Shown in pieces: positions 1-64,000 of a stretch of DNA of 64,000 bases. Below the pieces are notes generated by a model. That model was not told the DNA's origin and ran no database searches. It saw only the letters and a list, made by a program, of their open reading frames with translations. The DNA is from Labrenzia sp. PHM005 (GTDB taxonomy: Bacteria; Pseudomonadota; Alphaproteobacteria; Rhizobiales; Stappiaceae), in contig NZ_CP041191.1 of the NCBI RefSeq assembly GCF_006517275.1, positions 4,769,001 through 4,833,000 of the forward strand. Reading direction: 5' to 3'. A program made the position numbers and the translations under genes. Numbering within the stretch: the first letter of the stretch is position 1; each line of letters starts with the position of its first letter.

Positions 1-532
1 CATCGCGGTTTGCCAGCGCATTCAATCCGTTACGACGATTTGTTTGCGGATCGAGTCCATTTGGACGCGTGGTGTTCTCGATCCTCTGAACATAGGTCTC
101 TGCCGCTTCAAGTGTTTTCTGGCTGAGGAAGGTCAGCTCGCCCTTCCGCTCGATTGTTGCATCGGCGCGGACCGGCTGAACTTCGACAATTCGGCCAGCC
201 ACGGCTCCGGCGAAACTCTGCAATTGACCGGCACCGGATTTCAAAAAACACCAACCGGCGCTGGTGTTGAAGGTAAAGGCCCGGCACTGGTTATCGCCGA
301 TACACGCCGCCTTGCACCCCTCCAGGTCCACATCCTTGACGGTTCGATAGTCACTACCAAAGAAATCGGCATCGTCGATGGTGACGATCCGCCGGTCTTG
401 GGCAGGCGCTGAAACAGTTGCCCCCAAAAGCGCCGCACTACTGGCCAGAAAAACGCCAGCTATTAAGCAAGTGAATCTAAAAGCGGATCTATCTGATTGT
501 TTTAAAGACAAAAACTTCGAAAAATGCCACAT
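1..532 (-). CDS. PAN/Apple-domain secreted protein, 5' part (probably alpha-2-macroglobulin family)
   Basis: This frame is open from an ATG at 532 to the left edge, so only the first about 177 residues are visible. A GGGAGGA ribosome site lies just upstream of the ATG. Residues 1-45 form a long signal-peptide-like start with a hydrophobic core (LIAGVFLASSAALLGA) ending near APAQD. Residues about 47-105 resemble a PAN/Apple module: RRIVTIDDADFFGSDYRT, then cysteines in CKAACIGDNQCRAFTFN and WCFLKS. In many alphaproteobacteria this module begins large periplasmic alpha-2-macroglobulin-like proteins, which trap proteases and usually pair with a PbpC-type penicillin-binding protein. That identity is an inference because the diagnostic part lies outside the window. 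Confidence 0.6.
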   Translation of the reverse strand, partial: MWHFSKFLSLKQSDRSAFRFTCLIAGVFLASSAALLGATVSAPAQDRRIVTIDDADFFGSDYRTVKDVDLEGCKAACIGDNQCRAFTFNTSAGWCFLKSGAGQLQSFAGAVAGRIVEVQPVRADATIERKGELTFLSQKTLEAAETYVQRIENTTRPNGLDPQTNRRNGLNALANRD

Positions 533-900
533 GGCCAGTCCTCCCGGGCCGAATAACTTTTTCCATCAAGGCACCGGATCATGACGAGGACAAGGCAATT
601 TTATTTTTGGTGGCCAAATGCCGCCCGGCCGGGGGTCAGAGCACCGGGCAAAAACGTGGAAGCGCTTGACCCGTCTCATTTGTCTGCTGGCAAGGCGGGC
701 CGGCCGCAGTGGTGCAGGCACCATAAGGGCGGGCCAACGCAGGCCAGCAGGCTCATGAGACGAGGCCCTTTGGGTGACTTTGGCCAGCCCACCGGCTGCG
801 TTGCATATCTTGCCCGATGCCCCGCATCGCGCTGCGTGCCGCGCCTACCCGGATAGACCGGCCAAAGCCATCAAACGGTTCCACGTTTACGACTGGTGCT
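533..900. other. Intergenic stretch without a recognisable gene
   Basis: This spacer separates the divergent start of the PAN-domain protein from the 3' end of the ParA-like gene. Reading frames exist on both strands but none has a family signature, a good ribosome site or plausible composition. I see no convincing terminator or repeat here. Confidence 0.5.
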
Positions 901-1542
901 CTAGCCCACCCGGGCAATCAATTCATCGATCAACTGGCCAACTTCCTGAGAGGCTTTGCTGGAGGGGGCATTTTCAGTCACCGCAATCCCCTTGCCCATG
1001 GCAGAGGCAAAGACAGTCCGGTTGCCAAGGCGCGCGCTCAAAGCATCGTAGCCGGAAGACGCGATCGCTTCGGCCATCTCTCCAGTGAGGGAAGCCCGCG
1101 GCGGCACCCGGTTCATGACAAGAAGCGCCGGTGTGCTTTCTCTGGCAGCCAAATCAATCGTCTGAGAGGTCGCCCAAAGGTCCACCGGGGTGGGCTGGAT
1201 CGGAACAATCACAAAGTCTGCCGCATCAATGGCTGGTTTGGCATCGGTATCGGTCTTTGGCGGTGTATCGACGATCACATACCCATGAGAACGTGCCAGG
1301 GAGCGTGCTTCGCGGCGTGCCCCCCAACCGGAAGCAGTACGGAACTCCAAGCCAGTCTGGTCTTCGCCGAGGTTGTCTTCGCGGGCCTCGTACCAAGTCC
1401 CAAGAGACCCTTGCGGATCGACGTCGAGAATTGCGACCGGTTCACCAGAACGTTCCGCCAGCGCCACAGCCAGATGAGCGGCGATGGTGGTTTTTCCCGA
1501 ACCGCCCTTTTGCTGCGCAACTGTAAGTATGCGTCCCGACAT
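901..1542 (-). CDS. Orphan ParA/MinD-like P-loop ATPase
   Basis: A 213-residue ParA-family ATPase. The deviant Walker A motif KGGSGKTT begins at about residue 12, followed by a switch region DVDPQGSLGTW near 40 and the Walker B-like YVIVDTPP near 88. The length fits the short ParA class that lacks an N-terminal DNA-binding domain. No parB or parS-like site is nearby, so this is not the chromosomal ParAB pair. It more likely positions another cargo (a plasmid-derived, chemotaxis or polar protein) or is an orphan. The ATG at 1542 is preferred because AGGAGA lies seven bases upstream; a GTG directly before it would add one residue. Confidence 0.8.
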   Translation of the reverse strand: MSGRILTVAQQKGGSGKTTIAAHLAVALAERSGEPVAILDVDPQGSLGTWYEAREDNLGEDQTGLEFRTASGWGARREARSLARSHGYVIVDTPPKTDTDAKPAIDAADFVIVPIQPTPVDLWATSQTIDLAARESTPALLVMNRVPPRASLTGEMAEAIASSGYDALSARLGNRTVFASAMGKGIAVTENAPSSKASQEVGQLIDELIARVG

Positions 1543-1698
1543 CACTACTCTCCTATTTTCTTAGCCGCATATTGCGACGCAACGTTTCGCAATGCAACAA
1601 AGAGCCGTGTGTTTGATTGAATTAACGTCCCTCTTACACCTTCCCGGCACCATACCTTCCGTGGGATAGTATCAGCCAAGCAACACGGGGGACCGAGC

Positions 1699-3315
1699 CT
1701 GGAACCTTTACTGACCAGAACGTGGCGTCTTCGCTGGCGCAACCCGGCTTTTTGCAAGAGGGTTCTGCGCCGTCGGCTTGACGGGCACTCCCCCCAAAAT
1801 GTGGGTGCGCGGTCGGTAGAGTTCAATCTTGCCTGGCTGGAACGATGGAGCGGAAACTTTGATCCCGCCAATGCTTATGCCGATGCAGCATTAAAGTTGA
1901 TGGACCAAAAAACCGATCCAGAGGGTTGGGTTGAAATGATGACCGTCAAAGCGGTCTGTTCCTACAGTCTGGGAAACCATACCCAGGCTGATGAGACACT
2001 CAACGAAGCTTATAACATTTTAGGACCGGCCTCCTACTCCGGTGCAGGCATTGAAGTCTTGTCCATTCTGGCAATTTTGGCGAGATACTCTGAGACATAT
2101 GACAAAGCATATGAATATTTGGATCAAGCCATGCGGATCGCCGAAGATCCGCGGTTCCATTTTGAACCGGCCCGCATCCTGCAAGTAAAATCTCGCGCGG
2201 ATCTTGATTCTGGTGATATTTCGGCGGCTCTAACATCGGCCCAAGAGTGCATTATTCAATGCATAGAACACCGTAATCGGCTGGTGCTCCCCTACGCCTA
2301 TGAAGTTTTTTGCGCAGCCCTTGTGGCAAGCGGCGAATTTGAAGAAGCCCGTTTCAATGCGGAAAAAGGAATAGCAGCGGCTGTCTTTACTGAAGACACC
2401 CGCGTTACATGCCAGCTGCATTATGAAATCGGCAAAAGCTACCTGAAAGAACACAAACCAGATCTGGCGATCGCAGCTTTCAATACCGGCCTCTCACAGG
2501 CCAGAGCGGTTGACTACCTTCTATGGATCCGGAACTTTCACTTGCAGCTTTCACGGACTTATGAACTCAACGGTGCCTACAAAGAAGCTTTGGATCACCT
2601 CAAGATTTATACCGATATGCAAGCCGAGCAGTTTAACCGGGAAGCCCAGAGACAAAGCAATGAATTGCGCAGCCAGCTTGAGCTGCAACTTGCCCGCCGG
2701 AGCGCAACCTACGAACGCCAATTACGGGATCAGAGCGAAACCCTGAACAAAGAACTTGTGCATGCCAATTCCGCCCTTCGGGATCTTAACGAACAAATGC
2801 AATTCAATTCTTTGCATGACGCGCTAACAGGTGTTGGCAACCGCCGTATGATGCAACGTTTTTTCCGCGAGACAGTCTATTCAGATACACCTGCAACAGC
2901 GGTTGGCGCGCTCCTGATCGATCTGGACGGCTTCAAAAAGGTCAATGACGACTTTGGTCATGACATCGGAGATGAGGTGATCGTCGCAATCAGCACCCGA
3001 TTGCAGAACTTGGTCCGTGAGGGAGAACTCTTGGCCCGGATGGGCGGCGATGAATTTCTGATCGCTTCACTACAACGGACAACGCCGTCAAAGCTTCAAG
3101 AGTTGGCCGAAACTGTAATCCGGGATGTCAACAGGCCTATTCGGACCGGGGAGATCGTCGTGTCAGTGGGCGCAAGTATCGGTATTTCCGTTTGTCCAGT
3201 CGCGGCAGACCTGGAACGGAAGCTGCTTACAACTGCGGACGCTGCAATGTATCGGGCCAAGCACGCCGGTAGGAACCAAACGTCCATACAACCGGTCTCT
3301 GATTTTGCGCCCTAG
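1699..3315 (+). CDS. TPR-repeat diguanylate cyclase (GGDEF)
   Basis: The N-terminal about 330 residues are tetratricopeptide-like helical repeats (for example ARSVEFNLAWLERWSGNFDP and the SYLKEHKPDLAIAAFNTGLS region). A coiled-coil linker rich in Q, E and R follows at about 300-345. The C-terminal domain (from NSLHDALTGVGNRR) is GGDEF, with the active-site motif RMGGDEF intact. It should make cyclic di-GMP in response to a protein or ligand sensed by the repeats, and no membrane segment is seen. The start is uncertain. A GTG at 1801 is the first conventional start, but the frame is open back to 1621 and the residues before 1801 (LEPLLTRTWRLRWRNPAF) look like the first repeat. I therefore place the start provisionally at CTG 1699, after GGGGGA. 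The inhibitory I-site is RxxE instead of RxxD. Confidence 0.75.
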   Translation: MEPLLTRTWRLRWRNPAFCKRVLRRRLDGHSPQNVGARSVEFNLAWLERWSGNFDPANAYADAALKLMDQKTDPEGWVEMMTVKAVCSYSLGNHTQADETLNEAYNILGPASYSGAGIEVLSILAILARYSETYDKAYEYLDQAMRIAEDPRFHFEPARILQVKSRADLDSGDISAALTSAQECIIQCIEHRNRLVLPYAYEVFCAALVASGEFEEARFNAEKGIAAAVFTEDTRVTCQLHYEIGKSYLKEHKPDLAIAAFNTGLSQARAVDYLLWIRNFHLQLSRTYELNGAYKEALDHLKIYTDMQAEQFNREAQRQSNELRSQLELQLARRSATYERQLRDQSETLNKELVHANSALRDLNEQMQFNSLHDALTGVGNRRMMQRFFRETVYSDTPATAVGALLIDLDGFKKVNDDFGHDIGDEVIVAISTRLQNLVREGELLARMGGDEFLIASLQRTTPSKLQELAETVIRDVNRPIRTGEIVVSVGASIGISVCPVAADLERKLLTTADAAMYRAKHAGRNQTSIQPVSDFAP

Positions 3316-3342
3316 CTGTCCTCATCGGCCACCATCTGCGTC

Positions 3343-4542
3343 CTACCGCCCACCAAGCGCGTAGTAAACATTCCAGGACGGACGGCCGGTGACTTCCATT
3401 CCATACTTGGCTTCGGCAGCACGAATCCCTTTGCGAGTGGCCGGGCCAACTTTGCCGTCCGGGGCTCCAACATTGAAGCCATTTTTGTTCAAGAGTTTCT
3501 GCAGCTCGAGACGCTGGGCCCGCGAAAGGCCAGGATTGTTGGTCGGCCAGGGCGTCATGATCGGGTCACCGTCAGAAACAAGTTCTGACAGGACAGCAAT
3601 CGCCAGACCGTAGGACGTTGAGGCGTTGTAAGACCGGAGCGCCTTGAAATTGCGGGTCACCAGAAAAGCTGGACCATTTGCCCCCGCCGGCCGGATCAAA
3701 GCCGTGTCGGCTTTGCTTTTGAACTTGCTGCCGTCCATGTTCCTCAAGCCGCGCTTGGTCCAGGTCGCCATGGAGGCGTATTTCTTGCGACCGGACGGGC
3801 CGGAATACCCCTTTGGCACCTTGACCTCAAAGCCCCAGAGGCGGCTGTTGCGCCAGCCTGCGTTTTTCAAGAAATTCGCAGTGGACGCCAAAGCGTCGGG
3901 CACAGAATTGACCAAATCCTTGCGGCCATCCCCGTCAAAATCGACCGCCAAGCTGTTGTAGGTCGACGGCATGAACTGAGTCTGACCGAAGGCCCCGGCC
4001 CAAGACCCATAAAAATCGCTCATCGGCACATCACCGCGTGACGCGATCTTTAAGGTTTTGATCAGCTCACCTCGGAAATACTTCTGCCGCCGTTTTCCCG
4101 CACAGACCAGGTTGGCCAGCGCATGCGGGGTATAGAAATCGCCGCGGAACTGGCCAAAATCGCTCTCAATGCCCCACACTGCAAGGACGATATGTTTGTC
4201 GACCCCATAGCGTTGTTCCACTGCATTCAGTGTGCGGGCGTGTTTCTTGAGATTTGCTTTGCCGTCCTCGATCCGTTCGGCGTCAACCAAAAACGCCATA
4301 TAGTCCCAGATCTGGGTCTTGTATTCCGGCTGGGACGTCGAAAACCGGATAACTTTTTCGTCGTACTTGGCACCGGACAGCATCTTATCGGCAACCGCCG
4401 GCTTAACTCCTGCTGAAATCGCCTGCTTTTTCAAGGACGCAACACAGCTTTCAATGGCTTGCGCCGACGTCGCAAAACCTGAAACAGCCAATCCTGCGGC
4501 AATCGCCGTTGATGAAATCGTCTTGTAAAAACTCTGCCGCAT
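3343..4542 (-). CDS. Lytic murein transglycosylase, MltB/SLT_2 type with peptidoglycan-binding domain
   Basis: A periplasmic peptidoglycan-cleaving enzyme. From ATG 4542 it has a signal peptide (MRQSFYKTISSTAIAAGLAV, then SGFATSAQA). An SLT_2/MltB catalytic domain follows, with the acid glutamate in VWGIESDFGQF (about residue 126) and the conserved GAFGQTQFMPSTY stretch. The last about 60 residues (SRAQRLELQKLLNKNGF, then GPATRKGIRAAE) form a PG_binding_1 domain. About 400 residues is normal for the alphaproteobacterial family. A GTG at 4569 could add nine residues but has no spaced ribosome site. The gene is single and convergent with the GGDEF gene, the two stops lying about 30 bases apart. 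Confidence 0.9.
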   Translation of the reverse strand: MRQSFYKTISSTAIAAGLAVSGFATSAQAIESCVASLKKQAISAGVKPAVADKMLSGAKYDEKVIRFSTSQPEYKTQIWDYMAFLVDAERIEDGKANLKKHARTLNAVEQRYGVDKHIVLAVWGIESDFGQFRGDFYTPHALANLVCAGKRRQKYFRGELIKTLKIASRGDVPMSDFYGSWAGAFGQTQFMPSTYNSLAVDFDGDGRKDLVNSVPDALASTANFLKNAGWRNSRLWGFEVKVPKGYSGPSGRKKYASMATWTKRGLRNMDGSKFKSKADTALIRPAGANGPAFLVTRNFKALRSYNASTSYGLAIAVLSELVSDGDPIMTPWPTNNPGLSRAQRLELQKLLNKNGFNVGAPDGKVGPATRKGIRAAEAKYGMEVTGRPSWNVYYALGGR

Positions 4543-4782
4543 AACCCGTCCCGCCAGCTGCTGAATCACCTTGAGCGAACGCTGGCACGTTACCGCGACG
4601 GAAATGGGGCAGAAAATGGATGTTGGAAGATATCAAGCGGAAAGCTGAGCCGGCAGCGCACCCCAAGGAGCTGAAACTCAGCACTCGGGAATCATGTGAC
4701 ACGTCTTCCCGCCGCGATATAGTTGTGGCTTTGCGCACCACACCTTCCCGCACCCCTTCTATCAATTTGGAGCCTTTCACCC

Positions 4783-5190
4783 ATGACCTCAGCCATCCGA
4801 TTGCGGCTGGACACGCTTGAAATTCCGGTCAGCGACCTTCAAACCTCCCGGAATTGGTACCAAACCGTTTTTGGTGTCCGGACCAGCTCGTCCGACGAAA
4901 ACCACTGTCAGATGGCGGCGGAAGAAAACGACGGTCCCGGCGTCAAATTTTTGCTTGTTCAAACTGAATCTGGGCAATCCCTTGGCTTCAAGAACTCCTC
5001 AACGGACGTTGATCACAGTTTCGCAGACATGGAAGTCGATGACCTGGACGGGTTTTATGCCGCGTTGAAAGATAAGGGCATAAAGGTGCCGGACCTCGAA
5101 GAACCTAAATATGACTGGGCTCCGAAAGGCTTCGCGCTGCAAGATCCGGATGGCAACCGCTTCGGGATTTTCTCTTTCAGGAAAGATTGA
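4783..5190 (+). CDS. VOC (glyoxalase/bleomycin-resistance) superfamily protein
   Basis: A 135-residue single vicinal-oxygen-chelate domain. The N-terminal beta-alpha-beta unit (RLDTLEIPVSDLQTSRNWY) and the C-terminal strand FALQDPDGNRFGIFSF are typical. The family includes glyoxalases, antibiotic-binding proteins and dioxygenases, and the substrate cannot be told from sequence. The start is the ATG at 4783, which gives the canonical N-terminus; an upstream ATG in the same frame would add unrelated residues. It is divergent from the lytic transglycosylase gene. Confidence 0.8.
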   Translation: MTSAIRLRLDTLEIPVSDLQTSRNWYQTVFGVRTSSSDENHCQMAAEENDGPGVKFLLVQTESGQSLGFKNSSTDVDHSFADMEVDDLDGFYAALKDKGIKVPDLEEPKYDWAPKGFALQDPDGNRFGIFSFRKD

Positions 5191-5292
5191 AAACGAACTT
5201 GTGCTCTACCGGCCCGGCCTTGAGGTATGCAATCGCATTCGGAGATAAATGCGGACGCTGGAAGAGAGGAAGCTCTAACCGCACCTAAGGCA

Positions 5293-5414
5293 GTCATCCC
5301 CGACGCAGCACAGCGGAGATCGGGGATCCACTCGTTTGCGGAGCCTTTGCGGGAACCCTCACACTCTGCGGCAAGCGGGATTGCGAGTGGATCCCCGCAT
5401 GAAGCGGGGATGAC
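5293..5414. repeat. REP-like palindrome pair
   Basis: Two inverted units face each other. The left unit starts GTCATCCCCG and ends CGGGGATCCACTCG. The right unit starts CGAGTGGATCCCCGC and ends GCGGGGATGAC. Each unit can fold by itself and the two can pair with each other. Related units recur in other spacers of this window. Confidence 0.7.
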
Positions 5415-5542
5415 CGTTTCGGAAGTTTTGGCCGCCGACGTCCCGGCTGAAATCTCTCGGTCTGGATCCAGCTAATTCGAATTGGGATTGCCCAGCCTGC
5501 TGAGGCAAACAGCGATGGACCATGGTACCACACACGCGGCCG

Positions 5543-5563
5543 GTCCCGGCTCTGGGCCGGGAC
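5543..5563. repeat. GTCCCGGC/GCCGGGAC palindrome after the phn operon
   Basis: A perfect 8-bp inverted repeat with a five-base loop lies 11 bases past the stop of the last phn gene (minus strand). It belongs to the REP-like family of this window and could also act as a transcript-end hairpin, though no clear T-run follows. Confidence 0.55.
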
Positions 5564-5574
5564 GGCGCAGATGG

Positions 5575-6909
5575 TTACTTGCCTTCGATCAGCTTGCGGC
5601 GGAGCCAGCTGGAGGTCTGGTCCATAATAATGACTACGACGATGGTCATCACGATGATATAGCTGGTGTTTTCCCAGTCGCGGGAGGTCTTCATGGTTTC
5701 GACCAGCATCAAGCCGATCCCGCCAGCCCCGAGCGCACCGATGACCGTCGCCGAGCGGGTGTTGGATTCCAGATAGTAGAGCACTTGGGAGACAAAAACT
5801 GGCAAGATCTGCGGGATCACACCAAAGCGGTATCGCTGGATCTGGCTGGCACCGGTCGCCCGCACACCTTCCACCTGCTTGTTGTCGATGTTCTCAAGTG
5901 CTTCGGAAAACAGCTTGCCGAGCGAGCCGGTATCAGTGAAGGCAATGGCCAAGGCACCGGTGAGCGGCCCAAGACCGAAAGCCCGGATAAAGATCAGCGA
6001 CCAGATCAGCATGTCGATGCCGCGCAGGAAGTCGAACAGGCGGCGCGTGCCGAAGCGCAGGATCATGGAAGGTGTGAAGTTCCGGGCGGCCAGGAAGGCC
6101 AGCGGAAGACCAAAGAACGCAGCTGTCAAAGTGCCGAGAACGGCCATCATGATCGTCTCAAAAAGCGCAACGAAGATCTCGCCATGCTGCCAATCCGGAT
6201 TCTCAAGGAACTCATTCACGATGAACCAGATGTTGGCGGTGTTCGGGTCCAGCCGGTCGGCGCTCAGAGCCAGGGCCCAGAGCTGGCTGAAGGACATGCC
6301 GTAAAGCTCTGAATGAAACGGGAACCAGAAGTTTTCCCAGCCGCCGAAATAATTGTGCACCTCGATCTTTGTCTTGGTGACCTGAACACGGCGATCGAGT
6401 GTCGGACGCGCATCCAGTTTCTTGGGGCCAACCTTCAGCCAATCCGGTTGATTGCCTTCGGGCAGCACATAATCAACACCAGAGTTGGTGGCCGTCGCAG
6501 TGATGAGACCGTAACCTGGGACCGTAAACTCCATGCGCTTGCCGGTGATTTCGACAAGATATCCTTGGCCGAGATCGACGACAGAGTTCGTCCCGTCGAC
6601 GCTCACCCACTCGGGAAGGTCTTCTTCGCTGTAAGTCGCCCGGCGTTCGCCCTCAATGGCGACTTCCAGGATGTCCCGGCGCAGCAACTTGGTGACGTGG
6701 ATTTTATAGGCAACAGAGTCGGTTGCGAGAATGACCGCACGTTCCGGCTGAGCTTTGGAAAGCAGCTCCGGCACACCAAAGGCGAACCATGTGTAAGCCA
6801 GATAAGTGATGATCGCGAGCGGCACAGCGATGGTTATCCAGGCGCGCTTTTTGACCTTTTGCCAAACCTCGTTTGGGGTAACCACCGGTTCAAATGTATC
6901 GACAGACAT
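5575..6909 (-). CDS. phnE: Phosphonate-type ABC transporter permease PhnE (second copy, long form)
   Basis: A 444-residue inner-membrane permease. A first membrane segment lies at about 25-45 (WITIAVPLAIITYLAYTWFA). A soluble region of roughly 170 residues follows, then the usual BPD_transp_1 core of about 230 residues with several membrane segments and the coupling EAA-like loop (VRATGASQIQRYRFGVIPQI). It should pair with the first PhnE to form the channel for PhnC. It is the last gene of phnC-phnD-phnE-phnE and starts 11 bases after the preceding permease gene. Normal PhnE proteins are about 260-290 residues, so the N-terminal insertion is the notable difference; long versions are known in rhizobia-type operons. 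Confidence 0.88.
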   Translation of the reverse strand: MSVDTFEPVVTPNEVWQKVKKRAWITIAVPLAIITYLAYTWFAFGVPELLSKAQPERAVILATDSVAYKIHVTKLLRRDILEVAIEGERRATYSEEDLPEWVSVDGTNSVVDLGQGYLVEITGKRMEFTVPGYGLITATATNSGVDYVLPEGNQPDWLKVGPKKLDARPTLDRRVQVTKTKIEVHNYFGGWENFWFPFHSELYGMSFSQLWALALSADRLDPNTANIWFIVNEFLENPDWQHGEIFVALFETIMMAVLGTLTAAFFGLPLAFLAARNFTPSMILRFGTRRLFDFLRGIDMLIWSLIFIRAFGLGPLTGALAIAFTDTGSLGKLFSEALENIDNKQVEGVRATGASQIQRYRFGVIPQILPVFVSQVLYYLESNTRSATVIGALGAGGIGLMLVETMKTSRDWENTSYIIVMTIVVVIIMDQTSSWLRRKLIEGK

Positions 6910-6920
6910 GTCCCGTCCCC

Positions 6921-7769
6921 CTAATGCGCGCGGCCGGATCCGACCAGCTTGCCCCTCAGGTAGGACGAAGTCTGATCGATGATCATGATGGTGATGAAGA
7001 GCAGGACGAAGATCGCGGCAGTCTCATCGCCCGCGCCCTTGCCCCAGCCGATTGTCCTGCGCAATTCCTGGCCAATGCCCCCTGCTCCAACAAAGCCGAG
7101 GATCGCAGAAGCCCGAACGTTGATTTCCAGGCGCAGCAGGAAGTAGCTCAAGTAATTCGGGGCGACCTGCGGCATGACCGCGAAGCGGATGCGCTGCAGC
7201 CAGCTGGCCCCACAGGCAGACAAGCCTTCAATCGGCTTGCGGTCGATGTTCTCATTCACCTCTGAGAAGAGTTTGCCCAGCGCGCCTGCGGTATGAAAGG
7301 CCACTGCGATCATGGCCGGTACCGGGCTGGAACCGAGGACAAAGATCAAAAACAGGGCGATGATCAGTTCCGGAAAGGCGCGCATGATGTCCATCATGCG
7401 GCGCACGACCGGAATGAGCGGACCATAACTGTCAACGTTGCGGGTCGACGCCATTGCCAAGACCACCGCCATGGCGCCACCTAACAGCGTCGCCACTCCA
7501 GCGATATTGAGGGTTTCCAGCATGGCCGGAATGTATCTGATGATCAGGCCGAAAAACGCCGGGCCCGCATCCCAGGCTTCCATGACAATTTCGCCCGGAT
7601 AATCGAAGAACTTCTCCAGCCCTTGCAAGAATCCACCGGAATTCATCGAATTGGACTTCGAATATCCGGAAACCAGAACGGCAACAACCAGCAACAACCC
7701 GATCAGGGAATAAAGCTGGCGGCGTTTTCGAAGCGAGAGGATCTCTGCTTCCAGGGCGGCGACGGCCAT
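6921..7769 (-). CDS. phnE: Phosphonate-type ABC transporter permease PhnE (first copy)
   Basis: A 282-residue permease with an N-terminal membrane segment (LIGLLLVVAVLVSGY) and a BPD_transp_1 core. It contains the characteristic loop GLSACGASWLQRIRFAVMPQ and ends with IFVLLFITIMIIDQTSSYLRGKL. The same ending, DQTSSWLRRKL, occurs in the second permease. It should form the transmembrane channel with that partner. The gene is separated from phnD by about 250 bases that hold a terminator and a REP-like element, so its expression is probably lower than that of phnD. Confidence 0.9.
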   Translation of the reverse strand: MAVAALEAEILSLRKRRQLYSLIGLLLVVAVLVSGYSKSNSMNSGGFLQGLEKFFDYPGEIVMEAWDAGPAFFGLIIRYIPAMLETLNIAGVATLLGGAMAVVLAMASTRNVDSYGPLIPVVRRMMDIMRAFPELIIALFLIFVLGSSPVPAMIAVAFHTAGALGKLFSEVNENIDRKPIEGLSACGASWLQRIRFAVMPQVAPNYLSYFLLRLEINVRASAILGFVGAGGIGQELRRTIGWGKGAGDETAAIFVLLFITIMIIDQTSSYLRGKLVGSGRAH

Positions 7770-7833
7770 GTTTTTTATACCTTAAATTATGCCCTTTTCC
7801 GCGATCTCATCCCGCGCTCTCCAACTCACCTGC

Positions 7834-7955
7834 GTCATCCCGGAAAAGCACCCGTTTTATCCGGGATCAGGGCATCACTGGCATCGCTGATGAAGCACTC
7901 GGCTGATCCGCTGGGGCTCACCGATCCCGGGTCTGCGCTGCGCTTTGCCCGGGAT
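7834..7955. repeat. REP-like palindromes between phnD and phnE
   Basis: Two palindromic units: GTCATCCCGG paired with TCCGGGAT at 7860-7867, and GATCCCGGG at 7923 paired with CCCGGGAT at 7948. They belong to the same family as those at 5293, 16519, 30424, 30503 and 53346. Confidence 0.6.
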
Positions 7956-7977
7956 AACAATGAAGTGCGGTCATCGC

Positions 7978-8006
7978 AAAAACGCGGGCCGGAAACCGGC
8001 CCGCGT
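7978..8006 (-). terminator. Rho-independent terminator after phnD
   Basis: On the minus strand, the stem CGCGGGCCGG-TTT-CCGGCCCGCG is followed by a run of five Ts. It lies 16 bases past the phnD stop and inside the transporter operon, so it should truncate part of the transcript before the permease genes. Confidence 0.85.
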
Positions 8007-8022
8007 CTCACGAAAAGAACGC

Positions 8023-8949
8023 TTAGTTCTTGTTCTTTGCCTTACGCGCTTCAACGATGTTGACGTAAGCTTCGTGGGTGATCGGCATGAAGCCTTTGGT
8101 TTCACCGGCAGCAACGCCATAGGCGCACTCAGGGTCCATGGAGTTCAGAGACGCCATCAGAGCGGTCATCTTGATCTTGACGTCTTCCGGCAGCTTCTTG
8201 GACAGAACGATCGGACCTTCCGGGATCACCGGCGAGCGCCAGATTTCACGCAACTCGGTCATGTCAACCAGACCAGCGTCGGACGCCTTGCGCAGAGCGC
8301 CGGAGTTGTAGCCATCTTCCCACTCACCAAGGCCGTCAGCCCAGGTCACACCAGCGTCGATGTCGCCGTTGGACACAGCAACGATGGTCTGCTCGTGACC
8401 ACCGGTGAACTTGACGTCGCCGAAGTAGTCGCCTGGCTCCATGGAGTAGCCTTCCTGCGGAATGGCGATGGACGGGATCAGGTAACCGGATGTGGAGTTC
8501 GGATCACCGAAACCGAAGACCTTGCCCTTCATGTCGGCAAGGGAGTTGATTTCAGCGTCGTTGCGGGCAAAGCCGATGGAGTAATAGCCGTAGCCGCCGT
8601 CAACGTTGACTTTAACCAGAACCGGATCAACGGCTTCCGGATCGGTGATGTAGACTTTTGCGTAGCCGGACGCACCGAGCCAAGCCATGTCGAGGTTACC
8701 GCCGAGCAGGCCTTCGATCACACCGTTGTAGTCAGCCGGTGCGAAGAGCTTGACCGGAACGCCGAGCAGGTCAGCGGTCTTTTCTTCAAGGCAAGAGTAA
8801 GCGCGCAGACGGTCGGACGCGTTTTCACCGCCGAGGATGCCGATACGGAATTCGGAGATTTCTTCAGCAACAGCAGCTGTTGCGTTCAGAGCGATCATGC
8901 TGACTGCAGCAAGCGCAGCAACTTTGGAAACCAGTTTCATTTGGGACAT
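8023..8949 (-). CDS. phnD: Phosphonate ABC transporter substrate-binding protein PhnD
   Basis: A 308-residue periplasmic binding protein with a cleavable signal peptide (KVAALAAVSMIALNATAAVA). The mature part starts EEISEFRIGILGGENASDR and contains the family signatures LFAPADYNGVIEGLLGGNLD, MAWLGASGY and FGDPNSTSGYL. The last forms the anion-binding loop of PhnD-type proteins. It should capture phosphonates or related phosphorus oxyanions such as phosphite and deliver them to PhnE. It follows phnC and is followed by a strong terminator, as expected for a protein needed in excess. Confidence 0.92.
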   Translation of the reverse strand: MSQMKLVSKVAALAAVSMIALNATAAVAEEISEFRIGILGGENASDRLRAYSCLEEKTADLLGVPVKLFAPADYNGVIEGLLGGNLDMAWLGASGYAKVYITDPEAVDPVLVKVNVDGGYGYYSIGFARNDAEINSLADMKGKVFGFGDPNSTSGYLIPSIAIPQEGYSMEPGDYFGDVKFTGGHEQTIVAVSNGDIDAGVTWADGLGEWEDGYNSGALRKASDAGLVDMTELREIWRSPVIPEGPIVLSKKLPEDVKIKMTALMASLNSMDPECAYGVAAGETKGFMPITHEAYVNIVEARKAKNKN

Positions 8950-8996
8950 TCCCCTAAGAGTTCACTGTCGATGACGATTGACTTGGAAGCTGGCGG

Positions 8997-9830
8997 TTAA
9001 ACCGCAGCTGCCGCCGGAGCCATCACACCGGCGGGTTCTGTTGCGCCGGTTTGACCGGCATCGATGGCGGTTGATGTTGCCGCCTCGTTGAAACTTTCAT
9101 CCGCGCCATAAATCTCGCGGGCGACATCTGTGGTCAGGGCTTCTGGCGCCCCATCAAAAACAATGAAGCCATCGCGCATGCCGATCACGCGGTCGCAATA
9201 GCTGCGGGCCGTGTCGAGCGTATGGAGGTTGCAGATGACGATCTTGTTGTCGCGTTCGTGGATTTCGCGCAGGGCATCCATGACGATCTTGGCGTTCATC
9301 GGATCGAGCGAGGCAATTGGTTCGTCCGCCAGGATCATGTGCGGGTCCTGCATCAGCGCTCGCGCAATCGCAACGCGTTGCTGCTGGCCACCGGAGAGTT
9401 CCTCGGCCCGTTTGGTCGCTTCCTGGGCAATGCCAAGACGGTCGAGCGCGGAAAGCGCGCTGTTGACATCGTCCTGACCGAAGATGTTGAAGAGGCTTTT
9501 CAACGTGCCATGGCCATTTAGGCGGCCGAGCATGACATTGGTCACGACATCAAGGCGCGGAACCAAATTGAACTGCTGAAACACCATGGCGCAGTCGCGC
9601 TGCCAGCGGCGCATCATACCGCCCTTCAGGCTCAGAATATCCCGGTCGTTGAACAGGATCTGTCCCGACGTTGCCGGGGTCAGCCGGTTGATCATTCTGA
9701 GAAGGGTCGATTTGCCCGCACCTGACCGGCCGATGATGCCAACCATCTGCGGTTTGTCGATGTTGAAAGAGACCTTATTGACCGCAGTCCGGGACCCGAA
9801 AGTCTTGGTGACGTTCTGAAAGTGAATCAC
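8997..9830 (-). CDS. phnC: Phosphonate ABC transporter ATP-binding protein PhnC
   Basis: An ABC ATPase of about 277 residues, given as starting at GTG 9830 so that it begins [21 protein letters not shown] at 9872 would add 14 residues without family resemblance. It has Walker [11 protein letters not shown]-loop [15 protein letters not shown], signature LSGGQQQR, Walker [14 protein letters not shown] and an H-loop histidine in CNLHTLDTA. The C-terminal tail is Ala/Thr-rich. It powers the PhnE permeases and is the first gene of the operon, preceded by two Pho boxes. Confidence 0.92.
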
Positions 9831-9896
9831 GCAGCAGCCCTGTCCGTGTTTGTTCGTATTGCTGCCGGACAAGAGCCATCACGCCATTACAGCGAG

Positions 9897-9914
9897 ATGA
9901 CAGCTCCTTGTCAG
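9897..9914 (-). promoter_or_regulatory. Pho box 1 upstream of phnC
   Basis: On the minus strand this reads CTGACAA-GGAG-CTGTCAT: two PhoB half-sites seven bases long, repeated with an 11-base period as in the Pho box consensus. It implies PhoB-controlled expression of the transporter under phosphate limitation. Confidence 0.75.
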
Positions 9915-9929
9915 TCCCTTGAAGAAACA

Positions 9930-9947
9930 GTGACATTTCAATGACAA
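9930..9947 (-). promoter_or_regulatory. Pho box 2 upstream of phnC
   Basis: On the minus strand this reads TTGTCAT-TGAA-ATGTCAC, again two half-sites with an 11-base period. It lies 33 bases from Pho box 1 (three helical turns), which favours cooperative PhoB binding. Confidence 0.75.
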
Positions 9948-10139
9948 AAGCCTTCCGGAACATGCCGAGCGCTCGGAACGCGCCTGATTATCCTGCTTCC
10001 TCAGTGGGTTCTGCAAAGCTTGGTAAATCTTGGTTGCAACAGAAGAACAAAGCCCGAGAAGCGTGTTTCTGCGCTGAAATACTAGTCAGGGCGCCTGGCG
10101 CTATCTGAAACTGAGGAAAAGTCCAAGAATTCATGGATA

Positions 10140-10156
10140 CGTCATCAAAGCGTCAC
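10140..10156 (+). promoter_or_regulatory. Possible Pho box upstream of the hexapeptide acyltransferase
   Basis: CGTCATCAAAGCGTCAC has two half-sites with an 11-base period on the plus strand, 48 bases before the acyltransferase start. The half-sites deviate from TGTCA at the first base, so the match is weaker than for phnC. Confidence 0.5.
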
Positions 10157-10203
10157 GCTTCGTGATGTGACCAAGGCTATCCATCTGCGCCTGTCATAAA
10201 TAA

Positions 10204-10842
10204 ATGGAACAAACCATGTCCGCACCACACCAAAAACCCGACCTTACTGAAGCACCCAATATTCATCCGGATGCAATTGTCCAAAACTGTGAGCTCGGAA
10301 AATGGACGGAAGTCGGTGGGCTGACCGAAATGCGCGAAAGCCAGATGGACGACTATTCCTACATCGTTCAGGAAGGGGATGTGGTCTGGTCAACCATCGG
10401 CAAGTTCTGTTCGATTGCGCGGCGGGTGCGCCTCAATCCTGGCAACCACGCCACCTGGCGCGCCTCCCAGCATCATTTCACCTACCGTGCCGCCGCTTAC
10501 GGGCTCGGTGACGACGACCAGGACTTCTTCCAGTGGCGCAAGGACGATTGGGTCACCATTGGCCACGATGTCTGGATCGGCCACAATGTGACGGTGCTGG
10601 CGGGCGTCACCATCGGCACGGGTGCGATCGTCGCTGCCGGGGCTGTGGTGGCCAAGGATGTCCCGCCCTACACAATCGTTGGCGGTGTTCCGGCCAAACC
10701 GATCAAGCGCCGGTTCACCGAAAAACAGGAAGAAGCGCTTTTAGAAATCGCCTGGTGGGACTGGAGCCACGACCAGCTCAAAGAGCGGCTTCCCGATTTC
10801 CGCAACCTGCCGATTGATGGTTTTATAGAGAAGTATCGCTGA
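10204..10842 (+). CDS. Hexapeptide-repeat acyltransferase, phosphonate-metabolism type
   Basis: A 212-residue left-handed beta-helix transferase. Hexapeptide repeats are seen in [12 protein letters not shown] and in [20 protein letters not shown], followed by [20 protein letters not shown], and the acceptor-site histidine lies in NPGNHATW. The order of motifs matches the family found beside phn genes (phosphonate metabolism protein, transferase hexapeptide repeat family), which resembles chloramphenicol/xenobiotic acetyltransferases. It may acetylate aminophosphonates or an intermediate, but its true substrate is not visible. It is divergent from phnC and shares the Pho-box-containing spacer. 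A second ATG five codons in is an alternative start. Confidence 0.85.
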
Positions 10843-11364
10843 CCTATTATTTTGCAGGCAAATGAAATCTTAACTTGCATTGCAATTCCCTAAGGGAAAA
10901 CAGTCACCTAGAAAGCGCCGTTTTCCGCGTGTTTTGGACACACTTTTGAACTTTCCCCGGAAGTCACATTGGTTAACAGGGTCGATTCGACAGCGGCAAA
11001 AACCTGTGTTGAACTCACTTTCAACAGCACGGCACCAGCCGGTTCCGGACCGCCAACCAGAACCTTCGGTCGTTGCCATCGCTGTCTGGGCACAGTCCCA
11101 AGGGGTCGATTTATCGGCTTTCGCGGACCGGCTGTGAGGCACCCAGAATGCGCTAGATGCGGAGCGCTCCGCAGACAGCGCCCCGGCACTCTGACGAGCA
11201 GCGGGTTATCTGTTTTGTTGGCGCAGGCTTTCGGACCTTCCGGGGTTTTGATGGTTTGCAGGCGGAGGTTTTCATCCGATTACCATCGTCGCGTTGAGAT
11301 CAAGATGAACCTTTGGTGCGGCTCCGGCAGCTCCATAAGTTCGGAAAACTTGACCTGAACAGGG
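10843..11364. other. Intergenic stretch, no confident gene; ends in a terminator
   Basis: Frames of 85 codons (10880-11137) and up to 129 codons (10969-11358) exist on the plus strand, but neither has a recognisable family, and codon use is irregular. The last 17 codons before the terminator (ATG 11305 to TGA 11358; MNLWCGSGSS and on) are serine-rich and could be a leader peptide. The stretch may instead carry an untranslated RNA that stops at 11399. Confidence 0.4.
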
Positions 11365-11399
11365 GGGTGTTAGTGGAAACTAACACCCTTTCTGTTTTT
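11365..11399 (+). terminator. Rho-independent terminator
   Basis: A perfect 10-bp stem, GGGTGTTAGT/ACTAACACCC with loop GGAA, is followed by TTTCTGTTTTT on the plus strand. No firm gene precedes it on this strand, so it ends either the acyltransferase transcript (about 520 bases after its stop), a small RNA or a leader. Confidence 0.8.
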
Positions 11400-11457
11400 G
11401 TTTTCCGCGAACTTTCAAAGGCGCTTGCACTCCCTGATGCCTTGCGCAGACACACCT

Positions 11458-11831
11458 TGGAGTTGCACGCGCCACACCTCCTCAATCGCCTGACACTCTA
11501 TGTCCGCAGCGTGAAAGATGTAGCGGATTTCTATTGCCGCCACTTCGGCTATACCGCTCTTCCGGCCGCCGGTGGCCTCATCGAATTAAAGGCACCTGAT
11601 GCGGGATGCGATCTTCTGCTGCACCCGTTGGCCAAGGGCCGGAAAGCCGGACAGACGCTGGTCAAACTGGTATTCCAAGTGGAGGATGTTGAAACTGCAA
11701 AGTCCGGTTTTGCGGTACACGGGCTCGATTTTGGGCCAATTCATCAGGGCAACGGCTATCAATTCGCCAATGCCAAGGATCCGGCAGGTAATGCAATATC
11801 AATTTCCAACCGGATTTTTCAGGCGTCCTGA
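11458..11831 (+). CDS. VOC superfamily protein (second)
   Basis: A single VOC domain of about 120 residues. The family-like part begins LLNRLTLYVRSVKDVADFYC, continues with LVKLVFQVEDVETAKSGF and ends with FANAKDPAGNAISISN. No ATG precedes the domain closely; TTG codons at 11458 and 11464 are the likely starts. The longer open frame upstream crosses the terminator at 11365 and is not believable as coding. It is unrelated in detail to the VOC protein at 4783. Substrate unknown. Confidence 0.7.
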
Positions 11832-11880
11832 AGCCACTTCACAGGCTGTCACACCGCCGGACGTTTGATATAGTTGGCGC

Positions 11881-12453
11881 ATGTCCGTTGCAATCATCCC
11901 CCTTGCCAAAAACCTTGGGCCCTCCTTGCGCCGCTGGCGGGTGATCAATCGTGTCAAACAGCAGGCACTGGCAGAGGAACTGAAGGTTTCACAATCGAAG
12001 ATTTCCAGATGGGAAAACGGCACTTCAGAGCCGGAAAGTCCGGAGTTGCGGAGACTTTTAAACTTGCTCGAAGCCCGGCCGGAGACGGCTGCAGACCGGG
12101 CGCTGCAGGCTCTGGTCATGCAGTCGTCTCACCCGGTGCATCTGGTTTGTGATCTGACCCACCGGCTGCTGGCAGCGTCCCCAAAAAGAACACGCGACTG
12201 GCACATACCGCTGTCTGACTTGATGCATAAGCCCCTCTGGCGTTTTGCCTCTGGCGGCATCCGGGACGCGGAAGACACTCTCGGCGACAACGGCTGGTAC
12301 GAGCCGCTCGGGCCGGACATTGTCTTTGACACCGAACGGGCTGATTTTGCCGAAATGACCATTCCGAAAAGCCGGATCCGGATTACCCGTTTGCCGCTGT
12401 CAGACGGCCGGTTTGTGCGCCTAGTGCGCGATGACGTGACAGTTGCTGCATAA
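11881..12453 (+). CDS. XRE-family helix-turn-helix regulator
   Basis: A 190-residue protein. Residues about 13-68 form a Cro/CI-type helix-turn-helix (LRRWRVINRVKQQALAEELK, then VSQSKISRWENG). The C-terminal about 110 residues (HLVCDLTHRLLAASPKRTRD and on) look like a small ligand-sensing domain of PAS or MmyB-like size, which I do not assign to a named family. It is monocistronic, and the HD-hydrolase gene begins 48 bases after its stop on the same strand. Its target is unknown. Confidence 0.8.
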   Translation: MSVAIIPLAKNLGPSLRRWRVINRVKQQALAEELKVSQSKISRWENGTSEPESPELRRLLNLLEARPETAADRALQALVMQSSHPVHLVCDLTHRLLAASPKRTRDWHIPLSDLMHKPLWRFASGGIRDAEDTLGDNGWYEPLGPDIVFDTERADFAEMTIPKSRIRITRLPLSDGRFVRLVRDDVTVAA

Positions 12454-12501
12454 ATTATTCAAGCCCTCGCCGGAAACATCTGTGTGCGATAATCTCGCCG
12501 C

Positions 12502-13125
12502 ATGACATCTGAGCCAAAAAAATCCCCTGCTCCAGCGATGGACGCTACCCGGCTGGCTGGTCTGCTTGCCTTTTTGCAAGAAGCCGAGCGGCTGAAGGAT
12601 ACGCTTCGATCCGGAACCACCCGGCAGAACCGGCCAGAAAGCACTGCCGAGCACAGTTGGCGCCTCTGCTTGATGGTTCTGCTGTTTGAACGCGAGCTTG
12701 CGGACATCGATATGCTGAGGCTTCTAAAGCTGTGTGTGATCCACGATCTGGGTGAGGCGATTTCCGGTGATGTGCCGGCTCCCTTTCAAACTCCCGACGA
12801 TGACCGCGAAGCGGTCGAGCGCCGGGATTTCGTGGATCTGTGCAGACCTCTACCGGATGACTTGAAGGCTGAGTTGCTGGGTCTCTTTGATGAGTATTCT
12901 GCGGCAGAAACAGCAGAGGCAAAGCTCGCCAAAGGTTTCGACAAGCTGGAGACCATTCTGCAGCATCATCTGATGCCTAGTGCCGACGCGGAATTTCACA
13001 CCTTTAATCTCGGCTACGGTTTGGAGCGGACTAACGCCCTCCCGCTCACCGGGCAGATCCGTGATGTGGTGGACCAGCAAACCCGCCAGATCATCAACCG
13101 GCTTACGCAGGTAAAGGCTGATTGA
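12502..13125 (+). CDS. HD-domain hydrolase, YfbR/HDDC2-like (probable 5'-nucleotidase)
   Basis: A 207-residue HD-superfamily metal phosphohydrolase. The ligand set is visible: H in STAEHSWRLCL, HD in VIHDLGEAISGDVPAP and the distal D in KGFDKLETILQH. The spacing and the EAISGD motif match the YfbR/HDDC2 group that hydrolyses deoxynucleoside 5'-monophosphates in E. coli; that activity is inferred from the family. The protein is cytoplasmic. Its start follows the XRE gene by 48 bases, so the two could be cotranscribed. Confidence 0.85.
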   Translation: MTSEPKKSPAPAMDATRLAGLLAFLQEAERLKDTLRSGTTRQNRPESTAEHSWRLCLMVLLFERELADIDMLRLLKLCVIHDLGEAISGDVPAPFQTPDDDREAVERRDFVDLCRPLPDDLKAELLGLFDEYSAAETAEAKLAKGFDKLETILQHHLMPSADAEFHTFNLGYGLERTNALPLTGQIRDVVDQQTRQIINRLTQVKAD

Positions 13126-13241
13126 GAGACGAGGCGTATCGCCTACGCACAAACCCGCATTTGGTAAGCAATTTCTTGAACCTTCCCCTGACAGCCGCCA
13201 CATTTTAAAGCGCCTAACAAGAACCACAGGTGGACGAGCAG

Positions 13242-13622
13242 ATGTACAAGATCCTTCCGCGCAGTGACGGCGCCGTTTTGGGTGTCGAGGTTTCCGGAAC
13301 AGTCACGATCGAAGAAGAGAAGGAACTGATCGACAAGGCCAATGAACTGGTATCCAAATACGGCAAGGCCAGTTTTCTGGTCGTTCTTGGCGATCACGTC
13401 GGCGTTTCATTTGAGGCTGCTGCGGCCGACATCAAGTGGATCGTGACGCACATGAACAAGATCGCCCGGCTCGCTATCGTCACAGACAGCAAACTCCTGG
13501 CAGCGTTGGTCGACATTGATGCGACCTTCGCCAAACTGGCCGGTATCAGCGAAAAACACTTCGACAGTGACGAACTTGATCAAGCCTGGGAGTGGATCGA
13601 AGAGACTATGCCGACGCCGTAA
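13242..13622 (+). CDS. SpoIIAA-like (STAS-fold) protein
   Basis: A 126-residue protein of the SpoIIAA-like/DUF3478 family: an N-terminal strand pattern YKILPRSDGAVLGVEVSGTV, a helix with EEEKELIDKANELV, and the conserved IARLAIVTDSKLLAALVDID region. STAS-fold members of this family are thought to be lipid- or ligand-binding modules; no enzymatic role is implied. The ATG at 13242 is chosen because AGGTGG lies at good spacing; a GTG at 13230 is part of that site. Its 3' end overlaps the convergent glutamine amidotransferase gene by 17 bases. Confidence 0.8.
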   Translation: MYKILPRSDGAVLGVEVSGTVTIEEEKELIDKANELVSKYGKASFLVVLGDHVGVSFEAAAADIKWIVTHMNKIARLAIVTDSKLLAALVDIDATFAKLAGISEKHFDSDELDQAWEWIEETMPTP

Positions 13623-14400
13623 GCAGTTCTTCATCGCTCAAGAAAGCGCATTGCTCGACTTTGCCATCCGTGACGGCAATCATGTGGCCGTGCGGCACTT
13701 CCATCCAGCAGTTCCGGGCTTCGTCCAAGGGTTCGGACACTACCATGACGCCATCGTCGAACTGCCGGTAATAAAGCGTCGGCGGAAAGCGGTCGGAGGC
13801 ATAGCGGGCGGCATAGAGCGTTTCGCCGTCCGACCAGGCAGAGGCAAAGCGCATATGCGGGGTGGTGCCGGAGTATTTGGAGAGCGCCTCGGCCTCCTGA
13901 ACGGCACGGGCCATGGCCGCGCGCGGATGGTGTTTGAGCCCATAGGCGAGTGCGACCAAAAACAGGCTTTCACTGTCCGTGCCGCCCATGCGGTCGCGGT
14001 AGAGATCATCCGGGATCATATTGTCGAGCCGCCGGCGCACCTTGTCGTAGCCGCCCACCTGACCGTTGTGCATGAAGGTCCAACGGTCATAGGTGAAGGG
14101 ATGGCAGTTGTCGCGCGTGGTGGCGGTGCCGGTTGAAGCCCGCACATGGGCCAGGAAATGTCCAGAGCGGATGTGCTGGGCAATCTGCAGAAGGTTCGGA
14201 TCCGACCAGGCTGGGCGGACATCCTTATAGAGGCAGGGTGTCTCTTTCTCCCCATACCAGGCGACCCCGAAGCCGTCGGCGTTGACTGCGGTCTTGCAAG
14301 AAACGGCGTTCCGGCTCTGATCGATCAGAGAATGCTCGGGATCGCAGATCACTTCTTCCAGATATTTTGGAGCGCCGCTCCAGGCAGCCCATCGGCACAT
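13606..14400 (-). CDS. Class II glutamine amidotransferase (YafJ/EgtC-like)
   Basis: A 264-residue Ntn-type glutaminase. The nucleophile is Cys2 (MCRWAAWSG), exposed after Met removal. Other family features are NADGFGVAWYG, the LAHVRASTG substrate loop and HNGQVGGY. Proteins of this form are stand-alone amidohydrolases; the best studied relative, EgtC, removes gamma-glutamate from hercynylcysteine sulfoxide in ergothioneine synthesis. Here it lies 17 bases downstream of a class V aminotransferase on the same strand, and egtB-egtD are present at 33.8 kb. A role as EgtC is therefore a reasonable inference but unproven. Confidence 0.85.
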   Translation of the reverse strand: MCRWAAWSGAPKYLEEVICDPEHSLIDQSRNAVSCKTAVNADGFGVAWYGEKETPCLYKDVRPAWSDPNLLQIAQHIRSGHFLAHVRASTGTATTRDNCHPFTYDRWTFMHNGQVGGYDKVRRRLDNMIPDDLYRDRMGGTDSESLFLVALAYGLKHHPRAAMARAVQEAEALSKYSGTTPHMRFASAWSDGETLYAARYASDRFPPTLYYRQFDDGVMVVSEPLDEARNCWMEVPHGHMIAVTDGKVEQCAFLSDEELLTASA

Positions 14401-14417
14401 GTTTTTCGTTTCTCCTG

Positions 14418-15899
14418 TCAGGCTGCCTGTTCGGTCGCTTTGAACCGTGCGGTGGTCTCGTCGCAGGTGTAGCCGTTCGCGACAGGATACGGGTTGCGGG
14501 CCAATTCATCGACCGCCGCAATGATCTTATCCGCCTTTTCTTCGGTCAAAAGAACCGAGAAATTGAGACGCGTCCAGCCAGGCTTTTTCAGCTCCTCACC
14601 AGAAAGAATGCCAGCACGCAAGCTTTCAGATTCTTCTTTGCCGATCTCCAGCAAACGGTGCGCATAAGGACCTGCACAAGCGCAACCGCCGCGCGCCTGA
14701 ACACCGTAAACATCCGACAGCATCCGGGTCACCAGTTGCTGGTGGATATAACCGCCGTTTTCCAGATCCTTGACCCGGAACGAAAACACCGGCAGCGTTT
14801 TCGCCGCGTTTGCGTTCCCAAGGATTTCAATGGCCGGATTGTCTTTCCAGGTTGCCAGCGCGCGCTCCCGCCAAGCAGCATTCAGCATGTCCATCTGATG
14901 CTGGCCGATGGCTTCCTTAACAAGAAAGCTGAGCGCTGCCCGGATATCGCCAATGACATTCGGCGTGCCGGCCTCTTCCCGCGTTGCAACCTTTTCCGAA
15001 TAATCGTGCCCCCAAGGCGAGACAAAACGGACCGTTCCACCGCCAGGGAACACCGGCGTTTTTCTGCAAACCGCAGCATCGCGGACGATCATGACACCTG
15101 ACGCTGCCGGCCCGCCGATAAACTTGTGAGGAGAAACAACAACAGCATCTTTCTCCGTCTCTGTTCTCGCCATCATATCGACCGGAAGATACGGGCCTGA
15201 GCCAGCGCAATCCCAAACATTGAGCGCACCATGACGCTTCAGGATGCGGGTAACCGCAACATCATCCGTGACGATGCCTGTGACGTTCGACATCAACGAA
15301 AAGGCGCCAACGGTCAGCCGTCCAGCGGATTTTTCTGAAAGAACCTGCTCCAGCTCGTCAAGATCCGGTCCACCGTCTGCGGCCTCATTGATCTCTATGA
15401 CCTCCGCGCCGCTTTCCCGCCATGGCAGAATGTCGGAGTGATGCTCATAGGGACCCAGGATGACAAGCGGGTTCTCGCCGCGCTCTGCGGCACCGGAAAC
15501 ACCCAGAAGATGGACCAACCGGTTGAGACCGGCGGTCGCGCCAGACCCGCAAAAGACGGTCGAGAACTTGTCGCCCGCATTGCAAACCCGGGAAATCTCG
15601 GAACGGGCCGCCTCGCGCATCCGGGTCATGGTCATGCCGCAGTAAGAGGCTTCGGTATGGCTGTTGGCGTAGACCGGCAACACCTCTTCCATGACAAACT
15701 CTTCGATCTGGCGCAGCGCCCGGCCGGAGGCAACATAATCAGCATAGATCAGAGCTTTAGGCCCAAATGGCCCCTCAATTGTGATCCCGTCCCCAATCAC
15801 GCCACTGCGCAAGCGTTCCAGCAGCCCGGGGGCGGAAAGCATGGCTTTGAACTGATCAAGCGCAGTTCCGGTCAATTGGGTTACGTTTGTGTGGGTCAT
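14418..15899 (-). CDS. Class V aminotransferase-fold PLP enzyme (cysteine desulfurase/C-S lyase-like)
   Basis: A PLP enzyme of about 493 residues. The PLP lysine lies in VVSPHKFIGGPAASGV, preceded by the aspartate motif NVWDCAGSGPY. A cysteine-bearing loop, RGGCACAGPYAH, lies late in the sequence as in NifS/SufS-like proteins. It is longer than typical cysteine desulfurases (about 400). Possible jobs are C-S lyase, desulfurase or a dedicated aminotransferase. It heads an operon with the class II amidotransferase and is divergent from an AsnC-type regulator that probably controls it. The ATG at 15899 (MTHTNVTQL) is preferred; an in-frame ATG at 15911 would add four residues. Confidence 0.85.
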   Translation of the reverse strand: MTHTNVTQLTGTALDQFKAMLSAPGLLERLRSGVIGDGITIEGPFGPKALIYADYVASGRALRQIEEFVMEEVLPVYANSHTEASYCGMTMTRMREAARSEISRVCNAGDKFSTVFCGSGATAGLNRLVHLLGVSGAAERGENPLVILGPYEHHSDILPWRESGAEVIEINEAADGGPDLDELEQVLSEKSAGRLTVGAFSLMSNVTGIVTDDVAVTRILKRHGALNVWDCAGSGPYLPVDMMARTETEKDAVVVSPHKFIGGPAASGVMIVRDAAVCRKTPVFPGGGTVRFVSPWGHDYSEKVATREEAGTPNVIGDIRAALSFLVKEAIGQHQMDMLNAAWRERALATWKDNPAIEILGNANAAKTLPVFSFRVKDLENGGYIHQQLVTRMLSDVYGVQARGGCACAGPYAHRLLEIGKEESESLRAGILSGEELKKPGWTRLNFSVLLTEEKADKIIAAVDELARNPYPVANGYTCDETTARFKATEQAA

Positions 15900-15917
15900 A
15901 ATCCGCTCCAAATCCTG

Positions 15918-15999
15918 ATATTTGGATCATACGACCAACAACACTTGGATTTCCTCACATATTTTGATTGTTTGATACTCAATATTGTGTCAAATGATC
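15918..15999. promoter_or_regulatory. Divergent promoter region with inverted ATTTGGATCAT / AATGATCCAAT repeats
   Basis: The spacer between the aminotransferase and AsnC-type genes is AT-rich and carries TTTGGATCAT near its left end and ATGATCCAAT near its right end, in inverted orientation about 70 bases apart. Such paired half-sites suit an Lrp/AsnC octamer that wraps DNA. The assignment is an inference. Confidence 0.4.
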
Positions 16000-16003
16000 C
16001 AAT

Positions 16004-16465
16004 ATGGACAAGAAATTCGATCATATTGACCGCGCGCTTCTCAGGGCGCTGCAACGTGACGCCAGAATGTCGCAGCGGGACCTGGCGGATCAGGTCGGCC
16101 TGTCGCAAAATGCGTGCTGGCGGCGATTGAAGACGCTCTATGAAAGCGGGCTGATAGAAAGTCACACGATCCGCCTTGATCCAGCCAAGATCGGTCTGAA
16201 CCTGACGGTCTTTGTCATGATCCGAACCCGCCACCATTCAAAGGAGTGGCTGGAGACCTTCCGAGGTGAGGTTACCAAAATCCTGAATGTGATCGACTTT
16301 TACCGGCTGGCTGGGGATTACGACTACATGCTGAAGGTCGTGGCTGAAGATATGAATGCTTTCGATCAGATCTATCAGCGCCTGATCGACAAGGTCGATC
16401 TCGACACGGTCACCTCCTACATGACCATGGAAGCCATCGCCGACGCCCGGAATTTGCCGATTTGA
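16004..16465 (+). CDS. Lrp/AsnC-family transcriptional regulator
   Basis: A 153-residue regulator of standard length. The N-terminal winged HTH is ALLRALQRDARMSQRDLADQ followed by VGLSQNACWRRLKTLYESG. A C-terminal AsnC/RAM ligand-binding domain follows, with AGDYDYMLKVVAEDMNAFDQ. It is divergent from the aminotransferase/amidotransferase operon with 104 bases between starts, so it most likely responds to an amino acid that this operon makes or degrades. Confidence 0.9.
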   Translation: MDKKFDHIDRALLRALQRDARMSQRDLADQVGLSQNACWRRLKTLYESGLIESHTIRLDPAKIGLNLTVFVMIRTRHHSKEWLETFRGEVTKILNVIDFYRLAGDYDYMLKVVAEDMNAFDQIYQRLIDKVDLDTVTSYMTMEAIADARNLPI

Positions 16466-16518
16466 CGCTGTGAGGCAATTGAACTTGTATTGAGGAAACA
16501 GATGCACTTCCCTGTGCA

Positions 16519-16585
16519 GTCCCGGCCACAGCGCCGGGACCTACCCTCAAAAGGTTGCCAAAAGGTCCCGGATCATGTCCGGGAC
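16519..16585. repeat. Two REP-like palindromes
   Basis: GTCCCGGC/GCCGGGAC at 16519-16540 and GTCCCGGA/TCCGGGAC at 16565-16585 lie in the spacer between the convergent AsnC-type gene and the SH3-repeat gene. They are members of the dispersed palindrome family. Confidence 0.65.
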
Positions 16586-16634
16586 GGCACCAATGATGGG
16601 CGCTCCACCTTCCGTAACAAGAGTACGCAGCCTC

Positions 16635-19310
16635 TTACCGCCGGCGGCCACCGCCGCGGCCGCCACCGCCACGTGCGGCACGGCCACCGCCTCCGCGCTG
16701 CGGACGCGCTTGCTGCGGCCGGGAGCGCTGGACATTGCGCTGACGATTGACTTGCCGATTGCCGGTATTGCGGGCCCTTTGATCCCGGTTGAGATGCGCG
16801 GGTGCTTGCGGCCGTTGTGCGGGCCGTGTTGCTGGCCGGTTCGCGGGACGTTGCGCAGGCCGGGTCGCAGGCCGATTGGCCGGGCGGTTGACATTGGGCC
16901 GTTGTCCCGCGTTCGGCCGGTTTGCAGGCCGATTGACATTGGGGCGCTGACCGGCATTCGGGCGGTTCGCGGGCCGTTGGCCAGCATTTGGTCTTTGTCC
17001 CGCATTCGGTCGGTTTTGGATCCGGTCCCGCGCAGGACGGTTGGCAATCGCCGCCCCGGCGCCGCCAATCGCGGCCCCTGCCCCGATATCCCGCATACGG
17101 TCCTGAAGGGCATCGCGCGAAGGCGCATCCACGCCGTTCCAGCGTCCACCTTCAAACCGCTGCCAGTTCTGGCCGTCGCGGCGATAGACACCGCCGTCCC
17201 GGCCAGCAAACACGTCCCCGCGCCGCCCGAGTGTCGCCGCACGGCCTGGACCGCCTTGCTGCTGCCAGCGATTGGCAACATTCGTGCGCACCTGTCCCGT
17301 CCGCGCCCATTGCGGGCCGCCAACAACGCCGCCGCCTGTCCAGGAGCCATAGATGCCGCGGGCACCGCCAACCACGACCCGATTGCCGGTGCGTGGATTG
17401 TAGGCGGAGATAAATCCGGCACTGCCCCTTGGTCCGCTGATAGCGCCGCCCCGGATATATCCACCAGTGCGCGGGTTGTAGATCCCGCCTCCTGCGATAC
17501 CGCGGCGCGGACCATAGGCATATCCATAGCGGCCATAAACGCCGCGGATCGGATTGTAAAACGCTCCAATTCCGTAAGTGACGGGCCTTGGGAAGTAGAT
17601 CGGCCGGAAACCGGGCCGGTACCACGGCCGGTAGTACCAGCCGGTGCCGTAGACAAAGACACCCCAGGCCAGGAACCCGGTCAGATACCCCATGGTGTAG
17701 CCGTACCAGACCGCATTCGGTTCGGTTTCATAAACCCGGACATAGGTGACATTGTAGACCGGCGACGACGGCGGGATTGTGTAGATCTCTTCCGGAACGG
17801 CCTTTGCCACCTCAAACGGACCTTCCGGGCTATCGCCGACAAACCAGACCCCATCCTGCAGCACATAGTATTTCGCACCGACCTGGATCACTTGGTCGTT
17901 GGTGTTGACCGCATAGGACATTGATGTGCCCTCGATCTTTGAAAACTCCGGATCGCCCGCATAAGCGACATCGGCCTTGATCGAGCCCAGTTCTACCCGG
18001 GCGGTGGTTGGAATGCTTGCCTTAAGCCGCGCCTGGGAGGCTTCGGATGTGCCGGGAATGGAAGAGCGAACGGAGTAGTAGGGAGCGTCTTCCGGAATGT
18101 TCAGGAAATCCGATGGCATGTCGGGGGTGGTGAACTCCCAAGGCCCATCGAGCGAAGCTGATTTGAACCAGCGTCCGGACATCAGGATGTACCAGGTCGA
18201 TGTGGTTTTTAAGAAAAAGACGTCGTGATCCGTATTTGACGCCCATTCCAGATCACCACCCGTGACCGGTTCCAATTTCGGTTCACCATCAAAAACAATC
18301 ATCTCGGCAGGTTTGTCGGAGTAGATGACTTTTGGGGCCTTATTTTCAGGAAAGGCCTCAGCCGGGATCGCTTCTCGCGTTTCTTTCCAGTTGTCATCTT
18401 CCGGAAGTTTGCCGATGAGGTCCGGCAACTCGGTCACAACCTCCCAAGTTCCTGCAATATCCTTTGATGTCAGCCAGGACTTTTCATCGCGCAGATAAAA
18501 TGCGCCGCTCTCGTCAACTTTCAAAATGTCCCAGTTGGTGTTGACGACAAAACTGAGGCCTTGATCGCCTTTGACTGGAGCTAGTATAGGCTCGCCTTCG
18601 GTTTGCACCAGGATGGCAGGTTCATAAGAAATGAAGATTGGCGGCGCTTCCGAGCTCAAGCCCTTTACATCATCCATGCGCTGGTATTCGGCGAGACCGG
18701 CCGTGATCCGATCCTCTTTCACGGTCACCGTGCCGGTTGGCATAATCTTGCCCACCTGGATCGAGAGGTCCGACATGGCCGTGCGGTCAAGCGCCGAGAA
18801 ATCAAGCCGAGTCACCTTGATCTGACTGACATCCACCTCCCCTTTGGCAGGATCGTTGGTTGTCTCGCCGCTGATACCGATCACGCCGAAGACCGGCGCT
18901 GCATCCTTATCCTTGACGTATTCCGCTGCAACCAGGGCATTCAAGGTCTTGAAGTCGGTCCATTCCGTGAATTGCGGTTGATACAGGATCAGGGTCGCTC
19001 CGGCATCAGTTTCAAAAGCGCGTGGCCAACCGGTCTTGTCTTCAGCTTCCGTCAATTGCAGGTAGTTGCCACTGACAAAGCCGTTCTGGCCGTTGTAAGT
19101 GACTGAACACCAGGACCCGGTATCATTGCAGTCCAAAAGCTCAACTGGCGTTCCATTGGGAACGGTGCCCAAAGAGCCAAACCCGGTGCCCGGTCCAGAC
19201 CGAAAATTCACGTTGGCGGTTGTCACAGCCGGAGCTGCCCAAGCACCATTCACAAACACGGTCTGCAGTACCAGAGCAGACGACAACACAACAGAGACCA
19301 GCTTGCGCAC
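16635..19310 (-). CDS. Large exported SH3-domain protein with internal repeats and basic RPN/RG-rich tail
   Basis: An 891-residue exported protein. A signal peptide (SVVLSSALVLQTVFVNGAWA) is followed by a bacterial SH3 domain at about 28-90 (TTANVNFRSGPGTGFG). Residues about 240-545 hold three related units of 80-100 residues, each with a G-[ED]P start, an NT-D strand and a W-x-x-S/D-x-x-GP[WF]E end. A Tyr/Gly-rich segment follows (about 560-690), including a hydrophobic stretch MGYLTGFLAWGVFVYGTG that may insert in a membrane. The last about 150 residues are Arg/Asn/Pro/Gln repeats ending RGGGGRGGGRRR, with almost no acidic residues. Relatives are annotated as SH3 or carbohydrate-binding proteins. 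A cell-surface or envelope-polysaccharide role is likely but not shown. Confidence 0.75.
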   Translation of the reverse strand: MRKLVSVVLSSALVLQTVFVNGAWAAPAVTTANVNFRSGPGTGFGSLGTVPNGTPVELLDCNDTGSWCSVTYNGQNGFVSGNYLQLTEAEDKTGWPRAFETDAGATLILYQPQFTEWTDFKTLNALVAAEYVKDKDAAPVFGVIGISGETTNDPAKGEVDVSQIKVTRLDFSALDRTAMSDLSIQVGKIMPTGTVTVKEDRITAGLAEYQRMDDVKGLSSEAPPIFISYEPAILVQTEGEPILAPVKGDQGLSFVVNTNWDILKVDESGAFYLRDEKSWLTSKDIAGTWEVVTELPDLIGKLPEDDNWKETREAIPAEAFPENKAPKVIYSDKPAEMIVFDGEPKLEPVTGGDLEWASNTDHDVFFLKTTSTWYILMSGRWFKSASLDGPWEFTTPDMPSDFLNIPEDAPYYSVRSSIPGTSEASQARLKASIPTTARVELGSIKADVAYAGDPEFSKIEGTSMSYAVNTNDQVIQVGAKYYVLQDGVWFVGDSPEGPFEVAKAVPEEIYTIPPSSPVYNVTYVRVYETEPNAVWYGYTMGYLTGFLAWGVFVYGTGWYYRPWYRPGFRPIYFPRPVTYGIGAFYNPIRGVYGRYGYAYGPRRGIAGGGIYNPRTGGYIRGGAISGPRGSAGFISAYNPRTGNRVVVGGARGIYGSWTGGGVVGGPQWARTGQVRTNVANRWQQQGGPGRAATLGRRGDVFAGRDGGVYRRDGQNWQRFEGGRWNGVDAPSRDALQDRMRDIGAGAAIGGAGAAIANRPARDRIQNRPNAGQRPNAGQRPANRPNAGQRPNVNRPANRPNAGQRPNVNRPANRPATRPAQRPANRPATRPAQRPQAPAHLNRDQRARNTGNRQVNRQRNVQRSRPQQARPQRGGGGRAARGGGGRGGGRRR
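16780..17015 (-). repeat. In-frame tandem repeats encoding the RPN tail
   Basis: Imperfect repeats of 15-45 bases encode units such as NRPNAGQRPN and NRPATRPAQRP. They are coding minisatellite-type repeats that could change copy number by slippage. They are not spaced like CRISPR repeats. Confidence 0.7.
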
Positions 19311-19627
19311 GAGAAAACCTCCAAGAAAAATCGGATGGCCCAGCTTCTTCCGGCGGGTTTTTTTTCAATATGGAATGACGTTAGGGGATTTTTTCGGCGA
19401 GGTCAGCCACCGGAATTGAAATTCTTCATTACAAATCAAAACGGCACGCTCCGAAGACCGTGCCGTTTACAAAGTGACAAATATGTCTGGTGTGTTCCCG
19501 AGTGCAGGAAAACAGCAATCCCGGATCAGGTATTATCGATATCTGAGAGCCCGGTGAATGCAATCAGCACTCAGTCCCGGCTCGCCCTGCGCGCGACCCG
19601 GAAGCTCTCTTTTCCTCGATGCCAGAC
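19311..19627. other. Intergenic stretch between the SH3 gene and the Gfo/Idh gene
   Basis: It contains the promoter side of the SH3-repeat gene and the probable terminator of the Gfo/Idh gene (19439-19468). No gene is visible in the rest. Confidence 0.5.
19432..19468 (-). terminator. Probable terminator of the Gfo/Idh gene
   Basis: A perfect 10-bp stem, AAACGGCACG/CGTGCCGTTT with a 10-base loop, is followed on the minus strand by TTTTGATTTG. It lies about 160 bases past the Gfo/Idh stop. Confidence 0.65.
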
Positions 19628-20752
19628 TCAGCAAGCGACCGACGACACCGCCTTGCCGGTTAATGCGACAGCCTGTCCGGTACGCGCAGATTGCTGAGCG
19701 GCCAGACCCATTTCAACGGCCCGGCGGCCGTCTTCCAGGGAGACGTCAACTTTAGCCTTTTCGCCGCGCACCACAGCAACAAAGCCTTCATGCTGATAGA
19801 AGGTCGAACCATTGTGATCCCCGGCATCCAGAATTGTCGGGTCAACCGGAATATCCAGCTGGCGCGGCCCTTTCGGATGGCGCGGCGAGACAACCAGTTG
19901 CGGCACCGGGGGCTCACCAAGGTCTTCTGGCCAGAACCGGCCTGGACCCGGTACATAAGCTTCGATCTTGCCGTCCGGCCCAACGGCCGAGACCTCTTCC
20001 TGATAGCGGGAGCCTTCGGCGAACATGCAAAGTTCCAGCATGGCGCGGGCGCCGTTCTCGAAATCGACGATTACATACCCATTGTCGAGAATATCCGGTG
20101 TCTGGCCGTCGTAGCTCTCGTCCATATGATTGGCGTCCTGACCGGCCGACGCCATGACGCGGACTGGCTCGCTCTTCATGATCAGGCGCATTAGATCGAA
20201 GAAATGGCAGCATTTTTCGACAAAAGTGCCGCCGGAATACCGGTTGAACCGGTTCCACGCCCCGACCTTGTCGAGAAACGGAAAGCGGTGCTCGCGGATT
20301 GTCAGCATCTTGATACCGCCGGTGGCCTGTTCGGCCTGCTCGATCAGGGCGGCGATCGGCGGCATATAGCGGTATTCCATCGCAACCCAGACCGGCGCCG
20401 GATAAGACGCCTTGAACGCGTCCAGTGCGGCAATGTCCTTTGGATCGGTGAAAAGCGGTTTTTCAACGAGCAGCGGCAGAGGGCGTTTGCGGCGGATTTC
20501 TTCCATCTGCGGCACATGGCAGTGGTTGGGACTGACGATCAGAATGCAGTCCAGCTCTTCCACATCCAAAAGCGCATCGACGGAATCGACCAGCTTGGCT
20601 GAAGAAGCGAATTTCAACGCTTCCTGCGCCATGCCCACGTCAGGTTCAAAAATGGCCACAACGTCCGTGTCCGGCAGCAACGCGATGTTGCGCAAATGCT
20701 CTTGGCCCATCATGCCACAGCCGATGACGCCGTATCTTACCTTCGCAGGCAT
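19628..20752 (-). CDS. Gfo/Idh/MocA-family NAD(P)-dependent protein (sugar dehydrogenase or oxidoreductive glycosidase)
   Basis: A 374-residue two-domain protein. An N-terminal Rossmann fold with GVIGCGMMGQEH near residue 8 is followed by the family motif LLVEKPLF near 95-102 and a mixed C-terminal domain (GGTFVEKCCHFFDLMRLI). The EKP lysine and a histidine in CCHFFD fit the usual active site. It is encoded beside a GntR regulator and opposite a SmoCBA-like operon. In that context it could be a sugar dehydrogenase for a sulfosugar or, since GH109/GH188-type NAD-dependent glycosidases share this fold, the missing sulfoquinovosidase. The family is certain; the substrate is inferred. Confidence 0.85.
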   Translation of the reverse strand: MPAKVRYGVIGCGMMGQEHLRNIALLPDTDVVAIFEPDVGMAQEALKFASSAKLVDSVDALLDVEELDCILIVSPNHCHVPQMEEIRRKRPLPLLVEKPLFTDPKDIAALDAFKASYPAPVWVAMEYRYMPPIAALIEQAEQATGGIKMLTIREHRFPFLDKVGAWNRFNRYSGGTFVEKCCHFFDLMRLIMKSEPVRVMASAGQDANHMDESYDGQTPDILDNGYVIVDFENGARAMLELCMFAEGSRYQEEVSAVGPDGKIEAYVPGPGRFWPEDLGEPPVPQLVVSPRHPKGPRQLDIPVDPTILDAGDHNGSTFYQHEGFVAVVRGEKAKVDVSLEDGRRAVEMGLAAQQSARTGQAVALTGKAVSSVAC

Positions 20753-20790
20753 CTGGTACTCCTATTCGCAGCGGATCGTTTCATGTCCGC

Positions 20791-21501
20791 CTATTTCAGT
20801 CGCTGAACGTAATGCGCCCTGTCGGTATCGAACCAAGTGCGCGAGTATTCGACCGGCTCGGGCTTATCCGCCCAACTGAACCGTTCGATGTAACCTATGA
20901 GAGTCCCGGGGGCCTTGGAGAATTCCGCCGGCGCCCACTCCGGCACGGCTTTGATCGTCACCCTGTCTTCGGCGCGGACGATCCAAAAGCCAAGGTGCTT
21001 TTGGTAATAACGGTAAAGCGAATCTGAAAGCTGGTCGCGCCGGATGGCGCCGCTATCCCCATCCAACCAGATTTCCTCGACCGCAATGATGGTATCGTTG
21101 AGATATCGCAACCGTCGAATGCGTGTACCTTCTGTACTGGTGCCAAACTCCGGCAGCTCCACCGGCTTGGCTCCCCGCTCGATGTCCAGAACATCGGCTC
21201 TCGGCAGCCCGCCCCCGGACAAAAGCTCCAGGCGGAACATAGCGTAGACACTTTCAGTCGTGCCGCCTTGGCGTATGTAGTTTCCCGAACCCTGAATGCG
21301 TTCCAGCAAGCCCTTCTCCGTGAGATCGGCCAGCGCCTTCCGCAAGGTGCCGATGGAAATTCCCAGCTCTTCCGCCATGTCCCGTTCCGGCGGCAAACGT
21401 TCTCCATCCAGAAGCCGGCCAGCTGCAATATCCCTAATCAAAAGCTCACTAATTTGCACATAAAGCGGCAAAGAATTTGAGGTCTGCGGGGCGGTCGTCA
21501 T
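20791..21501 (-). CDS. GntR-family regulator (HutC/UTRA type)
   Basis: A 236-residue regulator. The winged HTH at about 12-75 includes LPLYVQISELLIRDIAAGRL and LPPERDMAEELGISIGTLRK. The UTRA ligand-binding domain fills the rest, with SVYAMFRLELLSGGG and VEEIWLDGDSG. The ATG at 21501 gives the canonical N-terminus; an ATG at 21570 would add 23 unrelated residues and cover the operator. It is divergent from the monooxygenase operon and upstream of the Gfo/Idh gene (38 bases apart), so it probably represses both and is relieved by a sulfosugar or metabolite. Confidence 0.88.
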   Translation of the reverse strand: MTTAPQTSNSLPLYVQISELLIRDIAAGRLLDGERLPPERDMAEELGISIGTLRKALADLTEKGLLERIQGSGNYIRQGGTTESVYAMFRLELLSGGGLPRADVLDIERGAKPVELPEFGTSTEGTRIRRLRYLNDTIIAVEEIWLDGDSGAIRRDQLSDSLYRYYQKHLGFWIVRAEDRVTIKAVPEWAPAEFSKAPGTLIGYIERFSWADKPEPVEYSRTWFDTDRAHYVQRLK

Positions 21502-21529
21502 GACTGTGCGGCGATCTGTCTGCGAAGAA

Positions 21530-21554
21530 TTGATACACCATTGATTTACATCAA
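21530..21554. promoter_or_regulatory. Probable GntR operator/promoter of the monooxygenase operon
   Basis: TTGATACACCA-TTGATTTACATCAA contains an outer inverted repeat (TTGAT...ATCAA) in the divergent spacer. It overlaps likely promoter elements for both directions. The link to the GntR protein is positional. Confidence 0.45.
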
Positions 21555-21632
21555 GGCGAATGATAAGCAAGGAAAAACTGAAGGCAAAATGAAAGCCTTC
21601 GAAAACAAAAAGTTCCTCTTAGGAGATCCTGA

Positions 21633-22787
21633 ATGACTGTGGTTCCCGTAACCTCGCCGGACCTCGATGCTGCAGAAGTGTCCTGGTTTGCAGCGCTGTG
21701 CTCGGATGACTATCAATTCCTCGGTGTTCCGGAGGGCCAGTTGCGCTCGTCCTGGGACCACTGCTCTTCCATCGTGAAAACCGCCGAGGCCCAAGGGTTC
21801 CGCAACATCCTGTGCCCTTCATCCTATCAAGTTGGACAAGACACCTTGAGTTTTGTGGCCGGCTGCGCGCCGATCACGGATAAAATCAACCTGCTGGCAG
21901 CGGTGCGCTGCGGTGAGATGCAGCCGATCATGCTGGCGCGCACCATCGCAACGCTCGACCACATGCTGAAAGGCCGCCTGACGGTCAACATCATCTCGTC
22001 CAACTTTCCGGGTGAAGAGGCCGACAGCAAGTACCGCTATCAGCGCTCGCGTGAAGTGGTCGAAGTTTTGAAACAGGCCTGGTCCCGCGGCGAAATCGAT
22101 TACGAAGGTGAGATTTACAATTTCAAAGGCCTGACCACCGATCCGGTCCGTCCTTATCAAACCGGCGGCCCGTTGCTGTATTTCGGCGGTTATTCCCCGG
22201 ATGCCCTCGACCTGTGCGGGGAACATTGCGACGTCTATCTGATGTGGCCGGAAAAGATCGAGGAGCTGGAAGGCCGGATGAAGGCCGTCCATGCGGTCGC
22301 GGACACCTACGGCCGTACGCTCGACTATGGCCTCCGCGTCCATATGATCGTGCGGGACACCGAAAAAGAAGCCCAGGAATACGCCGACTACATCGTTTCC
22401 AAATTGGACGACGATCAGGGAACTGCGATCCGGGAACGGGCGCTGGACGCCAAGTCGCTCGGTGTCAGCCATCAGTCGAAGAACCGCGAGATTGCCGATG
22501 AGTTCGGCTACATCGAACCGAACCTTTGGACCGGTGTCGGCCGGGCCCGCTCCGGCTGCGGCGCTGCTCTTGTTGGTTCCACCGATCAAGTCATGAGCAA
22601 GATCGAAGCCTATCAGAAGATGGGCATCCGGGCCTTCATCTTCTCCGGCTATCCGCATGAAGAAGAAGCCATTCATTTTGGCGAACGGGTTCTGCCCAAC
22701 CTGAAGACCTGTTCGCTTCCAGAAGCCTATGGCCGTGTTCCGGCCGAAACACCAGCAACCCCGCTCGGCAAGGGAGTCCGCCGCTAA
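21633..22787 (+). CDS. LLM-class FMNH2-dependent monooxygenase, SmoC/SsuD-like (sulfosugar or alkanesulfonate)
   Basis: A 384-residue luciferase-like TIM-barrel monooxygenase. Visible features are the N-terminal VSWFAALCSDDYQFLGVPEG, the barrel strands GRLTVNIISSNFPGEE and LYFGGYSPDA, the loop GRARSGCGAALVGSTDQV and GIRAFIFSGYPHEEE near the end. These are SsuD-type features, and the pattern recalls the sulfoquinovose monooxygenase SmoC. It should use FMNH2 and O2 to cleave the C-S bond of a sulfonate, releasing sulfite and an aldehyde. It is first in an operon whose next genes supply a reductase for the aldehyde product and FMNH2. AGGAGA precedes the ATG. Confidence 0.85.
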   Translation: MTVVPVTSPDLDAAEVSWFAALCSDDYQFLGVPEGQLRSSWDHCSSIVKTAEAQGFRNILCPSSYQVGQDTLSFVAGCAPITDKINLLAAVRCGEMQPIMLARTIATLDHMLKGRLTVNIISSNFPGEEADSKYRYQRSREVVEVLKQAWSRGEIDYEGEIYNFKGLTTDPVRPYQTGGPLLYFGGYSPDALDLCGEHCDVYLMWPEKIEELEGRMKAVHAVADTYGRTLDYGLRVHMIVRDTEKEAQEYADYIVSKLDDDQGTAIRERALDAKSLGVSHQSKNREIADEFGYIEPNLWTGVGRARSGCGAALVGSTDQVMSKIEAYQKMGIRAFIFSGYPHEEEAIHFGERVLPNLKTCSLPEAYGRVPAETPATPLGKGVRR

Positions 22788-23677
22788 TGGATCGCGTCAA
22801 CCTATCTGACACGCTTGATTTTTCCCGTCTCATCTACGGCATGTGGCGGCTTGGCGACGACACAGACACCTCCCCGGCTCATGTGGAGCGCAAGATCCAG
22901 ACTTGCCTCGATCAAGGCATCACCACCTTCGATCAGGCGGATATCTACGGCGGTTATGCGGCTGAAGCTGTGCTGGGCGGTGCGCTGAAGGCCAATCCGT
23001 CCTTGCGCGCCAAAATGGAAATCGTCACCAAATGCGGCATCATCGCACCGGCCGGACGCTACGCGGGTGCCAAGGCAAAACATTACGACACATCCCGGGC
23101 CCATATCGAAAAGTCGGTCGAGATCTCCTTGTCCGAAATGGGCATCGACACCATCGACCTTCTTTTGATCCACCGCCCGGATCCTTTCATGGACCATCAC
23201 GAGACTGGCGCGGTTCTGGACGGTCTGGTGTCATCCGGCAAAGTCAAAAATGTTGGCGTCTCCAACTTCCGCCCGTGGGACTGGGAGCTGTTGCAGTCCG
23301 CGATGAAAAACCAGCTCGTCACCAACCAGATCGAAATCTCCTTGAAGGAGATCACGCCGTTCACCAACGGTGATCTTGCCTTCCATCAGCGGCTTGGAAC
23401 AAAGCTGATGGCTTGGTCTCCGCTCGGCGGCGGATCGTTAATTTCGGAAGGCGGTAACCTCGGGTCCGTCCTAGACGATATCGCCGGATCCTTCGGTGTC
23501 GACCGCTCTGCAGTGGCTGTTGCGTTTCTTTTGGCGCATCCGGCACAACTCATGCCGGTCCTTGGCACCAACAATCTCGACCGGATCGGGAAGATCTCGG
23601 ACGCGCTCAAGGTCACTCTTGATCGCGAAACCTGGTACCGTCTTTACGAGGCGGCCCTTGGAAACGAGGTTCCCTAA
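22787..23677 (+). CDS. Aldo-keto reductase, SmoB-like (6-oxo-glucose reductase candidate)
   Basis: A 296-residue aldo-keto reductase with Asp in TFDQADIYGGYAAE (general D-x-x-x-Y motif), Lys in IVTKCGI, His in LLLIHRPDP, and the NADPH-binding end PVLGTNNLDRI. The opening LSDTLDFSRLIYGMWRLGDD closely recalls SmoB of the Agrobacterium sulfoquinovose monooxygenase pathway, which reduces 6-oxo-glucose to glucose. Its ATG overlaps the stop of the monooxygenase gene by one base, which indicates translational coupling. By position it should reduce the aldehyde made by desulfonation. Confidence 0.85.
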   Translation: MDRVNLSDTLDFSRLIYGMWRLGDDTDTSPAHVERKIQTCLDQGITTFDQADIYGGYAAEAVLGGALKANPSLRAKMEIVTKCGIIAPAGRYAGAKAKHYDTSRAHIEKSVEISLSEMGIDTIDLLLIHRPDPFMDHHETGAVLDGLVSSGKVKNVGVSNFRPWDWELLQSAMKNQLVTNQIEISLKEITPFTNGDLAFHQRLGTKLMAWSPLGGGSLISEGGNLGSVLDDIAGSFGVDRSAVAVAFLLAHPAQLMPVLGTNNLDRIGKISDALKVTLDRETWYRLYEAALGNEVP

Positions 23678-24192
23678 TGACCATGCACACTGCCGATCAC
23701 ACTGTGACCTTTGCGCCCCATTCGGAAAACACCCGGCTGCTGCGGGATGCTTTTGGACGGTTCGCCACTGGGGTCACGGTTGTGACCACCAATTCCGATG
23801 ACGGCCCGGTTGGCATTACGGCCAACAGCTTTTCATCTGTCTCCATGAACCCGCCGCTGGTTCTGTGGATGCCGGATAAAGGCTCGCGCCGCTTCCGCTA
23901 TTTCGAGACGGCTGAACATTATGCCATCCACGTTTTGAGCCATGAGCAGGCGGAAATTTGTAATGGCTTTGCCAGAAACGCACATGCGTTCGATCAACTC
24001 ACCTACCGGCTTTGCGATGAGGGGGTTCCCCTGATCGAGAATTGCCTGGCACGGTTCGAGTGCAAACGGTTTGCGGCCTATGAGGGGGGCGATCATTTGA
24101 TCGTTTTGGGCCAGGTCACACAGGCAGAAATGCGATCCGGCGATGCCTTGACGTTTTTTTCCGGAAAACTCGGACAATTCGTTCCAAAGTAG
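23677..24192 (+). CDS. Flavin reductase (SmoA-like, NAD(P)H:FMN)
   Basis: A 171-residue flavin reductase-like domain protein. Characteristic parts are the FGRFATGVTVVTTNSDDGPV start, GITANSFSSVSMNPPLVLW and YAIHVLSHEQAE, the FMN-binding and dimer regions of the DIM6/NTAB family. It should provide FMNH2 to the upstream monooxygenase. The start codon overlaps the preceding stop by one base. The order monooxygenase, aldo-keto reductase, flavin reductase equals smoC-smoB-smoA. Confidence 0.88.
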   Translation: MTMHTADHTVTFAPHSENTRLLRDAFGRFATGVTVVTTNSDDGPVGITANSFSSVSMNPPLVLWMPDKGSRRFRYFETAEHYAIHVLSHEQAEICNGFARNAHAFDQLTYRLCDEGVPLIENCLARFECKRFAAYEGGDHLIVLGQVTQAEMRSGDALTFFSGKLGQFVPK

Positions 24193-24201
24193 GAGCGCAA
24201 G

Positions 24202-24222
24202 ACGGGGCGGCACCCGCCCTGT
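24202..24222 (+). promoter_or_regulatory. Hairpin between the enzyme genes and the TRAP genes
   Basis: ACGGGGCGG-CAC-CCGCCCTGT forms a compact stem in the 58-base spacer before dctQ. There is no T-run, so it is more likely an mRNA-processing or partial-attenuation site than a full terminator. Confidence 0.45.
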
Positions 24223-24250
24223 CATCATTGGGAATACCAGGGAGGAACCC

Positions 24251-24841
24251 ATGGGGGCATTGCTTGCGGTCTTACGTCTGCTTTCCTTTTTCAATTCGCA
24301 TTTGTTGCGGGTTGGTCGTGGTGTTGGGGTTGTTGCGGTTGCTTTGATGGTGGTTGCGATCCTGATCCAGGTTGTGTTCCGCTATGGGTTCAACAATGCG
24401 CTGCCCTGGCCCGATGAGGCGGCGCGGTTCTGCATGTTGTGGATGACCGGCCTGATGGCGCCGACGGCGCTGCGGCGGGGCGGATTTGTCGCCATCGATA
24501 CCCTGGTGATCATGCTGCCCAGGCAGCTGGCAAGCGCCTTGTCCCTGGTGCTGTTGTTTGTCTCGCTTGCCGTTCTCGTTGTTGCCGTTCAGATCGGCTA
24601 TGCGGAAGTCACCGGTTTTGGCGGCAAATTTGCCACCGCCTCGCTCTATGTGCCCAGCAATTTGAGCTTGAGTGAGTGGATGCGGGTGCCGCGCAGCTGG
24701 ATGATGCTGTCGCTGCTGGTTGGCGTGGTGCTGCTTATCCTGGTGAATGTGGAACTGATCCTGCGTTCCCTGATCGGCTTGTTCGGCGGTGAAGATCAGC
24801 TGCCCCGCATTCCCGATGCAGATATGGCGGGGGCAGACTGA
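24251..24841 (+). CDS. TRAP transporter small permease (DctQ type)
   Basis: A 196-residue membrane protein with four predicted helices: VGVVAVALMVVAILIQVVFR, MLWMTGLMAPTALRRG, LSLVLLFVSLAVLVVAVQIG and WMMLSLLVGVVLLILVNVEL. The DctQ motif RYGFNNALPWPDEAARFCML is intact. It bridges the binding protein and the large permease. GGGAGGA precedes the ATG. It overlaps the dctM start by one base. Codon use at the very start is T-rich compared with its neighbours. Confidence 0.88.
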   Translation: MGALLAVLRLLSFFNSHLLRVGRGVGVVAVALMVVAILIQVVFRYGFNNALPWPDEAARFCMLWMTGLMAPTALRRGGFVAIDTLVIMLPRQLASALSLVLLFVSLAVLVVAVQIGYAEVTGFGGKFATASLYVPSNLSLSEWMRVPRSWMMLSLLVGVVLLILVNVELILRSLIGLFGGEDQLPRIPDADMAGAD

Positions 24842-26130
24842 TGCTGATCTGGTTCCTGCCTGTCTTTCTTGTGTTCCTGATGATCGGCCTGCCGGTGTTC
24901 TTCGGCCTTCTGGCCGCTCCGGGGCTGTTGTTGTGGCTGAACGGTCAGGAGCGCGACATCACGCTTTTGTACCGCAATGTCTATAACGGCATGGATAGCT
25001 TCCCGCTGATGGCGATCCCGTTCTTCATGCTGGCCGGAGAATTGATGAACAAGGGCGGCATTACGATGCGCCTGGTGGAGTTCTCTCAGGCCTTGATGGG
25101 GCATCTGCGCGGCGGCCTTGCCCATGTCAACATCCTGTCGTCGATGCTGTTTGCCGGTCTCTCCGGTTCGGCGGTCGCCGACACGTCTGCGCTCGGCTCC
25201 ATGCTGATCCCGGCGATGGAAAAACAGGGGTACACCCGCCGCTTTGCCGCCGCCATCACCGCGGCCTCCTCCGTCATTGGCCCGATCATTCCGCCGTCCG
25301 GCATCATGATCATCTATGCCTATGTCATGGGCGAGAGTGTTGCCGCGCTGTTCCTGGCCGGCATTGTGCCCGGCGTCATGGTCGGTGTTGGCCTGATGCT
25401 GATGGTCAAGGTCATGGCCGACAAATACGACTTTCCGGTTGCCTCCAGAAAGTCGACCTGGCGCGAGCGCGGCCAGGCGTCCCTAAAAGCCTTCTTTCCG
25501 CTGATGACCCCGGTGATCATTCTGGGCGGCATTCTGGCCGGCGTCTTCACGCCGACAGAAGCCGCGGCCGTCGCCGTGGCCTATGCGCTGGTGATTGGTC
25601 TGTTTGTGCTTCGAACCTTGAAGCCTCATGAGATCCCGGGTGTCTTGAACCGGGCCGGCATCACCTCGGCCGTGGTTCTGCTTTTGGTTGGCGCGGCGAT
25701 GGCCTTCAAGACCGTGGTCAGCTTGAGCCATGCGCCGGAGATCATGGCGGACTTTGTGCTCAGCCTGACCGACAACCCGCTGATCTTGTTGTTCTTAATC
25801 AACCTGCTTTTGTTTGTGGTCGGTATGTTTTTGGACGCCGGACCGGCGATCATCATCCTGGGGCCGATCCTGGGGCCGATCTTCACCTCAATGGGGGTCG
25901 ATTCCATCCACTTTGCCATCATCATGAGCGTCAACCTGACCATCGGTCTGGCGACGCCGCCGATGGGGCTGGTTCTGTTTGTTGCGGCCTCTGTCTCCAA
26001 AGAGCGGGTGGAGACGATTGCCAAGGCCATTCTGCCGTTTCTGGCGGTGGAGATCGCGGTGATCTTTTTGATCACCTACATTCCGGCACTGTCCATGACG
26101 ATCCCGCGTCTGACCGGATTTGCCAACTGA
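24841..26130 (+). CDS. TRAP transporter large permease (DctM type)
   Basis: A 429-residue sodium-coupled permease with about 12 helices. Family signatures include PFFMLAGELMNKGG, LFAGLSGSAVADTSALGSML, IPPSGIMIIYAYVMGES and DAGPAIIILGPILGPI. It should import the substrate of the neighbouring monooxygenase system with the DctQ and DctP partners. Known sulfoquinovose monooxygenase clusters use an ABC importer (SmoEFGH), so a TRAP importer here would be a replacement. Confidence 0.9.
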   Translation: MLIWFLPVFLVFLMIGLPVFFGLLAAPGLLLWLNGQERDITLLYRNVYNGMDSFPLMAIPFFMLAGELMNKGGITMRLVEFSQALMGHLRGGLAHVNILSSMLFAGLSGSAVADTSALGSMLIPAMEKQGYTRRFAAAITAASSVIGPIIPPSGIMIIYAYVMGESVAALFLAGIVPGVMVGVGLMLMVKVMADKYDFPVASRKSTWRERGQASLKAFFPLMTPVIILGGILAGVFTPTEAAAVAVAYALVIGLFVLRTLKPHEIPGVLNRAGITSAVVLLLVGAAMAFKTVVSLSHAPEIMADFVLSLTDNPLILLFLINLLLFVVGMFLDAGPAIIILGPILGPIFTSMGVDSIHFAIIMSVNLTIGLATPPMGLVLFVAASVSKERVETIAKAILPFLAVEIAVIFLITYIPALSMTIPRLTGFAN

Positions 26131-26155
26131 TCTGAGCTCAAAAGGGAGGAACCTC

Positions 26156-27214
26156 ATGCTCAAATCTGCCCTGAAATCCCTAACGGTCGCGGCGATGCTC
26201 GCCGGCTCCGCCTTGAGTGCGGCGGCTGCCGACTACACGCTGCGCGCCACCGCCAACTCCAATGAAAACGATGAAGACTACGACGGTCTTGTGGTGTTCA
26301 AGAACTTCGTGGAAGCAGCCTCCAACGGCGCCATCGAAGTGGAGCTCTACATCGGCACGCAGCTGTGCTCGAACGGTGCGGAGTGCCTGCAAGGGGTCGC
26401 GGGCGGCGCGATCGACATCTACATCTCCACCTCCGGCGGGGCGTCCGGCATCTTCCCGTATGTCCAGGTGCTCGACCTGCCCTACATGATGAGCGATGAC
26501 CGCATTGCCGAGCATGTTCTGAGCGGGGACTTCACCCGCACCATGCGCACCATGGCGCTGGAAGATTCAGACAACACCATCCGCTTGATGACCATCGGCA
26601 ACACCGGTGGCTGGCGCAACTTTGCCAACACCAAACGCCGCGTGGCCGCCCCGGCCGACATGGAAGGCCTCAAGATCCGCACGGTTGTCGCCGACCTGCC
26701 GCAGGAGCTGGTGAAAGCCCTGGGTGCGTCGCCCACCCCGATCCCGTGGCCGGAGCTGTTCACCTCCTTCCAGACCGGCGTTGTGGAGGGCTCCAAGAAC
26801 GGCATCACCGACATCATGGGCATGAAGTTCCCGGATGCCGGCCTGCAGTATGTCACCCTCGACGGTCATGCCTACATGGGCGCGCTGTGGTGGATGAGCA
26901 ACGAAAAGTTCCTGTCCTTGCCGGAAGACATGCGCCGGGTGGTGGTTGACGGCTTTTATGCCCTGCAGCAGGCAACCTTCGCCTCACCGAAGCGCAAGTC
27001 GATCAAGGCCTATGAAGACTTTGTCGCCGGAGGCGGCGATCTTTATGTGCCGACCCCGGCCGAAAAAGCGGCCTTCAAGGAAGCGGCAACCCCGGTCTAT
27101 GCCTGGTTTAAGGAAAACGTCGGCCGCGGCGGCGAAATCTTCGGCGCCCTCGAAGAGGCCGTCAAAGCCGCAGAAACCGACATCAATGCAGCCAGAAATG
27201 CTGACCTGAACTAG
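26156..27214 (+). CDS. TRAP transporter solute-binding protein (DctP type)
   Basis: A periplasmic binding protein of about 352 residues. From ATG 26156 (after GGGAGGA) it has the signal peptide SLTVAAMLAGSALSAAAA. The DctP signature ALGASPTPIPWPELFTSFQT, followed by GVVEGSKNGI, is visible with the conserved Arg in GLKIRTVV. Two cysteines lie close together in QLCSNGAECLQG and may form a disulfide. The ligand is inferred from the operon to be a sulfosugar or other sulfonate. It is the last gene and is followed by a hairpin. Confidence 0.88.
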   Translation: MLKSALKSLTVAAMLAGSALSAAAADYTLRATANSNENDEDYDGLVVFKNFVEAASNGAIEVELYIGTQLCSNGAECLQGVAGGAIDIYISTSGGASGIFPYVQVLDLPYMMSDDRIAEHVLSGDFTRTMRTMALEDSDNTIRLMTIGNTGGWRNFANTKRRVAAPADMEGLKIRTVVADLPQELVKALGASPTPIPWPELFTSFQTGVVEGSKNGITDIMGMKFPDAGLQYVTLDGHAYMGALWWMSNEKFLSLPEDMRRVVVDGFYALQQATFASPKRKSIKAYEDFVAGGGDLYVPTPAEKAAFKEAATPVYAWFKENVGRGGEIFGALEEAVKAAETDINAARNADLN

Positions 27215-27223
27215 AAAGACAAA

Positions 27224-27246
27224 GAGCCCGGCAGGTTGCCGGGCTC
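27224..27246 (+). terminator. Hairpin after the sulfonate-type TRAP operon
   Basis: GAGCCCGGCA/TGCCGGGCTC, a perfect 10-bp stem with loop GGT, lies 10 bases after the dctP stop. The usual T-run is missing; the MITE-like element begins three bases further on and may have displaced it. Confidence 0.6.
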
Positions 27247-27248
27247 CC

Positions 27249-27520
27249 TAGGCCGTGTGGACGAATTGGAGACGCATTTCGTGAGGCAAAGGGCAAAAAA
27301 TGGCGTGGAAAGACCTGCAGAGCGTATCGATGATACGGTCAAGGGGCCGTCCGCGTCAGATTGCTGGCCTTTGCCTCACCCGAAGGGACGGTCCTGCAGC
27401 GCCCAATCCTCTGCGAAAATCCGCCTTGATGATGTACCAGCATCACCTGCGCCAGATTTTCTTGCTCTTGAACGCAGCAGATCTCGGCGAAATACATCTC
27501 CAATTCGTCCACACGGCCTA
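27249..27520. mobile_element. MITE-like element, 272 bp with 33-bp terminal inverted repeats
   Basis: The left end (27249-27281, TAGGCCGTGTGGACGAATTG and on) and the right end (27488-27520, read on the minus strand) match over 33 positions with two differences; the first 24 are identical. A TA dinucleotide lies at each outer edge, compatible with TA target duplication as in IS630/mariner elements. The inside carries no transposase-like frame, so it would need a transposase in trans. Confidence 0.7.
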
Positions 27521-27576
27521 ACCACTTTTTTGATTTGGAGAAGGCCCGATCACAACGGCCCTCCCCTAATCAAAAA

Positions 27577-28071
27577 TCAACGGAACGGGTACATCCAGAC
27601 CTTGTAATCGGCGACAAGAACATGCGCTTTTTCAATCTCTTCCTTGGTCATCTTCTTAACGACTTCCTCCAGGGAAATCGCAGCGTCCGGATCACCGCCA
27701 ATGGCCGACAGCGTGTACCACATATATGCCCGGACCAGATCGGGCGCCGGCATGCCGCGACCAATCTCGTAATACCAGCCGATGCCGGACTGCGCACCCG
27801 GATGCCCCTTCAGGGAACTTCTCAAGTACCACTCAAACGCCCGTTGGTCGTCGCGCTCAACTCCAAGGCCCATGGCGTACATGACGCCGATCAGCTCCTC
27901 GGCGTCCGCATTGCCGGACCGGGCGGCCGGCCACAGTTCCTTCATCGCCTCTTCAAATTTCCCGGCTTCCATCAGGTCGCGCGCAGCTTCGATTTCAGCT
28001 TGAGCCGGAAGACACAACGGGCTCACGGCAAGCGAAAGAGCGACAATCGCGGCTTTGGCGGTTTGCTTCAT
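27577..28071 (-). CDS. Sel1-repeat exported protein
   Basis: A 164-residue protein with a signal peptide (AKAAIVALSLAVSPLCLPAQ) and Sel1/TPR-like helical pairs: MEAGKFEEAMKELWPAARSG, AEELIGVMYAMGLGVERDD and AQSGIGWYYEIGRGMPAPDL. Such proteins are usually periplasmic scaffolds for protein contacts. The 5' end overlaps the inferred start of the divergent peroxidase gene by nine bases. Partner unknown. Confidence 0.8.
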   Translation of the reverse strand: MKQTAKAAIVALSLAVSPLCLPAQAEIEAARDLMEAGKFEEAMKELWPAARSGNADAEELIGVMYAMGLGVERDDQRAFEWYLRSSLKGHPGAQSGIGWYYEIGRGMPAPDLVRAYMWYTLSAIGGDPDAAISLEEVVKKMTKEEIEKAHVLVADYKVWMYPFR

Positions 28072-29397
28072 AAGGTCTGGTCCATCCCTCTGGTGTGCCT
28101 TGCGGTTTCGCCAGCACTTTCTGCAAGTTTACCTGCTCCGCTGACCCAAGACGATTTTCTGGTTTTTGACCACAAACAAGCGGCGCTCGGTCAGCTGTTA
28201 TTTTACGACAAGATCCTGTCCGGGAACAGGAATATTGCGTGTGCGACCTGCCATCATCCAAAGTTTGGCACAGGCGACGGCCTGTCCCTCGGCATTGGGG
28301 AAGGCGGGGTTGGTTTGGGGCCCAAAAGAACAGCCGGAGACGGCGCCAGCCGGATTAAGAAACGGATTCCGAGAAACGCGCCAGCGCTTTGGAATTTGGG
28401 CGCAAAAGATCTTCATACCCTGTTTCATGATGGCCGGCTTTCCATCGCCGAGACTTACGAAAACGGTTTTAATTCACCTGCGGAAGAATGGTTGCCGACC
28501 GGCTTCAATTCTCTGCTTGCCGCGCAGGCGGTATTCCCGCTGGTGGCCCAATTCGAGATGTCCGGCAATCCGAAAGAAAACGAAATTGCCGGGGCGGTCC
28601 ATGACCGGATTGATGCGGCCTGGCCGATCCTTGCCAAACGGGTTCGGATAATTCCTGAATACGGTCAAATGTTTATCGACGCTTTCGCGCATATTGAATC
28701 CGCTGAAGAGGTGACAATCGTCGAGATCGCCAACGCACTCGCGGCGTTCCAGGCAATTGAATGGCAGAGTTTTGACAGCCCCTTCGATCACTATCTTTCG
28801 GGGAATAAAGCCGCCCTCACCTCACCGCAAAAACGAGGTCTGGATCTCTTTTATGGCAAGGCCGGATGCGCTGCCTGCCATTCCGGCCCGCTGATGAGTG
28901 ACCAGAAATTTCATGCCCTCGGCCTCCCGCCCTTCGGCCCCGGACGGACGCGGCGTTTTGATCCGATGGTTCGCGATGTCGGACGCATGGGAGAAAGTGA
29001 TGCACTGGACGATGCCTACCGTTTTCGTACGCCAATGCTGCGCAATGTCGAGCTGACCGCCCCTTATGGTCACAACGGCGCCTATCCGACGCTGGACGGC
29101 ATTATCCGCCATCACCTTGACCCCGATGGCATGCTGGCTAACTGGCAACCGGACGTGGCGGCGCTTCCAGATGCGCCCTGGCTCGCGCCGATTGATTTTG
29201 TCGTCTGGCGTGATAAACGGGAAATGGCCCGCCAGGCCCGGTTCCGCGATGTCGACCCGATGTCTCTGACCGATCCCGAAATTTCTGATCTCGTGGCCTT
29301 CCTCAGGGCCCTCACCGGCACAGCCTCTGTGACAACACCGCCCTTTGGCGTTCCAGATAAGGTTCCCAGCGGCCTGCCGGTCGACACTCCACAATAA
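28063..29397 (+). CDS. Di-haem cytochrome c peroxidase/MauG-family protein
   Basis: A periplasmic di-haem protein of about 444 residues. The CxxCH motifs are CATCH at residues 60-64 and CAACH at 269-273. The PFFH-like features NAPALWNLGAKD and TPMLRNVELTAPYGHNGAYP are typical. The family reduces peroxide or, for MauG members, oxidises a protein partner. The start is inferred at TTG 28063, which gives a good signal peptide (VWSIPLVCLAVSPALSASLP); frames reaching further upstream run antisense to the Sel1 gene and are not credible. The YeiH gene follows after 13 bases. Confidence 0.82.
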   Translation: MLHKVWSIPLVCLAVSPALSASLPAPLTQDDFLVFDHKQAALGQLLFYDKILSGNRNIACATCHHPKFGTGDGLSLGIGEGGVGLGPKRTAGDGASRIKKRIPRNAPALWNLGAKDLHTLFHDGRLSIAETYENGFNSPAEEWLPTGFNSLLAAQAVFPLVAQFEMSGNPKENEIAGAVHDRIDAAWPILAKRVRIIPEYGQMFIDAFAHIESAEEVTIVEIANALAAFQAIEWQSFDSPFDHYLSGNKAALTSPQKRGLDLFYGKAGCAACHSGPLMSDQKFHALGLPPFGPGRTRRFDPMVRDVGRMGESDALDDAYRFRTPMLRNVELTAPYGHNGAYPTLDGIIRHHLDPDGMLANWQPDVAALPDAPWLAPIDFVVWRDKREMARQARFRDVDPMSLTDPEISDLVAFLRALTGTASVTTPPFGVPDKVPSGLPVDTPQ

Positions 29398-29410
29398 GGA
29401 CAAGAACAAA

Positions 29411-30445
29411 ATGGTGGAACCATTGAAGGACCGGGCCAATCAGTTGTTCCCGGGCATAGCGATTGCCGGCCTGGTGGCAATTTCCGCGCAGTTCCTCAAC
29501 GAACATTACGGCGCCCCGGCCATGCTGATGGCCATCCTCTTGGGCATGCCGCTGAACTTCCTGTCCGAGGAACAAAAGACGGCCGAAGGCATTGCCTTTT
29601 CAGCCAGAACCTTGCTGCGGATCGGCGTCGCGCTTCTGGGTGTGCGGATCAGCGTGGATATGGTGGAAGCGCTTGGCTTGCCGTTTCTGGCCCTTGTGAT
29701 TGCTGGTGTCCTGGCAACGATTGGCTTTTCGCTTTTGATCGGCAACCTCTTTGGCAAGGACCGGTTGTTTTCTTTCCTGTCCGGCGGGGCCGTCGCAATC
29801 TGCGGGGCTTCGGCGGCCATGGCGATCGGTTCCATTCTGCCCAAACGCGAGCATGCTGAGCGCGACCTTGCCTTTACCGTGATCACGGTAACGGTGCTCT
29901 CCACGCTTGCCATGATCTTCTACCCGATCCTGACCGGTTCCCTAGGATTGACCACCGATGAAACCGGCGTCTTTTTGGGCGGCACAATTCATGATGTTGC
30001 TCAAGTGGTTGGCGCAGGTTTTTCGATTTCCGAAGAAACCGGCGACCTCTCAACCTTGGTCAAGCTGATCCGCGTCACGCTTTTGGCTCCGATCGTTCTG
30101 GTGGCGGCGCTTATCCTGCGGAAAGGGTCGGCACCTGATGCAGCCCGCCCGCCGCTGATGCCGGCGTTTGTTATTGCCTTTCTGATCCTGGCAACGTTCA
30201 ATTCCTTTGGCCTGATCCCGGAGATGGCCAAAGATGCCGCCAGTCAGGTCTCCCGCTGGGCGCTATTGGCGGCGATCGCAGCCGTCGGCATGAAAACCTC
30301 GATCCCCAAACTCCTGGAAGTCGGCGGCCCTGCCATCTGGATGGTGGTCACCCAAACGATCTTCCTGGCGCTCTTTGTCCTGGGTGGGATTTGGTTGATT
30401 GGGGGCGCTCCCCAAACTCCGTCATTACCCGGCCTGTCCGGGTAA
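29411..30445 (+). CDS. YeiH/UPF0324-family membrane protein (putative sulfate exporter)
   Basis: A 344-residue protein with about ten membrane helices. Signatures are LLRIGVALLGVRISVDMVEA, SGGAVAICGASAAMAIGS and FLGGTIHDVAQVVGAGFSIS. The family is annotated as putative sulfate/sulfonate-derived anion exporter from context with sulfonate degradation genes. Here a C-S bond-cleaving cluster lies 2.2 kb upstream, so removal of sulfite or sulfate is a sensible inference. The last six codons (LPGLSG) are formed by a REP-like palindrome. Confidence 0.82.
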   Translation: MVEPLKDRANQLFPGIAIAGLVAISAQFLNEHYGAPAMLMAILLGMPLNFLSEEQKTAEGIAFSARTLLRIGVALLGVRISVDMVEALGLPFLALVIAGVLATIGFSLLIGNLFGKDRLFSFLSGGAVAICGASAAMAIGSILPKREHAERDLAFTVITVTVLSTLAMIFYPILTGSLGLTTDETGVFLGGTIHDVAQVVGAGFSISEETGDLSTLVKLIRVTLLAPIVLVAALILRKGSAPDAARPPLMPAFVIAFLILATFNSFGLIPEMAKDAASQVSRWALLAAIAAVGMKTSIPKLLEVGGPAIWMVVTQTIFLALFVLGGIWLIGGAPQTPSLPGLSG

Positions 30446-30446
30446 T
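30424..30446. repeat. REP-like palindrome overlapping the YeiH stop
   Basis: ATTACCCGG-CCTGT-CCGGGTAAT is a perfect 9-bp inverted repeat whose right arm supplies the TAA stop codon of the YeiH gene. Confidence 0.65.
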
Positions 30447-30502
30447 CCATTCCATTTTCAGGCAACACCCACTGCTGTCTGATTGGAAAGGAAGCGGCAT
30501 GG

Positions 30503-30526
30503 ATCCCCGATCAAGCCGGGGATGAC
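30503..30526. repeat. REP-like palindrome
   Basis: ATCCCCG/CGGGGAT with loop ATCAAGC, followed by GAC, has the same form as the unit at 5293-5414. It lies in the 275-base spacer before the methionyl-tRNA synthetase gene, where nothing else is recognised. Confidence 0.6.
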
Positions 30527-30720
30527 GACTGTGTTACGTGCTACCATAAGTGATCGTCCAACGTTTCCTTGTTGTTTACACCTGCGCCCATGCTTTCGCG
30601 CCACAAGGGCTTTTCTTGGGACGTTGAGTGTGAAATATAGCTTTCACCTCTTCACGGCAGATTTTCTGGCTGATCCTGAGAACACAGGCGTCCCGGCCCC
30701 TGCCCAGAAATTTCGAAAGC

Positions 30721-32247
30721 ATGTTGATGAAAAGCTACATCACCACTCCGATCTATTACGTCAACGGTTCCCCGCATATCGGCCACGCCTTCACCTCGAT
30801 CATGGCCGACATCCTGAAGCGGAACCGGCAGGCGCTGGGGGTTGAGATGATGCTGTCCACCGGTGTCGACGAACACGGCCAGAAGAACCAGGAAGCGGCA
30901 GAAGCTCTCGGCATGCCGGTCACCGACTATCTCGACATGCGTTGCAAGGAATTCCGGGATGTTTTTGAGCAGCTCGGCGTGGAATTCGATTATTTCGTGC
31001 GCACCAGCCGCGACGGCCACAAGACGGCTGTTGCAGACATGGAACAACGCATCTTCGACAAGGGCCTGATCGTCAAGAAACAGTACACCGGCACCTACTG
31101 CAAGGGCTGCGAGGAGTTCAAAAAAGAGAGCGACCTCACCGAAGACGGCCAGTGCCCGCTGCACCCGACCATGAAGGTCGAGCAGACGGACGAGACCAAC
31201 TATTTCCTGAAGATGGAACCGTTCCGCGAGAAGCTTCTGAAGCACATCGACGAAAATCCGGACTTTGTGCAGCCCGAGCCGTTCAAGAACGAGCTGAAGC
31301 AGATGCTGGCCGAGCCGCTGGAGGATCTGTGTATCTCCCGGCCGAAGACCCGCGTGACCCTCGGCGTTGATTTGCCGTTTGATCCGGACTTCGTGACCTA
31401 TGTCTGGTTCGACGCGCTGGCCAACTACCTGACCAACATCGGCTGGCCGGAAGATGGCTACCAGGACTGGTGGGCCGAGTGTGAACACATGATCGGCAAG
31501 GACATTTTGAAGCCGCATGGCGTCTATTGGCCGTTGATGCTGATGGCCGCAGACCTGCCGCTGCCAAAAAAACTGACCGTACATAGCCACTGGGTGGGTG
31601 CCGGCGGCGTGAAAATGTCGAAATCCATCGGCAATGTGGTCGATCCGATCGAAGTGATGGACAAGCTCGGCTTCGATGCCCTGCGCTGGTATCTGGCCCG
31701 TCACATGCGCGCCGACAGCGACAGCCAGATTTCGGTCGACCTGATCACGCAGACCTACAATTCCGAACTCGGCAACAAGATCGGCAATCTGCTGTCCCGC
31801 GTCGCCAAGTTCTCCAACAAGAACTTTGACGGCAAGGTGCCTGTGCCGGGTGCGCTAACTGCGGAAGACGAGGCGCTGCGCAAAACTGTTGTTGAGGCCG
31901 CAACGGCCTTCTCCGGCTGGATAAACCTGCAGGACATTCCAGCTGCTACGCAGTCGATCGTCGATGGCGCGGTGGCCATGAACGAATACATCGACCAGCA
32001 GGCGCCGTGGTCGCTCTTCAAGAATGAAGACACCCGCGAGCGCTGCGCGACCGTGCTTTATGTCACGCTGGACTGTCAGCGGATCCTGTTTGAGGCGCTT
32101 TTGCAGGTGATCCCAGGCTCCGCCAACCGGGCTCTCGGTATGCTCAACGCTCCGGAGGCAGCAAGCCCCTGGAAGCCGGAACTCGACAAGCTGGCAGGCG
32201 GCACCGAACTCGGCGAGATCGACGCCCTGTTCCCACGGGTTCAGTAA
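30721..32247 (+). CDS. metG: Methionyl-tRNA synthetase
   Basis: A class Ia synthetase of about 508 residues that charges tRNA-Met. The HIGH motif is in SPHIGHAFTSIMADIL, the KMSKS motif in GGVKMSKSIGNVVDPIEV, and a metal-binding knuckle in CKGCEEFKKESDL. The anticodon-binding helical domain occupies the C-terminal third. There is no C-terminal tRNA-binding (EMAP) extension. Neighbours are a YeiH transporter and a YciI protein rather than tatD/holB, the usual alphaproteobacterial partners, so this may be a relocated or second copy. The ATG at 30727 is an alternative start. Confidence 0.93.
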   Translation: MLMKSYITTPIYYVNGSPHIGHAFTSIMADILKRNRQALGVEMMLSTGVDEHGQKNQEAAEALGMPVTDYLDMRCKEFRDVFEQLGVEFDYFVRTSRDGHKTAVADMEQRIFDKGLIVKKQYTGTYCKGCEEFKKESDLTEDGQCPLHPTMKVEQTDETNYFLKMEPFREKLLKHIDENPDFVQPEPFKNELKQMLAEPLEDLCISRPKTRVTLGVDLPFDPDFVTYVWFDALANYLTNIGWPEDGYQDWWAECEHMIGKDILKPHGVYWPLMLMAADLPLPKKLTVHSHWVGAGGVKMSKSIGNVVDPIEVMDKLGFDALRWYLARHMRADSDSQISVDLITQTYNSELGNKIGNLLSRVAKFSNKNFDGKVPVPGALTAEDEALRKTVVEAATAFSGWINLQDIPAATQSIVDGAVAMNEYIDQQAPWSLFKNEDTRERCATVLYVTLDCQRILFEALLQVIPGSANRALGMLNAPEAASPWKPELDKLAGGTELGEIDALFPRVQ

Positions 32248-32270
32248 GTTTTCGGACTTTTTCAAAAACC

Positions 32271-32302
32271 AAAAACGCCGGCTAGTTTGCCGGCGTTTTT
32301 TT
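32271..32302. terminator. Bidirectional terminator between metG and yciI-like gene
   Basis: AAAAACGCCGGC/GCCGGCGTTTTT, a 12-bp perfect stem with loop TAGTTT, is followed by more Ts on the plus strand and a matching A-run on the other side. It lies between two convergent genes and should work both ways. Confidence 0.9.
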
Positions 32303-32319
32303 GATCTAGTTTGCCCGGC

Positions 32320-32607
32320 TTAAGCTGCCAAGAATTCCAGCCGGTCATCGAGGCGCGCAGGTGTGATTTCCAGTATTTCGGCCGTGACAACCTGTTCGGC
32401 AACAAACGGATCCTTTTGAACAAAGGCTTCCAGATCGGCACGCGTTGCGTTGTGCGCCAAAATACCGCCGCCCTGATTGGGCGGCAGGCTGCCAACCATG
32501 AGAAACAGGCCGTTGTCGAAGCCTTGCTGGATCCAAGCCTTGTGCCCGTCTATCAATTCCCCTGCCCGGGCCTTGTTGTCTGCAAATTTCAATGTGACGA
32601 CAAACAT
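32320..32607 (-). CDS. YciI-family protein
   Basis: A 95-residue YciI-like (ferredoxin-fold) protein. It starts MFVVTLKFADNKARAGELID and has the family histidine in IDGHKAWIQQGFDNG and an Asp in QKDPFVAEQVV, the His/Asp pair of the putative active site. Members are small dehalogenase- or muconolactone-isomerase-like enzymes of mostly unknown substrate. It follows the TetR gene by 29 bases on the same strand and is probably autoregulated with it. Confidence 0.88.
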   Translation of the reverse strand: MFVVTLKFADNKARAGELIDGHKAWIQQGFDNGLFLMVGSLPPNQGGGILAHNATRADLEAFVQKDPFVAEQVVTAEILEITPARLDDRLEFLAA

Positions 32608-32636
32608 TATCTCTCCTTTCGTTTATCTCATTAAAT

Positions 32637-33221
32637 TCAGTGTGGTTGGGCAGCGGGTTGAACATTTAGATCCAGCCAAGCCAGAATCTTTTCGACTTCC
32701 CGTTTGACAAACGCTTCGTCCTGAAAGGCTTGCGCCAGCGTTGCGACGCCCTGGCTCCAGCTCAGGACATGCAGCGCATGATCTTGTGCCTTGTCCTTAC
32801 TGCCCAAGGCTTCGAACTGACGGGTCAGCCAGTCCCGGAACAGCGCCAGGATCCCGTTGGCTTTCTGCTTTGCCGGATGATCTAGTTTTGCAAGTTCCGC
32901 GGTCAGCGTACCGACCGGACAGCCGTAGGCCATGATTTTCGTTTGATTGGTGATGACGATTTTGATGAAACAAGCGATGCGGTCTTTCGGATCGGCCGCC
33001 GTTTCGTCCCACTTGGCCAGCAAGACCTCACGGTCCGCCAGGCGTTTTTCAATCACCGCGTCCAGGATCTCGTCCTTGGTCTTGAAGTGATAATAGAAAT
33101 TGCCGCGCGAGATTTTCACGGCCGCCGCAATGTCGGCGAAAGACGTGTCACCGAAGCCACCCTCGTAAAACAGCTGATCGGCCGCCTCGATGATTTGCCG
33201 GCGCGTCTGTTTGCCCGCCAT
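32637..33221 (-). CDS. TetR-family regulator
   Basis: A 194-residue regulator with an N-terminal TetR HTH (ADQLFYEGGFGDTSFADIAA, then VKISRGNFYYHFKTKDE) and an all-helical ligand-binding domain (YGCPVGTLTAELAKLDHPAK) of the TetR_C group often seen in regulators of electrophile-responsive genes. It is first in a two-gene operon with the YciI-like gene. Two matching palindromes upstream are likely self-operators. Confidence 0.9.
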   Translation of the reverse strand: MAGKQTRRQIIEAADQLFYEGGFGDTSFADIAAAVKISRGNFYYHFKTKDEILDAVIEKRLADREVLLAKWDETAADPKDRIACFIKIVITNQTKIMAYGCPVGTLTAELAKLDHPAKQKANGILALFRDWLTRQFEALGSKDKAQDHALHVLSWSQGVATLAQAFQDEAFVKREVEKILAWLDLNVQPAAQPH

Positions 33222-33305
33222 TTATCAGTTTCCCTTCATGTCCGAACCGACAGATCCAGCCCTGGTCCGGCATCAAGATCCGGGCCGCTGCATGGCCCAA
33301 CACCC

Positions 33306-33352
33306 ATTAGGACGCTTGACCTATTTTTTGAAATTAGGACAAACGACCTAAT
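33306..33352. promoter_or_regulatory. Two TetR-type operators
   Basis: ATTAGGAC-GCT-TGACCTAT at 33306-33324 and ATTAGGAC-AAAC-GACCTAAT at 33333-33352 are near-identical palindromes 85 bases upstream of the TetR start. Their shared half-site ATTAGG(A/T)C suggests one dimer on each. Confidence 0.7.
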
Positions 33353-33787
33353 ATTTCAAGAGTTGGTTTTGGGGGCAGCAATGGGAAGGTACTGACCAGG
33401 ATTTTGGGGGCAGCTACGACGACAATCCTCGCCTCACGCGTCTGTGAACCGAAGTTGTCTGTCTCCTGTCACCTCCTGTCAGGGCGACAATTCCCTGACA
33501 GAATTCGCGATATCGTCTCGGCGAAAGACGGCAAGGCACCACTATTTCCCTCATAAAGTCAATTACTTGGTGTTTTTACTCTTCAAATTCGACAAATGGT
33601 GACTTTTCTCCACAAACCAGAATTTGGTAACACTTGACGTTACCGAAGCTGATCCAGTGCATTTTTGCACGGTGCTGGTGCATTCCTCCGACTTGGAAAT
33701 GCCATCTCTCCACTTACGTTCAACCCGCTTGGCGGCACAACCGGCCAGCCGGGAGCGCTCCGGCTGGTTCTCTTGTGGAGGGAGAAA
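33353..33787. other. Intergenic region upstream of egtB
   Basis: No gene is recognised. It holds a direct repeat TTTTGGGGGCAGC (33367 and 33402), a pair of CCTGTCA repeats near 33465, a palindrome GGTAAC-N7-GTTACC at 33626-33644 and GTGCA-TTTT-TGCAC just after it. The last two lie in the likely egtB promoter region. Confidence 0.5.
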
Positions 33788-35056
33788 ATGACACTCTTAG
33801 ACACCCCGCTCGTGACCGATGATCCGGGTCTTCCGGCCTCTGATTTTTTTGATCAGGTGCGGGCCCGGACGTTGGCCTTGACCGACCCGCTCACCCCGGA
33901 AGACATGGGCCTTCAGTCGATGGAAGATGCCAGCCCGCCGAAGTGGCATCTGGCTCATACGACATGGTTTTTTGAAGAATTTATTCTGAAACCCTATTTG
34001 CCTGGCTATCAGTCGGCCGATGACCGCTTCGCCGTTCTCTTTAACTCCTATTATGTCCAGGCCGGCCCGCGGCACACCCGCTCCAAACGCGGACTTCTGT
34101 CCCGCCCGTCTGTACCGGAAGTCTTAAGCTATCGGGCGCATGTGGAAGAAGCGCTTCAGGACGGCCTCGCCCGTCAGGCCTTTTCCAAATCCGTGCTGGA
34201 AATTGAAGACCTGATCACCCTTGGCTGCCATCACGAGATGCAGCATCAGGAGCTGCTGGTCACCGATTTCCTGCATGCCCTTTCCTTCAATCCGCTGCTG
34301 CCCGCCTATGCCCCGGCCAAACTGGCGCCGGTTGCCGCCGTCGCGGAGCACGGTTGGACCTGCCATGACGGCGGCCTCATCGAAATCGGCCACAGCGGGC
34401 AAGGATTTGCCTATGACTGCGAAGGCCCGCGCCACAAGGTCTGGCTCAATCCCTACAAGCTCGCCGACAGGCTGGTCACCAACGGCGACTGGCTCGCTTT
34501 CATGGAAGACGGCGGTTATGAAAACCAGGCCCTGTGGCTGATGGAGGGCTGGGCTGTCCGGGAGAAAAACGACTGGGATTGCCCCCTCTATTGGTGGCAA
34601 CAGGACGGTGAGTGGTGGAGTTTTTCGCTTCAAGGCCCGCGCCCGGTCGATCTGTCCGCACCCGCCGTCCATGTCAGCTATTATGAGGCCGATGCCTATG
34701 CACGCTGGGCCGGTCACCGGCTGCCGACCGAAGCGGAATGGGAGCATGCCGCATCCCGGACAGCCATTACCGGCAACTTTTTGGAAAATAACACTTTTGC
34801 GCCGGTTGGGCGGACGAACAGCCTGTGGGGCGACGTCTGGCAATGGACCTCCAGCGCCTTTTCCCCCTACCCGGGTTTCCGGCCGCCAGACGGCGCCATT
34901 GGCGAATACAACGGCAAATTCATGGTGAACCAGATGGTCTTGCGCGGGGGCTCCTGTGCCACGCCCAAAGCGCAGATGCGCGCCTCTTACCGAACCTTCT
35001 TTTATCCGCACCAGCGCTGGCAAATGCTGGGCCTCAGACTGGCGGGCGACCGATGA
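33788..35056 (+). CDS. egtB: Ergothioneine biosynthesis protein EgtB (iron-dependent sulfoxide synthase)
   Basis: A 422-residue two-domain enzyme that joins hercynine to a cysteine-containing thiol. The N-terminal DinB-like domain holds the iron ligands: His in KWHLAHTTWFFEEF and HxxxH in CHHEMQHQELL. The C-terminal FGE-sulfatase domain contains RLPTEAEWEHAA, the WGDVWQWTSS motif and VLRGGSCATPKAQMR. It starts at ATG 33788 after GGAGGGAG; a longer reading from 33665 lacks support. Its stop overlaps the egtD start (ATGA). Whether it uses gamma-glutamylcysteine or cysteine cannot be decided here; the presence of an EgtC-like glutaminase at 13.6 kb would fit the former. Confidence 0.93.
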   Translation: MTLLDTPLVTDDPGLPASDFFDQVRARTLALTDPLTPEDMGLQSMEDASPPKWHLAHTTWFFEEFILKPYLPGYQSADDRFAVLFNSYYVQAGPRHTRSKRGLLSRPSVPEVLSYRAHVEEALQDGLARQAFSKSVLEIEDLITLGCHHEMQHQELLVTDFLHALSFNPLLPAYAPAKLAPVAAVAEHGWTCHDGGLIEIGHSGQGFAYDCEGPRHKVWLNPYKLADRLVTNGDWLAFMEDGGYENQALWLMEGWAVREKNDWDCPLYWWQQDGEWWSFSLQGPRPVDLSAPAVHVSYYEADAYARWAGHRLPTEAEWEHAASRTAITGNFLENNTFAPVGRTNSLWGDVWQWTSSAFSPYPGFRPPDGAIGEYNGKFMVNQMVLRGGSCATPKAQMRASYRTFFYPHQRWQMLGLRLAGDR

Positions 35057-36000
35057 CCAAACACGTAAAACCTGAAATCACATCTCCAGCATTCAAGACT
35101 GAGATCCTGGCGGGTCTGACCGCCGCCCGCAAAACCATCAGCAGCAAATGGCTTTATGACGATGTCGGCTCGCATCTCTTTGAGGCGATCACCGAGCTGG
35201 ACGTCTATTACCCGACCCGCACCGAACTGAGTATTTTGGAGAAAAACAAGCAGAAATACGCCCGAATCCAAGGTGCGCGCGGCGCCATGGTGGAGCTCGG
35301 CAGCGGCTCCAGCCGCAAGACCAATCTGCTTCTTGGCACTTTCCATGACCTCTCGGTCTATATGCCGGTCGATATTTCCGCCAACCACTTAAAAGAAGCT
35401 GCTGACCGGGTGCGCAGGGCCTATCCGTCGCTTGCGGTCATCCCGGTGACAGCCGACTTCACCGAACCACTTGGCCAGTTGCCGCTTCTGCCGGAACTCC
35501 CGGTTCTGGTGTTCTTTCCAGGCTCAACCATTGGCAACTTTGAAAAAGAGGAAGCGTCAAACCTGCTGGCGAACATCAAAAAGGCCATGCCCGGCGCGAC
35601 CATGCTGGTCGGTGTTGACCGGCCGAAGGACGAAGACACCCTGATTGAAGCCTATGACGATAAGACCGGTGTCACGGCAGCGTTCAACCAGAACCTTCTG
35701 CAGCGGATCAACCGCGAGATCGGCGCCAACTTCAACCTCAGCGCCTTCCGCCATAAAGCGGTCTGGAACAGGTCAAAAAGCCGGATCGAGATGCATCTGG
35801 AAAGCCTGTCGGATCAAAAAGTTACCGTGGCCGAGCAAACCTTGACCTTAGAAGAAGGTGAGACCATCCACACGGAAAACTCCCACAAGTATTCAGAAGA
35901 CGCCTTCACAGCGATTGCCGAAGACGGCGGCTGGCAGGTTCAAGACATCGACACAGATCCGAAAAGACACTTTTCGGTCTACACCCTAACGGCTGAGTAA
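35053..36000 (+). CDS. egtD: L-histidine N-alpha-methyltransferase EgtD
   Basis: A 315-residue SAM-dependent methyltransferase that trimethylates histidine to hercynine. Visible motifs are DDVGSHLFEAITELDVYYPT followed by RTELSILE, the SAM loop MVELGSGSSRKT, VFFPGSTIGNFEKEEA, and the histidine-binding end SRIEMHLESLSD with IHTENSHKYSEDAF. The length is normal. It is coupled to egtB through a four-base overlap, so the two enzymes are made together. Confidence 0.95.
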   Translation: MTKHVKPEITSPAFKTEILAGLTAARKTISSKWLYDDVGSHLFEAITELDVYYPTRTELSILEKNKQKYARIQGARGAMVELGSGSSRKTNLLLGTFHDLSVYMPVDISANHLKEAADRVRRAYPSLAVIPVTADFTEPLGQLPLLPELPVLVFFPGSTIGNFEKEEASNLLANIKKAMPGATMLVGVDRPKDEDTLIEAYDDKTGVTAAFNQNLLQRINREIGANFNLSAFRHKAVWNRSKSRIEMHLESLSDQKVTVAEQTLTLEEGETIHTENSHKYSEDAFTAIAEDGGWQVQDIDTDPKRHFSVYTLTAE

Positions 36001-36017
36001 CAGCCCTATGGAAGAAA

Positions 36018-36045
36018 GAGCCCTTGCCGTCATTGGCGAGGGCTC
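36018..36045. terminator. Hairpin between egtD and the LysE-type gene
   Basis: GAGCCCTTGCC/GGCGAGGGCTC, a stem with one mismatch and a six-base loop, lies between two convergent genes. The T-run is short (CTTTC on the plus strand), so termination may be partial. Confidence 0.55.
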
Positions 36046-36670
36046 ACCTTTCAGCAACCGCCAACCGCGCGGCCAACCCGACAAAGACAATCCCGGCCAT
36101 CCGGTTGAGCCATACTTGTGCTTTTGGCGAGCGCTTCAGAAAGGCGCCCAGCAATCCGCCGCCTAATGCGACCCCGCCAAATACCAGGATCGTTGCAACG
36201 ATGAAAAGGCCGCCAAATATCAGGATCTGACCCGGAACTGAGCCGCGTGCCGGATCAGCAAACTGCGGCAGGAAAGCCAGAAAGAAGATGGCAACCTTCG
36301 GGTTGGTGACATTCATGATAATGCCGCGCCGGTAAAGCGCGGTCAGGGAAAGCTCCGGACTGTCATTGCCGTTTATTTTGCTGCTTCCGGCGCGGAACGC
36401 CTGAACAGCCAGATAGATCAAATAGGCCGCCCCAGCGAATTTGAGCGCAGTAAACGCCAAAGCCGACGTTTGAAAAATTGCAGCGACACCCAACGCAACG
36501 GCGACAGTGTGCACGATCAAACCTGTGCAAAGCCCCAAAGTCACAATGAGACCTGCAAGACGCCCATAAAGCGCAGATTGGGTGAGCACAAAGATATTGT
36601 CCGGCCCAGGCGCCAGCCCAAGCGCTATGGCAGCTACAAAAAACACACCTAGAACATCTATGGGAATCAT
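36044..36670 (-). CDS. LysE/RhtB-family amino-acid exporter
   Basis: A 208-residue membrane protein with about six helices and the family signature ALGLAPGPDNIFVLTQSALY at the N-terminus, then NVTNPKVAIFFLAFLPQF. The family exports amino acids or their derivatives. The ATG at 36670 (MIPIDVLGVFFVAAIA) gives the standard N-terminus; readings starting upstream extend into the next gene. It is divergent from the RpiR regulator. Confidence 0.9.
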   Translation of the reverse strand: MIPIDVLGVFFVAAIALGLAPGPDNIFVLTQSALYGRLAGLIVTLGLCTGLIVHTVAVALGVAAIFQTSALAFTALKFAGAAYLIYLAVQAFRAGSSKINGNDSPELSLTALYRRGIIMNVTNPKVAIFFLAFLPQFADPARGSVPGQILIFGGLFIVATILVFGGVALGGGLLGAFLKRSPKAQVWLNRMAGIVFVGLAARLAVAER

Positions 36671-36782
36671 GCCCGCCTCCGATCTTATGTCTCCTCCATC
36701 TCCGGTTCTTTGCGACCGGTCAAGGGGCGGTTTCCGGGAATAACTGGCAACAGCAATATCCTTGGCAAATTTTCGATGTATC

Positions 36783-36796
36783 GAAACAATTGTTTC
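36783..36796. promoter_or_regulatory. Perfect palindrome GAAACAATTGTTTC, probable RpiR operator
   Basis: A 14-base perfect palindrome lies 41 bases before the RpiR start, in the spacer shared with the LysE-type gene. RpiR-family repressors commonly bind such sites beside their own genes. Confidence 0.6.
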
Positions 36797-36836
36797 AGAA
36801 ATTGACATTGTAAAAAACAAATGAAACAGTACGGCG

Positions 36837-37703
36837 ATGACATCCACACCGCCGCCACAGATCCGAGCCGCCATCTCGGCGAATTACGCTGATCTCAGTG
36901 ATACACTGCGCACGGCTGCGGACTATCTCGCTGATAATCAACTGGAAATTGCGACGCGCAGCCTCCGCGCCATCGCTGCGGCCAGCGGTGTATCACCGGC
37001 CAGCTACACGCGCCTCGCCCGGGCATTGGGCTTTTCCGACTACGAAACTTTACGCGAACAAGCGCGGCTGGAGCTGAGCCAGAGGGGCAGCAGTTTTCAG
37101 GATAAGGCCCGCCAGCTTCAAAACGAAGCTGACCTACCTCTTCTGCCACGCCAGGCGGCCGCCTGTGCCGACAATATCAAGGCTCTGGCAGACGACATCG
37201 ATCAGGACACTCTGGAACGGGTGGTCGAATGTCTATCCAAGGCCCGCAAGAAGGTTGTTGTCGGCTCACTCGCTTCGGCCGGATTTGCCGATTATTTCGC
37301 CTATCTGGCAAACTGGTTCGATGACCGGTGGATCGTCGCCGGACGCAACGGCGCGTCTCTCGGAGGCTCGCTCGCCAGCCTCACATCAGACGATTGCATC
37401 GTGATCGTTTCAAAACACCCCTATGCGCACCGCTCAGTCAGGGCGGCCGAGCTGGCAGCAGAAAACGGTGCGAAAGTCATCGTCCTGACCGACAGCCATG
37501 CGTTTCCGGGATTGCAATTCGCCGACTTTCACTTCATTCAACGCACTGAAAGTCCACACTTTTTCTCATCTTACGCGGCCACGCTCGTGCTCATTGAAAC
37601 CATCACGGGCATGCTGGTCGCGCGAGCCGGTTCCGAGGCGGAAGCCCGGATCCAGAATGTCGACAAGCACAATCGCTTGCTCGATGAACTTGAAAATGTC
37701 TAG
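36837..37703 (+). CDS. RpiR-family regulator (HTH-6 plus SIS domain)
   Basis: A 288-residue regulator. The HTH domain occupies about residues 1-80 ([20 protein letters not shown], then [20 protein letters not shown]). The SIS phosphosugar-binding domain occupies about 120-260 ([40 protein letters not shown]). It precedes the TAXI-TRAP genes on the same strand by 53 bases and probably controls them, possibly with the divergent exporter. Confidence 0.88.
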
Positions 37704-37756
37704 GGTGGTTGTGCCGCTCTGGATCGATAATTGAAAATAGAGGGAAGCCTAGTCAA

Positions 37757-38725
37757 ATGATGATGAAACTGAACCTTGCCGGTGCTGTTCTTGCGACCAG
37801 CATCGCCTTTACCGGCGCCGCCTCCGCGGAAGAATTCATCACCATCGGCACCGGCGGTGTCACCGGTGTTTATTACCCGACCGGTGGTGCGATCTGCCGT
37901 TTGGTCAACAAAGGCCGCAAAGAACACGGCATCCGCTGCTCGGTGGAATCCACCGGCGGCTCTGTCTACAACATCAACACCATCCGTGAAGGTGAGCTGG
38001 AATTCGGCGTGGCTCAGTCTGACTGGCAGTACCACGCTTACAAAGGCACCTCCAAGTTCGAAGACAAAGGTGCGTTTGAAGACCTGCGCGCTGTGTTCTC
38101 CGTACACCCGGAGCCGTTCACAGTTGTGGCTCGCGCCGATTCCGGCGTGAAGAACTTTGCCGATCTGAAAGGCAAGCGCGTCAACATCGGCAACCCGGGT
38201 TCCGGTCAGCGCGGCACCATGGAAGTTCTCATGGAAGGCATGGGCTGGACCACCGACGACTTTGAACTCGCAACCGAGTTGAAAGCTGCTGAACAGTCTG
38301 CTGCTCTGTGTGACAACCAGATCGATGCCATGGTTTACACCGTTGGCCACCCGTCTGGTTCCATCCAGGAAGCCACCACAGCTTGTGACTCTGTTCTGGT
38401 CACTGTTGATGGCGCAGCCGTCGATAAGCTGGTTGCAGACAACAGCTACTACCGCACCGCGACCATTCCGGGCGGAATGTACCGCGGCAACGACAGCGAC
38501 ACCGGCACCTTTGGTGTGGGCGCAACCTTCGTGACGTCTGCAAAAGTTTCTGAAGACACTGTTTACACTCTTGTAAAGTCCGTCTTTGAAAACTTTGACG
38601 CCTTCAAGAAGCTGCATCCTGCATTCGCCAACCTGAAGCCGGAAGAAATGGCTCAGGACGGTCTGTCTGCTCCGCTGCATCCGGGCGCTGCCAAGTACTA
38701 CAAAGAAAAAGGCTGGGTGAACTAA
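37757..38725 (+). CDS. TAXI-family TRAP transporter solute-binding protein
   Basis: A 322-residue periplasmic protein with the signal peptide [19 protein letters not shown]. The TAXI signature is [20 protein letters not shown], followed by [20 protein letters not shown] and [20 protein letters not shown]. Two cysteine pairs may form disulfides. Characterised relatives bind glutamate, 2-oxoglutarate or other small carboxylates; the ligand here is unknown. Codon use is strongly biased compared with its neighbours, which suggests high expression. A strong terminator follows before the permease gene. Confidence 0.92.
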
Positions 38726-38743
38726 TCCACGCTTTGAATACGG

Positions 38744-38770
38744 GCCCGGGGGCATTCCCCCGGGCTTTTT
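38744..38770 (+). terminator. Terminator between the TAXI binding protein and its permease
   Basis: GCCCGGGGG-CATT-CCCCCGGGC is followed by TTTTT. It is an intrinsic terminator inside the operon, expected to raise binding-protein mRNA above permease mRNA. Confidence 0.88.
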
Positions 38771-38910
38771 CTCTGCCGGTCGCGATACAAACAATATTTG
38801 ACCGGGCTGCTAACAAAACACCTTCCTAGTCCAATGCGCTTTGGCGTGCGGGACCGCAAGAAAACCATCGCACCGGCGAAACGGGGAGCCGGCAAACGGG
38901 GGAACATTCG

Positions 38911-41553
38911 ATGTCTGAAGACTATCAATCGGACAGGAAAGCCGGATCAAGCGGCCTGTCTGAAGAAGAACTTCAGGAATTGGTCGCCGCGTCCGATTCA
39001 GGGTCACGTAATCCGGCCGGTGCCATAGGCCTTTTTCTCGCATCTATCGCACTCATCTGGTCCGCATTTCAGGTCCTTCTGGCATCTCCACTCTCGAACT
39101 ATGTTCTACCCAGCGACCTCATCAACAACAGCCGTCAGGTTCACCTCGCCTTCGCCATCTTCCTGGCGTTCATGGCTTACCCCGCGCTGAAAAGCAGCCC
39201 GCGCCATCACATTCCGTTGCAAGACTGGGCGCTGGCCCTCGCTGGGACTTTCATGGCGCTTTATGGTCTGTTCTTCTACGACAAGATCGTCAACAACGGC
39301 GGTTTGGCAGATCACACGGACAAATGGTTCGCGCTCGCAGGCATCATCATCCTGTTTGAAGCTGCGCGCCGGACACTCGGTCCGGCAATGGCCGTGGTTG
39401 CAACGATCTTCCTGCTTTATGTCTTCTTCGGCTCGTCCCAATGGGTGCCTGAAGTCATGCGCTGGAAAGGCGCATCGCTGCAAAAGGCGATGAGCCACAT
39501 GTGGATTACATCCGAAGGGGTCTTCGGCATCGCCCTTGGCGTCTCGACCAAATTCGTCTTCCTGTTTGTTCTCTTTGGCGCTCTGCTCGATAAGGCCGGC
39601 GCAGGCAACTACTTCATCAAGATGGCATTTGCCGCACTTGGCCACTTGAAGGGCGGACCGGCGAAGGCTGCTGTTGTCGGTTCTGCAGCAACCGGCCTCA
39701 TCTCCGGCTCCTCCATCGCCAACGTGGTCACCACAGGCACTTTCACCATTCCGCTGATGAAACGGGTCGGTTTCAGCTCAGAACAAGCGGGATCTGTTGA
39801 AGTTGCCTCATCGGTGAATGGCCAGATCATGCCACCGGTTATGGGCGCCGCCGCCTTCCTGATGGTAGAATACGTCGGCATCTCCTATGTCGAAGTGATC
39901 ACCCATGCCTTCCTGCCGGCGGTCATCTCCTACATCGCGCTGGTCTACATCGTGCACTTGGAAGCGGTGAAGCGGAACATGCCGACCATCGGCCATAAGA
40001 CCGTTTCTACGCTGCGCACAATCCTAGGCATGTTCTTCTTCTTCGCCGGATTTGCAGCGCTGTGTTACGGCATCAAATTCCCGATTGGTTGGATTACAGC
40101 CCTTGTGCCGGATGGTGCCAGCTGGATCCTCGCAGTCCTGGTTTTTGTCGCTTACGTGGCACTTCTGAAAATGGCTGCTAGCGTCGAAGACCTGCACCCG
40201 GACGATCCGAATGCCAAAGACATTGTGCTTCCGGAAATCGCTGACATTTACAAATGCGGCCTTTATTACCTGCTGCCGATCATCGTTCTGGTTTACTTCC
40301 TGATGATCGAACAGAAATCTCCGGGCCTGTCCGCCTTCTGGGCGACCATGCTGCTCTTTGTCATCCTGCTCACCCAGCGGCCGATCAAGGCGATCTTCCG
40401 CGGTGAAAACGAGATGGTCGAGGAGTTCAAAGAAGGCATCAACGACCTTGCCAAAGGCATGATCGACGGCGCCCGCAACATGATCGGCATCGGTCTGGCA
40501 ACCGCCACCGCCGGCATCATTGTAGGCACCGTGACCCTGACCGGTATCGGCCAGGTTATGGCGGACCTCGTTGAACTGGTCTCCGGCGGCAATCTGGTCC
40601 TGATGTTGGCATTTGTCGGTCTTCTGTCCCTCGTCCTGGGCATGGGCCTGCCGACAACAGCGAACTACATCGTTGTGTCCTCGCTGATGGCCGGTGTGGT
40701 TGTTGAACTCGGCGCGCAATCCGGCCTGATCGTGCCGCTGATTGCCGTTCACCTGTTCGTCTTCTACTTCGGCATCATGGCGGACGTGACACCGCCTGTG
40801 GGTCTTGCCTCCTTCGCCGCGGCAGCGGTGTCGGGCGGTGATGCCATCAAGACCGGCTTCACAGCGTTCTTCTATTCGCTGAGAACCGTTGCGCTACCGT
40901 TTGTCTTCATCTTCAACACAGACCTTCTGTTGATCGATGTGGGATGGGGCCAGGGCATCTTGGTGTTCATCATGGCAACGATAGCCATATTGGCGTTCAC
41001 CGCCGGAACCATGGGTTATTTCATGACCCGGTCCCGCATCTACGAGAGCATTGCTCTGGTATTGGTCGCCTTCATCCTGTTCCGTCCGGACTTCTTCATG
41101 AACCGGATCCAGCCTCCGTATGAAATGATCGAACCGGCGAATTTCGTCCAGACAGTTGGCGAAGCACCTTCGGGAGATCAAGTGCGGGTCACCGTTTCCG
41201 GACCGGACTTTGACACAGGGTCCAAGGCCGAAACGACTTTTGAGCTGACCGTCGGCAGCGAAGCCGATGGTGATGCTCGCTTGTCGGCAGCCGGTCTCAC
41301 GGTTCTCGTCGAAGACGGCGTTGTGAAACTGGATGAGCCTTTCCCTGGCACGCCGTATTTTGAAAAACTCGGCAACTTCGACTTCTATGGCGATGATCCC
41401 GTTGTCATTAAGTCTGCCCAGATCGAAATGCCTCAGATGCCGAAGGAACTCATCTACATTCCCGGCCTGTTGCTTCTCGGACTGATCTATCTGCTGCAGC
41501 TCCCAAGAGCACGGGCAAGCCGCAAAGAAGAACAAGAAGGAGCGCTGGCATGA
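38911..41553 (+). CDS. TRAP transporter fused permease (4TM/12TM, TAXI type)
   Basis: An 880-residue fusion of small and large TRAP permease parts. The N-terminal helices (IGLFLASIALIWSAFQVLLA and on) act as the DctQ equivalent. The DctM-like core includes GSAATGLISGSSIANVVTTG, MGLPTTANYIVVSSLMAGVV and DVTPPVGLASFAAAAVSGGD. A soluble stretch at about 735-845, after the last core helices, contains beta-rich sequence (EAPSGDQVRVTVSGPDF), followed by a final helix (LIYIPGLLLLGLIYLL). It overlaps the universal stress protein gene by four bases. Confidence 0.92.
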   Translation: MSEDYQSDRKAGSSGLSEEELQELVAASDSGSRNPAGAIGLFLASIALIWSAFQVLLASPLSNYVLPSDLINNSRQVHLAFAIFLAFMAYPALKSSPRHHIPLQDWALALAGTFMALYGLFFYDKIVNNGGLADHTDKWFALAGIIILFEAARRTLGPAMAVVATIFLLYVFFGSSQWVPEVMRWKGASLQKAMSHMWITSEGVFGIALGVSTKFVFLFVLFGALLDKAGAGNYFIKMAFAALGHLKGGPAKAAVVGSAATGLISGSSIANVVTTGTFTIPLMKRVGFSSEQAGSVEVASSVNGQIMPPVMGAAAFLMVEYVGISYVEVITHAFLPAVISYIALVYIVHLEAVKRNMPTIGHKTVSTLRTILGMFFFFAGFAALCYGIKFPIGWITALVPDGASWILAVLVFVAYVALLKMAASVEDLHPDDPNAKDIVLPEIADIYKCGLYYLLPIIVLVYFLMIEQKSPGLSAFWATMLLFVILLTQRPIKAIFRGENEMVEEFKEGINDLAKGMIDGARNMIGIGLATATAGIIVGTVTLTGIGQVMADLVELVSGGNLVLMLAFVGLLSLVLGMGLPTTANYIVVSSLMAGVVVELGAQSGLIVPLIAVHLFVFYFGIMADVTPPVGLASFAAAAVSGGDAIKTGFTAFFYSLRTVALPFVFIFNTDLLLIDVGWGQGILVFIMATIAILAFTAGTMGYFMTRSRIYESIALVLVAFILFRPDFFMNRIQPPYEMIEPANFVQTVGEAPSGDQVRVTVSGPDFDTGSKAETTFELTVGSEADGDARLSAAGLTVLVEDGVVKLDEPFPGTPYFEKLGNFDFYGDDPVVIKSAQIEMPQMPKELIYIPGLLLLGLIYLLQLPRARASRKEEQEGALA

Positions 41554-41981
41554 TCAAGACCGTCCTCTGTGCTGTTGACATCACCCATCCAGAAGACCGG
41601 GAAGTCTTACAGACAGCTGCCCGGCTCGCTGAGCTGGACGATGCGCAACTGGACGTCATCACCGTTGTGCCGAATGTCGGCCTGACGCTGGTGGGTTCCT
41701 ACTTCGACGAAAACTTTCAGAACCAGCTGGTGACCGACACACAAAACTCGCTCAAGGAAATGGTTGGCAGTGTGGTGGGCGAAGGCCGGAACGAAAAAAT
41801 CCGCCATGTGGTCACCACCGGATCCATCTATGAGGAGATCCTGACGGTGGCAGACCAAACAAAAGCGGATCTGATCGTCATCGGCGCCCACAAACCGCAG
41901 CTGCGCGAGTTCCTGCTCGGACCCAACGCTGCCCGGGTGGTGCGCCACTCGAAATGCTCGGTCTACGTGGTCCGGGTTTGA
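41550..41981 (+). CDS. Universal stress protein (UspA family, TRAP-associated)
   Basis: A 143-residue UspA-fold protein with the ATP-binding pattern in LIVIGAHKPQLREFLLGPNA followed by ARVVRHSKCSVYVVRV, close to the G-x2-G-x9-G(S/T) nucleotide loop. It is translationally coupled to the TRAP permease (ATGA overlap). USPs in this position, such as TeaD of the Halomonas ectoine TRAP system, modulate uptake according to nucleotide state. The same role here is inferred from position. Confidence 0.9.
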   Translation: MIKTVLCAVDITHPEDREVLQTAARLAELDDAQLDVITVVPNVGLTLVGSYFDENFQNQLVTDTQNSLKEMVGSVVGEGRNEKIRHVVTTGSIYEEILTVADQTKADLIVIGAHKPQLREFLLGPNAARVVRHSKCSVYVVRV

Positions 41982-41995
41982 TCAATAAAAACACC

Positions 41996-42020
41996 AAGGG
42001 CCGGATCTTCCGGCCCTTTT
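41996..42020 (+). terminator. Terminator after the TAXI-TRAP/USP operon
   Basis: AAGGGCCGG-ATCTT-CCGGCCCTT continues into TTTT on the plus strand, 15 bases after the stress-protein stop. Confidence 0.85.
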
Positions 42021-42061
42021 GCTAAGTACTTGTTTAGCAACGGAAAATATTCTGCGCGGGC

Positions 42062-42559
42062 TTACGTATGCAGGCGCGGGTCGAGGGCAAAGCGCTCTTG
42101 GCGAACATCCTCAAAGTGGCCGGTTGCCCGGTCGGCATCGAACATCAAGTTCCAGCTATGCCGCGACACGGTTGAGGGAACCAGAGTAAACACGTGCTCC
42201 CTCAGAAGCTGATCCCCAAAAGCCTTCTGACCCGGACCATGACTTCCCGGGACCAGCCAATTGGGGTTCGGTATATCTCCCGGATAGACGACATGAACCT
42301 TGGTAAGGTCGATCACCCGTGCCGACGTCATGACATGGGGGGCCGTGTCCAAGACCTTGAAGCCCTTATGGACAGCAACTTCCATGATCGCCGTTGACGG
42401 ATCCACCGACGCGTAGACAGCCCGAATTCCTTTCGAGTTCCAGCGCCCGCCGACCCGGTAGGCGCCCTCACCTTTGTTCCAGCTGCGCGAATGCCGTTCC
42501 TGGTCCAACCGCCAGAACCGGAGTTCGCCGGATCCAAGCGGCGCTGGAAGTGGCGTCAC
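42062..42559 (-). CDS. RES-domain toxin
   Basis: A 165-residue RES-domain protein. The conserved Arg-Glu-Ser set is represented by FWRLDQERHSRSW (Arg), STAIMEVAVHKGFK (Glu) and the downstream serine-containing PSTVSRHSWN. GRWNSKGIRAVYAS is the family signature. RES toxins (MbcT and relatives) degrade NAD+. The start overlaps the antitoxin gene's 3' end by four bases, which is the usual order: antitoxin first, toxin second. Confidence 0.88.
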   Translation of the reverse strand: MTPLPAPLGSGELRFWRLDQERHSRSWNKGEGAYRVGGRWNSKGIRAVYASVDPSTAIMEVAVHKGFKVLDTAPHVMTSARVIDLTKVHVVYPGDIPNPNWLVPGSHGPGQKAFGDQLLREHVFTLVPSTVSRHSWNLMFDADRATGHFEDVRQERFALDPRLHT

Positions 42560-43062
42560 GTATAGACCCCATATTCCATACGCGTCAGATAGTTCCCGAC
42601 AGCTTCGGCGCCTGCGGCCGTTTCAAGAAGATCAATCGGCCTGCGGTTGTTGAGCCCGATCGCGGGCTCCAAGATCCACGCCTCAGCGGCTTCCTGGCTT
42701 CCCATGATGTCTGTTGCCTGCGCTATAATCCCGGCAAAGCGCCAGGCCCGGCTGCTCTGTTCCGTCGACAGCAGCTTTTGTTTTGTATCCGACTTCCGGC
42801 GTTGCAAGGTGCGGATACTGATACCGATCGCCTTGTTGAGCACATCGCCAGTCGACAAAACATGCACCCCTTCGACCAGGTGCAACAGTGATTTAGCGGG
42901 GAGGCCTTGAACGATGATGTCATGCGCATCCAGCGAATCGTTGACCGGACGTTTCATAATCTTGCGCCCGCCCAACAACCGGTAGGCGCGGGTTGCGTCA
43001 TTTTCCAGCAACACCGGCGCCTCTTGAGCGGTCATATCTCTTTTCTCGGCGACTGCAGTCAT
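42556..43062 (-). CDS. Xre/MbcA/ParS-family antitoxin (DUF2384)
   Basis: An antitoxin of about 168 residues. The N-terminal two thirds hold a Xre-like helical region (ISIRTLQRRKSDTKQKLLST). The C-terminal DUF2384 part (AAEAWILEPAIGLNNRRPID, then LLETAAGAEAVGNYLTRMEYG) blocks the RES active site in known complexes. The ATG at 43062 is preferred, with GGAGG at good spacing; an ATG at 43083 would add seven residues. It should repress its own promoter at the TGTCA/TGACA site just upstream. Confidence 0.88.
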   Translation of the reverse strand: MTAVAEKRDMTAQEAPVLLENDATRAYRLLGGRKIMKRPVNDSLDAHDIIVQGLPAKSLLHLVEGVHVLSTGDVLNKAIGISIRTLQRRKSDTKQKLLSTEQSSRAWRFAGIIAQATDIMGSQEAAEAWILEPAIGLNNRRPIDLLETAAGAEAVGNYLTRMEYGVYT

Positions 43063-43084
43063 GATGAAACCTCCGTGCGTCACA

Positions 43085-43103
43085 TGTCACTAAAAATATG
43101 ACA
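43085..43103. promoter_or_regulatory. Probable antitoxin operator TGTCA-N9-TGACA
   Basis: The inverted half-sites TGTCA (43085) and TGACA (43099), flanked by further TGTCA-like copies, lie 23 bases upstream of the antitoxin ATG. This is a typical place for autorepression of a toxin-antitoxin operon. Confidence 0.45.
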
Positions 43104-43169
43104 CTTGTCGCTAATGTTTTCAAGATTGCCAGCATTCACCATAGGCACAGAGGATAAACAGCTTTCCTA

Positions 43170-43946
43170 TCAATTCATCTTCTTAAACTTCACATTTTGA
43201 ACGTTCAGCGGACCGACCGGGGTCATCAGGCTGGCTTTGTAGAGCAAAAGATACGGTTTTCCGGGAACTTCGGCCAGGTGGACTTCCATTGTTTTGTTGG
43301 CGGCAAGTTGCTGGATCGTCTTACGGTTTGGCCGGTGACCTGAAATTGGCCTGTAGCGGGCTTTGCACGCAAGCACGCCCCCGGAATACCGTTTGCCGCG
43401 ACCCGTCATCTGGTATTTTGCCTTGTAAGATAGAACGACATCATACCGGTCCCGTCCATCGTAAATCGCAACGGTGCGGTTGCAGCTATCCCGGTGAAGA
43501 CCTCTGGGAGCTGGAAACAGGACTGCGCTTAAAGGGTCGATAACGCCGCGCTTATGCGCTTCGGTCACCTTGACCCGTTCATTCATTCGGTCCTGCGCCG
43601 GATGAATTTGCCGCCCGGTTACGGAGCCCTTGGCCATGGTCATGGTGACTGTGTTCGGCTTGCCCTCTTCTTCCGCCTGCATAGTGAAGGAGGCAGGCAA
43701 GAGGCCAGCCGGAGAAACGGAACCGGTGGCGTGCACGCTGCCTGAGCCATCGGAGACGAAATTGCCGAAGGCTGCCATGTTGCCTTGGCCATGAAGGCGA
43801 TACGTCTTGTCATTCAAATCGACCGACAAGGCCCCCTCTCCGATCTTTAGGCCCGTCAGAGAAATATCGTATTTCACATAAAGACTGCTGGCTTGTGCAG
43901 GCATCGTCAGCAAACACACAGCGGCTGCAATTGTTTTCAGGCGCAT
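43170..43946 (-). CDS. DUF3108-domain exported protein
   Basis: A 258-residue protein with the signal peptide MRLKTIAAAVCLLTMPAQAS (ATG 43946). The mature part begins with the DUF3108 pattern YVKYDISLTGLKIGEGALSV and is rich in beta strands (KTYRLHGQGNMAAFGNFVSD, EEEGKPNTVTMTMAKGSV). The family is periplasmic and resembles lipocalin/LolA-like barrels; its function is unknown. A GTG at 44012 could add 22 residues but would mask the signal peptide. Confidence 0.82.
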   Translation of the reverse strand: MRLKTIAAAVCLLTMPAQASSLYVKYDISLTGLKIGEGALSVDLNDKTYRLHGQGNMAAFGNFVSDGSGSVHATGSVSPAGLLPASFTMQAEEEGKPNTVTMTMAKGSVTGRQIHPAQDRMNERVKVTEAHKRGVIDPLSAVLFPAPRGLHRDSCNRTVAIYDGRDRYDVVLSYKAKYQMTGRGKRYSGGVLACKARYRPISGHRPNRKTIQQLAANKTMEVHLAEVPGKPYLLLYKASLMTPVGPLNVQNVKFKKMN

Positions 43947-44029
43947 CGGGCTCCCCCTTTTGTCTGGCGCTCTCTCAAATCTGAAGCAGACCATGCCAAG
44001 CAAATTGGGCACCAGTACGGAGAAGTTGT

Positions 44030-44161
44030 TCAGCTAACGTTCAGGTTCTGAAGCCGTTTTTGCAGTCCCGCCTGCAGCTCCTTGATATCCTTCTTGCTCT
44101 GCCAAACACAGTTTTCCAGTCCGGTCAGGACTTCGCCCAGCGTACGATCGGCTTTGCCCAA
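44030..44161 (-). CDS. Possible small hypothetical protein
   Basis: A 43-codon frame starting at TTG 44161 encodes MGKADRTLGEVLTGLENCVW followed by a charged amphipathic helix ending RLQNLNVS. Composition and codon use look coding, but there is no ATG, no clear ribosome site and no recognised family. It could also be the remnant of a longer gene, because a stop lies just upstream. Confidence 0.3.
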   Translation of the reverse strand: MGKADRTLGEVLTGLENCVWQSKKDIKELQAGLQKRLQNLNVS

Positions 44162-44307
44162 GGTACGATTTCCATGCAGATTCTAGGAAATGGCGTTGCA
44201 ATATGCCAAAACCGACCTATCTGATCGCAATAATGCGATGAATAATTCATGACGGCGGCGAATGTCCCGTCATGCGTAGGGCAAAACAGATCCGGAGTTG
44301 CTGACAA

Positions 44308-45180
44308 ATGAACGATACCCCCTCCTACACCCCGCCAAAAGTCTGGACCTGGGAACAGCCAAGCGGCGGTCAGTTTGCCAGCATCAACCGGCCGATTTCT
44401 GGTGCGACCCACGAAAAGGACCTTCCGGTCGGCAAACACCCATTGCAGCTCTATTCCCTGGCTACGCCGAACGGCGTCAAGGTCACCTTGATGCTGGAAG
44501 AATTGCTGGCCTTGGGCCACAAAGGGGCGGACTATGACGCCTGGCTGATCAAGATCGGTGATGGCGATCAGTTTGGTAGCGGTTTTGTCGGCGCCAACCC
44601 GAATTCAAAGATCCCGGCTCTGGTCGATCACAGCACAGCGACCCCGACCCGCGTTTTCGAATCGGCGTCGATCCTGATGTATCTGGCCGAAAAATTCGGC
44701 GAGTTCCTGCCCGCCGAGGGCCCGGAACGCACGGAGACCTTGAACTGGCTATTCTGGCAGATGGGCTCTGCGCCCTATCTCGGCGGCGGCTTCGGCCATT
44801 TTTACGCCTACGCGCCGGAGAAATTCCAATACCCGATCGACCGTTTTTCTATGGAAACCAAACGCCAGCTGGATGTGCTCGACAAAGCGCTTGCCGAGCG
44901 TCCATTTATCGCCGGTGAAAACTACTCCATCGCCGATATGGCGATCTGGCCGTGGTACGGCGGCTTGGTCCTTGGGCGGCTCTACAACGCAGCCGAATTC
45001 CTATCGGTGCATGAGTACAAGAACCTCGTTGCCTGGGCCGAGAAAATTGACGCCCGCCCGGCGGCCGTCCGCGGCCGCATGGTCAACAAGACCTGGGGCG
45101 AAGACTATGAGCAACTGGATGAACGCCATGATGCTGCCGACATCGACGCCAAGTTGGCGTTGAAAGACGCTGCCGAATAA
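44308..45180 (+). CDS. YghU-type glutathione S-transferase/disulfide-bond oxidoreductase
   Basis: A 290-residue GST-fold protein with the N-terminal extension typical of YghU (YTPPKVWTWEQPSGGQFASI). A thioredoxin-like domain (LQLYSLATPNGVKVTLMLEE) and the helical C-domain (PFIAGENYSIADMAIWPWYG) follow. YghU-type proteins bind two glutathiones and show disulfide reductase and peroxidase activity. It is single and ends at a good terminator. Confidence 0.9.
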   Translation: MNDTPSYTPPKVWTWEQPSGGQFASINRPISGATHEKDLPVGKHPLQLYSLATPNGVKVTLMLEELLALGHKGADYDAWLIKIGDGDQFGSGFVGANPNSKIPALVDHSTATPTRVFESASILMYLAEKFGEFLPAEGPERTETLNWLFWQMGSAPYLGGGFGHFYAYAPEKFQYPIDRFSMETKRQLDVLDKALAERPFIAGENYSIADMAIWPWYGGLVLGRLYNAAEFLSVHEYKNLVAWAEKIDARPAAVRGRMVNKTWGEDYEQLDERHDAADIDAKLALKDAAE

Positions 45181-45210
45181 CCGGCATTTGTTGAATGGTT
45201 CAAGAACTGG

Positions 45211-45238
45211 AAAGGCGGCCCAACAAGCCGCCTTTTTG
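45211..45238 (+). terminator. Terminator after the YghU-type gene
   Basis: AAAGGCGG/CCGCCTTT with a nine-base loop is followed by further Ts, 30 bases past the stop. Confidence 0.85.
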
Positions 45239-45285
45239 CTTTCGGGGTCGGGAGGTTACGACGCGATTCCTCAGCCTCCTCTACT

Positions 45286-45588
45286 TCACAAAACTTCTTC
45301 CAATCCTGCATATAGGTGAGCTTGTAAGGTCGAGCCGGTCTGACGCAGCTTAACAAGCGGTGCAAACTCGTCGGAATTCCAAAAAGCCAAGGCAGCGTCC
45401 CGGCTTGGAAACCGAATAACAAATGCTGCATCAGGTGTGGTTTCATCGCCTTCAAGCACTTCTGGTTCGCCGCCTTTTACAAGGAACTCGCCGCCATTGG
45501 CTTCGATCAATGCCGGAACTTTAGCGAAATACTCCTCCATCCAGTCACGATTGTGAATGGCCATCCTGCCAACAATAAATGCGGTCAT
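45286..45588 (-). CDS. DUF1330-family protein
   Basis: A 100-residue protein of the DUF1330 dimeric alpha-beta barrel family: MTAFIVGRMAIHNRDWMEEY, IEANGGEFLVKGGEPEVLEG and IRFPSRDAALAFWNSDEF. Close structural relatives are small monooxygenase-like folds; the role is unknown. It faces the YghU-type gene, whose terminator lies between them. Confidence 0.88.
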   Translation of the reverse strand: MTAFIVGRMAIHNRDWMEEYFAKVPALIEANGGEFLVKGGEPEVLEGDETTPDAAFVIRFPSRDAALAFWNSDEFAPLVKLRQTGSTLQAHLYAGLEEVL

Positions 45589-45641
45589 TTGCTTGGCTCC
45601 AAATCAATTAAACAAGGCGTCACAATAGTTTCATCTGATAC

Positions 45642-45718
45642 TATCATAGTTGACCTGTGGCTGATGGGGCCACGTGCACTGACTGAAACTCACCGGCCTC
45701 GTGCCGGTTTTTTTTCAA
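45642..45718 (+). ncRNA. Candidate small RNA with intrinsic terminator
   Basis: A plausible -10 (TATCAT, 45642-45647) is followed by a hairpin GTGGC-TGATGGG-GCCAC (45657-45673) and then a terminator ACCGGC-CTCGT-GCCGGT with eight Ts (45692-45715). No protein frame fits, and the T-run is on the plus strand while both flanking genes are on the minus strand, so the terminator does not belong to them. The -35 element is weak. RNA-seq evidence is lacking. Confidence 0.45.
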
Positions 45719-45725
45719 CTTCCCC

Positions 45726-46712
45726 TCAACCGCTCCGCTTGCGGCGCTGGGTTGGGGTTTCGCCGTATTGGGCTTTGTAGGCTTGAGAAAAAGAAGCCGC
45801 GGTCGAAAATCCGCAGGAAAGTGCGATCTCGATTTGCGGCATGCGTGTGTCAACGACCAGCGTGTGCGCTTTCTTCAAGCGGATCTTTTTGTAAAGCTTT
45901 GCCGGGGTCGTGTTGAAGTAGACCGTGAACAGCCGTTCCAAATGCCGTGTTGAGAGGCCCACTTCCTTGGCCAGATTTCCTAAGCGCAACGGCTGCTCGA
46001 TGTTGGTTTCCATCAGCCGGAGCGAGTTTTGCAGCCGTTTCTCGAAATAGTTGGGGTTGTAACTGCTCCCCTTTGGCTGGTCTTTTGAAAACCCCCGGAC
46101 CTCATCAAGGACCAGCAGGCTGGCGATTTCAGCGCACTCTCTTCGGCCAAGCTGGTCTGCCAAGACCCCGATCATGGCTTCGAGTGTATGACCATGGCCG
46201 GCACAGGTGAGCACGCTGCCATTCAATTCCGCAAGCTGATCGGTCAGCATCGGATAAGAGCCGATTTCGCGCAGCAACGACACGTCACGCCAATGCGCTG
46301 TTGTGGGGTCGCTGAGATTCTTGACTGCTCTGACGTATTCTCGAGACGCATCTGAGAGCAGAACAACGCGCCGCTGCAGCTTTTGCATTGCGCGCAAACG
46401 GGCAATCCAAGCCTGGGGCGAACTTGACCGGCCAGCAACAACAATCAGACAATCGCGCAAATACTGGTCGCTGATCGCCGGGTCTGCCCGGGCCATCAGT
46501 CCGGAACTGCTGCTCACCAGCCCCGGCTCATCAGACGTGATTTGCCAGGAAAACCGGTCAGAGTTCAGTACGTCGTTGGCCGTGCGCAAAACTGTTATGA
46601 CAGCTGAAAGTTCAAGATCCAAAAACCCAGGTTGAACAAAAATCTCAAAGACGAATGTCTTGGTGTCCTCGTTGTCTGCGTGTTTCGACGGAACTTCGGC
46701 TTGATCATTCAT
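45726..46712 (-). CDS. GlxA-type AraC-family regulator (DJ-1/PfpI-like plus HTH-18)
   Basis: A 328-residue regulator. The N-terminal about 200 residues form a DJ-1/PfpI-like amidotransferase domain (FEIFVQPGFLDLELSAVITV), with cysteine at the nucleophile-elbow region in GSVLTCAGHGHTLEAMIGVL. The C-terminal AraC HTH pair is LRLGNLAKEVGLSTRHLERL and IALSCGFSTAASFSQAYKAQ. Such regulators often control glycine betaine, carnitine or arginine metabolism; the target here is unknown, and there is no linked operon on either side. Confidence 0.9.
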   Translation of the reverse strand: MNDQAEVPSKHADNEDTKTFVFEIFVQPGFLDLELSAVITVLRTANDVLNSDRFSWQITSDEPGLVSSSSGLMARADPAISDQYLRDCLIVVAGRSSSPQAWIARLRAMQKLQRRVVLLSDASREYVRAVKNLSDPTTAHWRDVSLLREIGSYPMLTDQLAELNGSVLTCAGHGHTLEAMIGVLADQLGRRECAEIASLLVLDEVRGFSKDQPKGSSYNPNYFEKRLQNSLRLMETNIEQPLRLGNLAKEVGLSTRHLERLFTVYFNTTPAKLYKKIRLKKAHTLVVDTRMPQIEIALSCGFSTAASFSQAYKAQYGETPTQRRKRSG

Positions 46713-46820
46713 GGAAATTACGCTTGTCGCCCGCCGGTCTTTTTCAAAAACCTGGATCCCTCATTGCCAGGAATTAAACCGGTCTAGCTCAAATCAATTC
46801 CGAACACCAAGAAGTTTCCG

Positions 46821-47477
46821 CTATTCGGCAACCTGTTTGAGGCTGGCCATCAGGTGATGGAATTTTTCGCCCTGAACCGCCACATGGGCCCGGATCACGT
46901 CGGCGGCCTTGGCGCCATCACCCTCTTCCAGCGCGGCAACAACCATTTTGTGTTCCGACATTGACTGCTTCAAACGCCCTCGCAAGCGCAGCTGAACCCT
47001 TCGGAATGGCTGCAGCCTCCGGTAAAGCCGGAGACACTCTTGTTCTAAAAAACTATTTCCGGATTGGCGATAGAGCATCGCATGGAACCCCGCATTTTCC
47101 TGGTAGTAGCCATCATAGTCCTGCGCTGCGACGGCCTCTTCACAGCGGGCGTTTGCCGCATGGAGTTCGGCGAGTGCTTCATCGGTGATCCGAGTGGCAG
47201 CAAGGCGCGCGCTGGCCGCTTCCAGCTCAGCCATCACTTCGAACATTTCAAGGAGTTCTACCGGCCCCGGCTGGCGGACAAAAACCCCGCGGCGCGGGAT
47301 CTGCTCGACCAAGCCTGACAAGGACAGCCGCTGAAGGGCTTCCCGGATTGGGGTCCTAGATACTTCGAATTTTTCAGCCAGTTGAACTTCATCCAACCGC
47401 GCACCGTCTTTGTAATGCCCTTGAAAAATTAGGCTTTCCAGTTCGTCGGCAATCAGTTCGGCGCGTTTTCGTTCCAT
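46821..47477 (-). CDS. matR: GntR/FCD-family regulator, probable MatR of the malonate operon
   Basis: A 218-residue FadR-subfamily regulator. The HTH is LDEVQLAEKFEVSRTPIREA followed by LQRLSLSGLVEQ; the FCD effector domain fills the rest, with histidines in NAGFHAMLYRQSG and SMSEHKMVVAAL that would bind a metal. It is divergent from matPQMAB, and TTGTATACAA lies between. In rhizobia MatR senses malonate and controls mat genes, so the symbol rests on context plus family. Confidence 0.85.
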   Translation of the reverse strand: MERKRAELIADELESLIFQGHYKDGARLDEVQLAEKFEVSRTPIREALQRLSLSGLVEQIPRRGVFVRQPGPVELLEMFEVMAELEAASARLAATRITDEALAELHAANARCEEAVAAQDYDGYYQENAGFHAMLYRQSGNSFLEQECLRLYRRLQPFRRVQLRLRGRLKQSMSEHKMVVAALEEGDGAKAADVIRAHVAVQGEKFHHLMASLKQVAE

Positions 47478-47523
47478 TCTTTGCAGGTATCACACATCTA
47501 ACAGAAACACAATTATTTCATTC

Positions 47524-47533
47524 TTGTATACAA
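47524..47533. promoter_or_regulatory. TTGTATACAA palindrome, probable MatR operator
   Basis: A perfect 10-base palindrome lies in the spacer between matR and matP, 46 bases from the matR start. It matches the form of FCD-type GntR operators (TNGTNNNACNA). Confidence 0.65.
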
Positions 47534-47611
47534 AAAGTTTGACGAAAAATACATTCGATGCAAACATGTCTGCCGAGCGCACCTCACTCAGCGCTCCTTG
47601 GGAGGAAAACA

Positions 47612-48598
47612 ATGAACATCAAACTGACGACCACGGCTGCTGCAGCCGCTTTGCTCGGCAGCGCCTTTACCGCCAATGCAACTGAACTCCGCCTGTCTCA
47701 CCAATGGTCCACCAGCGATGTCCGCCACAAGGTGGCTGAAATCGTCGCCAATGAGGTGGCCGCGGCAGACGTGGATCTGGAAATCAAGATTTTCCCGTCA
47801 AAATCGCTGTTTAAACCACGGGAACAGTACAAACCTTTGAGCCGTGGCCAGCTGGATATGACCGTGTTTCCGCTGAGCTATGCTGGTGGTCAGCAACCGG
47901 CCTATAACCTCACCTTGATGCCGGGTCTGGTGAAGAACCACGATCACGCTGCCCGCCTCAATGAGAGCCCGTTTATGGGCAAAATCGAAGAAATCATGGC
48001 CGGCGATGATGTCATGGTTCTGGTGCACGGCTATCTGGCAGGCGGTTTTGTCGGCAAGGACAAATGCATTACCGCACCGGAAGACGTGAAAGGCCAGCAG
48101 ACCCGTGCGGCTGGAAAGGCCTTTGAACAGATGCTCGCAGGCGCTGGTGCGTCGATTGCATCCATGGCTTCGTCTGAAATCTACAATGCGATGCAGACCG
48201 GCGTTTTGACTGCCGCCAACACCTCGTCCTCGTCATTCGTCAGCTACCGGATCTACGAGCAGGTCAAATGCTACACACCAGCCAGCGACTTTGCGCTCTG
48301 GTTCATGTACCAGCCACTGTTGATGAACAAGTCCACCTATGAGGGCTTGACCGATGCCCAGAAGGCAGCTCTTGAAGCAGGCGCTGCCAAGGCCGAAGCT
48401 TTCTATCTGGAAGAAGCGAAAAAACAGGATGCAGCTTCTGCAGACGTCTTTGCCGAAAACGGTGTCGAGATTGCTCAAATGAGCCAAGAAGAGTTTGATG
48501 CCTGGCGCGCGCTCGCTCAGGAAACGTCCTACAAGGCCTTCATCGAACAAACACCGGGCGGCCAAGAGTTGCTCGACATGGCCCTGTCGGTAGACTGA
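47612..48598 (+). CDS. matP: Malonate TRAP transporter solute-binding protein MatP
   Basis: A 328-residue DctP-type binding protein. The ATG at 47612 follows GGGAGGA and gives a signal peptide (TTTAAAAALLGSAFTANA). The conserved arginine and aromatic region appear in GQQTRAAGKAFEQMLAGAGA. It is first of matP-matQ-matM-matA-matB, whose last two genes act on malonate and malonyl-CoA. This matches the Sinorhizobium MatPQMAB arrangement, so malonate is the likely ligand. A hairpin follows its stop. Confidence 0.88.
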   Translation: MNIKLTTTAAAAALLGSAFTANATELRLSHQWSTSDVRHKVAEIVANEVAAADVDLEIKIFPSKSLFKPREQYKPLSRGQLDMTVFPLSYAGGQQPAYNLTLMPGLVKNHDHAARLNESPFMGKIEEIMAGDDVMVLVHGYLAGGFVGKDKCITAPEDVKGQQTRAAGKAFEQMLAGAGASIASMASSEIYNAMQTGVLTAANTSSSSFVSYRIYEQVKCYTPASDFALWFMYQPLLMNKSTYEGLTDAQKAALEAGAAKAEAFYLEEAKKQDAASADVFAENGVEIAQMSQEEFDAWRALAQETSYKAFIEQTPGGQELLDMALSVD

Positions 48599-48607
48599 GG
48601 ACCAAAG

Positions 48608-48630
48608 AGGGGCGGCTCCCACCGCCCCTT
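48608..48630 (+). promoter_or_regulatory. Hairpin between matP and matQ
   Basis: AGGGGCGG-CTCCCA-CCGCCCCTT forms a stable stem nine bases after the matP stop. It has only two following Ts, so it probably attenuates transcription or protects the matP mRNA 3' end. Confidence 0.6.
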
Positions 48631-48660
48631 CAAATTCGAAGTTCTTGATAGGAGAACCCG

Positions 48661-49209
48661 ATGGCGGGTCACAGTTCGGCTGTCGCAGCGCACGCCGGTA
48701 ACAATCCCTTTTTGCGTCTTGTCGCCGCAATTTCGACATTGGCCGGCTGGTGCTCTGCGGCCATGATCGTGGCCGCAGTCGCGATCACATGCCAGATGAT
48801 CTTCGTGCGGTTTGTCCTCAACGGGTCAACCGTTTGGCAGACCGAGGCGGTCATCTATCTGGTGATCGCAGCAACCTTGATTGGCCTACCCTACGTTCAG
48901 CGCTTGCGCGGACATGTCAACGTCGACCTGGTGCCTTTGGCGCTAAAACCGCGTCCGCGTTTTTTTCTAGCCATCCTCACGTCTACGCTGTCGATCACCA
49001 TCGTTGGTGTCATGTTCTACTACGGCTTTGACTACTGGCATTTTGCCTGGGAACGCGGATGGCGTTCCGACACCGTATGGGGCGTGCGGCTTTGGATCCC
49101 TTACCTCTCACTTCCCATCGGCTTCGGTCTTCTACTCTTGCAATTGATTGCCGACCTGGTCGCCGTTTTGACCGGCATTGACCGGCCTTTTGGTCTGGAG
49201 GACGCCTGA
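48661..49209 (+). CDS. matQ: Malonate TRAP transporter small permease MatQ
   Basis: A 182-residue DctQ-type membrane protein with four helices (AAMIVAAVAITCQMIFVRFV, AVIYLVIAATLIGLPYVQRL, FFLAILTSTLSITIVGVMFY, LPIGFGLLLLQLIADLVAV). The RFVLNGSTVWQTEAVIYLVI motif is the DctQ signature. Its stop overlaps the matM start by one base. A GATAGGAGAACCC ribosome site precedes the ATG. Confidence 0.88.
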   Translation: MAGHSSAVAAHAGNNPFLRLVAAISTLAGWCSAAMIVAAVAITCQMIFVRFVLNGSTVWQTEAVIYLVIAATLIGLPYVQRLRGHVNVDLVPLALKPRPRFFLAILTSTLSITIVGVMFYYGFDYWHFAWERGWRSDTVWGVRLWIPYLSLPIGFGLLLLQLIADLVAVLTGIDRPFGLEDA

Positions 49210-50525
49210 TGGACCCGCTTCTTCTTGGCGCGATCGTTGCGATCGCAACGATCCTTGTGCTCTTCTCCGGTGTTTCGGTCGCCCTTGGTCTTCTGATTGT
49301 TTCAGGTGGTTTCCTGATCATTTTCGACGGCATGCGGTCACTCGAACTGATGCCGGAAATTCTGTTCGGCAAACTCGACAACTTCGCGCTTTTGTCGATC
49401 CCGATGTTCATCATCATGGGCGCATCGATTGCCTCAACCCGCGCTGGTGCTGATCTTTATGAGGCGCTGGAGCGCTGGCTCACCCGGGTTCCTGGCGGCC
49501 TTGTCGTCTCTAACCTTGGCGCCTGCGCGCTGTTTGCCGCGATGTCCGGCTCCAGCCCGGCAACTTGCGCGGCCATCGGCAAGATGGGCATTCCGGAAAT
49601 GCGCAAACGCGGCTATCCAGATGGAGTTGCAGCCGGGTCGATCGCTGCAGGTGGCACGCTCGGCATCCTGATCCCGCCGTCCGTCACCATGATCGTCTAC
49701 GGCATTGCCACGGAAACCTCGATCGGTCGGCTGTTTCTGGCAGGCGTGTTTCCAGGCTTGTTGCTGGTCGGCTTGTTCATGGCCTGGTCGCTCTATTCCA
49801 CCTGGCGGTCTGGCAACGCGTCGGTCTTAAGTTCTGGCAGTTACACCTGGCGGCAAAGGTTTGAAATCCTGCCGCGGGTGGTGCCTTTCCTGGCGATCAT
49901 CGTCGGCGTTCTTTATGCCATGTACGGCGGCATCGCGACGCCCTCGGAAACAGCAGCCGTCGGCGCCCTCCTCTGCCTGATCATCGCCATGGTGATTTAC
50001 AAGCTTTGGAACCCGGGTGATCTTTGGGTGGTCCTGCGTGACAGCACCAAGGAAAGCGTGATGATCCTGTTCATCATCGCCGCTGCCGGTGTCTTTTCCT
50101 ACATGCTGTCGTCGCTGTTCATCACGCAGGCGATTGCCGAGTGGATTGGCACCTTGGACGTCAACCGCTGGGTTCTGATGGGCGCGGTCAACATCTTCCT
50201 GCTGATCGCCGGATTTTTCTTACCCCCGGTTGCCGTCATCCTGATGGCTGCTCCGATCCTCTTGCCGATCATTACGACGGCTGGATTTGATCCCATCTGG
50301 TTTGCGGTTGTCCTGACCATCAACATGGAAATTGGCTTGATCTCGCCGCCGGTCGGACTCAACTTATATGTCATCAACGGCATTGCGCCGGACATCTCGC
50401 TGAAGACCATCCTCCAAGGGTCCTTACCCTTTGTGGCATGTATGGTAGTGGCGATCATCTTGCTATGCCTGTTTCCCGGTCTGGCAACCTGGTTGCCCGA
50501 CGCCGTCATGGGAGCCACGCGATGA
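49209..50525 (+). CDS. matM: Malonate TRAP transporter large permease MatM
   Basis: A 438-residue DctM-type permease with about 12 helices. Family signatures are LLSIPMFIIMGASIASTRAG, ALFAAMSGSSPATCAAIGKM, IPPSVTMIVYGIATETSIGR and LTINMEIGLISPPVGLNLYV. It should import malonate with sodium together with MatP and MatQ. Its stop overlaps the matA start (ATGA). Confidence 0.9.
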   Translation: MDPLLLGAIVAIATILVLFSGVSVALGLLIVSGGFLIIFDGMRSLELMPEILFGKLDNFALLSIPMFIIMGASIASTRAGADLYEALERWLTRVPGGLVVSNLGACALFAAMSGSSPATCAAIGKMGIPEMRKRGYPDGVAAGSIAAGGTLGILIPPSVTMIVYGIATETSIGRLFLAGVFPGLLLVGLFMAWSLYSTWRSGNASVLSSGSYTWRQRFEILPRVVPFLAIIVGVLYAMYGGIATPSETAAVGALLCLIIAMVIYKLWNPGDLWVVLRDSTKESVMILFIIAAAGVFSYMLSSLFITQAIAEWIGTLDVNRWVLMGAVNIFLLIAGFFLPPVAVILMAAPILLPIITTAGFDPIWFAVVLTINMEIGLISPPVGLNLYVINGIAPDISLKTILQGSLPFVACMVVAIILLCLFPGLATWLPDAVMGATR

Positions 50526-51799
50526 CATTATTGGCCGATCTGCTTTCTTCACTGTTTGACCGCCGGTACCGGACCTTCTTGCCGGGCGGCGATGATAACC
50601 GGTCCATGGAAGAACTTACCGCCGCACTGATCGGTGCGGCCGGTGAGGTTTCGGGCAGCACGATTGCCCGGCATATCCTTGACCGTTACGAACGCGCTGA
50701 CGAAAGCGAAAAACAGGCCTTTTTCCGTCATCTTGCCGAAGATATGGCCGTGTCTGTCGCGGATCTTCGGGAAGCCTTGGAGACCTATGAAAAGGGTCAA
50801 TCCAAGGCTAGTTACCGCGCCCTTGTACATACCGCGGAACCCAAACGGCAGGAACTGATCCGCCGCCTCAATCAGGTGCCGGATGCCACCCGTTCATTGG
50901 TGGCCATGCGCGAAGACCTGCTGCGGTTCAGCAAGTCGGACGATGCGCTCCAGGCGCTGGATGTGGACTTCGGGCATCTTTTCGCCAGCTGGTTCAACAG
51001 GGGATTTCTCGTGCTCAGACCGATCAATTGGGAAAGCCCGGCAAACATCCTGGAAAAGATCATTGCCTATGAAGCCGTTCATGCGATCCACAGCTGGGAT
51101 GACCTCCGGAGGCGGCTGCAGCCGGCCGACCGGCGGTGTTTTGCCTTCTTTCACCCGACCATGCCGGACGAACCGCTGATCTTTGTTGAGGTTGCACTGA
51201 CCAAAGGCATCCCCTCGTCCGTTCAGGACCTTCTAAGTGAGGAGCGAGAGCATATCGAAGCGGAGGATGCGAACACCGCGGTGTTTTACTCCATTTCCAA
51301 TTGCCAAAAGGGCCTTGCAGGCATTTCTTTTGGCAATTCCCTGATCAAACAGGTGGCGGCTGATCTCTCTTTGGAACTGCAGGGGCTCAAAACTTTTGTC
51401 ACCCTGTCTCCGATCCCAGGTTTCAGGAGTTGGGCTGAGAAGGCGGAGTTAGAGCCGCTTCCGGACGATCCGAAACAACTTAAAGCCCTTGCGGCCCATT
51501 ACCTGATTGCGGCCAAGCGCCCCAACGGCATGCCGCTCGATCCGGTTGCCCGGTTCCATCTGGGAAATGGCGCGCAGGTGTACCAGGTCCATGCCGACGC
51601 CGATCTTTCCGAAAAAGGTCAACAGCAATCAGCCGGCGTGATGGTCAATTACCTTTACAATCTGGCGAAGGTTTCGCAGAACCACGAACGTTTCGCTTCC
51701 TCTCATGAAATTGCGGCCTCTTCGGATATCAAGTCGCTGAGCGCGGCCGCAGAAAAACAACTCGATAGGAGCCCCACCGATGGCCAACCCGCTCTATGA
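50522..51799 (+). CDS. matA: Malonyl-CoA decarboxylase MatA
   Basis: A 425-residue malonyl-CoA decarboxylase that makes acetyl-CoA and CO2 for growth on malonate. Conserved stretches are HLFASWFNRGFLVLRPINWE, the YSISNCQKGLAGISFGNSLI region holding the catalytic serine area, LSPIPGFRSWAEKAEL, and the late VNYLYNLAKVSQNHERFASS. It is coupled to matM by a four-base overlap and overlaps matB by 20 bases. No N-terminal targeting sequence is present. Confidence 0.93.
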   Translation: MTLLADLLSSLFDRRYRTFLPGGDDNRSMEELTAALIGAAGEVSGSTIARHILDRYERADESEKQAFFRHLAEDMAVSVADLREALETYEKGQSKASYRALVHTAEPKRQELIRRLNQVPDATRSLVAMREDLLRFSKSDDALQALDVDFGHLFASWFNRGFLVLRPINWESPANILEKIIAYEAVHAIHSWDDLRRRLQPADRRCFAFFHPTMPDEPLIFVEVALTKGIPSSVQDLLSEEREHIEAEDANTAVFYSISNCQKGLAGISFGNSLIKQVAADLSLELQGLKTFVTLSPIPGFRSWAEKAELEPLPDDPKQLKALAAHYLIAAKRPNGMPLDPVARFHLGNGAQVYQVHADADLSEKGQQQSAGVMVNYLYNLAKVSQNHERFASSHEIAASSDIKSLSAAAEKQLDRSPTDGQPAL

Positions 51800-53303
51800 T
51801 CAGCTTTTCGGCAAACATGCAGGAAAGGCCACTCCGTTCCTCCATCTCGCCGACGGATCTACCCTCACCCATGCGGATTTTCTGGCGACCGGTGCGCAAT
51901 TCGCACATGTTCTGACGAACCGTGGCTTGAAACCCGGCGATCGCCTGGCCGCTCAGATCCAGAAGTCGCCGGAAGCCTTGGCGCTCTACGCCGCCTGCGC
52001 CCAAGCTGGGGTGATCTTTCTGCCACTGAACACCGCCTATACCGTCGACGAGCTGACTTATTTTATCGAGAACAGCGGCGCGTCATTGGTTGTCTGCGAT
52101 ACGGCCAGCGAAGCAGCTCTGAAACCGGTCGCCGAAGGGCTTGGCGCGAAAACCGAAACGCTGAATGCGGATGGCTCCGGCTCCCTGACCGCAGCTGCTA
52201 AAGATATGCCTGCAACCTTCGAAACAGTCTCCCGTTCAGCTGACGATCTGGCTGCTTTTCTTTATACATCCGGAACGACCGGGCGTTCCAAAGGAGCCAT
52301 GCTGACCCAGGCCAACCTCCTATCAAATGCCACGGATTTGGCGCAGTACTGGCGCTTTTCAGACAAAGATGTCCTGCTGCACGCCCTGCCGATCTTCCAT
52401 ACACATGGGCTTTTTGTGGCGACAAACGTGATGTTGTCTGTTGGGGGATCGATGATCTTCCTGCCGAAGTTTGATCTGGATGCGATGATAGCCAATCTGC
52501 CGAAGGCGACATCGATGATGGGGGTCCCAACCTTCTACACCCGGCTGTTGGACGATGCCCGTTTCACGAAAGAGCTGACGTCCCACATGCGCCTGTTTAT
52601 TTCCGGCAGCGCGCCGCTTCTGGCCGAAACCCATGTCCGGTTTGAGGAGGTCACGGGTCATCGGATCCTCGAGCGTTACGGCATGACCGAAACCAACATG
52701 AACACATCCAATCCTTATGACGGTGAGCGGCGCGCCGGAACTGTTGGGTTCCCGCTGCCAGGTGTAGACCTAAAAATCACCAATCCGGAAACTGGAGAAA
52801 CCCTTGCCAACGGCGAGGTCGGGCAAATCGAGGTGCGCGGTCCCAATGTCTTTAAAGGCTATTGGCAAATGCCGGAAAAAACCGCCGCAGAACTCCGTGA
52901 GGACGGTTTCTTTATCACCGGAGATCTCGGGAAGATCGATGAAGACGGGTATGTCCACATCGTCGGCCGCAACAAAGACCTGATCATTTCCGGCGGTTAC
53001 AACATTTATCCGAAAGAAATCGAACTGGTACTGGATGAGCAGCCGGGTGTCTTGGAAAGTGCGGTCATCGGCGTGCCGCATGCCGACTTCGGCGAAACAG
53101 TGCTGGGACTGATCGTTCCAAATTCAGGCGATAATCCCGATCTGGACGCGATCCAGAACACCGTAGCAGGCGCCCTCGCCCGCTTCAAACACCCGCGCAA
53201 GCTGATCCTCGTCGACAGCCTGCCGCGCAACACCATGGGCAAGGTGCAAAAGAACGTCTTGAGGGAAACCTACGCGGACCTTTTTGCCCCGGCTGCACAG
53301 TAA
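51780..53303 (+). CDS. matB: Malonyl-CoA synthetase MatB
   Basis: A 507-residue ANL-superfamily ligase that converts malonate, ATP and CoA to malonyl-CoA. AMP-binding motifs: LYTSGTTGRSKGAMLT near 165, RYGMTETNMNTSNPYDG near 302 and ITGDLGKIDEDGYVHIVGRN, followed by KDLIISGGYNIYPKEIE. The C-terminal lysine is in PRNTMGKVQKNVLR. ERYGMTETNMNTSNPY is typical of malonyl-CoA synthetases. It completes the mat pathway: import, activation, then decarboxylation by MatA. Confidence 0.94.
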   Translation: MANPLYDQLFGKHAGKATPFLHLADGSTLTHADFLATGAQFAHVLTNRGLKPGDRLAAQIQKSPEALALYAACAQAGVIFLPLNTAYTVDELTYFIENSGASLVVCDTASEAALKPVAEGLGAKTETLNADGSGSLTAAAKDMPATFETVSRSADDLAAFLYTSGTTGRSKGAMLTQANLLSNATDLAQYWRFSDKDVLLHALPIFHTHGLFVATNVMLSVGGSMIFLPKFDLDAMIANLPKATSMMGVPTFYTRLLDDARFTKELTSHMRLFISGSAPLLAETHVRFEEVTGHRILERYGMTETNMNTSNPYDGERRAGTVGFPLPGVDLKITNPETGETLANGEVGQIEVRGPNVFKGYWQMPEKTAAELREDGFFITGDLGKIDEDGYVHIVGRNKDLIISGGYNIYPKEIELVLDEQPGVLESAVIGVPHADFGETVLGLIVPNSGDNPDLDAIQNTVAGALARFKHPRKLILVDSLPRNTMGKVQKNVLRETYADLFAPAAQ

Positions 53304-53345
53304 ACCGGAGCCCAACGTTGCCCAAAACCCCGTGTTTCGAGGCGT

Positions 53346-53413
53346 CCCCGGCCTTGAGCCGGGGTCCAAGAGGCTCCGCCCAAATTGATTTGGTCCCGGA
53401 TCAGGTCCGGGAC
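53346..53413. repeat. Two REP-like palindromes after matB
   Basis: CCCCGGC/GCCGGGG at 53346-53364 and GTCCCGGA/TCCGGGAC at 53393-53413 lie between the convergent matB and IclR genes. They are members of the dispersed family. Confidence 0.65.
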
Positions 53414-53461
53414 GGCAATGAGATCCTGGAAGGGCGCAGGTCTGCTGCCAAGCACAGAAAA

Positions 53462-54256
53462 TTAAACCGGCAGAAGCACCGAATAATGCTGGCCCGTCAC
53501 ATGGCGCAATTGTTCAACCGCCGCGGCAAGTTCCGGCCCGACGCTGTCATTCATCCGCGCCTCGGTCAGAACATCTGCGGCCGCACCACTTAAAAAGGCA
53601 ACCGGCTCGCTGAACTCTGACGGCCGGTAAGGCGTGGCAAGCGCATTGATAGAGGCTGAAAACCGGTCGCCGCCAGTCAGATACATGTACCCATTTGCAA
53701 GAAGGTGATCCTGGGAGCGCGCCCAGAGTTCCATGCATTCGTCAGTTTGATCTTCCGGCAGTATCGACATGATCTTGTTGCGTTCGGCTTCATTCATCGC
53801 GCCGATGTAAGCCGCGCCTGTTGACGATTTCAGCACAGGCATCCGGTAACCGACATTCAGCCAAATGGTTGCGGAGTTTTCCGGCCGCCAGGTCTTGACC
53901 ATCAGCATCTCGCCATCGTCCTGAATGGCGACGCCAATCAAGGTTTTGGTGTCATTGGCAAGCTTCTGCATGATGGGTGTCGCGGTTTCGATGAAACCAA
54001 AGGCAGCAGCGGCAATGTTGCCAAGCGCAAGCGCAGACGGTCCCAACCGGTATTTGTCATGGTGACGGCCATGCGTCAGATACCCAAGCGCGCAGAGAGT
54101 GAAAGTTAGCCGGGACACCGTAGACCGCGGCAGTCCGGTCCGCTCAGAGATTTCCAAGTTCCCGAGCCCATTATCAGTGGGCCGGAAAGCTCTGAGCACA
54201 CTCAGGCCGCGAGCCAGAGTATTCGCGTAGCGTTTATCGTCCTTAAGGTCCGGCAT
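53462..54256 (-). CDS. IclR-family regulator
   Basis: A 264-residue regulator. The winged HTH is NLEISERTGLPRSTVSRLTF with the preceding LARGLSVLRAF. The effector domain shows GYRMPVLKSSTGAAYIGAMN, DRFSASINALATPYRPSEF and a C-terminal LRHVTGQ. The ATG at 54256 is given; a GTG at 54268 would add four residues. It lies just downstream of the third TRAP cluster on the same strand and probably controls it and the beta-oxidation genes. ATCCAA-N5-TTGGAT lies upstream of it. Confidence 0.88.
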   Translation of the reverse strand: MPDLKDDKRYANTLARGLSVLRAFRPTDNGLGNLEISERTGLPRSTVSRLTFTLCALGYLTHGRHHDKYRLGPSALALGNIAAAAFGFIETATPIMQKLANDTKTLIGVAIQDDGEMLMVKTWRPENSATIWLNVGYRMPVLKSSTGAAYIGAMNEAERNKIMSILPEDQTDECMELWARSQDHLLANGYMYLTGGDRFSASINALATPYRPSEFSEPVAFLSGAAADVLTEARMNDSVGPELAAAVEQLRHVTGQHYSVLLPV

Positions 54257-54302
54257 TTTTCGAGTCACTTCACATCATGTCTATGCATCTACTTATCTGA
54301 TA

Positions 54303-54319
54303 ATCCAAGATTTTTGGAT
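54303..54319. promoter_or_regulatory. Inverted repeat ATCCAA-GATTT-TTGGAT upstream of the IclR gene
   Basis: A perfect 6-bp inverted repeat lies 47 bases before the IclR start. Its TCCA/TGGA core also occurs in the inverted repeat ahead of the TRAP binding-protein gene at 57391, which suggests both are sites for the same regulator. Confidence 0.5.
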
Positions 54320-54342
54320 ACCCTTGTCTTTGTTACTTTGCG

Positions 54343-55683
54343 TTATTTCACAGCCTGCGACAGGAACAACGAGATTGCCGGAAAGGCAACAATGAGCGCC
54401 AGGACAATCACGTCCGCACACAGGAAGCGCCAAATCCCAGCGAAAATCGTTCCAACTGGTGCGTCCCGGCCAACCACATTGGCCAGAACAAACACATTGA
54501 GACCAACCGGCGGGGTGATCAGTCCGATCTCCAACAGTTTGACGACAACAACACCAAACCAGATTAGGTCCATGCCATTGGCTTCAACCAGTGGGATCAT
54601 TAGCGGTAGTGTCAGAACCATGATCCCGATCGGATCGAGAAACATGCCAAGAACCAGATAAACCAAACAGATACAGAAAAGCAGCATGGCTGGGCTCAAC
54701 TGCGCATCTGCAACGGCTTGGACCAGCGCCGGAGCCATGCCGGTGAGTGCAATGGCGGCCACAAAGATTTTTGCGCCTGCGGCAACGATGAACAGCGATG
54801 ACGTCTGGATTACCGTATCACGGACCGCATGCCACAAGTCACTGAGGCTCAAACGGCGTTGCAGGAAGCCGATTGCCGTTGTGACAACAACACTGACAGC
54901 AGCAGCAGCGGTCGCAGTGAAAAAGCCGCCATAGATGCCAATAACGATGATCAGGAAAATCAAGGCGGCCGGCCAGGCATCTTTCGCGGCCCGGATTTTT
55001 TCCGCCGTACTTGCCGGTTTTTCACGCGGCGGCGCCACCTTTGGGTCCGCTGTAATCCAGAAGCCAATGACGATGACAAAGCCGATCAAGGTCAAAAGGC
55101 CAGGGAGAACGCCGGCCAGAAACAGTTTGCTGACAGAGGTCTCCGTGAAGATCGCATAGATGATGAACAACACGCTTGGCGGGATCAACGAGCCGAGCGT
55201 GCCTCCAGCAGCAACACTGGCTGTAGCCAAGCGCGGATCGTAACCAAGCCGGAGCATTTCGGGTGTACAGATCTTGCCCATGGTGGATGCACAGGCAACA
55301 GAGGATCCGCTGATCGCAGAAAACCCGCCGCAACCAATCACGGAGGCCACGGCGACACCGCCGCGCAGCTGCACCAGCCACACCCGAGCCGAATTATAGA
55401 CTGCCGTCGTGATCCCGGCCTTATAGGCGATGTTGCCGAGCGCAACGAACAAGGGGATCATCGACAAGTCAAAGGAATGGATCAGGTCGAAGGAGTTGGA
55501 AAACACCATCGCCGACGTCGCCCGGAAGGCTCGTTCGGGCATGAAGGTTCCAGTGCGCAACGCAAAGATCATAAAGGCCGCGGCTGTCGCAACGCCAATG
55601 AGAGCGAAGGCGATCGGCACCCGCATCGCCAGAAGAATGAGCATGAGAGCAAAGGCGATCAAGCCAATGGTTGCCGGATCCAT
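54343..55683 (-). CDS. TRAP transporter large permease (DctM type), third system
   Basis: A 446-residue permease with about 12 helices. Signatures: SFDLSMIPLFVALGNIAYKA, GCGGFSAISGSSVACASTMG, IPPSVLFIIYAIFTETSVSK and KLLEIGLITPPVGLNVFVLA. It begins 51 bases after the dctQ-type gene. Because it is encoded downstream of an acyl-CoA ligase operon, the cargo is probably a carboxylic acid that this ligase activates. Confidence 0.9.
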   Translation of the reverse strand: MDPATIGLIAFALMLILLAMRVPIAFALIGVATAAAFMIFALRTGTFMPERAFRATSAMVFSNSFDLIHSFDLSMIPLFVALGNIAYKAGITTAVYNSARVWLVQLRGGVAVASVIGCGGFSAISGSSVACASTMGKICTPEMLRLGYDPRLATASVAAGGTLGSLIPPSVLFIIYAIFTETSVSKLFLAGVLPGLLTLIGFVIVIGFWITADPKVAPPREKPASTAEKIRAAKDAWPAALIFLIIVIGIYGGFFTATAAAAVSVVVTTAIGFLQRRLSLSDLWHAVRDTVIQTSSLFIVAAGAKIFVAAIALTGMAPALVQAVADAQLSPAMLLFCICLVYLVLGMFLDPIGIMVLTLPLMIPLVEANGMDLIWFGVVVVKLLEIGLITPPVGLNVFVLANVVGRDAPVGTIFAGIWRFLCADVIVLALIVAFPAISLFLSQAVK

Positions 55684-55734
55684 ATAGAGAATTCCCTGAA
55701 AATCTTATTCGTCAGACCGTTCGCGGCTAGCCGC

Positions 55735-56232
55735 CTAATGCGTTCCGGTAAGGATTGTTCTTCCACGTAGAGCCGAGACGATGTCGCCAAGAACCATCAG
55801 CACCAACCGGATCCAGCACAAACACAGCCCCAGAACAAAGGCCAAGCGCCCTGGCCACTGCTGAAGGCCGAGATCACCGTAAAACTCGCTGCCAGTGTTC
55901 CACTGGTAGACGAATTCCTTTCCCGCAGACCAGATCAGCGGCATCAAAGCCACAACGCCAAACAGGCTGCCGAAAACGACAAACCAATTGACCAGACGCG
56001 TGGGCAGAAAGTTGGTCACAAACTCGACAGCGATATGAGACCGCCGGGTTGTGGCTGCTGCCAGTGGCATGATGATGGCCAGCACCATCAGTTCGCGCAC
56101 GATAATCACCGTGTCGGGCACCGACTTGTTAAAAACGTTCAGTGCAAAAACATCGGTGAAAATCAGCAAGGCCAGCGCCATGGTGGCCACCACTGCCACG
56201 TCGACAAAAATCTGCTCTAAGCGATCAAGCAT
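55735..56232 (-). CDS. TRAP transporter small permease (DctQ type), third system
   Basis: A 165-residue membrane protein with four helices (VAVVATMALALLIFTDVFAL, ELMVLAIIMPLAAATTRRSH, WFVVFGSLFGVVALMPLIWS, RLAFVLGLCLCWIRLVLMVL). The RRSHIAVEFVTNFLP segment is the conserved DctQ loop. It lies between the binding protein and large permease genes, after a hairpin at 56253-56277. Confidence 0.87.
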   Translation of the reverse strand: MLDRLEQIFVDVAVVATMALALLIFTDVFALNVFNKSVPDTVIIVRELMVLAIIMPLAAATTRRSHIAVEFVTNFLPTRLVNWFVVFGSLFGVVALMPLIWSAGKEFVYQWNTGSEFYGDLGLQQWPGRLAFVLGLCLCWIRLVLMVLGDIVSALRGRTILTGTH

Positions 56233-56252
56233 AGGTCCCTCCCCGCAGGTTG

Positions 56253-56277
56253 GGCCGGGGCATTTTCTGCCCCAGCC
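56253..56277 (-). promoter_or_regulatory. Hairpin between the third DctP and DctQ genes
   Basis: GGCCGGGGCA-TTTTC-TGCCCCAGCC forms a stem with one mismatch in the 59-base spacer, 14 bases past the dctP-type stop on the minus strand. It is comparable to the hairpin between matP and matQ. Confidence 0.6.
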
Positions 56278-56291
56278 TTTTAGTCACGCAC

Positions 56292-57359
56292 TCAGTCGCG
56301 TTCCCACGGATAGCCTTGTTCTTCAAATTCCTTGGTGAACTCGGCGACAGCCTCGGTGTATTTGGCGATCAACATATCGGCATCCAGACCAACGCTCTGG
56401 GCGTTTTCCTTCCAGCTCTCGATGAACGGCTCGGTGGCTGCATTCATAGCCGCCCGGTCATCAACGCTGAGTTCGAGCAGTTTGATATCCCGTTCAAACT
56501 CTCCGGCCGAGATCTTATCAAGCGCCCGGGTATTTGCCCCCATGACGATCTGAGCAAACTTATCGGCAAGCTCTTCTCCAGCCTGCATCAGCACAGCTTT
56601 CTGGCTGTCGGACAGAGCATCGAACGACTGCTTGTTCATGAACATGCCATAGCCACCAATCTGTCCCCAGCTCAGCAAGGTGTAGCTGTCGATGACCTCA
56701 TGCCACTTTAGTGCTGGAATGATGTAGGAATAGCCTTGGCTGCAGTCGATCAAACCGGCATCAAGGGCCTGGTAAGCTTCGTAAACGCTCAGATTGACCA
56801 TAGTCGCACCGAGTTCACCAAACACTTTGCCATAAACGCCCGCGCCGCGGATCCGTTTGCCTTCAATGTCCTTCACCGATGTAATTTCCGTGCCTGCGCA
56901 GGCCACGTTGACATCAGATGCGGTAAACGTGCCGATGTAAACCAGATCCTGATCGGCGAGGTTCTGGGTGATCTCCGGTGTTGTGCGCATCAGCTTGTCG
57001 GTGGCACGCAGACCTACCCATACATTCGGACCGCTGAGCGGCAGATCGGCGATGGAATAGGCAGCCATTTCTTTCTGGAAGTAGGCGGAGATGATCGACC
57101 CCGCATCGGCAACTCCATAACCAATGGCACCGGCTGCCGCGTTGGCCTTAAACAGCGCACCACCCCACTGGATATCAAGCTTCAGGTCGCCGCTAGACAA
57201 TTCGCCAATGCGTTCATCGAACCACTTCAACGCCACCGGAACGGTGCCGCGGGCCGGGCCACCGTGGCCGTAGAAAATGGTGGTTTCCGCGACTGCGGCG
57301 GATGTGCTGAGACCCGTGGCAACCAATGCGCCAGCGATCAGTGACTTCAACAGTTTCAT
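56292..57359 (-). CDS. TRAP transporter solute-binding protein (DctP type), third system
   Basis: A 355-residue periplasmic protein. The ATG at 57359 follows GGAGGATAT and gives the signal peptide LIAGALVATGLSTSAAVAET. The conserved Arg region is GKRIRGAGVYGKVFGELGAT, with an aromatic-rich SQGYSYIIPALKWHEVIDSY later. Two cysteines (VACAGTEI and LIDCSQG) could pair. The ligand is unknown, but the adjacent acyl-CoA ligase suggests an organic acid. Confidence 0.88.
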   Translation of the reverse strand: MKLLKSLIAGALVATGLSTSAAVAETTIFYGHGGPARGTVPVALKWFDERIGELSSGDLKLDIQWGGALFKANAAAGAIGYGVADAGSIISAYFQKEMAAYSIADLPLSGPNVWVGLRATDKLMRTTPEITQNLADQDLVYIGTFTASDVNVACAGTEITSVKDIEGKRIRGAGVYGKVFGELGATMVNLSVYEAYQALDAGLIDCSQGYSYIIPALKWHEVIDSYTLLSWGQIGGYGMFMNKQSFDALSDSQKAVLMQAGEELADKFAQIVMGANTRALDKISAGEFERDIKLLELSVDDRAAMNAATEPFIESWKENAQSVGLDADMLIAKYTEAVAEFTKEFEEQGYPWERD

Positions 57360-57390
57360 TAGGCCATATCCTCCATCGACCATTTGATTA

Positions 57391-57414
57391 TTCCACTATA
57401 TGGAATTTTGTTCC
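57391..57414. promoter_or_regulatory. Probable IclR operator before the third TRAP operon
   Basis: TTCCA-CTATA-TGGAA overlaps GGAA-TTTTG-TTCC, 32 bases upstream of the dctP-type start. Nested inverted repeats of this kind are typical IclR sites. Confidence 0.5.
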
Positions 57415-57518
57415 GATTAAAAGAAATAAATTGAGTTCCTCGGCATTTCTCTGGCTTGGCCTTGGAAACCGGCCAAGCTGAGCCCTGCTAGATCTAGGAA
57501 AATCCCTTCCCTAACGCC

Positions 57519-59039
57519 TCAAGCGGGTTCGCTGAGTTGTGCGGAGAAGGTATCGATCAGTTTTGATTTCAGAATTTTGCCCGTTGGCGCTGCAGGCAAA
57601 TCTGTTGCAACAACAATTTTTGACGGACGTTTATAAGGCGCTAAACGGTCATGCAGGAAGCCTTTCAGATCGTCTTCCGAAACCTTGCTGTCCTTGGCCA
57701 CTTTAACAAAGGCGAGAACTTCCTCATTGCCTTCAACTTGCCGGCCCACGACCCCGGCAACAATCACCTCCGGATGGTCAGTCAAAACTCCCTCGACTTC
57801 AACCGGATAGACATTAAAGCCGGAGCGTATGATCAACTCCTTGGAGCGCCCCGCAATGTGCAGGCGGCCTTCTTCATCAAACCGGCCAAGATCTCCGGTG
57901 CGGAAAAAGCCGGTATCCGTGATCACCTCGGCGGTGCGTTCAGGATCCCTGAAATAGCCTTTCATCACCTGCGGACCGCCCAAAAGGATCTCGCCAATCC
58001 CCTTGTCCGGTTCAGCGCCCACAGCTTCCAGATCCAACCGCAAGACACAGTCGCCCATTGGACGGCCAACACTGATGTCCGGATCGCCAATTTCATTCAA
58101 GGTTGCACAAACGCCTGCAGCGCCTTCCGTCAAACCGTAGCCGTTTTGAAGCGGCAGACCATAAAAGGCCTCAGCTTCCCGTTTCCAGGCAGGATCGAGC
58201 GGAGCACCACCGGATGAGACGAAACGCAGATGTCCTGCATCGTATTTGGACTTGTTATGCGCGCGCGTATAGTGAAAGAGATGCGCATGCATCTGGGGCA
58301 CACCGGGCAGAAGAGTAACGTCCTTTTGCAGCGCCTGATACAGCCGCTCGACATCAAAACGGGGTTCTAAGCGCAACGAGGTTTGCGCAACGGCTGCCGA
58401 CAAAAGCGCGATAAAACCATAAATATGCGACAACGGCAGCGCCAGATAAGTGACATCATTGTCCTCCCGGCCACGCAATTTCACAGACGCCAGCGCAGCG
58501 CTGTTCAGATTGCCATGTGTCAACATTGCCGCTTTGGGATTTCCGGTCGTTCCTGATGTGTAGAGCATCAAGCCAACCTGCTCCCGGCCGTCTTTAAAGA
58601 CAGGTTCCGCTTCCGCACCTTCCCGGCGCATCAACGCCGCTTGTCCAAAGGTTCCTTCGACAGCCTCGGCGCCAAAGTGATCGGCATGGGCTTTCGCGGC
58701 TTCAGAGACATCCGTGCTGAACATCACAACGCTGGGATCGCTGTGGGCGAAGATCCGCGACAATTCCGCATCGGTCAGCCGCGCATTGATTGGAACAATG
58801 ATAGCGTCCAACCGGCTGGCGGCAAAAAAGAACGCCGGAACTGAGATACAATTCTCAAAGACCATGACGATCCGGTCACCGGCCTTAAGGCCGAAAGACT
58901 TCAGCGCCTCTTCCGCCTCTCCCACGGCTTGCTTCAACCCGCTCCAGGAGATGTCCCGGTCTGCATAATCGTGAATGGCAACAGTATCTCCGCGCGCGGC
59001 GGCCGCTTCATCCAGAAAATCATGAATGCGGTTCTGCAT
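57519..59039 (-). CDS. AMP-dependent acyl-CoA synthetase/ligase
   Basis: A 506-residue ANL ligase. Motifs: LYTSGTTGNPKAAMLTHGN, NGYGLTEGAAGVC, FRTGDLGRFDEEGRLHIAGR, SKELIIRSGFNVYPVEVE and the late lysine in PTGKILKSKLI. It should activate a carboxylic acid imported by the TRAP system to its CoA thioester for the beta-oxidation genes upstream. The ATG at 59039 has GGGAGG upstream; an ATG-like start at 59054 would add five residues. It is last in the enzyme operon, 26 bases after the NPD gene. Confidence 0.9.
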   Translation of the reverse strand: MQNRIHDFLDEAAAARGDTVAIHDYADRDISWSGLKQAVGEAEEALKSFGLKAGDRIVMVFENCISVPAFFFAASRLDAIIVPINARLTDAELSRIFAHSDPSVVMFSTDVSEAAKAHADHFGAEAVEGTFGQAALMRREGAEAEPVFKDGREQVGLMLYTSGTTGNPKAAMLTHGNLNSAALASVKLRGREDNDVTYLALPLSHIYGFIALLSAAVAQTSLRLEPRFDVERLYQALQKDVTLLPGVPQMHAHLFHYTRAHNKSKYDAGHLRFVSSGGAPLDPAWKREAEAFYGLPLQNGYGLTEGAAGVCATLNEIGDPDISVGRPMGDCVLRLDLEAVGAEPDKGIGEILLGGPQVMKGYFRDPERTAEVITDTGFFRTGDLGRFDEEGRLHIAGRSKELIIRSGFNVYPVEVEGVLTDHPEVIVAGVVGRQVEGNEEVLAFVKVAKDSKVSEDDLKGFLHDRLAPYKRPSKIVVATDLPAAPTGKILKSKLIDTFSAQLSEPA

Positions 59040-59065
59040 TCCAGTTCCTCCCAAATCGCCGCTCT

Positions 59066-60070
59066 TTAAGCAGCGGTGTTTAACCGCTTCAAGGCACCAA
59101 GGGCATCAGCTTCCAAACGGTTGACTATCTCGGCCAAGGGTTCGACTTTATCAACAAATCCAAGGGCATGACCCGCCGACAAGATGCCGCGTGAGACATC
59201 GCCGGTGGCATAGGCCTGCCGGCCAATTGCGCCGGAGACGTGTTTCAGCAGTCCTTGTATGCCAATTTCCGGATTGTCGCGCTCCAGTTGGATGACGGTC
59301 TCTGTCGTCTCATTGCGCAGGCTGCGCACGGTATTGCGGACCGATGTCATGCTGAGCGCGGTATCCAGCTCGCTCGCATCTATCAGCGCCTGTTTGTAGC
59401 CCGGATGAGCCTGAAGCTCCTCAGCCACCAGGAACCGGGTACCAATAACAACACCGGACGCCCCCATCACAAGAGCCGCGGCCAATTGCGATCCACGGCC
59501 GATACCACCACCAATCAGCCAGGGAATGGTGAGCCGTTCGTCGGCAAGACCGGCATTGACCATGGAACCGATCATATCCATGCCCGGATGCCCGCCGCAT
59601 TCGGCGCCAACAATCGATACCATATCCACGCCGACGCTTTGCGCTTTGACCGCATATCTCAGGCTGGGAACCTTATGCAGAACCGTGATCCCGGCATCCT
59701 TCAGGATCGGCAAGTAAGCCTCAGGACTGCGCCCGGACGTTTCCACGAATTTGACGCCGCAATCGGCTATCGTACGGAAAACGTCCGCGGTTTTCTCACC
59801 CGGAACCAGTTTGGGCAGCATAGAAACGTTGACACCAAACGGATTGCCATCCGACAGCTCCCGGCAGCGCTCGATTTCAGCCTTCAGGTCCTCTGCTTCC
59901 GGAAAACTAGCTGCCGTAATGAAGCCCATGATTCCGGCCCGGGCCGCCGCCGACACATAGTCGGCATTGGCCAGCCATTGCAGGCCACCGGCGACGATCG
60001 GCACCTTAGTGCCATAGGTCCGGGTCACCGGCGTATCGAAAATCGGATGTTCAAAGTATGCCGACGTCAT
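59066..60070 (-). CDS. NPD-type flavoprotein (nitronate monooxygenase/enoyl-CoA-active family)
   Basis: A 334-residue FMN-dependent TIM-barrel protein: KVPIVAGGLQWLANADYVSA, MGFITAASFP, GVKFVETSGRSPEAYLPILK, VGAECGGHPGMDMIG and WLIGGGIGRGSQLAAALVMG. The family includes nitronate monooxygenases and also flavoproteins acting on CoA thioesters in ring degradation (such as IpdC in steroid catabolism). Because it sits inside a beta-oxidation operon (10 bases from the hydratase gene), the CoA-thioester role is more likely. ATG 60070 follows GAGGAG. Confidence 0.85.
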   Translation of the reverse strand: MTSAYFEHPIFDTPVTRTYGTKVPIVAGGLQWLANADYVSAAARAGIMGFITAASFPEAEDLKAEIERCRELSDGNPFGVNVSMLPKLVPGEKTADVFRTIADCGVKFVETSGRSPEAYLPILKDAGITVLHKVPSLRYAVKAQSVGVDMVSIVGAECGGHPGMDMIGSMVNAGLADERLTIPWLIGGGIGRGSQLAAALVMGASGVVIGTRFLVAEELQAHPGYKQALIDASELDTALSMTSVRNTVRSLRNETTETVIQLERDNPEIGIQGLLKHVSGAIGRQAYATGDVSRGILSAGHALGFVDKVEPLAEIVNRLEADALGALKRLNTAA

Positions 60071-60080
60071 TTCAAACTCC

Positions 60081-60863
60081 TCAATCGCGGAATACAGGGC
60101 GGGATTTGCTGAGAACGGCGGCGATACCTCTGCGGGCCTCTTCGCCCCCAAGAGCCTCGGCCATAGCGTCCCGCTCCGCATCAAGTTGCTCTTCCAGTGT
60201 TGCTGTCTCAGCGGACGTCAAAAGGGATTTGATGGCCGCGATGGCTTTTTCGGGACCGGCGGCGATCTTTCTGGCCAAGGCCTGTGCAGTCGCCAGAGCT
60301 TCACCTTCGCCACAGAGATCGGTCAGAACGCCCAGGTCATACAACCGTTCAGCCGTCAGTGGCGCACCCAACAAGGCCATCTTCGAAACAGTGCCGCGCG
60401 GCAGCGCGTTCATCAGAGCATGGGTAACGCCACCGTCCGGAACCAAACCGGCTTTGACATAGGCAAGCGTGAAACCCGCTCCCTTGGCGCTGACAACCAT
60501 ATCGCAGGCCAGAGCGATGCTGAGACCGGCGCCAGCAGCCCCGCCCTCGACCGCACAAATCACGGGTTTTGGACAAGTGCGGATTGCCTGGATCAGGGTA
60601 TGGAGCTTGGCAATTGCCGCCTTGCGCTCGTCGAGCGTCATATTACGGCGCTCTTTTAGGAGATTGAGATCCCCGCCTGAGCAGAAATAGTCCCCTTCTC
60701 CCGCCAGAATGACAGCCGTGATCGACGGTGTTTCAGCGGCTTCTGCAAGGCCTTCCAGCAGTCCGTCATAATACTCAGGCGACAAAGCGTTGCGCCGGGC
60801 GGTGTTGGTGTTCCACAAGATCAGGTGATCCGGCCGAACCTCTTTTCGGAAAAGCGCGCTCAT
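60081..60863 (-). CDS. Enoyl-CoA hydratase/isomerase family protein
   Basis: A 260-residue crotonase-fold enzyme. The oxyanion-hole pieces are AVILAGEGDYFCSGGDLNLL and ICAVEGGAAGAGLSIALACD. The position of the first usual catalytic Glu holds GYVKAGL-type sequence (LAYVKAGLVPDGGVTHAL), with Asp in place of the second Glu. Many family members with this pattern are isomerases or hydrolases rather than hydratases, so the exact reaction is open. It starts three bases after the acyl-CoA dehydrogenase stop. Confidence 0.87.
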   Translation of the reverse strand: MSALFRKEVRPDHLILWNTNTARRNALSPEYYDGLLEGLAEAAETPSITAVILAGEGDYFCSGGDLNLLKERRNMTLDERKAAIAKLHTLIQAIRTCPKPVICAVEGGAAGAGLSIALACDMVVSAKGAGFTLAYVKAGLVPDGGVTHALMNALPRGTVSKMALLGAPLTAERLYDLGVLTDLCGEGEALATAQALARKIAAGPEKAIAAIKSLLTSAETATLEEQLDAERDAMAEALGGEEARRGIAAVLSKSRPVFRD

Positions 60864-60866
60864 GGG

Positions 60867-62000
60867 TTAGGCCGCATTCAAGGAGATGAAGCGTTCCAGA
60901 TGATGATCCACATCGCCGAACAGATGATCGATCATCACGATACGCCGGGCAAAATGCGACAGCGCGTATTCGTCCGTCATACCGATGCCGCCATGGAGCT
61001 GAACGGTTTCTTCCGCGACCAGCGCTCCTGCCCGGCCGATCAGGTTTTTCGTCGCGCTGACATGGCGTTCCCGCAGCGCGCGCGGGGCTTCGAGGTGGCC
61101 CGCCAGATTGATGACTGCAGAACGCGCCTGTTCGACCTCAATCAGAAGATCCGCCATACGGTGCTGCAGCGCCTGAAACTTGCCGATGGCAATGCCGAAC
61201 TGTTTGCGCTCCTTCAGATACTCAATGGTCAACGCCTTAGCGGCTTCCATCGCACCGACTGCTTCTGCGCAAACAGCCAATGTGGCGCGGGCCACTGCCG
61301 TTTCAATCGCCGCGAAAGCCACGCCGGATGCACCCAGCCTTGCGCCTTCGTCCACGACGACATTTTCAAAGCGAATGGTCGCGGCAGACGTACCGTCCAC
61401 ATTCGGATGATCGACGATGGTCACCCCTTTGGCATCAGTAGGAACCAGAAACAAGGATATTCCCTTCTCGTCCCAGTCCGTTCCGGCCTCACGGGCGGAC
61501 ACAACAATCATGTCAGCCTGCGCGCCGTTCGGCACATGCGCCTTCGTGCCACTCAGCGTGATTTGGCCGCCACCAGCTTTCGCCGTAGCAGTGACATGAT
61601 TGAGGTCATACCGTGAGGCCGGTTCTGTGTGGGCGAACGCCAGGATCTTTTGTCCTGCAATAACGTCGCCGATCAGTGTTTTTTGTTCGCCCGTGCCCAA
61701 CTCGGAGATCAAGCCCCCAGCGAGAACCGCATTCCCCAGGATCGGTTCGATCACACCAGCGCGGCCAAGCTCTTCAAAAACAACGGCAATATCGAACCCA
61801 GCACCGCCAAGCCCGCCCTCAGCTTCTCTAAACAGAGCACCAAAGATGCCCAGGTCCGCCAGTTCCTTGAAAATTGAGGTGTCATACGCTTTGCCGGAAG
61901 CCAGCAGCTTGCGCCGCTCTTCGTGGCTGTAGTTTTCGCTCAAGAAGCGTTGCAACATGTCGCGCAGCAACGCGCGCTCTTCTGTCAGATTAAAGTCCAT
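60867..62000 (-). CDS. Acyl-CoA dehydrogenase, small-subunit type (PimD-like)
   Basis: A 377-residue flavoprotein with the N-domain MDFNLTEERALLRDMLQRFL, a middle beta domain (FAHTEPASRYDLNHVTATAK) and the C-domain ending VQLHGGIGMTDEYALSHFAR. It lies directly beside a 398-residue acyl-CoA dehydrogenase (12-base gap). Such unequal pairs form heteromers, for example PimC/PimD (pimeloyl-CoA dehydrogenase) and the FadE pairs of ring-acid pathways. FAD use and introduction of a 2,3-double bond are inferred from the family. Confidence 0.88.
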   Translation of the reverse strand: MDFNLTEERALLRDMLQRFLSENYSHEERRKLLASGKAYDTSIFKELADLGIFGALFREAEGGLGGAGFDIAVVFEELGRAGVIEPILGNAVLAGGLISELGTGEQKTLIGDVIAGQKILAFAHTEPASRYDLNHVTATAKAGGGQITLSGTKAHVPNGAQADMIVVSAREAGTDWDEKGISLFLVPTDAKGVTIVDHPNVDGTSAATIRFENVVVDEGARLGASGVAFAAIETAVARATLAVCAEAVGAMEAAKALTIEYLKERKQFGIAIGKFQALQHRMADLLIEVEQARSAVINLAGHLEAPRALRERHVSATKNLIGRAGALVAEETVQLHGGIGMTDEYALSHFARRIVMIDHLFGDVDHHLERFISLNAA

Positions 62001-62012
62001 CTGCTTAACGCC

Positions 62013-63209
62013 TCAAAGTTCCAAAATCGCTTTTGTGATGATCGTGCGCTGGATCTCGTTTGAGCCACCGAAAATCGATAGTTTGCGCATGTTGAAATAG
62101 TTGGGCGCAGATGCAGGTGCATGTTCCGGGCCTTCTGCCGGCACATTGTCACCCCCATCCAGGTAGTCCGGCAGGAACGGCATGGCATCCGGTCCAGCTG
62201 CCCGGCGCAGGAGCGATGACAACTCCTGGCGGATCACCGTGCCCTTGATCTTCAGCATGGAGCTTTCCGCACCCGGCGCCTGCCCCTTTGCCGCTGCTGA
62301 AACAACCCGGAGGTTGGTGGTCGCCATCGCCATCAAGTCGATTTCAACTTGCGCCATCCGAGCGGCGAAATACGGGTTTTGATCCAGTGACTTGCCGCCG
62401 GACTGGGTGCTCGCTGCAACGTGCTTCAGGGTAGCCAATGCGGCATTGGAAAAGCCAACACCTGCAATATTGGTTCGCTCGTGGGTGAGCAGATACTTGG
62501 CGTAGGTCCAGCCCTTGTTTTCTTCGCCAACGAGGTTGCTGGCCGGTACGCGGACGTCGTCAAAGAAGACCTCGTTGACCTCGGCTTCACCGTCGATCAG
62601 CACGATCGGGCGCACGGTCACACCGGGCGTGTTCATGTCGATCAAGAGGAAGGAGATACCTTCCTGTTTCTTAGCATCTGGATCCGTGCGCACCAGGCAG
62701 AAGATCCAGTTGGCATGCTGACCAAGCGTCGTCCAGGTTTTCTGGCCGTTAACGACATAATGATCGCCATCGCGCACAGCTTTGGTCTTGAGCGCAGCAA
62801 GATCCGATCCAGCCCCCGGTTCAGAATAACCCTGGCACCACCAGTCTTCTCCATTCAGAATGCGCGGCAGATAGTGCTGGCGCTGTTCCTCAGATCCAAA
62901 CGCCAACAACACGGGCGCCAGCATCGAAAGACCGAAAGGAACGATGCGCGGCGCATGGGCCAGACAGGCTTCTTCCTCGAAGATCATGCGCTGAACAGCA
63001 TCCCACTCGGCGCCGCCGTACTCTTTGGGCCAGTTCGGAGCAAGCCAGCCGCGCGCGTTCAAGATTGCATGCCAGCTTTCCATATCCGACTTGGTCAAAC
63101 GCTTTCCAAGCCGGACCTTCTCCTTTAGCTGACGCGGCAGCTTTTCATCGAGAAAGGACCGCACCTCAGCGCGGAAAGCTTCTTCTTCGGGCGTGTAACT
63201 GAGATCCAT
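62013..63209 (-). CDS. Acyl-CoA dehydrogenase, large-subunit type (PimC-like)
   Basis: A 398-residue flavoprotein. N-domain MDLSYTPEEEAFRAEVRSFL; middle domain with WWCQGYSEPGAGSDLAALKT and VNGQKTWTTLGQHANWIFCL; C-domain with LTHERTNIAGVGFSNAAL; end KLSIFGGSNEIQRTIITKAI. The canonical MCAD-type catalytic Glu position near the end reads Gly (FGGS), so the base must lie elsewhere as in FadE/PimC-type enzymes. ATG 63209 gives the standard N-terminus; the open frame to 63464 runs over the thiolase gene in another frame and is not coding. Paired with the next gene. Confidence 0.9.
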   Translation of the reverse strand: MDLSYTPEEEAFRAEVRSFLDEKLPRQLKEKVRLGKRLTKSDMESWHAILNARGWLAPNWPKEYGGAEWDAVQRMIFEEEACLAHAPRIVPFGLSMLAPVLLAFGSEEQRQHYLPRILNGEDWWCQGYSEPGAGSDLAALKTKAVRDGDHYVVNGQKTWTTLGQHANWIFCLVRTDPDAKKQEGISFLLIDMNTPGVTVRPIVLIDGEAEVNEVFFDDVRVPASNLVGEENKGWTYAKYLLTHERTNIAGVGFSNAALATLKHVAASTQSGGKSLDQNPYFAARMAQVEIDLMAMATTNLRVVSAAAKGQAPGAESSMLKIKGTVIRQELSSLLRRAAGPDAMPFLPDYLDGGDNVPAEGPEHAPASAPNYFNMRKLSIFGGSNEIQRTIITKAILEL

Positions 63210-63220
63210 TGCCGCCCCCT

Positions 63221-64000
63221 TTAGAAGATTTCGAAGAGGCCAGCGGCACCCTGGCCACCACCAATGCACATGGTCACGACACCAAGCTTGGAACCACGGC
63301 GTCGGCCTTCCAAAAGAAGGTGGCCAGTCATGCGGGCCCCGGTCATACCAAACGGGTGACCGATGGAGATCGAGCCGCCATTGACGTTGCACTTCTCCGG
63401 ATCGATGCCGAGCTGCTCGCGGCAATACAGCGCCTGGGAGGCAAACGCTTCGTTCAGTTCCCAAAGATCGATGTCATCGACGGAAAGACCGTGGCGTTTC
63501 AGGAGCCGCGGCACGGCATAAACCGGCCCGATGCCCATTTCATCCGGTTCACAGCCTGCCGTGACAAACCCTTTCAGCGCACCAAGCGGCTCAAGACCTT
63601 GTTTTTCGGCCAGATCGGCATCCATTAGAACGAGCGCGGCGGCACCATCGGAGAGCTGCGACGCATTACCGGCAGTCGTGAAGTTGCCCTCCCCGCGGAC
63701 TGGCTCCAGTTTTGCCAGGCCTTCCAGCGTTGTGTTCGGGCGGTTGCAATCATCCATGGAGAACGTGACGTCCTTGCGGGTCAATTCGCCGGTTTCCTTG
63801 TCCTTGAAGGCCTGGGTGACGGTGATCGGCACGATCTCATCGTCCAGTTTGCCAGCCGCTTGAGCTGCAGCGGTGCGCTGCTGGCTGACCAAAGAGAGCT
63901 CATCTTGCGCATCGCGGCTGATGTTGTAGCGCTTGGCCACAATGTCCGAGGTCTCGATCATCGAGAGATAGACCTCCGGCTTGTGTTCATCGAGCCATTT
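63221..64000 (-). CDS. Thiolase (acetyl-CoA acyltransferase), 3' part
   Basis: The C-terminal 259 residues of a thiolase; the start lies beyond the right edge. Visible are the linker ETSDIVAKRYNISRDAQDEL, GNASQLSDGAAALVLMDADL, the NEAFASQAL motif, the catalytic His in NGGSISIGHPFGMTGARMTG and the second Cys in CIGGGQGAAGLFE. The first catalytic Cys is outside. It is the most upstream visible gene of the beta-oxidation operon, 11 bases before the large acyl-CoA dehydrogenase. The order thiolase, PimC-like, PimD-like recalls pimBCD of Rhodopseudomonas. Confidence 0.92.
   Translation of the reverse strand, partial: KWLDEHKPEVYLSMIETSDIVAKRYNISRDAQDELSLVSQQRTAAAQAAGKLDDEIVPITVTQAFKDKETGELTRKDVTFSMDDCNRPNTTLEGLAKLEPVRGEGNFTTAGNASQLSDGAAALVLMDADLAEKQGLEPLGALKGFVTAGCEPDEMGIGPVYAVPRLLKRHGLSVDDIDLWELNEAFASQALYCREQLGIDPEKCNVNGGSISIGHPFGMTGARMTGHLLLEGRRRGSKLGVVTMCIGGGQGAAGLFEIF

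Follow-up and report, generated by a model that had tools for sequence, protein, structure and literature searches.

The window analyzed in this work, a stretch of 64,000 nucleotides from Labrenzia sp. PHM005, harbors between positions 19628 and 27214 a gene coding for a Gfo/Idh protein and a gntR gene, both divergent from the six genes smoC-smoB-smoA-dctQ-dctM-dctP. The eight genes fall, in this order, into the Pfam families GFO_IDH_MocA, GntR plus UTRA, Bac_luciferase, Aldo_ket_red, Flavin_Reduct, DctQ, DctM, and DctP, and each was found at the coordinates and on the strand reported in an initial annotation of this DNA, whose account of gene content, order, and divergence is thus confirmed. 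The minus strand carries the gene of a predicted NAD-dependent sulfoquinovosidase of the Gfo/Idh type (19628..20752) and that of the GntR/UTRA regulator (20791..21501; Pfam GntR 63.7 bits, UTRA 76.9 bits), the start of which is most likely the ATG at 21501. An operator-like motif, ATTGATACACYATTGATYTAC (21529..21549, plus strand), is located between gntR and smoC. On the plus strand, smoC (21633..22787) would code for an FMNH2-dependent sulfoquinovose monooxygenase, smoB (22787..23677) for an aldo-keto reductase, and smoA (23677..24192) for a flavin reductase supplying FMNH2; the one-base coupling previously described for these three genes was read as TAATG at both the smoC/smoB and the smoB/smoA junctions. 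A gap of 58 bp separates smoA from the genes of a TRAP transporter, also on the plus strand, i.e., dctQ (small permease, 24251..24841; Pfam DctQ 76.9 bits), dctM (large permease, 24841..26130; Pfam DctM 402.8 bits; TIGR00786 426 bits, above the cut-off), and dctP (solute-binding protein, 26156..27214; Pfam DctP 176 bits; NF037995 130.5 bits, above the cut-off). According to their coordinates, dctQ and dctM have one base in common. For dctP, the most likely start is the ATG at 26156, located behind AGGGAGG, rather than the TTG at 26120 of the ORF list. Further downstream, we found the genes of a Sel1-repeat protein (27577..28071, minus strand; Pfam Sel1 54.1 bits), of a MauG-like di-haem cytochrome c peroxidase family protein (28081..29397, plus strand, start uncertain; Pfam CCP_MauG 115.8 bits), and of a YeiH/PF03601-type putative sulfate exporter (29411..30445, plus strand, with a predicted start; Pfam PF03601 217.8 bits).

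The comparison of the three enzymes with solved proteins revealed that SmoC shares 76-77% identity with the two SmoC-type monooxygenases 7oh2 and 7olf, and that its score was 693 bits to 7oh2 vs 194 bits to the next distinct protein and 188 bits to SsuD. SmoC therefore stays well inside the SmoC group, the point on which the initial annotation had made its reading depend. The residues W205, R235, H237, R306, and Y340 correspond to W206, R236, H238, R307, and Y341 of 7oh2, which we take to be the SmoC active-site set, in both their choice and their role. These five residues are identical in 91 out of 91 rows of the alignment, which includes the gene under study three times (the window, L001, and L109) and two loci apparently lying on one contig (L107 and L029). 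As for SmoB, which by analogy converts 6-oxo-glucose to glucose, 423 bits were obtained to 7bby/7bbz vs 206 bits to the next protein. SmoA belongs to the Flavin_Reduct family (124 bits) and matches 4xhy with 155 bits; none of its 20 solved matches is named SmoA. The proximity of SmoC and SmoB to solved proteins, and their distance from others, uphold the core reading of these genes as a SmoCBA-type oxidative sulfosugar pathway; judging from these sequence comparisons, they very probably cut the sulfonate group off sulfoquinovose.

The Gfo/Idh protein is 67% identical to the solved marine sulfoquinovosidase 8zn9 and 47-49% identical to the NAD-dependent sulfoquinovosidases 8qc2-8qc8. Both its sequence and its fold place it among the solved sulfoquinovosidases, and other Gfo/Idh proteins follow only at a large distance. 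On the basis of these identities, it is most likely the deglycosylation enzyme of the cluster, in place of the GH31 enzyme SmoI, and presumably a member of family GH188. Its Rossmann fold begins at the very start of the sequence, in which no signal peptide was seen. The enzymes ArSqgA (8qc3/8qc5/8qc6) and that of Flavobacterium (8qc2/8qc8) come from other genera, and 8zn9 is a different protein; the latter entry, released on 2025-08-27, bears the title “A vast marine sulfonate-based carbon cycle fueled by novel sulfoquinovosidases”, and the work behind it may already describe this type of cluster. Three GH31 queries, among which the L110 enzyme (1202 bits to 5ohy), found no match in the window nor in loci L006-L092 apart from L086, and matched L110, L111, L099-L102, and L086; the last is the only PF01055 match of the genome under study, lies 4.1 Mb away, and shares 24% identity with the L110 enzyme. 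The suggestion of a different deglycosylation step was thus correct in that the NAD-dependent type would replace GH31, even though the Gfo/Idh protein, already listed at that time, had passed unrecognized as the likely enzyme. For the GH31 protein of L099, whose relatives in L100-L102 are 86% identical to it, the role of a classical sulfoquinovosidase found no support, since it is YicI-like (346 bits) rather than YihQ-like (145 bits).

The distribution of this gene arrangement was analyzed by scanning for SmoC relatives, of which at least 576 were found; the best 80 loci were kept for the neighborhood counts, so that near relatives are over-represented in them. In this set, smoB lies directly 3' of smoC in 79 of the 80 loci, a gntR gene is present in all the 78 loci for which 2.2 kb or more of upstream sequence are available, a Gfo/Idh gene in 74 of these 78, and dctM in 55 of the 74 loci whose downstream sequence extends over 4.5 kb or more. 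Since these genes recur at the smoC loci of relatives, the arrangement of the eight genes is not due to chance. Among the nearest smoC loci, whose record titles mostly belong to Roseibium and Roseobacter-group bacteria, the combination of TRAP transporter, Gfo/Idh-type sulfoquinovosidase, and SmoCBA is more frequent than any other form. Nevertheless, smoC does not require the TRAP transporter, since at 19 of the 74 loci, L012 and L029 of Roseibium among them, the gene of this DctM is absent over a distance of 4 kb. Ten of the best 80 loci were counted as having neither TRAP nor ABC, the latter being judged by the presence, no more than 10 kb away, of an ABC binding protein like that of L092; weak ABC permease matches (27-33%) in three of them (L065, L066, and L080) imply that some of these loci may have other ABC importers.

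The motif ATTGATACACYATTGATYTAC was found upstream of smoC in all 81 regions (the window and the best 80 loci of at least 576 relatives): in 78 of them it lies within 130 bp with at most four core substitutions, and in the other three it is exact and further up. The genome under study contains one site at up to three mismatches, vs none for the backward-read control, and at the same threshold the motif was not found in L093 or in the other smoC-less clusters of L094-L105 and L108; L113 has no occurrence at up to four mismatches and no GntR match. Perfect FNR-type boxes (TTGAY-N4-ATCAA) occur upstream of smoC in only 44 of the 81 regions and for this reason were not taken as the main operator. 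We propose that GntR acts on the smo promoter through the conserved site, to which it would bind. The idea of a regulator different from that of GH31/ABC clusters did not hold: two loci with a GH31 sulfoquinovosidase and ABC-type importer genes (L110 and L111) share with the window a divergent gntR gene beside smoC, whose products are 60 and 59% identical to the GntR protein of the window, and an upstream motif that is one letter off the consensus in both.

All three TRAP subunits are present. A tblastn search of the window with the ABC proteins of L092 retrieved nothing but an ATPase-like stretch, located at 9144 (30%), so that the proposed presence of TRAP genes in place of an L092-like ABC importer is borne out; the L092 binding protein used in this search has two solved matches at 1e-10, and SmoF is the name of neither. 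The N-terminus of DctP, inspected by eye, is hydrophobic and was taken as a signal peptide. W155, R156, R177, and N217 (numbering of window:26150-27211) are invariant in 25 out of 25 aligned proteins, R177 being the conserved TRAP arginine. DctP scores 142 bits to TIGR00787, below the cut-off of 175, and 106-113 bits to its nearest solved relatives (4p47 and SiaP), which makes its ligand not readable from homology; it shares 22-26% identity with SiaP (sialic acid) and IseP (isethionate). A model of DctP was predicted with a pLDDT of 82.1; in the fold comparison, numerous TRAP binding proteins ranked only a few Z units apart, and no ligand was singled out.

A different type of evidence comes from the genomic context. 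In a sample of 397 genomes of the order, where the four or five best candidates per genome were scored (DctP at E ≤1e-60, SmoC at E ≤1e-100, and an SftI-related isomerase at E ≤1e-40), SmoC or the isomerase is present in 34 of the 35 genomes harboring this DctP vs 51 of the 397 overall (hypergeometric 2.7e-35, not corrected for kinship), and in 18 out of 18 genomes with a DctP of at least 70% identity. Out of 44 DctP places, 31 are no more than 5 kb away from SmoC or the isomerase and the other 13 are not so close, and this DctP is nearby in 10 of the 21 smoC genomes. In the same sample, 37 genomes have the Gfo/Idh gene; in 30 of them its distance to SmoC or the isomerase does not exceed 6 kb, and five of the 37 have neither of the two. 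In two of the 13 distant DctP places, those of G205 and G029 (DctP 70 and 77% identical), the DctP gene is beside a PhyH-family gene, and the isomerase and Gfo/Idh genes are on other contigs. PhyH-family genes adjoin the TRAP genes in L095, L097, L008, and L026; their assignment to a known sulfoquinovose dioxygenase found no support, the best solved relative of the L095 protein being EvdO2 (62 bits).

The genome under study itself carries a second copy of the TRAP genes: the segment 24280..27217 (plus strand) is duplicated in L093 (G000:C2:2180000-2199999) with one mismatch in 2938 bp (blastn, 99.97%), where it lies in an isomerase/kinase/aldolase cluster chemically different from the smo one. 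Sulfoglycolysis splits the carbon chain and at first keeps the C-S bond, whereas SmoC directly removes sulfite. The L093 isomerase scores 246.9 bits to NF048012 (SftI), whose cut-off is 700, and no solved protein related to it was found at E 1e-5; for these reasons we consider it related to SftI and did not file the cluster as SftI-type, and this second pathway, likely a sulfoglycolysis of that type, is proposed from the sequence. It would be a sulfo-EMP2-like pathway, a type that has this TRAP clade in common with the smo operon and, in several genomes, also a Gfo/Idh sulfoquinovosidase-like gene; isomerase/kinase/aldolase runs with both occur in L094, L103, L104, and L105. The two contexts interchange on a quick tree built from 74 DctP sequences, the starred branches forcing at least three changes of the SMO label and at least three of the isomerase label; each context is also more clustered than shuffled labels, so that much of the association is inherited rather than independent. 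Given that the enzymes of the two pathways differ, the cargo of the TRAP transporter should lie upstream of both, i.e., sulfoquinovose or its glycoside, whose uptake is thus supported by context. We propose that DctP binds sulfoquinovose and/or its glycerol glycoside.

Concerning the downstream neighbors, among those of the best 80 loci (of at least 576 relatives) with at least 8 kb downstream, the Sel1 gene is present in 37 of 46 TRAP loci vs none of 18 non-TRAP loci, and the MauG-like gene in 35 of 46 vs none of 18. The MauG-like protein scores 267 bits to TIGR03981, below the cut-off of 340, and two CxxCH motifs are found in 48 of 49 of its relatives. It might be imagined that DctQMP, Sel1, and the MauG-like protein form a pathway-independent sulfoquinovose uptake cassette, moving among oxidative desulfonation, sulfoglycolysis, and a possible PhyH-dioxygenase route, in which the di-haem enzyme would perform an oxidative maturation (e.g., of a tryptophan in DctP or in a Sel1 partner) needed for uptake; we regard this idea as speculative and unlikely. 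The YeiH-type protein scores 131 bits to TIGR00698, below the cut-off of 232.6; its gene, found near smo genes also in L087, L089, L090, L091, and L106, appears to be an optional part, since it is carried by 9 of the 46 TRAP loci and 9 of the 18 non-TRAP ones. The carrier might possibly export sulfite.

In Agrobacterium tumefaciens and Rhizobium oryzae, the sulfo-SMO pathway relies on SmoABC, the ABC importer SmoEFGH, and the GH31 enzyme SmoI. The operon described here resembles it in SmoC (through 7oh2 and 7olf), SmoB, and, at the level of the family, the flavin reductase, as well as in the divergent gntR gene and the upstream motif, both found also in L110 and L111, and differs from it in having a TRAP transporter instead of the ABC one, a sulfoquinovosidase of the Gfo/Idh type instead of GH31, and the MauG-like/Sel1 pair and the YeiH-type exporter downstream. 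We therefore consider it highly likely that this is a sulfo-SMO operon, for the oxidative desulfonation of sulfoquinovose, in which two modules of the Agrobacterium-type cluster, the importer and the sugar-releasing enzyme, have been exchanged. According to this scheme, whose reactions are assigned by analogy with solved relatives and from the literature, DctQMP would replace the ABC importer and take up sulfoquinovose, probably along with its glycerol glycoside; the NAD-dependent sulfoquinovosidase (GH188 type) would free sulfoquinovose in the cytoplasm, in place of SmoI; SmoA would reduce FMN; SmoC would use FMNH2 and O2 to convert sulfoquinovose to sulfite and 6-oxo-glucose, which SmoB would reduce to glucose; GntR would control the smo promoter through the conserved site; and sulfite may leave the cell via the YeiH-type carrier.

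It is possible, albeit rather doubtful, that the TRAP transporter takes only free sulfoquinovose and that the cytoplasmic sulfoquinovosidase serves glycosides arriving by another carrier or made in the cell, a sub-variant of the scheme above whose probability overlaps with that of the latter. In its favor, small acids are the usual ligands of those TRAP binding proteins for which a ligand is known, and some DctP clusters (the second copy in L093, and L099-L102) have no adjoining Gfo/Idh gene of the sulfoquinovosidase family. However, the lack of a visible signal peptide in the Gfo/Idh protein and the position of its gene, whose distance to dctP is 6.4 to 6.9 kb in each of the 10 SmoC-type genomes of the order sample, make glycoside import the simplest reading. 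It appears improbable that the transporter imports another organosulfonate (isethionate, sulfolactate, dihydroxypropanesulfonate, or taurine) or a plain sugar acid and adjoins smoCBA just because both belong to a general island of sulfonate genes: the sulfolactate-like genes of L093 have their own TctC-type receptor, the TRAP genes are tied to smoC, whose pathway to our knowledge makes no sulfolactate, and in several genomes to isomerase/kinase/aldolase genes, some with a Gfo/Idh sulfoquinovosidase-like gene in the run, and DctP scores IseP (92 bits) no better than SiaP (106 bits). Lastly, an SsuD-like alkanesulfonate operon scavenging sulfur from various sulfonates under sulfur starvation is most improbable: although SmoC is a member of the wider SsuD family (246 bits to TIGR03565, below the cut-off of 518), it is far closer to 7oh2 than to SsuD itself, and the same cluster contains a sulfoquinovosidase-like gene and a sugar reductase of the SmoB type.

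On the whole, the sulfo-SMO operon with exchanged importer and sulfoquinovosidase represents a variant, widespread in nature, of a pathway already known. Few organosulfur compounds of algae and plants are as abundant as sulfoquinovose, and Roseibium and Roseobacter-group bacteria have a marine habit; since the combination of TRAP transporter, Gfo/Idh-type sulfoquinovosidase, and SmoCBA prevails among the nearest smoC loci, mostly of these bacteria, it may represent a main marine entry route for this sugar. The genomic context also proposes a ligand for an uncharacterized clade of TRAP transporters, and the presence, in a single genome, of the same importer beside two chemically different pathways offers a natural test of its cargo.

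Two contigs totalling 6.19 Mb make up the host genome. In the left part of positions 19628-27214, profile matches identify on the minus strand a gene for a Gfo/Idh/MocA protein, then one for a GntR/UTRA regulator; in the right part, on the plus strand, those for an LLM flavin monooxygenase (SmoC), an aldo-keto reductase (SmoB), a flavin reductase, DctQ, DctM and DctP follow in order. The core of the initial annotation, that is, a SmoCBA-type sulfosugar operon with a TRAP transporter, is upheld by these genes, as are the one-base overlaps between the enzyme genes (TAATG read in the sequence). Indeed, SmoC is 76-77% identical to the solved SmoC-type proteins 7oh2 and 7olf (693 and 692 bits), against 194 bits for the next distinct solved protein and 188 for SsuD, and SmoB reaches 423 bits to the solved protein 7bby versus 206 to the next protein. 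Five SmoC residues, which we take to form the active site, are identical in all 91 aligned rows, three of which are the gene under study and two of which (L107 and L029) apparently come from a single contig. The family of the flavin reductase fits SmoA, and none of its solved matches bears that name. What had been overlooked is that the Gfo/Idh gene product, judging from its sequence, is likely the deglycosylation enzyme.

The regulator had also been regarded as different from that of the classical type, which does not hold. Two classical-type clusters with GH31 sulfoquinovosidase and ABC-type importer genes, L110 and L111, possess a GntR gene whose product is 60 and 59% identical to that of the window, together with ATTGATACATCATTGATCTAC, a one-letter variant of the operator-like motif at 21529-21549; therefore, the regulator is common to the classical type, whereas the uptake and deglycosylation modules differ. 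Mixed clusters also exist (e.g., L112, L114, L115 and L116), in which a Gfo/Idh sulfoquinovosidase-like gene accompanies ABC importer genes. All 81 regions (the window plus the best 80 of at least 576 SmoC relatives) have the motif ahead of smoC, in 78 of them within 130 bp and with at most four core substitutions, and in the other three exact and farther upstream; the host genome has a single site at up to three mismatches.

Among those best 80 relatives, the seven closest loci (L006-L012; 90-94% identity) are all assigned to Roseibium or Labrenzia. Of the 74 loci whose sequence continues for 4.5 kb or more downstream, 55 encode window-type DctM near smoC, and in nine a binding protein like that of the ABC importer locus L092 takes its place; neither was found in ten, three of which gave weak ABC permease matches. 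No TRAP genes were found in the smo clusters of Roseibium marinum (L012) and R. aquae (L029), where a YeiH-type exporter gene directly follows smoA. The length of dctM varies: in L036, L040, L044, L050, L063 and others, tblastn alignments cover 110-115% of the query or fall into two pieces, which suggests that a few dozen residues have been inserted. The window holds further TRAP-type genes, with DctM-like matches (31-33% identity) at 39565, 49269 and 54367.

Sel1 and MauG-like di-haem protein genes lie at 27577-29397. Considering the loci from the same 80 with at least 8 kb downstream, Sel1 occurs in 37 and the MauG-like protein in 35 of 46 TRAP loci, and neither in the 18 non-TRAP ones; a YeiH-type exporter occurs in 9/46 and 9/18, respectively. 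Since the pair also occurs with TRAP genes in L094, L095 and L097, where smoC was not found, it seems to be tied to the transporter. In clusters L099-L102 Sel1 accompanies the TRAP genes without its MauG-like partner; the association does not extend to the second TRAP cluster of the host (L093), where neither gene was found.

This second copy, at C2:2187557-2190494, repeats window positions 24280-27217 with one mismatch in 2938 bp. Its cluster encodes a SuyB-like protein, GntR, DctQMP, a PfkB kinase, a DeoC/LacD-type aldolase (family assigned through a 65% identical relative in L099), an SftI-related isomerase, a mutarotase and an aldehyde dehydrogenase; farther upstream are genes for a sulfolactate-dehydrogenase-like protein (186 bits against a cut-off of 500), a phosphoglycerate-dehydrogenase-like protein and a TctC receptor. 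DctP was found in 39 of 45 genomes of the genus, and two full-length copies in the host alone; genome G427 has two DctP fragments on two contigs.

To probe the role of the TRAP transporter, a single set of 397 genomes from the order was screened for DctP, SmoC, the Gfo/Idh protein and the second-cluster isomerase, only the four or five best candidates per genome being scored. SmoC was found in 21 genomes, the isomerase in 31 and at least one of them in 51. All but one (G239) of the 35 genomes with DctP also encode SmoC or the isomerase (34 of 35; hypergeometric p = 2.7e-35, kinship ignored), and so do all 18 genomes with DctP at 70% identity or more (SmoC in 10, the isomerase in 9, the host having both); 31 of 44 DctP places lie within 5 kb of one of them (10 by SmoC, 21 by the isomerase). 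Of the 37 genomes that encode the Gfo/Idh protein, 32 also encode SmoC or the isomerase, at a distance of no more than 6 kb in 30; the other five have neither. The DctP association is in large part inherited: the contexts cluster in a quick tree built from 74 DctP proteins (6 label changes for SMO versus a shuffled mean of 11.4, and 4 versus 8.7 for the isomerase). They also interchange, starred branches forcing at least three changes for each label.

In L095 (12755-13477), L097 (~7926), L008 (~16767) and L026 (~15657), a gene for a PhyH-family dioxygenase separates dctP from the Sel1/MauG-like pair, and on the tree DctP from L008, L026 and L097 forms one group (support 81, not starred); these clusters may thus represent a further sulfoquinovose or organosulfur route. 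In L099-L102, a YicI-like GH31 gene adjoins isomerase, kinase and aldolase genes and TRAP genes of the window-type clade, occupying the slot held elsewhere by the Gfo/Idh sulfoquinovosidase-like gene; it might encode a further type of sulfoquinovosidase.

The smo and isomerase pathways, if read rightly, have in common only the substrates preceding their first enzymes; therefore, we propose, from this pathway context, sulfoquinovose or its glycoside as the candidate ligand imported by the TRAP transporter. The operon, with its substrate and activities as predicted from sequence, is a widespread variant of a pathway that is itself already known.
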